A program made the position numbers and the translations under genes. From Nitrososphaerota archaeon (GTDB lineage: Archaea > Thermoproteota > Nitrososphaeria_A > Caldarchaeales > JAVZCJ01): 35,056 bases of DNA. The notes beneath the pieces were generated by a model, which was not told the DNA's origin, did not search any database, and worked only from the letters and a program-made list of their open reading frames with translations. The stretch lies in assembly GCA_038817485.1 (NCBI GenBank), contig JAWAZL010000017.1, positions 1 through 35,056 on the forward strand, read 5' to 3'. How positions within the stretch are numbered: the stretch's first letter is position 1; each line of letters begins with the position of its first letter. Positions 1 to 35,056 of this stretch are shown here, piece after piece.

Positions 1-255
1 CTCTAACGCTTTATTTACGGCCTCGTATTCAGCACCCCATTGCCAAGCAGGCAATTCAACTTTTACTAAAGGTGTAGTTGGTGTAACAGTAGGAGTAGCT
101 GTTGCTGTAACAGTTTGAGTTACTGTTCTTTCTACAGTTTTTTCAACAACTTTTCCAGGAGCTGCAAGATAACCTACGGCAGCACCTACCACAAGACCTC
201 CAACAGTTCCTCCTAAAACTTTTAGATAATCTCTTCTAGAAACTTTTTCCCCCAT
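1..255 (-). CDS. Secreted/lipid-anchored protein N-terminus, probably ABC solute-binding protein (partial)
   Basis: Only the first 85 codons are in the window; the gene runs off the left edge. The ATG at 255 opens MGEKVSRRDYLKVLGG, a twin-arginine-like motif (SRRDYLK) followed by a Gly/Ala/Val-rich hydrophobic segment (about residues 14-32). This suggests Tat-type export. A Thr/Val/Pro-rich linker (about 37-62) follows, as in archaeal cell-surface binding proteins. The mature part then starts with VELPAWQWGAEYEAVNKAL, which resembles the first strand and helix of family 1 extracellular solute-binding proteins. A TATA-like box lies about 35 bp upstream. Export is well supported; the solute-binding assignment is inference from a short stretch and the ligand is unknown. 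Confidence 0.55.
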   Translation of the reverse strand, partial: MGEKVSRRDYLKVLGGTVGGLVVGAAVGYLAAPGKVVEKTVERTVTQTVTATATPTVTPTTPLVKVELPAWQWGAEYEAVNKALE

Positions 256-284
256 TTTTAATCGTGTTATAAAATGTAAAATCG

Positions 285-296
285 GTATATAAATTT
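285..296 (-). promoter_or_regulatory. TATA-like box for the exported protein at 1-255
   Basis: On the minus strand this reads TTTATATACC, about 30-40 bp before the ATG at 255. That fits an archaeal TATA box with a short leader. The rest of the 256-377 gap is A/T runs with nothing else recognisable. Confidence 0.45.
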
Positions 297-377
297 TTTT
301 TATTAAAAAAAGCAAATGTGAAGCCCATATTATGCCTAGTATTTAATAATTGTACAACTTGGAAATTTATATAAAAA

Positions 378-1115
378 TTACTTACTTTTTTTTATTTCTT
401 GTAATTCTTTTAAAGGTGGAATAGAGTCGATCATTTCTTTAGGAAGTTTATCCCATATTATTCCAATAGGTTTAGGATGTTTTTTCTTAACATTTATTAC
501 TCTTGTTGGAGTAACAATTATATCTATAATTGTATCAAATGGATCTATTGGAAATTCCTCATCAACTAATTGACAATCATGCACTACTGTAATTATTGGT
601 GTTTCTTCTGAAACAACTCCTATATCTCTAAATATAGCCCATTCCAAATCAAAATATCCATGGCCTTTACCATATCTTACTCCATCCATATTCACTATTG
701 ATGCCCCCGTAACCATAAAATCTATTTTTCCCATTTTTTGAATATCTCTTAAGGTAACAGGTTTACCGAATATTTCTGCTCCATCTAAAGTAGCTGCAAA
801 ATCTTCTTTACCTTTTGGAACATCTTCTCTTGAAATTTTTAAGAAACCTCTTTTTATTCCATAAGTAGGCATTACATAGCATTTATTATCAATTATGCAA
901 TATTCTCTAAGTTTTATTAAATTATTATCTGGAGTTATCATTATATTTTTAGCATTTTTATAAATATCCATTTTTCTTATTTTCTCAATACATTTTTCAC
1001 TTCCTTCAAAATCTGGTATAAAGCTTGAAAAATCGTAATGAAAACGAGAATCTGGTTTAGCTACTTTAAGTAATTCTTTCCATACTTTTTCTCTAAGAGA
1101 ACTTTTTAAAATCAA
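378..1115 (-). CDS. 5-formyltetrahydrofolate cyclo-ligase-like protein (COG0212 family)
   Basis: The family is recognised from the C-terminal motif RYGKGHGYFDLEW (about residue 150) and the following VVHDCQLVDEEFPIDPFDT, which match 5-formyl-THF cyclo-ligase and its paralogues. At about 245 aa it is longer than bacterial cyclo-ligases (about 190) and fits the archaeal/plant paralogue group. That group has been tied to thiamine metabolism by comparative genomics, as I recall. I place the start at TTG 1115, because AAGGTGG lies 5 nt upstream; GTG codons at 1121 and 1124 would fall inside that SD. It is the last gene of the ECF transporter operon, 12 nt after the ATPase stop. That makes a role linked to the imported compound (pyrimidine/thiamine precursor or folate) plausible but unproven. 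Family confidence is high, substrate confidence low. Confidence 0.85.
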   Translation of the reverse strand: MILKSSLREKVWKELLKVAKPDSRFHYDFSSFIPDFEGSEKCIEKIRKMDIYKNAKNIMITPDNNLIKLREYCIIDNKCYVMPTYGIKRGFLKISREDVPKGKEDFAATLDGAEIFGKPVTLRDIQKMGKIDFMVTGASIVNMDGVRYGKGHGYFDLEWAIFRDIGVVSEETPIITVVHDCQLVDEEFPIDPFDTIIDIIVTPTRVINVKKKHPKPIGIIWDKLPKEMIDSIPPLKELQEIKKSK

Positions 1116-1129
1116 ATCCACCACCTTAT

Positions 1130-2857
1130 TTATAAATAATTTAAAATTTCTAGTAACTCATAAGTATTTAAAATTGTTAAATCTTTACCTAATAATTCTT
1201 TTGAAAAAAGCGTTATTTGAGGAGGATCTATTGAAGCTTCTTTAAGCAATTCAATATTTGAGAAAACTTCTCTTGTATTTCCATCTAAAATTATTTTTCC
1301 ATTCATTAAAACTATTGTTCTTTCAATATGTTCAGCAACTATTCTCATATTATGAGTTATTACGATTATTGTTTTTCCATCTTTATTTAATTTATCTAAT
1401 AATTCCATTATCGCTTCTGATTGCTTCATATCTTGTCCAGTTGTAGGTTCATCAACTATTATTACTTCAGGTTTTAAAACTAATGTTGCAGCTAATGCAA
1501 GTCTTTGTCTTTGTCCTTTACTTAACATAAATGGTTCAATATTTTCTAAACCATTTAAACCCATTATTTTAAGAGTTTCTTCTATCCTTTCTTTAATTTC
1601 TTTTTCATTAAATCCAAGATTCCTTAATCCATACGCACATTCTTCATATACTGTTGGCGAAAACAATTGATGATCTGGATTTTGATATACATATCCTATT
1701 TTTGTTGCTAAATCTGAAACATTTATATTCTTTGTATTTTCTCCAAAAACTTTCACTTCTCCTTTAGTTGGTTTAAGCAATGCAACTAAATGTTTTGCAA
1801 GAGTTGTTTTTCCGCTTCCATTTGGTCCTACAATTGCTATATATTCTCCTTTATGTACTTTAAAGTTTATTCCTTTAAGAGCAATTGTTCCATCTGGATA
1901 TTCATAAAACAAATCTTTAACATCTATTATTTCTTCTCCTAATTTTCTATTCTTCCAAGTATGAAATTTATTATAATTAATTCTATTTTTTAAATTCTCT
2001 ATATTAATCTTCCTTTTTTTAATCATACTTATTGCTTCTTCAAGAGTTACTGGAAATTTATCTTCATTATTTCCAATTTTTGAATAATAGAAAAATTCTG
2101 AAACTTGAGGAGGATAAACTCCCTTTTCTTTAAGAAAATCTATATCTTTAAAAAATTTATTTGGAATATCTAGTTTTACTATTTCTCCATTATAAAGAAG
2201 AACTATTCTATCTGCATATTTTGCTAATTCTTCAGTATTATGTTCAACAACTATAAGAGTTGCATTATATTCTTTTCTAAGTTTTGAAAGAATTGAAAAA
2301 ATTTCCTTTTTCCCTATCGGATCTAAATCTGATGTAGGTTCATCAAGTATTAATATTTCTGGTTTAAGAGCTAAAATTGAAGCTATTGCTAATCTTTGTT
2401 TTTGTCCTCCAGAAAGTTCATAAGGATATTTTTCTTTAAATTCTTCTAAGCCAACTATTTTTAAAGATTCTTCAACTCTTTCTTTTATTTCTTTTTTTGA
2501 AAAGCCCATATTTTCTAATGGAAAAGCAACTTCATCTTCCACAGACATTGTTACTAATTGTGTATCAGGATCTTGAAAAACTATTCCAACTTTACTTATA
2601 ATTTTTTGTAAAGGTGTATTTCTTGTATCTAATCCTTTAATTAATACTTTTCCATTCATTAAACCTTTACTTCTTAAAGGTATTAAACCAGACATGCAAA
2701 GACAGAGAGTTGTTTTTCCAGCTCCACTTGGACCTACAATTCCTAGAAATTCTCCTTTCCTTATTTTAATTGAAATATTTTTTAAAATCCAATCTTTACT
2801 TGTAGCATATTTCCACCATAAATTTTCTACTTCAATATCATATTGATTATTGAACAT
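1130..2857 (-). CDS. ecfA: ECF transporter double ATPase (fused EcfA1-EcfA2)
   Basis: This is the energy-coupling ATPase of an ECF importer with both ABC domains in one chain, about 575 aa. Domain 1 has Walker A GPSGAGKTT (about 45-53), signature LSGGQKQR (about 151) and Walker B LILDEP (about 172). Domain 2 has GPNGSGKTT (about 347), signature LSKGQRQR (about 448) and IIVDEP (about 469). Each half ends in a similar Pro-Pro-Gln segment (YPPQVSEF, DPPQITLF), as in ECF ATPases, so the fusion looks like a tandem duplication. The ATG at 2857 is preferred; the GTG at 2866 shares one base with the EcfT stop and has no visible SD. The second signature has K in place of the second G. It sits between EcfT and the cyclo-ligase-like gene. 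Confidence 0.93.
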   Translation of the reverse strand: MFNNQYDIEVENLWWKYATSKDWILKNISIKIRKGEFLGIVGPSGAGKTTLCLCMSGLIPLRSKGLMNGKVLIKGLDTRNTPLQKIISKVGIVFQDPDTQLVTMSVEDEVAFPLENMGFSKKEIKERVEESLKIVGLEEFKEKYPYELSGGQKQRLAIASILALKPEILILDEPTSDLDPIGKKEIFSILSKLRKEYNATLIVVEHNTEELAKYADRIVLLYNGEIVKLDIPNKFFKDIDFLKEKGVYPPQVSEFFYYSKIGNNEDKFPVTLEEAISMIKKRKINIENLKNRINYNKFHTWKNRKLGEEIIDVKDLFYEYPDGTIALKGINFKVHKGEYIAIVGPNGSGKTTLAKHLVALLKPTKGEVKVFGENTKNINVSDLATKIGYVYQNPDHQLFSPTVYEECAYGLRNLGFNEKEIKERIEETLKIMGLNGLENIEPFMLSKGQRQRLALAATLVLKPEVIIVDEPTTGQDMKQSEAIMELLDKLNKDGKTIIVITHNMRIVAEHIERTIVLMNGKIILDGNTREVFSNIELLKEASIDPPQITLFSKELLGKDLTILNTYELLEILNYL

Positions 2858-2865
2858 TTTCTTCA

Positions 2866-3693
2866 CTATTTAATGAATATATTCATTATTCCAGGAAAAA
2901 CGAATATTTTGAAATATATTTTTCCAATAAAAGTTAATGGTATAAGTAAAAGAATTAAAATTGTTAATATTAAATTTTTTAAATTAATATGATAATCATG
3001 ATAATAGCTTCTTTTTTTACTTATTCCAAATCCTTTTGCTTCTACTGCATAAGATATTTCAATTATTCTTCTAATAGCTAAAATAGCTAATGGAATAGCT
3101 AAATAAATATAATTTTTTACTCTTTCTAAGAAAGAACCTTTAGAGAATTTTCCACCTCTTAAAATCATAGCATCTTTAACTCTTAAATAATCTTCAATAA
3201 ACATCCCCATATTTCTAAAGGATAAATTTATAATAAATGCTAAAGAGTATGGAAGATGTAAACATGTTACTCCATAAATTATATCTCTATCTCTCATTGT
3301 TCCAAGCATTAATGTTGAACCTAAAAGCATTGAAATGAATCTAAAAGACATTGCTATTATATAAACAATAGTCATTTCGGAAACGTACGTTCCCCATGGA
3401 AGATAAAAGTAGATATTTTTTCCAGAAATTTTACTTCCAAAAATATATGAAACGATTATTGCTTGTAAAATAATTATAGTTGATAATAAAAATTTTTTTA
3501 AACCATATAATGGTATACGAAAAATTTTATAACTAAAAATAATAAACAAAAATAATAAAAAAAGGATTATAGGATCTTCAATTAGCCAAGCAATGATGTT
3601 TATCGTTAATAGGAGGGATACTTTAACTACTGGATGAATTTTATTTATTTTTGAATCTTTTGGAACGTATGTTAGGAATGTTTTTAAAGCCAT
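2866..3693 (-). CDS. ecfT: ECF transporter transmembrane component EcfT
   Basis: This is the scaffold subunit that couples ATPase movement to the substrate-binding S component. It is 275 aa with about five or six hydrophobic helices: near residues 25-55, 70-95, 105-130, a middle pair, and a C-terminal one ending in a basic tail. The two coupling motifs are present in the usual order: AMILRGG (about 175) and AVEAKGFG (about 222), variants of the family's A-R-G pair. The start is the ATG at 3693, 11 nt after the S-component stop. The stop overlaps a possible upstream GTG of the ATPase by one base. Gene order S-T-A with such tight packing supports one complex. Confidence 0.88.
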   Translation of the reverse strand: MALKTFLTYVPKDSKINKIHPVVKVSLLLTINIIAWLIEDPIILFLLFLFIIFSYKIFRIPLYGLKKFLLSTIIILQAIIVSYIFGSKISGKNIYFYLPWGTYVSEMTIVYIIAMSFRFISMLLGSTLMLGTMRDRDIIYGVTCLHLPYSLAFIINLSFRNMGMFIEDYLRVKDAMILRGGKFSKGSFLERVKNYIYLAIPLAILAIRRIIEISYAVEAKGFGISKKRSYYHDYHINLKNLILTILILLLIPLTFIGKIYFKIFVFPGIMNIFIK

Positions 3694-3704
3694 AGGATCA
3701 GCTT

Positions 3705-4292
3705 CTATGAGAATATTCCTTCTACATATACTGGAGAAGCTTTAACATATTTTGATAATGTTTTTAATAATGGTGTTCCGACTATGAATATCGCTGCTGA
3801 ATCTCCTAAGAAGTATGTTATTACTCCTATCCACCAGAATGGAGGTGTAATAATTCCGAATGCTAAATTCACGCTATGAACCCATAAGCCACATATTAAG
3901 CTTGATATTGGAACACTTATAATCCATGTAATCCAATCCTTTTTAGTTTTTAATTCAGGGTCAGCTTTTAATGCTCTAAATATAATTAAAGTTACAAGTG
4001 GTGCAATAAAATCTCCTAATCCTCCATCAAGCCATATATGAAGAGTATATCCTGAAAAATAACCCATTGCAATAAATGTTGCAATATGCCCTCCTAAAGC
4101 TCCCCAAACTCCGAACCATAAAGTGAATACAAAATAGAATCCAGCAGGTATCCAAAAGCCAGATGCTGAAGGTAATCCTGGAACTGGAACTAAAATTATT
4201 GCAAATAAAGCAAGTACAATGCATACTCCTGCAGTAACACCGCTTATAACCAAATGCATTGGAGTGATACCTTTTTTATATTCACTATTCAT
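3705..4292 (-). CDS. Probable ECF transporter S component, ligand unknown
   Basis: A 195-aa integral membrane protein with about six hydrophobic helices. Gly/Pro-rich stretches (LVPVPGLPSASGFWIPAG, GGLGDFIAPL) resemble loops of ECF substrate-binding subunits. Position directly upstream of EcfT and the double ATPase makes it the S component; that part is inference from context. It does not begin with the MHIPDG-type metal site of CbiM/NikM, so cobalt or nickel is unlikely. I do not recognise it as BioY, ThiT, RibU, FolT or YkoE. The cyclo-ligase-like gene in the operon hints at a thiamine/HMP- or folate-related ligand. The ATG at 4292 is fixed by GAGGTGA 5 nt upstream. Confidence 0.72.
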   Translation of the reverse strand: MNSEYKKGITPMHLVISGVTAGVCIVLALFAIILVPVPGLPSASGFWIPAGFYFVFTLWFGVWGALGGHIATFIAMGYFSGYTLHIWLDGGLGDFIAPLVTLIIFRALKADPELKTKKDWITWIISVPISSLICGLWVHSVNLAFGIITPPFWWIGVITYFLGDSAAIFIVGTPLLKTLSKYVKASPVYVEGIFS

Positions 4293-4302
4293 TCATTTCA
4301 CC

Positions 4303-4512
4303 TCATTCTGGAAAAGATATCCATCCCATGTATATTTGAGCAAAGAAACTTATTATTAGCCATATCAGCGAAGCAGCAATTATAACACGAAATACTTGAA
4401 GTAATGGATAATATCTATTTTCTTTGTTTATTTTACTATTAGCAAAATCTAAGCCTATCATGATTATTGTTTGTATAAAGAAGCCAATTATAAATAATAG
4501 TGTATAATTCAT
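4303..4512 (-). CDS. Small two-helix membrane protein of the ECF operon
   Basis: No family recognised. The preferred start is ATG 4512, with GTGAG about 7 nt upstream, giving 69 aa. An in-frame ATG at 4572 would add 20 basic residues but has no SD. The protein has two hydrophobic helices (about residues 2-19 and 41-60 of the short form) joined by a charged loop (NSKINKENRYY). It is the first gene of the transporter operon; its stop lies within the S component's ribosome-binding region, so the two are probably translationally linked. Small two-helix partners are known in metal ECF systems (CbiN/NikN), but I see no sequence resemblance. An auxiliary subunit is only a hypothesis. Confidence 0.6.
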   Translation of the reverse strand: MNYTLLFIIGFFIQTIIMIGLDFANSKINKENRYYPLLQVFRVIIAASLIWLIISFFAQIYMGWISFPE

Positions 4513-4630
4513 TTTTTTCTCACTTTCCTTAAAAATAGTATTTTTTAGTAATTTATAATATTTTTTTAACATGAATATGTTTAAATTTAATGAATATGTA
4601 AAATTTTAATGGAATAATATAAATACATCC

Positions 4631-4638
4631 TTTAAAAA
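4631..4638 (+). promoter_or_regulatory. TATA-like box for the HAD gene at 4677
   Basis: TTTAAAAA, about 45 bp before the ATG, in the 164-bp gap between divergent genes. It would leave a leader of 15-20 nt carrying GTGAATGGG, a weak SD. Confidence 0.35.
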
Positions 4639-4676
4639 GAAAATAGATTTAATACAGCAATTAATGTGAATGGGAA

Positions 4677-5321
4677 ATGGAATTGAAAAACATTAAAATT
4701 ATTTCATTTGATTTAGATGGGACTTTGGTAAAAAAAGATTTTGTAGATTATTTTTGGCTTGAATTAATTCCTGAATTATATTCTATTAAGAATGGAATTG
4801 AATTGAAAAAAGCTAAAGAATATGTTTTTAATGAATATGATAAAATAGGAAAAGAAGATATTAGATGGTATTTACCAAATTATTGGTTAAATTATTTTAA
4901 TCTTGGAGTGGATTCAAGAGAATTACTTAGAAAGATCAGTAATAAAATTGAATATTATCCAGATGCTTTGAATTTTTTAGAATTTGCTTCAAAAAAATAT
5001 ACTTTAATAATTTCATCTAATGCTGCAAAGGAATTTATAGAAATAGAATTAGAAATTCTTAATAAAAAATATTTTAAGCATATTTTTTCATGCGTTTCAG
5101 ATTTTAATATTCCAAGGAAAAATATTGAATTTTATAAATTGATTTGTGAAAAATTGAATATTAAACCATTTGAAATGCTTCATATAGGTGACGATGAAGA
5201 AGTTGATTATCTTATACCTATTCAAATTGGTATAAATGCATTTTACTTAGATAGAAATCATGAGAAAAATGGAAAATATGTTATTCATAGTCTAAATGAT
5301 TTACTTCATTCATTATTATAA
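4677..5321 (+). CDS. HAD-superfamily phosphatase (phosphoserine phosphatase-like)
   Basis: A 214-aa haloacid dehalogenase-fold hydrolase. Motif I is FDLDGTLV (about residues 11-18, nucleophile first Asp). Motif II is the Ser in LIISSNA (about 106-112). Motif IV is HIGDDEEVD (about 169-177). A helical cap rich in Tyr/Trp/Leu lies between motifs I and II (about 20-90). The end, IGINAFYLDR, is typical of HAD proteins of subfamily I. The substrate cannot be read from the sequence. It is transcribed alone, divergently from the ECF operon; a TTTAAAAA box near 4631 could be its promoter. It ends 12 nt before the convergent MNT gene. Confidence 0.82.
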   Translation: MELKNIKIISFDLDGTLVKKDFVDYFWLELIPELYSIKNGIELKKAKEYVFNEYDKIGKEDIRWYLPNYWLNYFNLGVDSRELLRKISNKIEYYPDALNFLEFASKKYTLIISSNAAKEFIEIELEILNKKYFKHIFSCVSDFNIPRKNIEFYKLICEKLNIKPFEMLHIGDDEEVDYLIPIQIGINAFYLDRNHEKNGKYVIHSLNDLLHSLL

Positions 5322-5333
5322 TTTTAGTCGATA

Positions 5334-5672
5334 TTAAATTTCTTCCATTTTTGTAATAAATCGTTTATACCATTTAGTAAATTCTTCTTCAGATGCAATG
5401 TGAAGTTCAATTGGAGCTTTTACCATCATGTATATTAAGGCTTTAAGTTTATATTTTTCTTCTATTGAAATTTTATCGATTACTATTAGTATATCTATAT
5501 CACTTGCTAAAGTAGCTTTTCCCTCAATTATAGAACCAAATATATATACTTTAGACCCGGGATATTTTGATAGAACAAAATCTTTTATTTTCTTTCCTAT
5601 TTCCTTATATTTTTTAATATATTTAGCATTTTCTTTACTTGTTTCAATATATAAATCAAATCCTTTCAACAT
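5334..5672 (-). CDS. MNT-domain nucleotidyltransferase (antitoxin of HEPN/MNT pair 1)
   Basis: A minimal nucleotidyltransferase, about 112 aa. The signature is FGSIIEGKATLASDIDILI: the Gly-Ser is at about residues 46-47 and the two metal-binding Asp at about 58 and 60. In studied HEPN/MNT systems the MNT protein neutralises the HEPN RNase, in some by adding AMP to it. The ATG at 5672 is preferred; a TTG at 5693 would extend it by 7 residues. It overlaps the end of the upstream HEPN gene by 17 nt, so the two are co-translated. The C-terminus ends soon after a helix that includes PIELHIASEEEF, as in other short MNT proteins. Confidence 0.85.
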   Translation of the reverse strand: MLKGFDLYIETSKENAKYIKKYKEIGKKIKDFVLSKYPGSKVYIFGSIIEGKATLASDIDILIVIDKISIEEKYKLKALIYMMVKAPIELHIASEEEFTKWYKRFITKMEEI

Positions 5673-6054
5673 ATGATTTAAACACTTCTTCAATAAATTT
5701 TAAAATAGCTATTACTTCTTTTTCTTCATATTTTCGTGGAAGATACCTAGAACCAATGTATGCATCTTCAATTTTTGTTAGAAAAATAACATTAGTTTCA
5801 TTATTTAATAATTCATTAAGTTTTGTTTCTAATTTACTTAATTCTTGAAGTAATCTTATTATAGAATGCGTACGTGGATATGTGCCTGTTTTTAATAAAA
5901 GTTTATACTTAAGTAAAAGTTGACAATATTGCTCAAGATTAAAAGCTGCAAGGTCCCATACTTTTTCATCAATAAGTCTTTTTGCATTTTTTAAAAAAGC
6001 TTCAGCTCTTTCTTTTAAAATTTCAGCTTCTTCAAATGACATAAAAATACTCAT
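5656..6054 (-). CDS. HEPN-domain protein (toxin of HEPN/MNT pair 1)
   Basis: A 132-aa all-helical HEPN protein. The N-terminal helix carries AEILKERAEAFLKNAKRL; WDLAAFNLEQYCQLLLKY and YPRTHSIIRLL (about 59-69) follow, the layout of archaeal HEPN domains. The Arg-Thr-His at about 61-63 is the nearest thing to the RNase Arg/His pair; I do not see the longer-spaced R-X4-6-H form, so RNase activity is uncertain. The start could be ATG 6054 or ATG 6042 (MSFEEAEI). A TATA-like ACTTTATAAGT lies at about 6090-6100 on this strand. The first gene of the pair, it overlaps the MNT gene. Confidence 0.83.
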   Translation of the reverse strand: MSIFMSFEEAEILKERAEAFLKNAKRLIDEKVWDLAAFNLEQYCQLLLKYKLLLKTGTYPRTHSIIRLLQELSKLETKLNELLNNETNVIFLTKIEDAYIGSRYLPRKYEEKEVIAILKFIEEVFKSYVERI

Positions 6055-6277
6055 CCTTATAATGTTTTTTAATTAATATATTTTACAATACTTATAAAGT
6101 TTTATAAAAAACATTGAAAATTATTTAAAAGTATAACAAGATAAGATATAGGCTTTAATATTGCTATTTTCATTCTGTTTTTGTTTACTTAATCCACTCC
6201 GATTCTTCATTTAAATCTTTATAGAATTTTTAAACAATTTAAACTTAATATTAAACTTAAATAATTATAATAATGAA

Positions 6278-6616
6278 ATGATTGAACATTATGAATTTGG
6301 AAGGATAATTATTAATGGCAAAAAGTATAATAAAGACTTAATTTTATATCCAAATAAAATAAATGGTAGCTGGTGGCGTAAAGAAGGCCACAAATTATCA
6401 ATAGAAGATATTAAGGAAATTATAGATGAAAAACCCGAAGTACTTATAATAGGAACCGGGTACATGGGTGTAATGGTAGTTCCTAAAGAAGTAATAGAAT
6501 ATATTAAATCAAACGGAATTGAAGTAATAATAGCAAAAACAAGTGAAGCTTGTAAAAAATATAATGAATTATGTAAATCTAAAAAAGTTTGTGCTGCTTT
6601 ACATTTAACATGCTAA
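6278..6616 (+). CDS. Mth938-like domain protein (DUF498 family)
   Basis: 112 aa. The fold is recognised from INGKKYNKDLILYP at the start, then SWWRKEGHKLSIEDI and VLIIGTGYMG, and an end of IAKTSEACKKYNEL. These match the Mth938/NDUFAF3-type single-domain family found in many archaea and bacteria. The biochemical role of archaeal members is unknown. The tail has extra Cys residues (about 93, 99, 104 and last). It is a single-gene unit: the 223-bp gap upstream holds TTTATAGA at about 6217 and TTTAAACTTAA at about 6239 as possible promoter boxes, and no other gene. The ATG is at 6278; the ATG at 6273 is out of frame. Confidence 0.82.
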   Translation: MIEHYEFGRIIINGKKYNKDLILYPNKINGSWWRKEGHKLSIEDIKEIIDEKPEVLIIGTGYMGVMVVPKEVIEYIKSNGIEVIIAKTSEACKKYNELCKSKKVCAALHLTC

Positions 6617-6671
6617 TTATTAATTTGCTTCTATTTTTTAAATTATTTAAGATCAGGATATTGTTTATTCT

Positions 6672-8576
6672 TTAAGGAGGTATATTTAGCTGATTTATTT
6701 CTTGTAAATTTTCAATATTATTCATTTTAATTTTTTTATCAGAGATCGTATAAAGAATATTATTAATATAAAGTGCTCTTTTTACAGAATATGGAGAATC
6801 AAAATAATAACCGCTTTTTTCTAAATCAATATTATCATCTAAATGAGTAACTCCTCCTTTAAGTACTATTCCCCCTTCTGGAGATATATTAAAAACATAA
6901 GCTCCTTGCCAAACATATTCTCCATAAGCATTTGGTGGTACTCCATTAGGATATTTTTCTCTATCTATTTTTGCAATCAAAACTGGTATTACAAGAATTT
7001 TTCTTGATTTATCAAATAAAAGTGCTTTATGATCTCTTAAAACAGGTGAATCTGTTCCACGATCTCCTATTTCATATTTAGCTATTTCTTTTGGTTTAGA
7101 AACATCACTAACATCAAATAATGATATTTTCACACCTTGATACCATGCAAAATCCCCTTCCTCAGCTTCTACTGTTTCTTTTCCTATTCCTATTAAATGA
7201 TTTTCATCATATGGATGAAGATAATCAGAATAACCTGGTATTTTTAATTTTCCAAGAACTTTTGGCATACTTGGATCTTCTAAATCTATAACAAATAATG
7301 GATCAACTTTCTTAAATGTTACAAGATAGCATCTATTTCCCATAAATCTTGCTGAATATATTCTTTCTCCTGGAGCAAGATTTTCTAATTTGCCAGTAAT
7401 ATTCAATTTCATATTCAAAATATATACATGATTTTTAGATGTTGCTTCTTCAAAAGTCCTTGCAACATGTCCTGTTGTAGTTGCAATTCTAAAGTATCCA
7501 TTATATTCATCCATAGAAAATTGATTAAGTGGTTTACCTGGAACTTTTCCACTTGCTTCACATTTTATTTTCCCTTTTTCTATACGAATTCTATAAATGA
7601 GTGTACTTTCTTCTTCATTAGGAATATTTAAAATGCGTATTGGAGTAATTGTAGGAATTGCTATGTAAATATTTTCTTGAGAAACATACATGCATGTAGT
7701 TACTCCAGTTAAGAAAGTTTCATAATTTGGCTTTTGCTTAGCATCTTGAATATTTATACTAATAATAGTAGTGAACATATAAAATGGACTAGGAACATCT
7801 GCATAGTATACATCTTCAGCTTTAATAATTTCAAAATCATTATCAATGCATATTGAAGGAAGATTTACTTCTTTATTTTCATAATTTATTGCATAACTAT
7901 TTAAAACAACATAAACATAATCTTCTATCATTCTTGAATCAAAATACCATCCTTCAAATGAAATTTCTCTTTCTAAGATAGGATTCTTTCTATTTGAAAT
8001 GTCGTAAATTTTAATAGATATTCCATATTTAATATTCTTTTTATTCTTTTCATATATTTCAAAATATCTATTTTCTTTAATATTTTCAAAAATAACCATT
8101 TTATCTTTATTTATAAATAATCCAGCTATAGTTCCAATCAATTTTACTTGAGAAAGGATTTCAGCATTTTCTGGAGGATATGCCATAATTATAAAAATTT
8201 TCCCTCTTGAAACAATATAAATATATTTACCATCTGTTTTAACAATATCTGCTTCATCTATTCCTTCAACTTGAACATTTGTTTTTGAATAATCATTAGA
8301 TAATTGGGAAGTTGCTTCAGGAACACTTTTAATAAGAGATCCTTTAGTAATCATAGCTAAAGGAAAAAGAAAATCTATAAAATCATATCTTTTTGATTTT
8401 GCAATTTTCATATTCTTATTTATGAAATTCTTTAATTCTTCATAAGAAGAAAATCTTTTTAGATTAATAAAATTCTTTTCCGTCTCTTCATTATATTTTT
8501 GATATAATGAAACAGTTGCAATAAATGATGTTAATATTAAAGCTATCATTAAAATAAATAAAAATTTCTTTACCAT
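6672..8576 (-). CDS. Membrane-anchored extracellular beta-propeller protein (PF09826-type)
   Basis: A 634-aa secreted protein. Residues about 4-24 are a hydrophobic signal anchor after Lys-Lys. The diagnostic VEGIDEADIVKTDGKYIYIV (about 102-121) is the hallmark of the prokaryotic secreted beta-propeller family distantly related to WD40 repeats. Repeated blade-like strands follow to the end, such as YIYIVSRGKIFII, YVYVVLNSYAI, HVYILNMKL and NRCYLVTFK. The family occurs in archaea and Gram-positives; its function is unknown and it is presumed to act at the cell surface. The ATG at 8576 has only a weak GAG upstream. It lies downstream of an ABC-2 exporter on the same strand, with a 173-bp gap, so probably a separate transcript. 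Confidence 0.85.
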   Translation of the reverse strand: MVKKFLFILMIALILTSFIATVSLYQKYNEETEKNFINLKRFSSYEELKNFINKNMKIAKSKRYDFIDFLFPLAMITKGSLIKSVPEATSQLSNDYSKTNVQVEGIDEADIVKTDGKYIYIVSRGKIFIIMAYPPENAEILSQVKLIGTIAGLFINKDKMVIFENIKENRYFEIYEKNKKNIKYGISIKIYDISNRKNPILEREISFEGWYFDSRMIEDYVYVVLNSYAINYENKEVNLPSICIDNDFEIIKAEDVYYADVPSPFYMFTTIISINIQDAKQKPNYETFLTGVTTCMYVSQENIYIAIPTITPIRILNIPNEEESTLIYRIRIEKGKIKCEASGKVPGKPLNQFSMDEYNGYFRIATTTGHVARTFEEATSKNHVYILNMKLNITGKLENLAPGERIYSARFMGNRCYLVTFKKVDPLFVIDLEDPSMPKVLGKLKIPGYSDYLHPYDENHLIGIGKETVEAEEGDFAWYQGVKISLFDVSDVSKPKEIAKYEIGDRGTDSPVLRDHKALLFDKSRKILVIPVLIAKIDREKYPNGVPPNAYGEYVWQGAYVFNISPEGGIVLKGGVTHLDDNIDLEKSGYYFDSPYSVKRALYINNILYTISDKKIKMNNIENLQEINQLNIPP

Positions 8577-8626
8577 TTTTTCTCATTAAAATATAATATT
8601 AAAAAATTACTTAATGCTATGCTTTA

Positions 8627-8655
8627 GAACATTTTGTTCGATTTTTTGAACAAAA
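8627..8655. repeat. Triple GAAC/GTTC inverted repeat in the exporter/propeller gap
   Basis: TTTTGTTC (8632-8639) and GAACAAAA (8648-8655) form an 8-bp hairpin arm pair with an 8-nt loop. A further GAAC at 8627-8630 pairs alternatively with the same GTTC. A run of T follows on the plus strand. It could be the 3' end signal of the exporter transcript or an operator for the propeller gene. Nothing else is seen in this 173-bp gap. Confidence 0.35.
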
Positions 8656-8749
8656 ATTTTTTAAAATCATTTAATAAAAAATATCTTGATACTTTAAAGA
8701 TTAAGCTTCTTTAATATTGTTAGCTTGATGCTTATATCTATTCTTTTCT

Positions 8750-10084
8750 TTATACAATTAACTCTTTTTTTCTTACTCTTCTTACTTTTATTTTATATTG
8801 CAAAGTTAGTAATTTTTCAGGGCTTAAAATCTTTCCTGTTAAATAAATTACAATCAATGTAAGTATAGTTGAATAAGGTATCCCATAAATTGCTTCTATT
8901 GGTATAGATCCCAAAAATATTTTCCTAGTAGAAATTAATGGATAAGATGTTGGAAGAGCGTATATTATTATTTGAGCTATTAATGGAAGTGTTCTTATCT
9001 CTCCCCCATATATTATTAAAAATGCTGGAATCATTACGGGTATAATCAATACTCCTAAAAATGAATTAGATATTCTTACATCACTACTTAATGCTCCTAT
9101 AACTACTCCTAAAGAAGTTGTGAAAAAAATTGCAAGTAAAACATTTATTCCTAATACAATATATGCTTCAATTGAAGGTAAAGGGAGTGATAAAGATAGT
9201 ATCGTCCCTCCTTCTATACCAGTTTCACCAAAAATTGTTAACATTCTCTCTAAATAAACGTAATAACCAGCTAAGTATAATATTGCTCCAATGATTGCTA
9301 TTATAGCTGAACCCATTAATTTTGCTAATAGAATTCCGTATCTACTAACTGGAAATGTTAATAAAGTTTCAAGTGTTCTTTCCTCATTTTCAATAGCAGT
9401 TGCTGTAGCAGCAGTTTGAGCAACACTTATTGTTAAAATAAGAAGGGTTATAGGAATAATCATGCTTTGCATCATAATTTGTCCAACTAGTACTTCAGGA
9501 GAAATACTAAGAACCTTTCCTCCTACAACGCTTAAACTATCAATCTTAAGCGGATCCTTTAAGTTTTCAGGCTTTCTATCCGAAGTAATATAGGAAATTA
9601 ATCTTAAGCTTAGTACATCGGAATATTTTTTTAATATGCTATTAATCATTGATAAAATACTTGTTTCGCTTATTCCACCACTTTTAATAAAATAGTATGT
9701 TTCTATATTTGATTTACTAAATTTAGTAATATTTTCTCCAAAATTTTTAGGAATTATAATTAAAGCTTGAATATTAGATTTTTCTAAATCTTTTAATAAA
9801 ATATTTATTTCACTATTCCTATCAAAATCTACGTATGTAATATTAAATCCAGAGTTTGATAAGAAATTTATTAAATCTAAACTCCAATCAGTTTTATCAT
9901 AATCTAATAAAGCAATGGGAATCCCTTCTTTTATAATTTGGATAGTAGATTCTGTTGAAAGGGAGAAAATAAATCCCATTAATGGAAGTATGAATATTGG
10001 AATAATTAAACCTATATATATTCTTGGATCTCTAAGTAAATCTTTGATTTCTTTTTCAATAAGTGGAGTTATTTTACTCTTCAA
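8750..10084 (-). CDS. ABC-2 type exporter permease (NatB/YhfG-like)
   Basis: About 444 aa. The N-terminus carries EIKDLLRDPRIYIGLIIPI leading into helix 1 (about 20-40). A large extracellular domain (about 45-195) follows, then five or six helices, with NEERTLETLLTFPVSRYGILLAKL (about 235-258, written here in part: TLLTFPVSR) as the ABC-2 coupling motif. The start is TTG 10084, because AAGGTGG lies 6 nt upstream; an in-frame TTG at 10102 precedes that SD. The start overlaps the last 11 nt of the ATPase gene. Substrate unknown; NatAB-type cation or drug export, or secretion of the neighbouring cell-surface protein, would be guesses. Confidence 0.86.
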   Translation of the reverse strand: MKSKITPLIEKEIKDLLRDPRIYIGLIIPIFILPLMGFIFSLSTESTIQIIKEGIPIALLDYDKTDWSLDLINFLSNSGFNITYVDFDRNSEINILLKDLEKSNIQALIIIPKNFGENITKFSKSNIETYYFIKSGGISETSILSMINSILKKYSDVLSLRLISYITSDRKPENLKDPLKIDSLSVVGGKVLSISPEVLVGQIMMQSMIIPITLLILTISVAQTAATATAIENEERTLETLLTFPVSRYGILLAKLMGSAIIAIIGAILYLAGYYVYLERMLTIFGETGIEGGTILSLSLPLPSIEAYIVLGINVLLAIFFTTSLGVVIGALSSDVRISNSFLGVLIIPVMIPAFLIIYGGEIRTLPLIAQIIIYALPTSYPLISTRKIFLGSIPIEAIYGIPYSTILTLIVIYLTGKILSPEKLLTLQYKIKVRRVRKKELIV

Positions 10085-10817
10085 TTTTAGCCACCTTAAC
10101 AAATACTTCTTCTAAATTTGATGCATTAAATTTTTCTTTAAGTTCTTTTGGATGGCCAATAGTAACTATTTCTCCACTATGAATGAATGCTATTCTAGAG
10201 CATAGATTTTCTACTTCAAGCATATTGTGACTTGATAAAATAATTGTAACTCCCATTTTTTCAGCATAATTTTTTATTATTTGTCTAATATATTGTGCAT
10301 GAATAACATCCAATCCAGCAGTAGGTTCATCTAAAATAGCTAATTTAGGTTTTACCATGAATGTTCTAGCTACTTGAAGTCTTCTCTTCATACCTTTACT
10401 ATAAATTTTCACTTTTTCATTTATTTTATTTCCTAAACCAGAAATTTTAATTGCTTCTTCAATAGCTTCTTCTAAATCTTTTTTAGAAGAAAAATATATT
10501 TTACCAACTATTTTTAAATATTCATAACCACTAAGATTCCTATAGGCTCCAGCATCTTCAGCTAAATAAGATATTATTTTTCTTACTTTATCGGATTCAG
10601 AAATGATATCATAATTAAAAATTTTAACAATTCCATCAGTTGGTAAAAGAAGCGTAGCAAGTATTCTTAAGGTAGTTGTTTTTCCTGCTCCATTTGGCCC
10701 AATTAATCCAAAAATTTCTCCAGGAGTAACATTAAATGAAATATATTTTAATGCGATAAAATCTCCAAATTTTTTAATAAGGTCTTTTACTTCTACAGCA
10801 AATATTTTTTCTCCCAT
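10074..10817 (-). CDS. ABC exporter ATPase (ABC-2 partner)
   Basis: About 247 aa, a single nucleotide-binding domain. Walker A is GPNGAGKTT (about 39-47). The signature is the variant YSKGMKRRLQVA (about 139-150), typical of ABC-2/CcmA-type ATPases. Walker B is LAILDEP (about 160), and the switch His is in ILSSHNMLE. The ATG at 10817 gives MGEKIFAVEV; a TTG at 10826 is also in frame. It pairs with the downstream permease by overlap. The preceding E1-like gene ends 30 nt upstream on the same strand, so all three may share a transcript. Confidence 0.9.
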   Translation of the reverse strand: MGEKIFAVEVKDLIKKFGDFIALKYISFNVTPGEIFGLIGPNGAGKTTTLRILATLLLPTDGIVKIFNYDIISESDKVRKIISYLAEDAGAYRNLSGYEYLKIVGKIYFSSKKDLEEAIEEAIKISGLGNKINEKVKIYSKGMKRRLQVARTFMVKPKLAILDEPTAGLDVIHAQYIRQIIKNYAEKMGVTIILSSHNMLEVENLCSRIAFIHSGEIVTIGHPKELKEKFNASNLEEVFVKVAKIEE

Positions 10818-10855
10818 TCTTCTCAATTTACTAATGACTCGTTTAAATACTTTTA

Positions 10856-11596
10856 TTATACACCTTTACATACTGGACAATTTGGATTTCTTTTAATTTC
10901 TACATGATTAAAAACATTTCTTTCTCCATCAAAGATTAATAATTTTCCAATATATTTTTCTCCTATTCCTAAAATGATCTTGATTGCCTCTATTACTTGT
11001 ATCATAGCAATTAGTGCAGGTATTGCTCCTAAAACTGGAAATGTAGCTACTTCAGGAGGATCGACTGGAATTAAACATCTTAAACAAGGTCCTTTACCTG
11101 GAATAATAGTCATTAATCTCCCTTCTAATCCTTGGACAGCTGCATAAACAAATGGTATTCTTAATTCTACACAAGCTTTATTTATTATAAATCTTGTTTT
11201 AAAATTATCTTGTCCATCTATAACAATATTTGCTCCATTAATTAATTCTTTTACATTTTCTTCATTTATTTCTTCTTTAATAGCTATAATTTTTATTTCA
11301 GGATTTAATTTAATTAATTTTTCTTTAGCAGATTCAACTTTATATTTTCCTATATCTTTTGTCCAGTATAAAATTTGTCTATTTAAATTACTTAATTCTA
11401 CTTTTTCTTTATCTATTAAAACTAATTCTCCTATTCCAGCAGCAGCTAAATAAATTGCTGAAGCACATCCTAATCCGCCTATTCCAGCAATAACTATTTT
11501 AGAAGATTTAATTTTTTCTTGCCCACTAATACCAATAAATGGCATCCTAATTTGTCTATCATATCTTTCTAATTCTAATTTTGATAATGATTGCAT
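10856..11596 (-). CDS. MoeB/ThiF/UbaA-type E1-like adenylyltransferase
   Basis: 246 aa. It activates the C-terminus of a ubiquitin-like sulfur carrier (MoaD/ThiS/SAMP type) by adenylation. Visible features: YDRQIRMP near the start, the ATP loop GIGGLGCASAIYLAAAGIG, LSNLNRQIL with the phosphate-binding Asn/Arg, DGQDNFKTR, and two zinc pairs CLRC and CPVC near the end. The catalytic Cys usually found before the GVLG motif is absent: the segment reads VATFPVLGAIP. It may therefore adenylate without forming a thioester. Start ATG 11596, with AGGTGA and 5 nt spacing; the GTG at 11605 lies at the end of that SD. Confidence 0.86.
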   Translation of the reverse strand: MQSLSKLELERYDRQIRMPFIGISGQEKIKSSKIVIAGIGGLGCASAIYLAAAGIGELVLIDKEKVELSNLNRQILYWTKDIGKYKVESAKEKLIKLNPEIKIIAIKEEINEENVKELINGANIVIDGQDNFKTRFIINKACVELRIPFVYAAVQGLEGRLMTIIPGKGPCLRCLIPVDPPEVATFPVLGAIPALIAMIQVIEAIKIILGIGEKYIGKLLIFDGERNVFNHVEIKRNPNCPVCKGV

Positions 11597-11715
11597 ATAT
11601 CTCACCTAATTTATTATGCATATGATTTTTTCATCATATTTTTAAACTTATATTTTAGTATAGCTTTTAACCCAATTTTACTTTGGCACCTTACAAATAT
11701 TGAAAATTTAATAAA

Positions 11716-11725
11716 GTTTATAAAT
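11716..11725 (+). promoter_or_regulatory. Surviving TATA-like box upstream of the HD pseudogene
   Basis: GTTTATAAAT, about 25 bp before the first recognisable residues of the HD-domain relic. It suggests the dead gene once had a leaderless promoter. Confidence 0.35.
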
Positions 11726-11740
11726 ATTTGATTTCAATAT

Positions 11741-12046
11741 GTTTTTGATGAGTTTCGACAAAAAGTTGAAAAAAGATTTGAATTAAAGCCCCTTACGTCC
11801 TATATAACAATGATGAAAGAAGCAGAAAGAGCAATTATAGAATTATTAGCAAGTCAACAAAAAGAAGAAAATGTGGAATTATTAAAAGATGATCCTGAGG
11901 TAAATGCAAATTGGGATATGGCAAATCATATTACTGTTACAAAATTGAAGTAGAATGACCATGGTTAAGTAAATGTAAAAATTGTAGCAGCTAATGCATT
12001 AAAGATGCTTGCTGTTGCTAAACCAGAGGAACCTATAGCAGATTAG
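11741..12046 (+). pseudogene. Relic of an HD-domain phosphohydrolase with in-frame stops
   Basis: One reading frame runs from 11732 and reads VFDEFRQKVEKRFELKPLT, then MMKEAERAIIELLASQQ, DPEVNANWDMANHITVTKLK, a TAG at 11951, NDHG, a TAA at 11966, VNVKIVAANALKMLAVA, and a third stop TAG at 12044. The pattern K-L-x-YNDHG-x-x-H-x-x-IVA-x-x-AL-x-(L/M)-L is that of archaeal HD-superfamily phosphohydrolases. Here the stops replace the residue before NDHG and the one after it, and the HD metal-binding half is gone. No ATG opens the frame at the expected place. It is therefore decayed rather than frameshifted. The rest of the 11.6-12.2 kb gap shows no gene. Confidence 0.7.
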
Positions 12047-12163
12047 AGAATAGTTCATCATAAAAGGGAGAAAATTTCAAGCATTAGAATAAACTCATAA
12101 AAAAACTAAAAGCATAAAAGGAGATACTCAAATATTATCTATATTTCTATTTGTTGATATTAT

Positions 12164-12173
12164 ATTTATAAAA
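12164..12173 (+). promoter_or_regulatory. TATA-like box for the alpha/beta hydrolase
   Basis: ATTTATAAAA, about 40 bp before the ATG at 12212. The leader would be about 15 nt and has no strong SD. Confidence 0.45.
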
Positions 12174-12211
12174 GAAAATTTTAAAAATAACTTTTTATTA
12201 GTAAAGTATTG

Positions 12212-12868
12212 ATGAAAAAATTTTTTATAAATAAAAATGAAGAAAAAGAAGTAAAAATTCAAATAAATTCTATTAATCTTGATGGTATTTTAGGCATTCC
12301 AGAAAATGCTAAGGGCATAGTTATTTTTGCTCATGGAAGTGGAAGTAGTCGCTTTAGTCCAAGGAATAATTTTGTTGCTAGAGAATTAAGGAAGGTAGGA
12401 TTAGCTACACTTTTATTTGATCTTTTAACAGAAGAAGAAGATTTAATTTATGAAAATCGTTTTAATATAGACCTTTTAGCAGATAGATTAATTGCTGTGA
12501 CTGAATGGGTAAAATCTAATAATGAAACAAAAAATCTAAAAATAGGTTATTTTGGAGCATCAACTGGTGCAGCAGCTGCACTTCAAGCTTCTACAAAAAT
12601 TGAAGATATTAAAGCCATTGTTTCTCGTGGAGGAAGACCAGACCTTGTTTTAGATTATCTTCCAAAAGTAAAAGCAGCAACTTTACTAATAGTTGGAGAA
12701 TTAGACGAATATGTAATAGAGCTTAATAAAATAGCTTATAAGAAATTAAAAGTAGAAAAAGAGCTTAAAATAATTCCAGGCGCTTCACATCTTTTTGAAG
12801 AACCTGGAAAACTTGAAGAAGTATCCCAATTAGCTAAGGAATGGTTTCTTAAATATCTTATAATATAA
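12212..12868 (+). CDS. Alpha/beta hydrolase (dienelactone hydrolase-like)
   Basis: 218 aa, a single-domain serine hydrolase. The oxyanion-hole motif is HGSGSSR (about 41-47). The nucleophile elbow GASTG has Ser at about 117. The acid is Asp at about 165 in VGELDEY, and His is at about 193 in GASHLFEEPG. This full triad and the short length fit dienelactone hydrolase-like or acyl-peptidase-like cytosolic hydrolases; the substrate is not evident. The sequence around the HGSGSSR loop and RGGRPDL resembles proteins annotated next to phosphoribosyltransferases in bacteria. A TTG immediately precedes the ATG, but the ATG is preferred. Single-gene unit. Confidence 0.85.
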   Translation: MKKFFINKNEEKEVKIQINSINLDGILGIPENAKGIVIFAHGSGSSRFSPRNNFVARELRKVGLATLLFDLLTEEEDLIYENRFNIDLLADRLIAVTEWVKSNNETKNLKIGYFGASTGAAAALQASTKIEDIKAIVSRGGRPDLVLDYLPKVKAATLLIVGELDEYVIELNKIAYKKLKVEKELKIIPGASHLFEEPGKLEEVSQLAKEWFLKYLII

Positions 12869-12942
12869 GGAATAAATTTTTATTCTAAATAATTTTTACT
12901 TTAAAAAATATATTTTATTTCCTAAATATTTTAAAAATAAAA

Positions 12943-12950
12943 ATATTTAA
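12943..12950 (+). promoter_or_regulatory. TATA-like box for radical SAM/PadR operon
   Basis: ATATTTAA, about 30 bp before the ATG at 12977. That implies an essentially leaderless transcript, in keeping with no SD before that ATG. Confidence 0.45.
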
Positions 12951-12976
12951 GCTTCCTTGATACCATTATTTATAAA

Positions 12977-14461
12977 ATGAGCGATTCTATTTCAAATTCT
13001 TCAAATGAAATAACATCTAAAACAATAGAATTATTAAAATCAACTATAGATAAAAAATTTATACGCTTTATATTAAGAAAATTTTGTAATGAATGTAAAA
13101 AAGATAAAAAAAATAGATTAGAAATTGCTCTAGAATTTTTTTCAGGAGAAAGAAATAATGCTTGTATTTTTTGTTCATACTTAGTAACTCCTATTGTAAA
13201 ATGGGCTGTTTTAAAGGGCGGGCAATCTTTTGGTTTAAGTGAAGAGAAACTTAAAGAAAAATTTAAAGATGTGTATTGGAGAAGGGGATTGGTTAATGTT
13301 ATAAATGGTGTTGCTAAATTTGGAGTATCAAAACCTTTTACTCCAGGCGCACCTTTTTTAGTTGTTTGGAATTTTACTAGAATGTGCAATTTAAAATGTA
13401 AGCATTGCTATGCTTCAGCTTTAACTCCTCATCCACTTGAATTAAATACTGAAGAAGCTTTAAAAGCTATTGATAAAATGAGTAAAGCAGGTGTAAATAT
13501 AATTGCTTTTTCTGGAGGAGAACCATTATTAAGAAAAGATTTCTTTGAAGTAGCTTCTTATGCTTCAAATAAAGGAATATTTACTGCTGTTGCAACAAAT
13601 GCAACAATTATTAATAAAAATATTGCTAAAAAATTAAAAGAATGCAATATTGGTTATGTTCAAATAAGTTTAGATGGAGCAAAAGCTGAAACTCATGATT
13701 CTTTTAGAGGAGTTGATGGGATATTTGAAAAAACAATTGAAGGAATTAAAAATTGTATTAATGAGGGAATTTTTACAGAAGTTGCTACAACTGTAACAAA
13801 ATATAATTTAAATGAAATTCCTGAAATATTAGATTTATGTGAAAGACTAGGAGTTAATTGGTGGATGATGTATAATTTTATTCCAACTGGTAGAGGTAAA
13901 GATATTGTTGAAAATGATCTTGACCCAGAAGAAAGAGAAGAACTACTTAAGATGCTTTGGGAAAGGCTTAAAAAAGAAGGGAAAATGCAGGTATTATCTA
14001 CTGCTCCTCAATTTGCAAGAGTCGCAATTCAAATGGAAGGAGGAAAAATAAATAATAAAGAAGTAATAATTCCTACACACTTTTATAATCCTCATTTAAG
14101 CGGACAATTAATTAATTTAAGCGAATTTATTGGTGGATGCGGTGCTGGAAGATTTTATTGTGCATTAGATTATGATGGATCTATTACTCCATGCGTATTC
14201 TTCCCATTAAAAGTAGGAGATATAAGGAAAGATGATTTTGAAGAAATATGGAATAAAAATAAAGTTTTCTTAGATTTGAGGAATAGAGAAAAACTTCATG
14301 GTCATTGTGGAGAATGCGAATATAAATATGTTTGTGGAGGTTGTAGGGCAAGAGCTTATGCTTATTTTAAAGATTATTTAGCACCTGATCCAGGGTGTAT
14401 AAATAATATTAGAGAATGGGAGAAAATAAAAGGAAAAATAGAGGTAAAAATACATGAATAA
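12977..14461 (+). CDS. Radical SAM/SPASM enzyme with Cys-rich N-terminal extension
   Basis: 494 aa. The radical SAM cluster motif CNLKCKHC is at about 137-144, followed by the SAM-binding FSGGEPLL (about 178). A SPASM-type C-terminus binds auxiliary clusters: Cys in GGCGAGRFYCALD, ITPCVFF, CGECEYKYVCGGC (about 448-460), and a last Cys near 479. An unusual 120-residue N-terminal extension contains two CxxC pairs (about Cys37/40 and Cys63/66). The core resembles the PqqE/NirJ/AhbD group, which act on peptides or tetrapyrroles; the substrate here is unknown. It overlaps the PadR gene by 8 nt. No small precursor-peptide gene is evident next to it. Confidence 0.87.
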   Translation: MSDSISNSSNEITSKTIELLKSTIDKKFIRFILRKFCNECKKDKKNRLEIALEFFSGERNNACIFCSYLVTPIVKWAVLKGGQSFGLSEEKLKEKFKDVYWRRGLVNVINGVAKFGVSKPFTPGAPFLVVWNFTRMCNLKCKHCYASALTPHPLELNTEEALKAIDKMSKAGVNIIAFSGGEPLLRKDFFEVASYASNKGIFTAVATNATIINKNIAKKLKECNIGYVQISLDGAKAETHDSFRGVDGIFEKTIEGIKNCINEGIFTEVATTVTKYNLNEIPEILDLCERLGVNWWMMYNFIPTGRGKDIVENDLDPEEREELLKMLWERLKKEGKMQVLSTAPQFARVAIQMEGGKINNKEVIIPTHFYNPHLSGQLINLSEFIGGCGAGRFYCALDYDGSITPCVFFPLKVGDIRKDDFEEIWNKNKVFLDLRNREKLHGHCGECEYKYVCGGCRARAYAYFKDYLAPDPGCINNIREWEKIKGKIEVKIHE

Positions 14462-14783
14462 AAATGGAAAAACTCTTAAAAATATTTTCCGAGGTATATT
14501 AAGTGTCATTATATTATGGATACTTTGGAAAGAACCAATGCATGGTTATGATATAATATTAAAAATTTCTGAATTAACTGGATTTAAATTTAATGCAGGA
14601 GTAGTTTATCCCATTCTTTATCAACTTGAAGAATTGAATTTAATTAAAGGTGAATGGAAACAAGTTGGTATAAGGCAAAGAATAAAACTTTATAAAATTA
14701 CTGAAAATGGAATAAAAATTCTTCAAGAAACAAGTAGCAGATTGCAAAACTTATTCAAAAGTTTAATCGATCTTATCCATTGA
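14454..14783 (+). CDS. PadR-family transcriptional regulator
   Basis: 109 aa winged-helix protein. The PadR signature HGYDIILKI (about 28-36) is followed by FNAGVVYPILYQLEELNLI (about 45-63), the recognition helix and start of the wing, and then KLYKITENGIKIL. The start ATG at 14454 lies inside the last codons of the radical SAM gene, so expression is coupled. It probably regulates that enzyme or its own operon. It lacks the long C-terminal dimerisation helix of larger PadR proteins, as in the short subgroup. Its stop is 2 nt from the stop of the convergent phosphoesterase gene. Confidence 0.88.
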   Translation: MNKNGKTLKNIFRGILSVIILWILWKEPMHGYDIILKISELTGFKFNAGVVYPILYQLEELNLIKGEWKQVGIRQRIKLYKITENGIKILQETSSRLQNLFKSLIDLIH

Positions 14784-14785
14784 TT

Positions 14786-15502
14786 TTATATAAAACTTGT
14801 TAATCTTCCACTTTTTAATTTTGATAAATCTATTATTGTCACTTTTTTTCTTGCTGGAAGAGAAACATTTACTACGAATGTTCCATCAATATATGTTTCA
14901 TGAACTATGCTATTATGCGCATGAGCATGAATCCATAAATTAGGTTGATGTTTTTCAATAATTTTTTCAAATTGTTTACAACCCATTTCAGGCCAAGCTC
15001 TTTCTATTTCCCCAATCAAAGTTTTATATGTAGGAGGATAATGTGTTAAAACTATTTTTATTTCAGATGAAAGATTTTCAAGCATTAAATCTATTTTTTC
15101 AATCCTTTTTTTATATATATCATGTATATTTTCAATATTTTTTCTTTGCCAATAAGTTGGTCTATCAAGAGAGCCTTTTGAGCCGATTATAGAAATTTTT
15201 GTATTATTTAAATTAATTGTATAAACTTCATCATTAAGCCATTTAATATCAGAATATTTTAAATATTCATTAATGCTAGATTCATATTCTTCATTTCCAA
15301 AACATGAAATGATTTCTCCTTTAAAAAATTCTCTTATAGTTAATAAAACATTTTTTATTTCATTAAAATTATTTTTTAAAACAATATCTCCAGCCAATAA
15401 AAATAAATTTACATCATTAAAATCGATTATTCCCTTTAAAGATTCTTTAAAAATTCCTAAAAATTTTGGGCTATGAATATCTCCAACAGCAATTATTTTC
15501 AT
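14786..15502 (-). CDS. Calcineurin-like metallophosphoesterase
   Basis: 238 aa. The metal-binding motifs come in order: GDIH (about 7-10), AGDIV (about 38-42), GNEEY (about 68-72), THYPPT (about 153-158), and HAHAH (about 192-196). The usual GNHD/E motif reads GNEE, so the His that normally helps protonate the leaving group is replaced by Glu, as in some Icc-related phosphoesterases. Substrate not evident. The start ATG overlaps the end of the kinase gene upstream by 4 nt, so the two are probably co-expressed. Its 3' end almost touches the PadR gene. Confidence 0.85.
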   Translation of the reverse strand: MKIIAVGDIHSPKFLGIFKESLKGIIDFNDVNLFLLAGDIVLKNNFNEIKNVLLTIREFFKGEIISCFGNEEYESSINEYLKYSDIKWLNDEVYTINLNNTKISIIGSKGSLDRPTYWQRKNIENIHDIYKKRIEKIDLMLENLSSEIKIVLTHYPPTYKTLIGEIERAWPEMGCKQFEKIIEKHQPNLWIHAHAHNSIVHETYIDGTFVVNVSLPARKKVTIIDLSKLKSGRLTSFI

Positions 15503-16485
15503 TTTTTACTTAAATTTATTTCTTCAACTTTTTTAAAAAGTTTATCTATTAATTTTTTATTATATCCTCCTATGATTTCTTTTAATGCTAAAATTATTCC
15601 ACCAATAGCTGGCTGATGCCCTTTTAATAAAGGATGAACGTACACATTTGGTAATTCTTTCATACTGCTTTTATATTTTCTCCATATAATGTTGGAATTG
15701 AATACTCCTCCAACTCCACCTACTATAACTTTATCTTCTTTTTCCATTCTTAATTTTTTATAAACTGTTTTTGCAGCTAAAATTAATTCTTCAGCTGCAT
15801 TATTTAATATATTTTTTGCAATTTTATCTCCTTTAATAGCAGCTTTTGTAACTATTGGAGCTAATCTAGCAATTCTATGAGATTCTACTTTACTATATAC
15901 ATAATCTATTATTTCATTGAAATCTTTTAAATTAAGTTCTTTAATTAATAGATCAACTAAAATTGTTTTTCTCCCTCTTCCATCGAATGCTCTTGTTGCT
16001 TCCTGTATTGCTTTTCTAGCAATATCAAATGCACTTCCCTCATCTCCTATTAACCATCCCCATCCTCCACTATAACATTCTTTACCAATACTATTTCTTC
16101 CATATACTATTGATCCAGTCCCTGCTACTGTTACAATTCCAGGTTTCCCTTTACTACATGCATAATATGCTACATTTACATCATTTACAATTTTATATTT
16201 CTCAATTAATCCTATTGATTTTATAATATCTGATATTATTTCATAATCTTTATTAGTATTTGCTCCACCTATTCCTAATCCAGCTATATCTATCTTCTCT
16301 TTTTCATATTTTGTATTTTTTAAAGCGTTTCTAATAGCTTCTTCAATATTTTTCTTCGCATTTTCTATTCCTACTGCATGATAATTACATGGTCCTGAAG
16401 AACCTATACCAATTATTTCATATTTTTCATTAATTATTATACAATTAGTTTTTGTTGCTCCTCCATCAAGACCAAGTATTAACAT
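15499..16485 (-). CDS. BadF/BadG/BcrA-type ATPase family, N-acetylglucosamine kinase-like sugar kinase
   Basis: 328 aa ASKHA-fold protein. The phosphate-1 loop is LGLDGGATKTN (about 4-14). A second phosphate loop is VAGTGSIVYG (about 120-129), followed by GGWGWLIGDEGSAFDIARKAI (about 139 on), which is highly characteristic of NagK and related sugar kinases. The adenosine loop is VGGVGGVF (about 253-260). It lacks the CxxC iron-sulfur site of 2-hydroxyacyl-CoA dehydratase activators, so an amino-sugar or sugar kinase is the better guess. Start ATG 16485, with GGAGA 6 nt upstream. It is the middle gene of the LplA-kinase-phosphoesterase run; the functional link is unclear. Confidence 0.84.
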   Translation of the reverse strand: MLILGLDGGATKTNCIIINEKYEIIGIGSSGPCNYHAVGIENAKKNIEEAIRNALKNTKYEKEKIDIAGLGIGGANTNKDYEIISDIIKSIGLIEKYKIVNDVNVAYYACSKGKPGIVTVAGTGSIVYGRNSIGKECYSGGWGWLIGDEGSAFDIARKAIQEATRAFDGRGRKTILVDLLIKELNLKDFNEIIDYVYSKVESHRIARLAPIVTKAAIKGDKIAKNILNNAAEELILAAKTVYKKLRMEKEDKVIVGGVGGVFNSNIIWRKYKSSMKELPNVYVHPLLKGHQPAIGGIILALKEIIGGYNKKLIDKLFKKVEEINLSKK

Positions 16486-16513
16486 ATTCTTTCTCCATAC
16501 ATTTATTATTTTT

Positions 16514-17245
16514 TTAAATTATTTTAAAATTCCATTCTTCTTTAATATATTTTTCTTTATAAAGCTTATTTGCTAAATTATATTCATATTTTGTTAAATC
16601 CTCTTCTATTATTTTTATATTTAATTTTTCTTCAAAGCTTTCTTTTAATGCTTTTATAATTTTTTCTAAAGGAATTTTATATCCTAAAATATTTTCTATA
16701 TTAATTGTTTCATTTTTCATTTTTTTAAGAACTTTTCTCATTATATCTATATTAGCTGAAACTAATAAACAACCATGCAAAAATGCGGTTTCCCATTGGT
16801 TTGATGCAGCTAATCCAGAAATCTTTTTTTCTTCATAAAAAATATTATTTATTCCTTTTTTAAATGCTTTTACACCAATTTTTTTTAAACCATTTATTAT
16901 AATATCTATGAATATCCCAAAAAAACCATATATATCCTTTGGAATCCATTCCTCTTCATTTGAAACACTTATAGAGTAATTTAAATTTCCAATATCATGA
17001 TATACTGCTCCTCCTCCAGTAAACCTTCTAACAATTTGCAAATCATACTTTTTACATTCTTCAATATTAATTTCTTCAAAAGCATTTTGAAAATATCCTA
17101 TTACAATCGCTCCTTTATTACGCCAAAATCTTAAAGTATTCTTAACTATTTTTTTCCCGCATGCTCTAGCAATAGCTTCTTCTATAGCAAGATTCATATA
17201 AGCATTATCAACATTTTCGTAAAGAATTAATCTCCATTCTTTCAA
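16514..17245 (-). CDS. lplA: Lipoate-protein ligase A family (LplA N-terminal domain)
   Basis: 243 aa. It transfers lipoate (or octanoate) to lipoyl domains. The family motif RRFTGGGAVYHD is at about 73-84. The catalytic Lys region INNIFYEEKKISGLAASNQ has Lys at about 140-141, and HGCLLVSANID is the last conserved strand. It lacks the separate C-terminal accessory domain of E. coli LplA; in several archaea that part is a separate LplB, not seen nearby. The start appears to be TTG 17245. No SD precedes it, but a TATA box about 25 bp upstream would make the message leaderless. No lipoyl-dependent complex is encoded in the window. Confidence 0.86.
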   Translation of the reverse strand: MKEWRLILYENVDNAYMNLAIEEAIARACGKKIVKNTLRFWRNKGAIVIGYFQNAFEEINIEECKKYDLQIVRRFTGGGAVYHDIGNLNYSISVSNEEEWIPKDIYGFFGIFIDIIINGLKKIGVKAFKKGINNIFYEEKKISGLAASNQWETAFLHGCLLVSANIDIMRKVLKKMKNETINIENILGYKIPLEKIIKALKESFEEKLNIKIIEEDLTKYEYNLANKLYKEKYIKEEWNFKII

Positions 17246-17262
17246 TTTTTTTCAAAAATATT

Positions 17263-17273
17263 TTTTATAAATA
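17263..17273 (-). promoter_or_regulatory. TATA-like box for lplA
   Basis: TATTTATAAAA on the minus strand, about 20-28 bp before the TTG at 17245, so transcription would begin at or next to the start codon. The divergent aromatic operon promoter lies about 60 bp away. Confidence 0.45.
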
Positions 17274-17325
17274 CTTTAAAATTTTTAATAATTTCTAATA
17301 TGGAAATATTAGAATTATCAGTAAG

Positions 17326-17335
17326 CTTTATATAA
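17326..17335 (+). promoter_or_regulatory. TATA-like box for the aspartate-to-prephenate operon
   Basis: CTTTATATAA. Transcription would start near 17355-17362, leaving a leader of about 20-40 nt with GGTGGTGA (17367-17374). This looks like a strong ribosome-binding site, but its best-placed start codon (TTG 17379) is not in the kinase frame. Confidence 0.5.
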
Positions 17336-17388
17336 TTTATTTTTACATTATTAAAAGCAAATATGCGGTGGTGAATCTTTGAGAGGCG

Positions 17389-18633
17389 ATTGCGTTTATA
17401 ACTGCCAATAACGAAAAAATCGTTATTAAATTAGGCGGCTCTATTTTAGATAATATTGAAAATATTGAAAAAGCCTCCGAATTAATTCATAAGCAATTTT
17501 TAAATGGTAAAAAAATAATAATCGTTATTTCAGCTTTAAAAGGCGTAACTGATAATCTTTTAAATTTAGCTAAGAAAGCCAATCCAAATATTTCTGATGC
17601 AGAATTAGCTTCAATACTTTCAATGGGTGAAAAAATTAGTGCAAGAATATTTTCCGCTGCTCTTTCTAATAAAAAACTTAAAACAATAGTAATAGATACT
17701 GAATCTAAATATTGGCCAATAATTACTGATGATAATTATCTTGATGCTAATCCTATTTTAGAAGAAACAGAGACTCTTATTAAAAATAATTTAGAACCAT
17801 TATTAAACGAAGGTTTTATCCCAATTGTTTGTGGATTTATTGGAAAAAATAAGAAAGGAGAAATAACAACTCTTGGAAGAGGTGGAAGTGATACTACTGC
17901 AATACTTATTGGAAATTGTATAAATGCAAAAGAAGTTTTATTCGTTAAAGATGTCGGAGCAATTTTTTCAATAGATCCTAAAAAAGTTTCAAATGCTAAA
18001 ATTGTAAAAAATCTTTCAATTGATGAAGCATACTTATTAACTTCTGGAGGAGCTAAAATACTTCAATCTAAAGCATTAAAATATGTAAAAAATGGAATGA
18101 TTATTAAAATAATAGATTTAAGTGGTTCTGAATTATCTACAATTTCAAGTGGAGAAATTCCTGAATTAAAAATTGAAACATTCGATAAGCCTATCTCAAT
18201 GCTTACAATTGTTTTTGAAAGAAAACTTCAAGAAACTTCAATAGAATCATTAATAAATGAAATTAGAAAAATGAATGTTGAAGTAGTATTAACAAGTTTT
18301 GATTTAAATTCTGCAATACTATACTTAGCTTATGAAAATTCTCTTAATGAAATATTAAAGAAAATACATTATTTAATTATTGAAAAAGGTTTAGGTAAAG
18401 CTATGAGTATTTTTGAAGATTTAATTATGATAACGATAAAAGGGAGTGCTATAGAAACTGTTCCAGGAATTATTGATCGTATTATTCATCCTTTAGCGGA
18501 AAGAAGAATAAACATATATGGATTAGCAACAATAAGTTCTTCTATAAGACTATTTATATTAAAAAATGATTTTGAAAATGTTTTAAATTTAATTAAAAAT
18601 GTTTTGGAGGTGATTAAAAATGAAAAAGATTAA
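17389..18633 (+). CDS. lysC: Aspartate kinase (start codon anomalous)
   Basis: It phosphorylates L-aspartate to beta-aspartyl phosphate. The complete N-terminus is present: EKIVIKLGGSIL (the KxGGS site), VISALKGVTDNLL, then LSMGEKISARI, GRGGSDTTAILIG (catalytic loop), and two ACT-like regulatory domains after about residue 260. The open frame begins after a TGA at 17380-17382 and contains no ATG, GTG or TTG before the KxGGS motif; the first ATG (17623) would delete the active site. ATT 17389 or ATA 17398 are possible non-canonical starts. The alternative is a frameshift from TTG 17379. About 414 aa from ATT, normal for archaeal enzymes. It leads the operon and overlaps asd by 14 nt. Confidence 0.85.
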   Translation: MAFITANNEKIVIKLGGSILDNIENIEKASELIHKQFLNGKKIIIVISALKGVTDNLLNLAKKANPNISDAELASILSMGEKISARIFSAALSNKKLKTIVIDTESKYWPIITDDNYLDANPILEETETLIKNNLEPLLNEGFIPIVCGFIGKNKKGEITTLGRGGSDTTAILIGNCINAKEVLFVKDVGAIFSIDPKKVSNAKIVKNLSIDEAYLLTSGGAKILQSKALKYVKNGMIIKIIDLSGSELSTISSGEIPELKIETFDKPISMLTIVFERKLQETSIESLINEIRKMNVEVVLTSFDLNSAILYLAYENSLNEILKKIHYLIIEKGLGKAMSIFEDLIMITIKGSAIETVPGIIDRIIHPLAERRINIYGLATISSSIRLFILKNDFENVLNLIKNVLEVIKNEKD

Positions 18634-19681
18634 AGTAGCTCTTTTAGGAGCAACTGGAATGGTTGGACAAAATTTTTTAAGAATGTTAGCTACAAATCCA
18701 TTTTTTGAAGTTAGCAATTTAGTTGGATATACTTCTGTTGGAAAGAAATATGGAGAAGCTGTTGAATGGATAGTTTCTCAAGATATTCCAGAAGAATATA
18801 TTGATAAAATAGTTTTTGAAAGCGATCCTAAAAAAATAGATGCTGAAATAGTTTTCTCAGCTCTTCCAGGAAATGTTGCACGTGGTATAGAATCTCAATT
18901 TAGTGAAGCTGGTTTTCCAGTAATAAGTAATGCAAGTGCTTATAGATTGGAGAAAGATGTCCCATTAATAGTTCCGGAAATAAATGTAGAGCATCTTGAA
19001 TTAATAAAAATTCAGAAAAGGAATAGGAAATGGGATGGGTTTATTGTAACAAATCCAAATTGCTCAACAATAGCTTTAGTTTTAGCATTAAAACCAATTC
19101 ACGATCTTTTAACAATAAAGAAAGTTTTTGTTACTACTATGCAAGCAGTTTCTGGTGCAGGATATCCAGGTGTCCCTTCTTTAAAAATTATAGATAATGT
19201 TATCCCATTTATAGAACAAGAAGAAGAAAAAATGGAAACTGAAACTCTTAAAATATTAGGAAAATTTAATGGAGAAAGTATTGATTATGCAAATATAAAA
19301 GTTTCAGCTTCATGCAATAGAGTTCCAGTTATAGATGGACATATGGAATCTGTATATATTGAAACTGAAGAAGAAATAGATATAGAAGAAGTAAAAAATG
19401 CTTTAAAGAATTTTAAAGGAAAACCTCAAGAATTAAATCTTCCAACAGCTCCAAAAGAACCAATAATTGTTAGAGAAGAAAAAGATAGGCCCCAACCTAG
19501 AATGGATAGACTTTCAGGATCTGTTCCTGGAATGAGTATTGTAGTTGGAAGAATTAGACATGGAATAGATAAAAAATCTCTTAAATTTACTCTTCTTGGA
19601 CATAATACTATTCGTGGAGCAGCAGGTTCAACTATTCTTATTGGAGAATTAATGTATAAATTAGGCTTATTAGAGGTTTAA
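18620..19681 (+). CDS. asd: Aspartate-semialdehyde dehydrogenase (archaeal/fungal type)
   Basis: 353 aa. It reduces aspartyl phosphate to L-aspartate semialdehyde. The NADP loop GATGMVGQNF is at about 10-19. The catalytic Cys is at about 148 in TNPNCST, and the catalytic His at about 241 in IDGHMESV. Substrate-binding RMDRLSGSVPGM and GRIRHGI follow. The insert and length fit the archaeal/fungal branch rather than the bacterial one. GGAGGTG precedes the ATG at 18620, inside the end of the kinase gene. Its product feeds both threonine/methionine/lysine synthesis and, through the next gene, the archaeal shikimate route. Confidence 0.95.
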   Translation: MKKIKVALLGATGMVGQNFLRMLATNPFFEVSNLVGYTSVGKKYGEAVEWIVSQDIPEEYIDKIVFESDPKKIDAEIVFSALPGNVARGIESQFSEAGFPVISNASAYRLEKDVPLIVPEINVEHLELIKIQKRNRKWDGFIVTNPNCSTIALVLALKPIHDLLTIKKVFVTTMQAVSGAGYPGVPSLKIIDNVIPFIEQEEEKMETETLKILGKFNGESIDYANIKVSASCNRVPVIDGHMESVYIETEEEIDIEEVKNALKNFKGKPQELNLPTAPKEPIIVREEKDRPQPRMDRLSGSVPGMSIVVGRIRHGIDKKSLKFTLLGHNTIRGAAGSTILIGELMYKLGLLEV

Positions 19682-19684
19682 AGA

Positions 19685-20485
19685 ATGGTTTCAGGAAAAA
19701 GCATAAGGTTAAATAGAATAACTTTTGATGGGAAAATGCTATGTATTCCAATGGATCATGGAGTCACTATCGGTCCTGTTAAAGGTTTAGATGAAATATT
19801 TAAAACAATAGATTCTATCCAAAAAGGAGGAGCTTCAGCAGTACTTTTGCATAAAGGAATTATTAAATCTTTACCAAAAACATTAAAAATTGGAATTATA
19901 ATGCATTTTTCTGCAAGCACAATTTTCTCTTTATCCCCAAATAGAAAAATGATTGTTGCAAGTGTAGAAGAAGCTTTAAGACTTGGAGTTGATGCTGTTT
20001 CTATTCATGTTAATATAGGTTGCGATGAAGAACCTGAAATGATTTCAAGCTTAGGAGAATTAGCTGATGAATGTGATAAGTGGAATATTCCATTAATTGC
20101 AATGATGTATCCTAGAGGACAAAGAATAAAAAATGAATTCGATCCTGAAATAGTTGCACATGTTGCAAGAATTGGAGCTGAGCTTGGAGCAGATATTGTA
20201 AAAACAGTTTATACAGGGAGCTCAGAATCTTTTAGAAAAGTAGTTAATAGATGTCCAGTACCAATAGTCATTGCAGGTGGTCCAAAAGTTGAAAATGATA
20301 AGCAAGTTCTTGAAATGGCAAAAGGTGCGATGGATGCAGGAGCAATTGGTGTAACATTTGGAAGAAATGTTTTTCAGCATGAAAATCCAAAAGCAATAGT
20401 AAAAGCATTAGCTAGTATAGTTTTTAGAAAAAGTAATGTTGAAGAAGCATTGGAGGTTTTAAATAAAGAATGGAAAAAAGAATAA
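19685..20485 (+). CDS. aroA': 2-amino-3,7-dideoxy-D-threo-hept-6-ulosonate (ADH) synthase
   Basis: 266 aa class I aldolase-fold enzyme, homologous to M. jannaschii MJ0400. It condenses aspartate semialdehyde with 6-deoxy-5-ketofructose 1-phosphate to give ADH, replacing DAHP synthase. The Schiff-base Lys is at about 173 in ADIVKTVYTG. Also visible are PMDHGVTIGPVKGLD (Asp at about 24), MYPRGQ with the Tyr at about 142, and the phosphate-binding GGPKV and GVTFGRNVFQ. A fructose-bisphosphate aldolase would be the alternative, but the position between asd and DHQ synthase II decides it. GAGGT lies about 7 nt before the ATG; it starts 3 nt after asd. Confidence 0.93.
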   Translation: MVSGKSIRLNRITFDGKMLCIPMDHGVTIGPVKGLDEIFKTIDSIQKGGASAVLLHKGIIKSLPKTLKIGIIMHFSASTIFSLSPNRKMIVASVEEALRLGVDAVSIHVNIGCDEEPEMISSLGELADECDKWNIPLIAMMYPRGQRIKNEFDPEIVAHVARIGAELGADIVKTVYTGSSESFRKVVNRCPVPIVIAGGPKVENDKQVLEMAKGAMDAGAIGVTFGRNVFQHENPKAIVKALASIVFRKSNVEEALEVLNKEWKKE

Positions 20486-21528
20486 TAATCTATTTGCCTA
20501 AAAATATTAGTAATAAAAAAGAACTAATTGAAGCATCTTTAAAAAACGGTTTTAATATTATATTCTTTGAAGAATATGAAAATATAATAAATGATTTTAA
20601 AGGAAAAATAATAGCTTTAGCTCCAAAAAATGATATTGCTATTAATTATAGTTTTAATGAAATTTCTGAAGCAAAAAATATAAGTGGAGAAAAAATTCCA
20701 ATAATTAAAATAGAGAGAAAAGAAGATGAAAAGAAAGTTTTAGAATTTGCTGAAAAAAATTTTCCAGCTATAATTATTGATTTAAAAGATATTAAGATAA
20801 TTCCTTTAGAAAATATTGTTGCTTTGCTTCATAAAAAGAATATTAAAATTTACGCTTTTACAGAATCAATTGAGGAAATCCGACCTTTCCTTAATGTTCT
20901 TGAAATAGGGATAGATGGTGTAATAACTCCTTGTAAAAATAAAAATGATATAGAAAAATTAGTAAGTTTTAAACCACTATTTTCTAGAATAAAGCTTCAA
21001 TTAGTAAAAATTATAGATATTAAAGATGTTGGAATTGGTGATAGAGCTTGTATAGATACAATTACTATGCTAAATCAAGGAGAAGGAGCACTTATTGGTA
21101 GTACATCAAACTTCTTATTTTTAATAGATAATGAATCTATTGGTTCAAAATTTAGTGCTCCAAGACCTTTTAGAATTAATGCAGGTGCAATTCATTCATA
21201 TATTTTACAACCAGGAAATAAAACAAAGTATTTATCTGAAATAGAAACTGGAGATCAAATACTAATTGTTAATAAAATGGGAGAAACAAAAGAAGTTACT
21301 GTAGGAAGGAATAAAATAGAAAGAAGGCCTTTGAAACTTATTAAAGCAATGAATAAAGAAGTAGGTTCGATAATTGTGCAAAATGCTGAAACAATAAGAT
21401 TTATTAATGAAAATTCATCTATACCTGTAACAGATTTAAAAATTGGAGATAAAGTTTTAGCATATATAAGAAATAAAAGTGGCAGACATTTTGGAATAGA
21501 AGTAAATGAATATATAATTGAAAAATAG
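20470..21528 (+). CDS. aroB': 3-dehydroquinate synthase II
   Basis: 352 aa, homologous to M. jannaschii MJ1249. It oxidatively deaminates and cyclises ADH to 3-dehydroquinate with NAD. The conserved core GIGDRACIDTI, LNQGEGALIGSTSNF and SAPRPFRINAGAIHSYI (about 190-245) is diagnostic. The N-terminal third is much more variable and Lys/Ile-rich. It overlaps the ADH synthase gene by 16 nt, and its stop shares a base with the next gene (TAGTG). It is unrelated to bacterial AroB. Confidence 0.95.
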   Translation: MEKRIIIYLPKNISNKKELIEASLKNGFNIIFFEEYENIINDFKGKIIALAPKNDIAINYSFNEISEAKNISGEKIPIIKIERKEDEKKVLEFAEKNFPAIIIDLKDIKIIPLENIVALLHKKNIKIYAFTESIEEIRPFLNVLEIGIDGVITPCKNKNDIEKLVSFKPLFSRIKLQLVKIIDIKDVGIGDRACIDTITMLNQGEGALIGSTSNFLFLIDNESIGSKFSAPRPFRINAGAIHSYILQPGNKTKYLSEIETGDQILIVNKMGETKEVTVGRNKIERRPLKLIKAMNKEVGSIIVQNAETIRFINENSSIPVTDLKIGDKVLAYIRNKSGRHFGIEVNEYIIEK

Positions 21529-22229
21529 TGTTTAAAATGATGAAAAATTTTATGATATGTACTTCTCTTAAATGCAAAAACAATTTTGAATTAAAGAATA
21601 AAATAAGGAAAGCATTCAATTTAGGATCAGATTATGTAGAAATTAGACTTGATTATTTTAAAAAAATTGATATAAAAAATTTTAAAAAAATTATTAAACC
21701 ATTCATTAATAAATGCATTTTAACTTATAGAATAAACAATGAGAAATCTATTAAGAAAATGGAAGAGAAAAAATTTTTTATTAAAGAATTATTAGAATTA
21801 AAACCTGCATTTATAGATATTGAAGAGAAATATTATAAAAGAATGTTAGATATAATAGATCATATTAAAAATGAAAATATTCAATTAATAATTTCTTGGC
21901 ATGATTTTAATGGGACTCCTTCAATAAATAGATTAATAAAAATTCTTGAAAGAATGAAAATGTACGGTAACTTATATAAAATTGTTACTACTGCAAAATC
22001 AATAAATGATAATTATAAAATACTTAATTTATATGATTACTTAAATTCGAATGAGAAAAATAAATTAATTGCATTCTGTATGGGTGAAAAAGGTTTAATA
22101 TCCAGAATTTTATGTGTTTTTGCTGGTGCACCATTTACTTATGCTTCTCTTTTTAATCAAAAAACTGCTCCTGGACAATTAAGTATAATTGAGATGAGAA
22201 AAATCTATGAGCTCATTAAAAAATTTTGA
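21528..22229 (+). CDS. aroD: 3-dehydroquinate dehydratase, type I
   Basis: About 229-233 aa depending on the start: GTG 21528, ATG 21537, ATG 21540 or ATG 21552; none has a clear SD. It dehydrates 3-dehydroquinate through a Schiff base. In GTG numbering: substrate-binding VEIRLDYF at about 37-44, general base His at about 125 in ISWHDFNGTPS, Schiff-base Lys at about 151 in YKIVTTAKS, and the C-terminal GAPFTYASL and KTAPGQLSI. All residues of the type I class are present. It overlaps aroE by 23 nt. Confidence 0.93.
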   Translation: MFKMMKNFMICTSLKCKNNFELKNKIRKAFNLGSDYVEIRLDYFKKIDIKNFKKIIKPFINKCILTYRINNEKSIKKMEEKKFFIKELLELKPAFIDIEEKYYKRMLDIIDHIKNENIQLIISWHDFNGTPSINRLIKILERMKMYGNLYKIVTTAKSINDNYKILNLYDYLNSNEKNKLIAFCMGEKGLISRILCVFAGAPFTYASLFNQKTAPGQLSIIEMRKIYELIKKF

Positions 22230-23085
22230 AATAAATGCTGAAACAAGATTAGTTTGTTTAATAGGAGATCCTATAGAAAAATCTTTTTCACCAAAAATCC
22301 ATAATGCTTGGTTTAATTATTTTAAATTGAATTATGTATATTTAGCTTTTAAAATACCTTCATTTAAACTTAAAGAAGCAATAAATGGATTACGAATATT
22401 AAATGTTATAGGATTCAATGTAACAATTCCACATAAAATTTCAATAATTAATTTTTTAGATGAAATTGATTCTCAAGCTAAAAATATTGGTGCTGTGAAT
22501 ACTGTTTTAAATAAAAATGATAAATTTATTGGTTTTAATACAGATATAGATGGTGTATTTTATGCATTTGATAAAGCTAATGTTTCAATAAATGGAAGTA
22601 CTTGTTTAATCATAGGTGCTGGAGGAGCTGCTAAAGCATGTGCTCATGCATTTTCTATTAGAAAATGTAAAAAAATAATAATTTTAAATAGAAGCTTAGA
22701 AAAAGCAATTTCTTTATCAAAAGAAATAAAAGAAAAATATAATATAGAAAGTTTATATGAAGAATTAAATAAAGAAAATATTAAAAAATTCTCTAATATA
22801 AGTGATATTATTGTTAATGCTACTCCAATAGGATCATATTATACTTCAAATGAAAGTGTCTTTCCAAAAGAATTATTAAGAGAAGATTTAGTGATATTTG
22901 ATGTAGTGTATAATCCCATTAAAACAAAATTAATAAAAGATGCTATTGATAAAGGTGCAAAAATTGTTTATGGTATAGATATGCTAATTGGACAAGCTGC
23001 AAAAGCGTTTAAAATATGGACTGGATTAGAGCCACCTATAGAAATAGCTTTCAATATTCTTAAATCAGAGTTGAGTTTTTCTTGA
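22207..23085 (+). CDS. aroE: Shikimate 5-dehydrogenase
   Basis: 292 aa. It reduces 3-dehydroshikimate to shikimate with NADPH. The shikimate site is SFSPKIHNAWF (about 26-36), the catalytic Lys at about 77 in NVTIPHK and Asp at about 113 in FNTDIDG. The dinucleotide loop is GAGGAAKA (about 137-144), followed by NRS, the usual NADP-preferring turn. The C-terminal QAAKAFKIWTG is conserved. ATG 22207 lies within the end of aroD. The stop overlaps the TTG start of the next gene by 4 nt. Confidence 0.95.
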   Translation: MSSLKNFEINAETRLVCLIGDPIEKSFSPKIHNAWFNYFKLNYVYLAFKIPSFKLKEAINGLRILNVIGFNVTIPHKISIINFLDEIDSQAKNIGAVNTVLNKNDKFIGFNTDIDGVFYAFDKANVSINGSTCLIIGAGGAAKACAHAFSIRKCKKIIILNRSLEKAISLSKEIKEKYNIESLYEELNKENIKKFSNISDIIVNATPIGSYYTSNESVFPKELLREDLVIFDVVYNPIKTKLIKDAIDKGAKIVYGIDMLIGQAAKAFKIWTGLEPPIEIAFNILKSELSFS

Positions 23086-23948
23086 AAAGTAAAGCATTAA
23101 CTTATGGAGCAATATCTATAATTAATGCTATTCCAATTGGTAAAGGTTCTGCTTTAAGTATAAATTTAAAAACTATTGCAGAAATTGAAATATTTGAAGA
23201 CCCTAAAGAAAGAATTTTAATAGAAATTGATAATTATCCTAATGAAAATACTTCATTAGCTGAAGAAGTTGTAAGGGAATTTTTAAAGAAAGCTGAAATT
23301 AAAAAGCATAGTGTAAAAGTAAAGACTTTTTCGAATATTCCAATTGGAGTAGGTTTAAAAAGTTCAAGTGCAGCTTCAAATGCTATAGCTTTAGCATGCT
23401 CTTCTGCTCTTAAATTAAATTTGAAAGATTTAGAAATAATTAATATAGGAGTAGATGCTTCTATAAAATCTGGAGTATCTATTACAGGTGCATTTGATGA
23501 TGCTTGTGCATCATATTTTGGTGGAGTTGTTATTACTGATAACTATAAAAGAGAAATAATTAAGATGGATAAAATACACGATAATTTAAAAATTGTTTTA
23601 TATATTCCAAATAAGAAATTTTATACATCTCAAATAGATAGAAAAAGAATAAAAGCAATTTCAAAAATAAGTTATGAAGCTTATGAAATTGCATTGAAAA
23701 ATAAATATTGGGAGGCATTAACAATAAATGGTTTAGCATGTGCTGCAGCATTAGGATTTGATGTTAAACCAATTATTGATGCTCTTGAATTAGGAGCAAT
23801 AGCATCTGGTTTATCTGGAACTGGTCCAGCAATTTCAGCTATATGTGAAGAAGAAAATGTTAATAAAATTGTTTCTGAATGGAATAAGCTTCCTGGAAAA
23901 GTGATTGTATGCGAAATTAATAATAATAAAGCTCATGTGATTGAATAA
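23082..23948 (+). CDS. aroK: Shikimate kinase, archaeal GHMP type
   Basis: 288 aa. It phosphorylates shikimate at O3. This is the GHMP-superfamily enzyme that replaces bacterial AroK/AroL in archaea. The ATP-binding motif is IPIGVGLKSSSAASNAIALA (about 86-105). GAFDDACASYFGG and the C-terminal SGLSGTGPAISAI are the other two GHMP motifs. The start is TTG 23082, overlapping the aroE stop. It could only be confused with homoserine kinase, but the pathway context and the short, all-GHMP architecture favour shikimate kinase. It shares one base with aroA at its end. Confidence 0.92.
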   Translation: MKSKALTYGAISIINAIPIGKGSALSINLKTIAEIEIFEDPKERILIEIDNYPNENTSLAEEVVREFLKKAEIKKHSVKVKTFSNIPIGVGLKSSSAASNAIALACSSALKLNLKDLEIINIGVDASIKSGVSITGAFDDACASYFGGVVITDNYKREIIKMDKIHDNLKIVLYIPNKKFYTSQIDRKRIKAISKISYEAYEIALKNKYWEALTINGLACAAALGFDVKPIIDALELGAIASGLSGTGPAISAICEEENVNKIVSEWNKLPGKVIVCEINNNKAHVIE

Positions 23949-25246
23949 TGACTGATATAATTGTTTATCCAAGTAGAGTTAAAGGAGAAATTTATGCTCC
24001 TCCAAGTAAAAGCTTTACTCATAGAGCAATAATTATTTCTAGTTTAGCAAATGGTATTTCAAAAATCAAGAAACCTCTTATTTCTCTTGATACTCTTGCT
24101 ACTATAAAAGCTTGCGAATCTTTTGGTATAGAAATGAAAATAAATAAAGAAGAAATAAAAATTAATGGATCTGAAATTTTAAAAACTCCTGAAAATATTA
24201 TAGATGTAGCTAATTCTGGAACAACTATTAGAATAATGACTGCTGTATCTTCTTTAGCTCCTAAAGGATATGTTATTTTAACAGGAGATTCAAGTATACG
24301 TAAAAGGCCAATGGGTCCACTTTTAAAATCTTTAAGAAAATTAGGTGTTGAATGTTGGTCTGCAAGAGAAAATGGTTTACCTCCTATAATTGTTAAAGGT
24401 GGAACATTAAAAGGTGGAGAAACAAATATTAGAGGAGATATTTCTTCACAATTCATTTCAGCTTTATTAATAGCTACTCCTAAAGCAAGAAAGAAAACAA
24501 TAATAAATATTATTGGAAAAATAGTTTCTAAACCTTATATCGATTCAACTATTTATATGTTAAAATTATCAAACATTAAGTTGAATATTCTTAATGATTA
24601 TAGAAAATTTATTATTCCTTCAAAACAATCTTTTTCTCCAATAGATTTTATTATTCCAGGAGATTTTAGTTCAGCATCATTTCTAATTGCTTCTGCAATA
24701 CTTTCTAATGGAAATATTAAAATTAAAAATTTAGATATGAATATTCCACAAGCAGATTCTGCAATAATAGATATTTTATCTAAAATGGGCGTAGAAATAG
24801 AAATTAATAAAGAAAAGAAAGAAATTTTTATTCAATCTCCTAAAAAACTTCTAGGAGGAACATTTAATTTAATGAATTCTCCTGATTTACTTCCAATAAT
24901 TTCTATACTTGCTTTAAAAGCTGAAAATCCCACAAAAATAATTGGAGTAAAGCATGCAAGATATAAAGAAACAGATAGAATACGCGCTCTTTCTGAAGAG
25001 CTTAGAAAAATAGGTGCTAAAGTTATTGAACTTGAAGATGGATTAATTATTAAACCTATTAAAAAAATTAAATCAGCTAAGCTTGATTCTCATGGAGACC
25101 ATAGAATTTTCATGGCTTTAAGTTTAATAGGATTAATTTGTGAAGAAGGATGTAGAGTTTCAGGATTAGAAACTGCATCTATTTCTTACCCAAACTTTAT
25201 TAATGATTTAAAGAATATTTCAGTGAAAATGGAGGTTTTGAAATGA
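23948..25246 (+). CDS. aroA: EPSP synthase (3-phosphoshikimate 1-carboxyvinyltransferase)
   Basis: 432 aa. It joins phosphoenolpyruvate to shikimate 3-phosphate. Conserved sites in order: PPSKSFTHRAII (Lys at about 21), NSGTTIRIM, GDSSIRKRPMGPLL, SSQFISALLIA, ISILALKAE, KETDRIRALSEEL and DSHGDHRIFMAL. Two-domain inside-out barrel of the usual length. The start ATG immediately follows the kinase stop. It overlaps aroC by 4 nt, and the aroC SD (GGAGGT) lies in its last codons. Confidence 0.96.
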   Translation: MTDIIVYPSRVKGEIYAPPSKSFTHRAIIISSLANGISKIKKPLISLDTLATIKACESFGIEMKINKEEIKINGSEILKTPENIIDVANSGTTIRIMTAVSSLAPKGYVILTGDSSIRKRPMGPLLKSLRKLGVECWSARENGLPPIIVKGGTLKGGETNIRGDISSQFISALLIATPKARKKTIINIIGKIVSKPYIDSTIYMLKLSNIKLNILNDYRKFIIPSKQSFSPIDFIIPGDFSSASFLIASAILSNGNIKIKNLDMNIPQADSAIIDILSKMGVEIEINKEKKEIFIQSPKKLLGGTFNLMNSPDLLPIISILALKAENPTKIIGVKHARYKETDRIRALSEELRKIGAKVIELEDGLIIKPIKKIKSAKLDSHGDHRIFMALSLIGLICEEGCRVSGLETASISYPNFINDLKNISVKMEVLK

Positions 25247-26361
25247 CTGGAAATATTCTTGGAGAAAGATTTATTGTTATTAGTTTTGGTGAAAGTCATG
25301 GTAAATGTATAGGAGCAATAGTTGAGGGATGTCCAGCAGGTTTAAAAATATCTGAGCAAGATATTCAAAAAGAATTAGATAAAAGAAAAGCAGGTATTTC
25401 TGAAATATATTCTAGTAGAAAAGAAGAAGATAAAGTTGAAATTCTTTCAGGAATTTTTAATGGTTTTACTACAGGTGCACCTATTTGTATGATTATATGG
25501 AATAAATATTTTGATTCTAAACCATATGAAGAATATAGAAATAAACCTAGACCTGGACATGCAGATTATACTGCTTATATTAAATATGGAGGATTTAATG
25601 ATTGGCGTGGAGGAGGAAGATTTTCAGGAAGAATAACTGCTTCTTTTATAATGGCTGGTGCAATAGCAAAAAAATTATTGAATGAAGTACTTGGAATTAA
25701 AATTTGTGCATATACAATTGAAATAGGAGGAATAAAAGCTAAAATAGATTATACAAAAAATTTAGAAGAACTTACATATAGCAATGATGTTAGATGCCCT
25801 GATAATGATACTGCAAATAAAATGAAAGAAAAAATTATCTCTATAATGAAAAATGGAGATAGCATAGGAGGAATAATAGAATGTTTAATAACAAATGTTC
25901 CTATAGGTTTAGGTGAGCCAGTTTTTTCTTCTTTAGAATCTGATATTAGCAAAGCTATTTTTTCAATACCTGCTGTAAAAGGGATAGAATTTGGAGCTGG
26001 ATTTAACGTTTCTAAAATGCTTGGTTCAGAAAGCAATGATGTATTCATTATTAAAAATGGAAAAATATTAACAGAAAAGAATAATTCAGGAGGAATACTT
26101 GGAGGAATATCGAATGGAATGCCTATAATTTTTAGAATAGCTATTAAACCTACTCCATCAATATCTAAACCTCAAAAAACAATAGACTTATCTAATCTTA
26201 AAGAAACAACAATTTCAATAAAAGGAATGCATGATCCCTGTATAGTTCCAAGAGCTGTACCGGTTGTTGAAAATATTGTTGCATGTATTTTAGCTGATCA
26301 TGCGATAAGATATAATTTAATTCCTCCAGTAATTAAAAGAGGAAGAAAAAATGAAAAATGA
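25243..26361 (+). CDS. aroC: Chorismate synthase
   Basis: 372 aa. It converts EPSP to chorismate using reduced FMN. Signature sequences: SFGESHGKCIGAIVEG (about 14-29), RPGHADYTAYIKYG, RGGGRFSGRITA, GGILGGISNGMPI, and MHDPCIVPRAVPV close to the end. Full length and no missing catalytic residues are apparent. GGAGGT lies 6 nt before the ATG. It overlaps the chorismate mutase gene by 11 nt. Confidence 0.97.
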   Translation: MTGNILGERFIVISFGESHGKCIGAIVEGCPAGLKISEQDIQKELDKRKAGISEIYSSRKEEDKVEILSGIFNGFTTGAPICMIIWNKYFDSKPYEEYRNKPRPGHADYTAYIKYGGFNDWRGGGRFSGRITASFIMAGAIAKKLLNEVLGIKICAYTIEIGGIKAKIDYTKNLEELTYSNDVRCPDNDTANKMKEKIISIMKNGDSIGGIIECLITNVPIGLGEPVFSSLESDISKAIFSIPAVKGIEFGAGFNVSKMLGSESNDVFIIKNGKILTEKNNSGGILGGISNGMPIIFRIAIKPTPSISKPQKTIDLSNLKETTISIKGMHDPCIVPRAVPVVENIVACILADHAIRYNLIPPVIKRGRKNEK

Positions 26362-26650
26362 TGGAAAAGAATTAATCAAATTAAGAAAAGAAGTAAATAA
26401 AATCACTATGCAAATTTTTAAATTAATTTATAAAAGACAAAAATTATGTTATAAAATAGGATTATTAAAAAAAGGAATGAAATTAAAAATTAGGAATAAG
26501 AATGTTGAAGAAAAATTAAAAATGGAAATATTAGAATATTGTAAAAAGCATGGATTAAGAGAGAATTTTTGTTTAAAAATTTTAAATTCTCTCATATTAG
26601 AATCTATTAAAGAGCAAAAGAAAATTTTCTCTATTAAGAAAGGAAGGTAG
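26351..26650 (+). CDS. aroQ: Chorismate mutase, AroQ class
   Basis: 99 aa, the usual size of a free-standing AroQ domain. It rearranges chorismate to prephenate. The helix-1 pattern KLRKEVNKITMQIFKLIYKR carries the active-site Arg, and RQKLCYKIGLLKKG the second Arg/Lys pair. RNKNVEEKL and the C-terminal LILESIKEQKK complete the three-helix fold. It is separate from prephenate dehydrogenase, unlike the fusions seen in some archaea. It follows aroC with an 11-nt overlap and precedes tyrA by 6 nt. Confidence 0.9.
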   Translation: MKNDGKELIKLRKEVNKITMQIFKLIYKRQKLCYKIGLLKKGMKLKIRNKNVEEKLKMEILEYCKKHGLRENFCLKILNSLILESIKEQKKIFSIKKGR

Positions 26651-26656
26651 TTATTT

Positions 26657-27460
26657 TTGTCTAAAATAGCTATTATTGGCGGAGCAGGTAAAATGGGACA
26701 ATGGTTAATAAAATACTTTAAAGATAAACATGAAGTTTTAATTTCGGATAAAAATATAATTAAAGCTAAAGAAATAGCTAAGAAAAATAAAATTAAATAT
26801 TTTGAAAATAATTTAAGTTTAGTAAAAAATGCCAATATAGTTTTTCTTTCAATTCCAATAAGCGAAATGGTAAATGTTTTAAAAGATATCAAAAATCATT
26901 TAAAAAAAGATTGCATATTAATTGAAATAGCATCTATTAAAGCTCCTTTTTATGATTATCTTAAAAATTTTCCTAGGGAAGATGTAACATGTATTTCATT
27001 GCATCCTCTTTTTGGTCCCAGAAAGAAAAGATTTAAAAAAATGAATATGATAATTATTCCAATAAAGAATTTAGAAAAAGAATTAAGCATTGCTAAAAAA
27101 ATTTTTCCAGAAGCATCTTTTATAAATTTGAATATTGAAGAACATGATAAAGCTATGGCTATAATTTTGTCTTTAATACATTTCATTAATCTATCTTTAG
27201 GGTTAACTCTTAAAGATATTCCTATTAAGAATATTATAGAATATGCTGGGCCATCCTTTTTAAAACAGTATAGTTTATTAAGAAAGATTTTAAATGAAAG
27301 TCCTAATGCTTATGCAGATATTCAATTTTATAATGAATATAATATTGAAATAATTAATAAATTTATAGAAAAAGCTAATTTTTTAAAAAACTTAATAAAT
27401 AATAAAGATAAGGAAATTTTTATAAATTTATTTGATGAATTAAGGAAAGTAATTGATTAG
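26657..27460 (+). CDS. tyrA: Prephenate (or arogenate) dehydrogenase
   Basis: 267 aa, the basic two-domain TyrA with no ACT or mutase fusion. It oxidatively decarboxylates prephenate to 4-hydroxyphenylpyruvate, or arogenate to tyrosine. The dinucleotide loop GGAGKMGQWL is at about 8-17, followed by SDKN; the Asp at the end of strand 2 suggests NAD. The catalytic His is at about 116 in ISLHPLFGPRKKRF. The start is TTG 26657, with GGAAGG upstream. It is the last recognisable aromatic gene; a prephenate dehydratase is not in the window. Confidence 0.92.
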   Translation: MSKIAIIGGAGKMGQWLIKYFKDKHEVLISDKNIIKAKEIAKKNKIKYFENNLSLVKNANIVFLSIPISEMVNVLKDIKNHLKKDCILIEIASIKAPFYDYLKNFPREDVTCISLHPLFGPRKKRFKKMNMIIIPIKNLEKELSIAKKIFPEASFINLNIEEHDKAMAIILSLIHFINLSLGLTLKDIPIKNIIEYAGPSFLKQYSLLRKILNESPNAYADIQFYNEYNIEIINKFIEKANFLKNLINNKDKEIFINLFDELRKVID

Positions 27461-27476
27461 AGAATAAATTGGATAT

Positions 27477-27926
27477 ATGAGCTCAGAAGATAAAAAAGTC
27501 CATATAGAAACTAAATTAAGAGGGAAAACATTACTTGTATATTGGTATTTATTAAAACATGGCAATTCTCCAGTTGGCGTTAGGCATATACAAAGAGAAT
27601 TAGGTTTTAGTAGCCCAAGCATAGTTTCTCATCATCTTGAAAAACTTATAGATTTAGGATTGGTTAAAAGAAATGAGAGAGGAGAATATATTCCTATAGA
27701 AGAAGTAAAAATTGGAATTTTTAAAGAATTTATAAGAATTGGTAGATTAATTTTTCCAAGGTATATTTTTTATGCTGTTTTATTTACAACAATGTTATTA
27801 TCTTATATAATTATTTATCAACAAAATTTTTCTCCTCATAATATAATGGCTCTTATATTTGGTTTTTTAGCATGTATAATTTTATGGTATGAAACACTTA
27901 GGCTTTTAAAAGAAACACCTATTTAA
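27477..27926 (+). CDS. Membrane-anchored winged-helix regulator
   Basis: 149 aa. Residues about 10-75 form an ArsR/MarR-like winged helix (GKTLLVYWYLLKHG, VRHIQRELGFSSPSIVSHHL as the recognition helix, LVKRNERGEYIP as the wing). Two hydrophobic helices follow at about 96-115 and 121-140, and a short charged tail. Such membrane-tethered one-domain regulators are common in Thermoproteota; their targets are mostly unknown. It starts 16 nt after tyrA on the same strand, so it may be part of the aromatic operon or sense something at the membrane. No SD precedes the ATG. Confidence 0.8.
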   Translation: MSSEDKKVHIETKLRGKTLLVYWYLLKHGNSPVGVRHIQRELGFSSPSIVSHHLEKLIDLGLVKRNERGEYIPIEEVKIGIFKEFIRIGRLIFPRYIFYAVLFTTMLLSYIIIYQQNFSPHNIMALIFGFLACIILWYETLRLLKETPI

Positions 27927-27983
27927 ATTGCTGTTCTAAAAAATGGATATATTAATAGGTTTTATTATAATATAAGTGATTAA

Positions 27984-28340
27984 ATGAGTATAAAAAGAAA
28001 ATTATTTAGTTCAATTGTAAGTGGAATAATTATAGGTTTTTTAATAGTAGTTCTTCCATTAATTACAACTTTCGAAAAAGAAGCTTACTTAGCTGCTCCA
28101 AGAGAAGTGGTTCAAACACCAGCAGCACCTAAAAAGGAAAGTATTGCAGGAATAGCTAAAACAACAACAGTAGCTGCAACTGTATTGACTACTTTCACTC
28201 AATCTTTAGAAAAAACTGAGGAAGTTGAGGTTTTATCTATTTCAACCCTTTCATTTTATAATTTATATTATGTTTTATTCATAAGTATTTTAACAAGTTT
28301 TATATCATTTATCATTATAAAAAAATATTTAAAAATATGA
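27984..28340 (+). CDS. Unknown small protein with two terminal membrane helices
   Basis: No family recognised. 118 aa. A hydrophobic helix at about 10-30 follows Lys-Arg-Lys. A 55-residue polar segment rich in Ala/Pro/Thr/Glu comes next (AAPREVVQTPAAPKKES, TTTVAATVLTTFT). A second helix runs at about 92-112, ending with Lys-Lys-Tyr-Leu-Lys. The middle part probably lies outside the cell and resembles the linkers of archaeal surface proteins. AGTGA lies 4 nt before the ATG. It is 57 nt downstream of the membrane winged-helix gene and may work with it; this is inference from position. Confidence 0.6.
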   Translation: MSIKRKLFSSIVSGIIIGFLIVVLPLITTFEKEAYLAAPREVVQTPAAPKKESIAGIAKTTTVAATVLTTFTQSLEKTEEVEVLSISTLSFYNLYYVLFISILTSFISFIIIKKYLKI

Positions 28341-28392
28341 ATAATTATTTATCACTTATTTATTTTATTTGAATAAATTTGTAATAAAAAGT

Positions 28393-28400
28393 ATTTAAAA
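28393..28400 (+). promoter_or_regulatory. TATA-like box for the retropepsin-like gene
   Basis: ATTTAAAA, about 35 bp before the ATG at 28431. That gives a nearly leaderless message; no SD is seen. Confidence 0.45.
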
Positions 28401-28430
28401 AGCTTAATCAAATTTATTTGGTAATATAAA

Positions 28431-28790
28431 ATGGGCTTTACATACGTAAGAGTAAAGGTCGCAAATCCATTAATTCCAGAAAAGTCAGAAGAAGTCGACT
28501 TACTAGTAGATAGTGGTGCAATTTTTACTTCAATACCTCGTGAAATTTTAATAAAATTAAATTTAAAGCCAATTGATCACGAAAAGCTTAAGGTTTATGG
28601 AGGCACAATAGTTGAAAGAGAGATTGGGTGGGCTTTAATCGAATATAGTGGTAAACGAAGAGTTGTACCAGTAATTTTTGGAGAAAAAGAAGATACTCCA
28701 ATACTTGGAGCAACAAGCTTAGAATCCTTAGGTTTTCAAATTGATCCTATAACTAAAAAATTAAAACCAATAGAATTTTTAATGATATAA
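28431..28790 (+). CDS. Retropepsin-like aspartic protease domain protein
   Basis: 119 aa. It has the clan AA layout of one retropepsin monomer. The catalytic motif is LLVDSGAIFTSIP (Asp at about 27). A flap-like VYGGTIVEREIGWALIEY lies in the middle, and the C-terminal hydrophobic-Gly motif is PILGATSLESLGFQID. Active enzymes of this type are homodimers. Single-domain members are frequent in archaea and bacteria, but their substrates are unknown. Free-standing gene with its own promoter, convergent with the aldolase gene. Confidence 0.85.
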   Translation: MGFTYVRVKVANPLIPEKSEEVDLLVDSGAIFTSIPREILIKLNLKPIDHEKLKVYGGTIVEREIGWALIEYSGKRRVVPVIFGEKEDTPILGATSLESLGFQIDPITKKLKPIEFLMI

Positions 28791-28838
28791 TTTTATTAAT
28801 AAATGCTTATAAAAATTTTAGATATCGATATTCTCTTT

Positions 28839-29603
28839 TTATGAGATCTTTTTAACGGCTTCTAAAGCAGATAAACATCCTGCTTTAAGAAACTTATAAT
28901 CACTTCCTAGTGCTATAAATTTAAATCCTTTTTTTGTACATTCTTTTGCATGTTCTATATCCATTGCATATATTCCTCCTGGCACTCCATTCCTTTTTCC
29001 TGCATCAAGAATTTTATCTATTGTTTCAAGAACTTTTGGATTTCTCCAATCACCTATGTATCCTAAGGAAGCAGATAAATCTAAAGGACCAATGAAAAAA
29101 GCATCCACACCTTCTACAGAAAGTATGTCATCAATATTTTTTACTGCTTCTTGTGTTTCTATTTGAACAAGTAATAATATTTCTTCATCAGCAACTTTAA
29201 CATATTCTTGAAAATCTGCTCCATATCTTGCAGCTCTTCTTGGTCCTACTCCTCTTATACCTTTTGGAGGATATAATTTTGCTTTTACAGCTTTAATAGC
29301 TTCTTCTTTATTATTTATCCAAGGAACTATTATACCAAGAGAGCCAATATCTAATGCAAGTTTTATTAAAACTGGATCATTCCATGCAACTCGTGTAATA
29401 GGAGTTAAATTAGGGTCTCTAATTGCTTGCATCATTTTTTGGACAGTTTCAAAATACAATGGTGCATGTTCCGTATCAAAAACAAGCCAATCAAGTCCTA
29501 GAGTGGATAATATTTCAGCTACATCCGGGTGGCCAATTCCTATCCATGCGCCATATGTTACTTCACCTTTTTTAATCATTTCTTTAACTCTATTCTTTAT
29601 CAA
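28839..29603 (-). CDS. HpcH/HpaI-family class II aldolase
   Basis: 254 aa. It cleaves or forms a 4-hydroxy-2-oxo acid with pyruvate as donor, using a divalent metal. Visible: TYGAWIGIGHPDVAEIL, VFDTEHAP (His at about 46), ITRVAWND (Arg at about 71), YPPKGIRGVGPRRAARYG, VQIETQEAV (metal Glu), and FIGPLDLSASLG (metal Asp). The exact substrate (such as 4-hydroxy-2-oxoheptanedioate or 2-keto-3-deoxy-L-rhamnonate) cannot be decided. The start is TTG 29603, with GGTGA 6 nt upstream. No other catabolic genes adjoin it. The family also makes C-C bonds in vitro, so a biosynthetic role is possible. Confidence 0.88.
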   Translation of the reverse strand: MIKNRVKEMIKKGEVTYGAWIGIGHPDVAEILSTLGLDWLVFDTEHAPLYFETVQKMMQAIRDPNLTPITRVAWNDPVLIKLALDIGSLGIIVPWINNKEEAIKAVKAKLYPPKGIRGVGPRRAARYGADFQEYVKVADEEILLLVQIETQEAVKNIDDILSVEGVDAFFIGPLDLSASLGYIGDWRNPKVLETIDKILDAGKRNGVPGGIYAMDIEHAKECTKKGFKFIALGSDYKFLKAGCLSALEAVKKIS

Positions 29604-29706
29604 TATTAATCACCATTATTTTTTATAATTCTAAATAATTTTATTAAATAAAAGCTTATAATTTACGCTTTAAAAATTTTTTTTAAAAAAAAGGTGAAGA
29701 ATTATC

Positions 29707-30354
29707 ATTAAAGCAGTCATTTTTGATTTGGATGGAGTAATTATAGATAGCGAACCAATACATTTTAAAGCTGATAAAGAACTTTTAAAAAGAAGGGGTA
29801 TAAAATATAGTTTAGAGGATGCTTCTTTATTTACTGGTAAAAGAGAAAAAGAATGTTATATTGAATTAAAAAGAATGTATTGTTTAAAAGAAAGTATTAA
29901 AGAACTTATTGAAGAAAGGAAGAAGATTTTCTTCTCATTATTAAATAAAGAAAATATTAAACCTATACCTGGATTAATTAATCTATTAAATATTCTTAAG
30001 AAAAATAATAAAAAAATTGCAATTGCTTCTTCTTCAGAAAAAGAATATATAGAATATGTATTAAACAAATTCAATATTAAAGAATTTTTCGAAGTAATCG
30101 TAAGTGGATATGAAGTTGAAAAAGGGAAACCTGAACCAGATATTTTTCTTAAAGCTTCTGAAAAACTTAAAGTAAATCCTAATGAATGTCTAGTTATAGA
30201 AGATTCTCAAAATGGTGTAATAGCAGCTAAAAAAGCTGGAATGAAATGTATTGCTATTCCTAATTCTATAACAAAAAATCAAGATTTTTCCTTAGCAAAT
30301 AAAGTTCTTAATAGCCTTAATGAAGTTACTATCGAGTTAATTGATTCTCTATAA
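29707..30354 (+). CDS. HAD hydrolase, beta-phosphoglucomutase/phosphatase-like (probable ATT start)
   Basis: About 215 aa. The N-terminus reads KAVIFDLDGVIIDSEPIHFKA, with the nucleophile and acid Asp in DLDGV. A helical cap follows, then IASSSEKEYI (motif II), GYEVEKGKPEPDIFLKA (motif III Lys) and VIEDSQNGVIAAKKAG (motif IV). This is the PGMB/phosphatase HAD-IA group. The first ordinary start in frame (TTG 29728) would remove the nucleophile strand. After the in-frame TGA (29695-29697), the only candidate starts before it are ATT 29701, ATC 29704 and ATT 29707. GGTGA at 29693-29697 is 9 nt before ATT 29707, good SD spacing. AUU initiation is my inference. It ends 1 nt from the M20 gene. Confidence 0.85.
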   Translation: MKAVIFDLDGVIIDSEPIHFKADKELLKRRGIKYSLEDASLFTGKREKECYIELKRMYCLKESIKELIEERKKIFFSLLNKENIKPIPGLINLLNILKKNNKKIAIASSSEKEYIEYVLNKFNIKEFFEVIVSGYEVEKGKPEPDIFLKASEKLKVNPNECLVIEDSQNGVIAAKKAGMKCIAIPNSITKNQDFSLANKVLNSLNEVTIELIDSL

Positions 30355-30355
30355 T

Positions 30356-31705
30356 TTAAAACATCATCTTTTTAATGACTCTATAAAGTACATCTACTCC
30401 GAAATGAATATTTACTATCGATATGCGTTCATCTATTCCATGAGGAAGCTTCATTAATTGATTAAATGGCATATCTGTTTTTACTGGATGAAAACCATAA
30501 CATATTGACCCAATTCTTCTTAAAAATCTTGAATCTGTTCCACCTGGAACCATATATGGAACTGCTTCAAATTTATTATCATATTCTTTTAAAGATTCTT
30601 CAATTATTTTAAAGAAATTTGTTTCGAATGGGGATTCTGTTGGTTCATCATATTTTACATATTCAAATTCTAATTTATCTATATCTTTAACAAGATTTCT
30701 AATATTATTTAATAATTCTTCTTTAGTTTGTCCAGGGAGTATACGACAATCAAAAATTGTTTCACATAATGATGGAACAATATTTTCTTTTATTCCTCCA
30801 TTAATCATTGTTGGAGTTATTGTTGTACTAATCATAGACCTTATCATTTCAGCTTCTCCTTTATTTTTCTCAGCTAATTTATTAAGTATTTTATGTGCAA
30901 GATATTTATTTAATAAAAGATTAGAAAGAATTTTATATTCAGTATCTCTTTCACCAGATATTTTCTTAATAAATTTTTTTACTACTGGTATAATCATTAC
31001 TGGAGGTCTATGAGACATAATTCTATCTATTGTTTTCATCATTCTTAAAATTGCATTATCTCCAATTCCAGGCATAGAACCATGCGCAGGTACTCCACCT
31101 GCTTTTATCTTTAACCATACTATTCCTTTTTCAGCAGTTTGAACTAAAAATATATGTTTATCTTTAATTGGTATAGAAAAACCTCCTCCCTCATTAATTA
31201 CATATTTTGTTTTAATTTTTTCAGGATAATTTTTTATTATATATTCTACTCCTGCTCCACCACCTTTTTCTTCATCAGCTGTAGCTGCAAAAACTATATC
31301 TCCTTTAGGTTTTATATTATTTAATGCTATAAGTTTCATAATAACACATTCTATTGCTGTAAGAGATTTACAATCAATTGCTCCTCTCCCCCAAATAAAA
31401 CCATCTTTTATAATTCCACCAAATGGGTCTACACTCCATTCTGAAGCATTTGCTGGAACAACATCTAAATGCGACAAAAGTAATATACTTGGTTCTTTTT
31501 TCTCTCCTTTAATTCTGCAAATTACATTTCCTCTATTTTCTTCAGATTTTATTATTTCAGTTTCTAAATTAGCTTCTTCAAGTTTTTCTGCAATGTACTT
31601 AGCTGCAGGCAATTCATTTCCAGGAGGATTAGAAGTATTTATTTTAATAAGTTCAGATAATATTTCTATAGCTTCATTTTTTGCTTTTTCTAAAGAATAA
31701 CTCAA
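30356..31705 (-). CDS. M20-family metallopeptidase/deacylase (ArgE/DapE/carboxypeptidase G2-like)
   Basis: About 449 aa. A two-zinc hydrolase of N-acyl amino acids or peptides. The zinc ligands lie in LLSHLDVVPA (His at about 79), GRGAIDCKS (Asp at about 111), TADEEKGGGAG (catalytic Glu at about 145 and ligand 146), and the C-terminal PHGIDERI. The dimerisation lid domain begins at PAHGSMPGIGDNA. The PGGTDSRFLR motif is typical of the ArgE/DapE/Acy1 group. Substrate undecided. GAGGTGG lies 5 nt before TTG 31705, which I take as the start; GTG 31714 lies inside the SD. Convergent with the HAD gene. Confidence 0.88.
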   Translation of the reverse strand: MSYSLEKAKNEAIEILSELIKINTSNPPGNELPAAKYIAEKLEEANLETEIIKSEENRGNVICRIKGEKKEPSILLLSHLDVVPANASEWSVDPFGGIIKDGFIWGRGAIDCKSLTAIECVIMKLIALNNIKPKGDIVFAATADEEKGGGAGVEYIIKNYPEKIKTKYVINEGGGFSIPIKDKHIFLVQTAEKGIVWLKIKAGGVPAHGSMPGIGDNAILRMMKTIDRIMSHRPPVMIIPVVKKFIKKISGERDTEYKILSNLLLNKYLAHKILNKLAEKNKGEAEMIRSMISTTITPTMINGGIKENIVPSLCETIFDCRILPGQTKEELLNNIRNLVKDIDKLEFEYVKYDEPTESPFETNFFKIIEESLKEYDNKFEAVPYMVPGGTDSRFLRRIGSICYGFHPVKTDMPFNQLMKLPHGIDERISIVNIHFGVDVLYRVIKKMMF

Positions 31706-32124
31706 CTTTACCACCTCAAATCAAATATATTTTCATTAGAATAGATTATTATATTTTATTTTTTATTTTTCTAAGATAAAAAATAAACTTATAAGCACCA
31801 TCCTCTTTATTTACTTTAGTTTTATATAAATCTATTCTATAATATAAATATATTTTTTAATACCATTTTTAGGGTTTCCGTTTTTATAATTTTTTAATGT
31901 AACAAAATACCTTGAATATGATAGCAAAATCTAAAGGCTCAATTATTTTTACATATTTAATATTTTTAATTTTTAAATATGATTTCACATCTATATAGCA
32001 TTTAAATAAGAAAATTTTGCAAATATAGAAGTGTTTGTTTTCTTAAAATTTTCTATAATGAAGTTTTCTTTTTTAAATTATTTAAAAAAAGTTTTTTCAT
32101 ATTTAAAGGAAGGTAAACGTTAAC

Positions 32125-32274
32125 ATTTTTAAAGAATCTATTACTCCTGTAGCATTGCCATATTGCAATGCCATCATAGATTACACTGTAGAGAAGTTCT
32201 CATATATTTGCATAATTAAAATATTTTTGGTCATTACTATAGTTTTATTTATTTTTTTTATTTTTTATCAGTAA
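32125..32274 (+). CDS. Possible 49-aa membrane peptide with ATT start (speculative)
   Basis: A frame open from 32107 has GGAAGGT (32108-32114) 10 nt before ATT 32125. It would encode FKESITPVALPYCNAIIDY, a charged bridge, and a C-terminal hydrophobic helix (FLVITIVLFIFFIFY). No ATG, GTG or TTG precedes the conserved-looking part. It resembles the ATT pattern seen for the HAD gene at 29707, but A/T-rich DNA gives hydrophobic frames by chance. Unknown and low confidence. Confidence 0.2.
   Translation: MFKESITPVALPYCNAIIDYTVEKFSYICIIKIFLVITIVLFIFFIFYQ
32135..32182. repeat. Nested inverted repeat / possible structured RNA
   Basis: The outer arms AATCTAT (32135-32141) and ATAGATT (32176-32182) enclose inner arms GCATTGC (32152-32158) and GCAATGC (32165-32171), with a 6-nt loop. 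The internal loop is asymmetric (10 and 4 nt). This stretch is visibly richer in G+C than the gap around it, as expected of a folded RNA or protein-binding site in this genome. I recognise no RNA family. Confidence 0.45.
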
Positions 32275-32307
32275 TAATTACTATATATAAGAAATAGCCA
32301 AACTTAC

Positions 32308-32331
32308 AAACTTATATATAAATATAAGTTT
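32308..32331. repeat. Perfect 10-bp inverted repeat
   Basis: AAACTTATAT and ATATAAGTTT flank a 4-nt loop ATAA. It lies about 60 bp past the MNT stop, within the transcript end region of HEPN/MNT pair 2. It could be a hairpin at the 3' end of that mRNA or a symmetric operator. It also contains TATA-like sequence on both strands. Confidence 0.5.
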
Positions 32332-32393
32332 AGGTTATTCAATGTTTTTAACATGATTAAGATTATCTATTTCTTAAAGAGAAGCTAATCATA

Positions 32394-32819
32394 TTAAGAA
32401 GATTTAGTAAATATCCATTTATCTTTATTTTTAACTATTGCTAATTCTTTAATTACTTTTTTCCATAATTTTTTAGCTTCTTTTATAAATCCATCATCAT
32501 AAATAATTTTGCCATCATTAAGTATATCATAAATAAAAAAATTAGGCTTTTTTATTTCTTCTAAAAATTCTTTTGGATAATATCCAATAACTCTTAAAGA
32601 TGGAACTTTATATAGCCCTGATAAGCTTCTTCTTTCGAAAATATTTTCTGGAAGATTTTCTGCTATTAGACAAATATCTATATCACTAAATTCTGTAAAT
32701 TCATTTTTTGCATAAGACCCAAAAAGTATAATGGTTTTTGGTTTAAGATGCTTAACTTGTTTTAAAAATTCTTCTATTTTTTTATAAGCTTCTCTCTTAA
32801 GCTTATTCTTTACTAACAA
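32394..32819 (-). CDS. MNT-domain nucleotidyltransferase (antitoxin of HEPN/MNT pair 2)
   Basis: 141 aa. The signature ILFGSYAKNEFTEFSDIDI has Gly-Ser at about 34-35 and catalytic Asp at about 46 and 48. A longer C-terminal helical tail (KEAKKLWKKVIKELAIV) distinguishes it from the MNT of pair 1, so the two pairs are not recent copies. The start TTG 32819 has GAGGT upstream and overlaps the HEPN gene by 17 nt. The expected role is to neutralise its HEPN partner. Confidence 0.87.
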   Translation of the reverse strand: MLVKNKLKREAYKKIEEFLKQVKHLKPKTIILFGSYAKNEFTEFSDIDICLIAENLPENIFERRSLSGLYKVPSLRVIGYYPKEFLEEIKKPNFFIYDILNDGKIIYDDGFIKEAKKLWKKVIKELAIVKNKDKWIFTKSS

Positions 32820-33198
32820 TTTTTTTAACCTCTTTTAAAATAGATTCTGCAAATTCTATTGCTTGTTTAGCTTGTGATTCTGTAAAATGCCTTTTTGCAG
32901 GACCACTAGCAAATGCGTTAGCATATCTAGTTGGAATATAATATTGATCAAGTATTCTTACAATATCACGAAATATTTCAAAATCTTTATTTATAGAAAT
33001 AAGTTCATCTAATAAATCAATTAATGAGTGCCCTTTTTTTTCAATTCCATAGAAATTAAGTGCAGCTTTTAAAGCTAATTCAACTGATTGTTGTGCATTA
33101 AAACAAACTTTAGACCATCTTTTTGTTTTAAAGAGATCCTGCGCTGCACCAAAAAAATCTTCAGCATCTTCAATTAAATCTTTGAATCTTCTTGCCAT
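32803..33198 (-). CDS. HEPN-domain protein (toxin of HEPN/MNT pair 2)
   Basis: 131 aa. Helices: DLIEDAEDFFGAAQDLFKTK, KVCFNAQQSVELALKAAL, KKGHSLIDLL (His at about 57), then YYIPTRYANAF and a C-terminal TESQAKQAIEFAESIL. This is the classic archaeal HEPN layout. RYANAF and AKRH (Arg-His at about 103-104) are the candidate active or AMP-acceptor region. The ATG at 33198 has no SD, but a TATTTAAATT box about 23-32 bp upstream suggests a leaderless message. Overlaps the MNT gene. Confidence 0.87.
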   Translation of the reverse strand: MARRFKDLIEDAEDFFGAAQDLFKTKRWSKVCFNAQQSVELALKAALNFYGIEKKGHSLIDLLDELISINKDFEIFRDIVRILDQYYIPTRYANAFASGPAKRHFTESQAKQAIEFAESILKEVKKIVSKE

Positions 33199-33220
33199 AT
33201 TTATGAATAAATAAAACTAA

Positions 33221-33230
33221 AATTTAAATA
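33221..33230 (-). promoter_or_regulatory. TATA-like box for HEPN/MNT pair 2
   Basis: TATTTAAATT on the minus strand, centred about 28 bp before the HEPN ATG, so transcription would start at the start codon. The rest of the 205-bp gap to the next gene shows nothing clear. Confidence 0.45.
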
Positions 33231-33403
33231 TTAAAAAGATTTATAGATAAAATTCTAAACTAAATTTATTATATCGATTTTAATAAATCATGAATAAGCA
33301 TTTTCTTTTCTTAGTAATAAATAAGAAGGTTAAAACATAATAAAGATATAAAAATAACTTAATTTAGAAAAAATATTATTGAAAAAATGAATTGTGAATA
33401 TAT

Positions 33404-34897
33404 ATGAATATTAAAAATTCAATTTTACAAATAAAAAATTTTTTTGATCCTAAAACAGTAGCAATAGTAGGAGCTTCAGAAAAAATTGAAAAAGCTGGAG
33501 GAATAATATTTAGGAATTTTATAGAAAATAAAAAAAGAGGATTATTTAAAGGCGAAGTATATCCAGTAAATCCATATGAAGATGAAATTTTAGGATATAA
33601 ATGCTATCCTTCAATTCTTAATATTCCAAATGAGATAGATTTAGTTGTAATTGTTATCCCAGCTCAATTAACATTAAAAATTGTTGAGGAAGCAATTGAA
33701 AAAAAAGTAAAAAGCATTATAATAATCTCTTCAGGCTATAGTGAAGTTGGAAATTATGAACTTGAACAAAAAATTAAAGAAATGGTAAAAAATGCAGGTA
33801 TAAGACTCCTTGGACCAAATTGTTTAGGAGTATATGACCCAAGCACTGGAGTTGATACATTATTTTTGCCTGAAACAAAGCTTTTATCAAATGGTAAAGA
33901 AGTTGTTTCAATGCCTCGTCCAATGCTTGGAAGCATAGGTTTTATAAGTCAAAGTGGAGCATTTGGTGTAGCTGCATTAGATTATTTAACTGGAAAACAA
34001 ATAGGAATAAGTAGGTTCATAAGTTTTGGAAATAGAGCTGATGTAGATGAAGTAGAAATTTTAGAATATTTCTTAGAAGATGAAAAAACAAAAGTAATAT
34101 TAATGTATATTGAAAATATAGTTAATGGAAGAGAATTTATAAAAATTGCAAGCGAAGTTACTAAGAAAAAACCAATCATAGCTATTAAAACTGGTAAAAC
34201 AGAAGCTGGAGCAAGAGCAGCTTTGTCGCATACTGGAGCACTTGCTGGATCAGATAAAATATATGATGGAATATTTAAACAAGTTGGCATTTTAAGAGCA
34301 GAAAATATGCATGAATTTTTCAATATGGCTAAAGCATTAGTTTTACAACCTCCTGCAAAAGGGAAAAACATTGGAATAATTACTGATGCGGGTGGACCAG
34401 GTGTAATGGCCTCTGATGAATGTGAATTAAGAGGAATGAATGTCAAAAAATTTTCAGAAGAAACTATTAATAAACTTAATGAATTAAAGAAAAGTAAAAT
34501 AATACCTGAATTTGCAACAATTTCTAATCCAATAGATTTAACAGGTTCAGTAACATCTGAAATGTATGAAGTTTGTACAAAAATTCTTCTCGAAGATCTT
34601 GAAATAAATGGAATAATCATCATTGGATTACATCATACTCCTGCTCTTGGAGATGATTTTATAGATAGAATAGCAAGTATTTCCAAAAATTATTATAAGC
34701 CAATTATTGCATGTGATATCGGGGAAACAGAAATGGCTTTATATATAAGACAAAAATTTGATAAATATGGCATTCCATCTTATTCTTCCCCAGAAGAAGC
34801 AGTTCAAGCAATGAATGGATTAGTTAAATATGGATTGTATTTAAAGAAAGTTGGAATGCTTAATGAATATTTAAATGAATTTAAAAAAAGTGAATAA
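33404..34897 (+). CDS. acdA: Acyl/acetyl-CoA synthetase (ADP-forming), alpha subunit
   Basis: 497 aa. It converts acyl-CoA, ADP and phosphate to acid, CoA and ATP, the energy-yielding step of archaeal amino acid and sugar fermentation. Domain 1 is the CoA-binding Rossmann fold (FFDPKTVAIVGASE, about 13-26; LLGPNCLGVYDP, about 135). Domain 2 holds ISQSGAFGVAALDY and the phosphohistidine loop AALSHTGALAGSD (His at about 276). The third domain runs from ITDAGGPGVMASDE to the end. No ATP-grasp beta domain is fused, and none begins in the 159 bp left in the window. A beta subunit must be elsewhere. Confidence 0.92.
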   Translation: MNIKNSILQIKNFFDPKTVAIVGASEKIEKAGGIIFRNFIENKKRGLFKGEVYPVNPYEDEILGYKCYPSILNIPNEIDLVVIVIPAQLTLKIVEEAIEKKVKSIIIISSGYSEVGNYELEQKIKEMVKNAGIRLLGPNCLGVYDPSTGVDTLFLPETKLLSNGKEVVSMPRPMLGSIGFISQSGAFGVAALDYLTGKQIGISRFISFGNRADVDEVEILEYFLEDEKTKVILMYIENIVNGREFIKIASEVTKKKPIIAIKTGKTEAGARAALSHTGALAGSDKIYDGIFKQVGILRAENMHEFFNMAKALVLQPPAKGKNIGIITDAGGPGVMASDECELRGMNVKKFSEETINKLNELKKSKIIPEFATISNPIDLTGSVTSEMYEVCTKILLEDLEINGIIIIGLHHTPALGDDFIDRIASISKNYYKPIIACDIGETEMALYIRQKFDKYGIPSYSSPEEAVQAMNGLVKYGLYLKKVGMLNEYLNEFKKSE

Positions 34898-35056
34898 ACA
34901 ATACTTGATTTCTAATAATAAATGCTAATAACTAATATTTAAAAAATTATTTAGAAAATAATTCTTAAAAATTTTCTTTTAAACTCAAAAAATAATACAT
35001 ATTATAACAATTATTTTTCTAAAGTCTGAAGTTAAATAATCCTTATTTTATAAAAT
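34898..35056. other. AT-rich right edge without a gene
   Basis: 159 bp of A/T runs after the acdA stop. I see no start of a beta-subunit gene, RNA or hairpin here. Confidence 0.5.

Follow-up and report, generated by a model that had tools for sequence, protein, structure and literature searches.

A HAD-family phosphatase gene in this archaeal genome is probably translated from a near-cognate start codon, ATC at position 29704 (ATT in a sister species), behind a well-placed Shine-Dalgarno (SD) sequence. We put the probability that the intact enzyme is made from this codon at about 0.8. Most likely, it is one of about four or five genes with near-cognate starts in the genome. By the window we mean the whole stretch of DNA that was analysed, 35,056 nt long.

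A phosphatase gene without a canonical start codon

The gene and the elements around its start, all on the forward strand, are as follows.

29656..29664, +: TATA-like element TTATAATTT, kept in the sister species; its promoter role is inferred
29692..29697, +: SD sequence AGGTGA, at an aligned spacing of 6 nt from ATC 29704; the 3' end of the 16S rRNA, GGATCACCTCC, was confirmed
29695..29697, +: in-frame TGA that closes the HAD reading frame upstream and overlaps the SD; also present in the sister species
29704..29706, +: putative initiation codon ATC (ATT in the sister species), from SD spacing, alignment with homologue ATG codons and the divergence pattern
29704..30354, +: coding sequence of a HAD-family phosphatase of the beta-phosphoglucomutase subfamily, 216 codons plus stop, from Pfam HAD_2, TIGR02009 and the codon changes relative to the sister species
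29707..29709, +: ATT, the start proposed by the first-pass annotation; most likely codon 2 (Ile), with a spacing of 9 and aligned with residue 2 of the homologues
29725..29727, +: GAT, codon of the nucleophile Asp (first D of FDLDG); no canonical start codon precedes it in the frame
29728..29730, +: TTG, first canonical start codon in the frame; internal, without an SD, and as a start it would delete the nucleophile

The protein matches HAD_2 at 1.5e-42, with profile position 1 at residue 5. It belongs to the TIGR02009 family (161.8 bits against a cut-off of 153.35) and falls below the cut-off of the narrower beta-phosphoglucomutase equivalog TIGR01990 (144.5 against 189.4). After the stop codon the frame reads AGA (29698), ATT (29701), ATC (29704) and ATT (29707), followed by AAA GCA GTC ATT TTT GAT TTG GAT GGA. 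The FDLDG motif is encoded at 29722–29736, and we take its first Asp to be the catalytic nucleophile of HAD motif I. The DxD of this motif is present in the product only if translation starts upstream of 29725, and in neither species does the frame contain ATG, GTG or TTG before the nucleophile codon. The first-pass annotation had described exactly this situation: a frame closed by the TGA at 29695, no ordinary start before the residues KAV, and a first canonical codon, TTG 29728, whose use would remove the strand carrying the nucleophile. Each of these points held, and the sister species shares both the stop and the missing start; TTG 29728 directly follows the nucleophile GAT. Judging from its position, the TATA-like element would place the transcription start near 29685 and leave a leader of about 20 nt.

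Conservation in a sister species

The window belongs to contig 17 of an assembly (G000) of 1.44 Mb, about 27% GC and 38 contigs, apparently a draft MAG. It was compared with one congeneric genome (G001), apparently also a draft, with about 92% DNA identity. The HAD proteins of the two species are 95% identical. In the sister species the start region reads AAGGTGA TTA ACT ATT ATC AAA GCA GTT ATT TTT GAT TTG, with the SD and the in-frame TGA and again with no canonical start. Codon 29704 is thus ATC in G000 and ATT in G001, codon 29707 is ATT and ATC, and codon 29701 is ATT and ACT, respectively. The first-pass annotation had called for an alignment of orthologues and would have counted an ATG at the same codon in close relatives as evidence against its proposal; the one close relative carries ATT.

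The pattern of divergence changes at codon 29704. Upstream of it the two species differ at positions -19 to -14, -6, -5 and -2; in the first 90 nt downstream the sole differences are those at +2, +5 and +14, each a third codon position. Over the whole gene we counted 22 synonymous and 13 non-synonymous codon changes, and these counts, together with the restriction to third positions after 29704, indicate that the reading frame is under purifying selection. These comparisons describe a functional gene, coding from codon 29704 or thereabouts, that has no usual start in either species.

SD spacing and homologues point to codon 29704

To calibrate the SD spacing, 1.17 Mb of G000 and 1.19 Mb of G001 were pooled and orthologous open reading frames were matched. 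Spacing was then measured as the nucleotides between the A of GGTGA and the start, in 508 orthologue pairs with a shared first canonical codon. A recognisable SD is present in only about 22% of genes in these calibration pairs. The spacing peaks at 6 nt (34 of 110 SD genes), with most values at 4–7 nt, and the SD of the HAD gene stands at this modal distance from codon 29704.

The homologues agree with this placement. Where they begin with ATG-X-K-A, the ATG aligns exactly with codon 29704: a protein from an Aenigmatarchaeota MAG (L063), 44% identical to the HAD protein, begins ATG TTA AAG GCA; another (L093) begins ATG ATT AAA GCT; and two from the same order as our archaeon (L003 and L004) begin ATG ATT AGA GCC. 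Among the 35 homologues scored, the nearest start codon falls at the 29704 position in seven. Most of the others start two or three codons farther upstream, where the frame here has its stop. Gene structure, conservation, SD, spacing and homologue alignment are established here at the level of sequence comparison, and codon 29704 (ATC; ATT in the sister species) is most likely the initiator.

If so, the AGGTGA would pair with the tail of the 16S rRNA and, being optimally spaced, keep codon 29704 in the P site, and the ordinary initiator Met-tRNA (anticodon CAU) would decode AUC or AUU despite the third-position mismatch. The product would begin Met-Ile-Lys-Ala-Val-Ile-Phe-Asp-Leu-Asp-Gly, and the predicted N-terminal peptide is MIKAVIFDLDGVIIDSEPIHFK, with or without the Met. 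Expression of the phosphatase may thereby be kept low or sensitive to initiation conditions.

Alternative explanations

The first-pass annotation had proposed a start at ATT 29707 behind a good SD. Its claim of a start other than ATG, GTG or TTG is strongly supported, but the codon itself is probably the preceding one. ATT 29707 is near-cognate, as is the ATC that the sister species has there, but a 9-nt spacing from GGTGA occurs in one of the 110 SD genes, against 34 at 6 nt, and homologues carry Ile or Leu at the equivalent residue with their ATG one codon before. The calibrated spacing and this alignment favour ATC 29704, and we regard initiation at 29707 as unlikely. Still less credible is that the gene is a pseudogene, or that a truncated protein lacking the nucleophile is made from TTG 29728. 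That codon is kept in both species, and TTG starts are common in the genome (65 of 440), but no SD precedes it, the codons from 29704 up to it change only synonymously in a frame under purifying selection, and a conserved family would lose its catalytic Asp and first strand; this is highly improbable.

A sequencing or assembly error could in principle hide a true ATG at 29704, or a normal start behind an indel in an upstream A/T run; runs of T8 and A8 do lie upstream, in what appears to be a draft MAG. Against this, a separately assembled species also has no start here; its flanking sequence and the third base of the codon differ, the homopolymer runs upstream are shorter in it, and three to four more genes behave likewise in both species. 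Because the absence of a start is common to the second species, an error is very unlikely. An ordinary start could also be supplied by RNA processing or frameshifting, through a bulge-helix-bulge (BHB) intron or a +1 shift from GTG 29694, and BHB-type introns do occur in at least four mRNAs of the same genome. But about 100 nt upstream contain no ATG, and with a TATA-like element at 29656 the leader would be only some 20 nt long. In both species the SD stands just ahead of codon 29704. Nor is the frame from GTG 29694 conserved: it ends at a stop after five codons in G000 and encodes another peptide in G001. We consider this route scarcely plausible and retain initiation at codon 29704 as the preferred reading.

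Short introns in messenger RNAs

Short BHB inserts interrupt four genes in both species, those for EF-1-alpha, aIF5B, Kae1 and DnaG, and exact removal of the inserts restores the proteins. Contigs are given by their number in each assembly.

EF-1-alpha: BHB-type mRNA intron; G000 C4 near 62188, minus strand, 31 nt; G001 C1 near 84683, 32 nt
aIF5B: BHB-type intron; G000 C1 near 118077, plus strand, 29 nt; G001 C3 near 10042, 30 nt
Kae1/TsaD: minimal BHB intron; G000 C1 near 117373 and G001 C3 near 9416, minus strand in both, 20 nt
DnaG primase: insert with a BHB-like hairpin; G000 C2 near 63161, minus strand, 26 nt; G001 C1 near 207065, 19 nt

Insert length thus varies between the species in three of the four genes (31/32, 29/30, 20/20 and 26/19 nt). 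The EF-1-alpha insert lies inside the P-loop motif (GHVD[insert]HGKST), and aIF5B is interrupted in this motif as well, one site away (GH[insert]VDHGKT); both proteins are intact once the insert is removed. In Kae1/TsaD the insert has the form CCGC-ACA-CCTTT..AAAGG-GCGG-AAA, and its removal restores LGIESTAHTFGIGIV. In DnaG a hairpin insert separates FGQ from TEG; its length differs by 7 nt between the species, and it must therefore be removed or bypassed. According to a 2009 paper (PMC2738675), cbf5 mRNA introns were the only ones confirmed in archaea by then. Most of the tRNA genes detected by ARAGORN in the two genomes carry introns, which is consistent with an active BHB splicing endonuclease.

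Other probable near-cognate starts in the genome

The first-pass annotation had recommended a genome-wide search for similar cases, and candidates for such cases exist. Our test covered 530 reliable conserved genes of this single genus pair. It required an SD, matching at 6 or more bases in one genome and 5 or more in the other, spaced 5–7 nt before an in-frame codon; a case counted as non-canonical if the first canonical codon lay at least 5 codons downstream. With the real SD motif we found 21 canonical starts (ATG, GTG or TTG), three near-cognate and one other. The non-canonical codon pairs are ACG/ACG in the methionyl-tRNA synthetase (MetRS), CTG/CTG in TFE-alpha, ATC/ATT in the HAD gene, and ATT/ACT in a doubtful open reading frame. 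Near-cognate codons account for 15% of the columns tested. With 179 shuffled SD motifs the mean was 0.28 near-cognate cases, and only one of these motifs yielded as many as three. The sample is small, with three strong cases, one relative, two apparently draft assemblies and few SD genes. The candidates besides the HAD gene, two of them weaker, are listed with their positions in G000.

MetRS: C4 36957; ACG in both species, next codon ATT/GTA
TFE-alpha: C5 17364, minus strand; CTG in both species
NrdD-like protein with ArsR-HTH and ATP-cone: C5 22817, minus strand; ATA in both species behind GGGGGG/AGGAGG; weaker case
Short open reading frame: C18 5032; ATA in G000, ATG in G001; weaker case, matches no family

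In both species the first canonical codon of MetRS comes only after the HIGH motif (PPHIGHA), and the matches listed included no recognisable second copy of MetRS. A -1 slippage at its A7 run was rejected; the other frame meets a stop ahead of that run in the sister species. The CTG of TFE-alpha aligns residue for residue with the starts of relatives from other families of the order: TTG (G010), GTG (G013), ATG (G018) and TTG (G004). A start at the first ATG of the NrdD-like gene would cut its HTH domain (residues 24–72).

The putative start codons of all five genes, including the HAD gene, are one base from ATG, which fits an ordinary Met-tRNAi that tolerates a single mismatch with the help of the SD. 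This suggests that the lineage tolerates start codons one letter off ATG. The earlier idea that AUU initiation may be used in this lineage is supported in part: other candidate near-cognate genes exist, but their codons are ACG, CTG and ATA rather than AUU, so the pattern would be one of near-cognate starts in general and not specific to AUU. More broadly, start discrimination may be relaxed throughout the genus, with AUC/AUU, AUA, CUG and ACG serving as sole conserved starts of housekeeping genes (HAD phosphatase, MetRS, TFE-alpha and the NrdD-like protein), the SD compensating and gene finders placing the starts wrongly. We offer this wider reading tentatively, as possible rather than probable.

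The genus has a normal initiator tRNA, with A1:U72 and the GGG/CCC stem. No obvious lesion appeared in an alignment of its aIF1, where a W-to-Y change in the basic loop is the sole unusual feature, and an aIF1 lesion was accordingly discarded as the cause of relaxed starts.

As a separate observation, an ATPase reading frame (G000 C4 18732–19949, minus strand) has no canonical start for 89 codons. In both species it seems to be continued from an upstream frame across T/A homopolymers, possibly through a frameshift or slippage or as a disrupted gene.

The aspartate kinase gene

The aspartate kinase gene had been named as a second AUU-initiated gene in the window, and the comparison makes it poor corroboration.

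17383..18633, +: aspartate kinase open reading frame; ATT 17389 is GTT in the sister species, ATA 17398 is conserved

Besides its replacement by GTT, ATT 17389 is badly spaced, 12 nt from GGTGA. The conserved ATA 17398 lies near the starts of the homologues and has a weak SD. The protein is 78% identical between the species against about 95% for neighbouring genes, a roughly four times faster divergence. The 50 nt before ATA 17398 are conserved, yet the in-frame changes there are non-synonymous and leave no coding signature. The leader, at 17355–17400, is conserved and richer in GC, with GGTGGT/ACTGCC and AATC/GATT helices kept by G-U changes; all three A/G differences are compatible with G-U pairing in a hairpin, and the leader is possibly a structured RNA. 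An Rfam search of the window gave nothing above the gathering scores and two matches below threshold. As alternative readings we considered a start at TTG 17379 with a +1 shift at CAA TAA, a start at ATA 17398, and a BHB intron, for which no convincing BHB was found. We count this gene neither for nor against near-cognate starts.

Discussion

The E. coli genes infC and pcnB are reportedly initiated at AUU. Like such bacterial genes, the HAD gene is an otherwise normal gene with a near-cognate AUH start that follows an SD and is kept across species. It differs in being archaeal, with archaeal/eukaryote-type factors (aIF1/aIF2 and no IF3), and in that the codon is not the same in the two species (ATC or ATT). 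The autoregulation of infC by IF3 cannot apply here; the product is a phosphatase, not an initiation factor, and the gene is not of the infC type.

In its general outline the proposed initiation matches that described in a review of archaeal translation (PMC7531240): an SD-led mRNA, the anti-SD CCUCC, start selection by aIF1 and aIF2, and an initiator tRNA with A1:U72 and the GGG/CCC stem. AUG, GUG and UUG were the only archaeal start codons that a search of this review turned up, and AUU did not occur in it; the starts apparently used here, ATC/ATT, CTG, ACG and ATA, lie outside this set. The factor aIF1 reportedly makes initiation complexes on non-AUG mRNA less stable (PMC6237735). Near-cognate initiation in eukaryotes (CUG, ACG, AUU, AUA) involves the same codon set and the core factors e/aIF1, e/aIF1A and e/aIF2. 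There, however, the start is reached by scanning and usually yields extra N-terminal isoforms, whereas here it appears to be the sole start and to be positioned by the SD. We found no report in the open-access literature searched of natural AUC/AUU, CUG, ACG or AUA codons as sole starts in archaea.

Weak starts of this kind could, speculatively, throttle expression or respond to the supply of Met-tRNAi. Start-codon stringency has been studied mainly in yeast. If our reading is true, SD-guided archaeal initiation would be able to work without AUG, GUG or UUG in essential genes, and the genus would offer a natural system for studying how aIF1 and aIF2 set start-codon stringency. Gene prediction restricted to the three usual codons would cut such proteins short, and MetRS would lose its catalytic HIGH motif.
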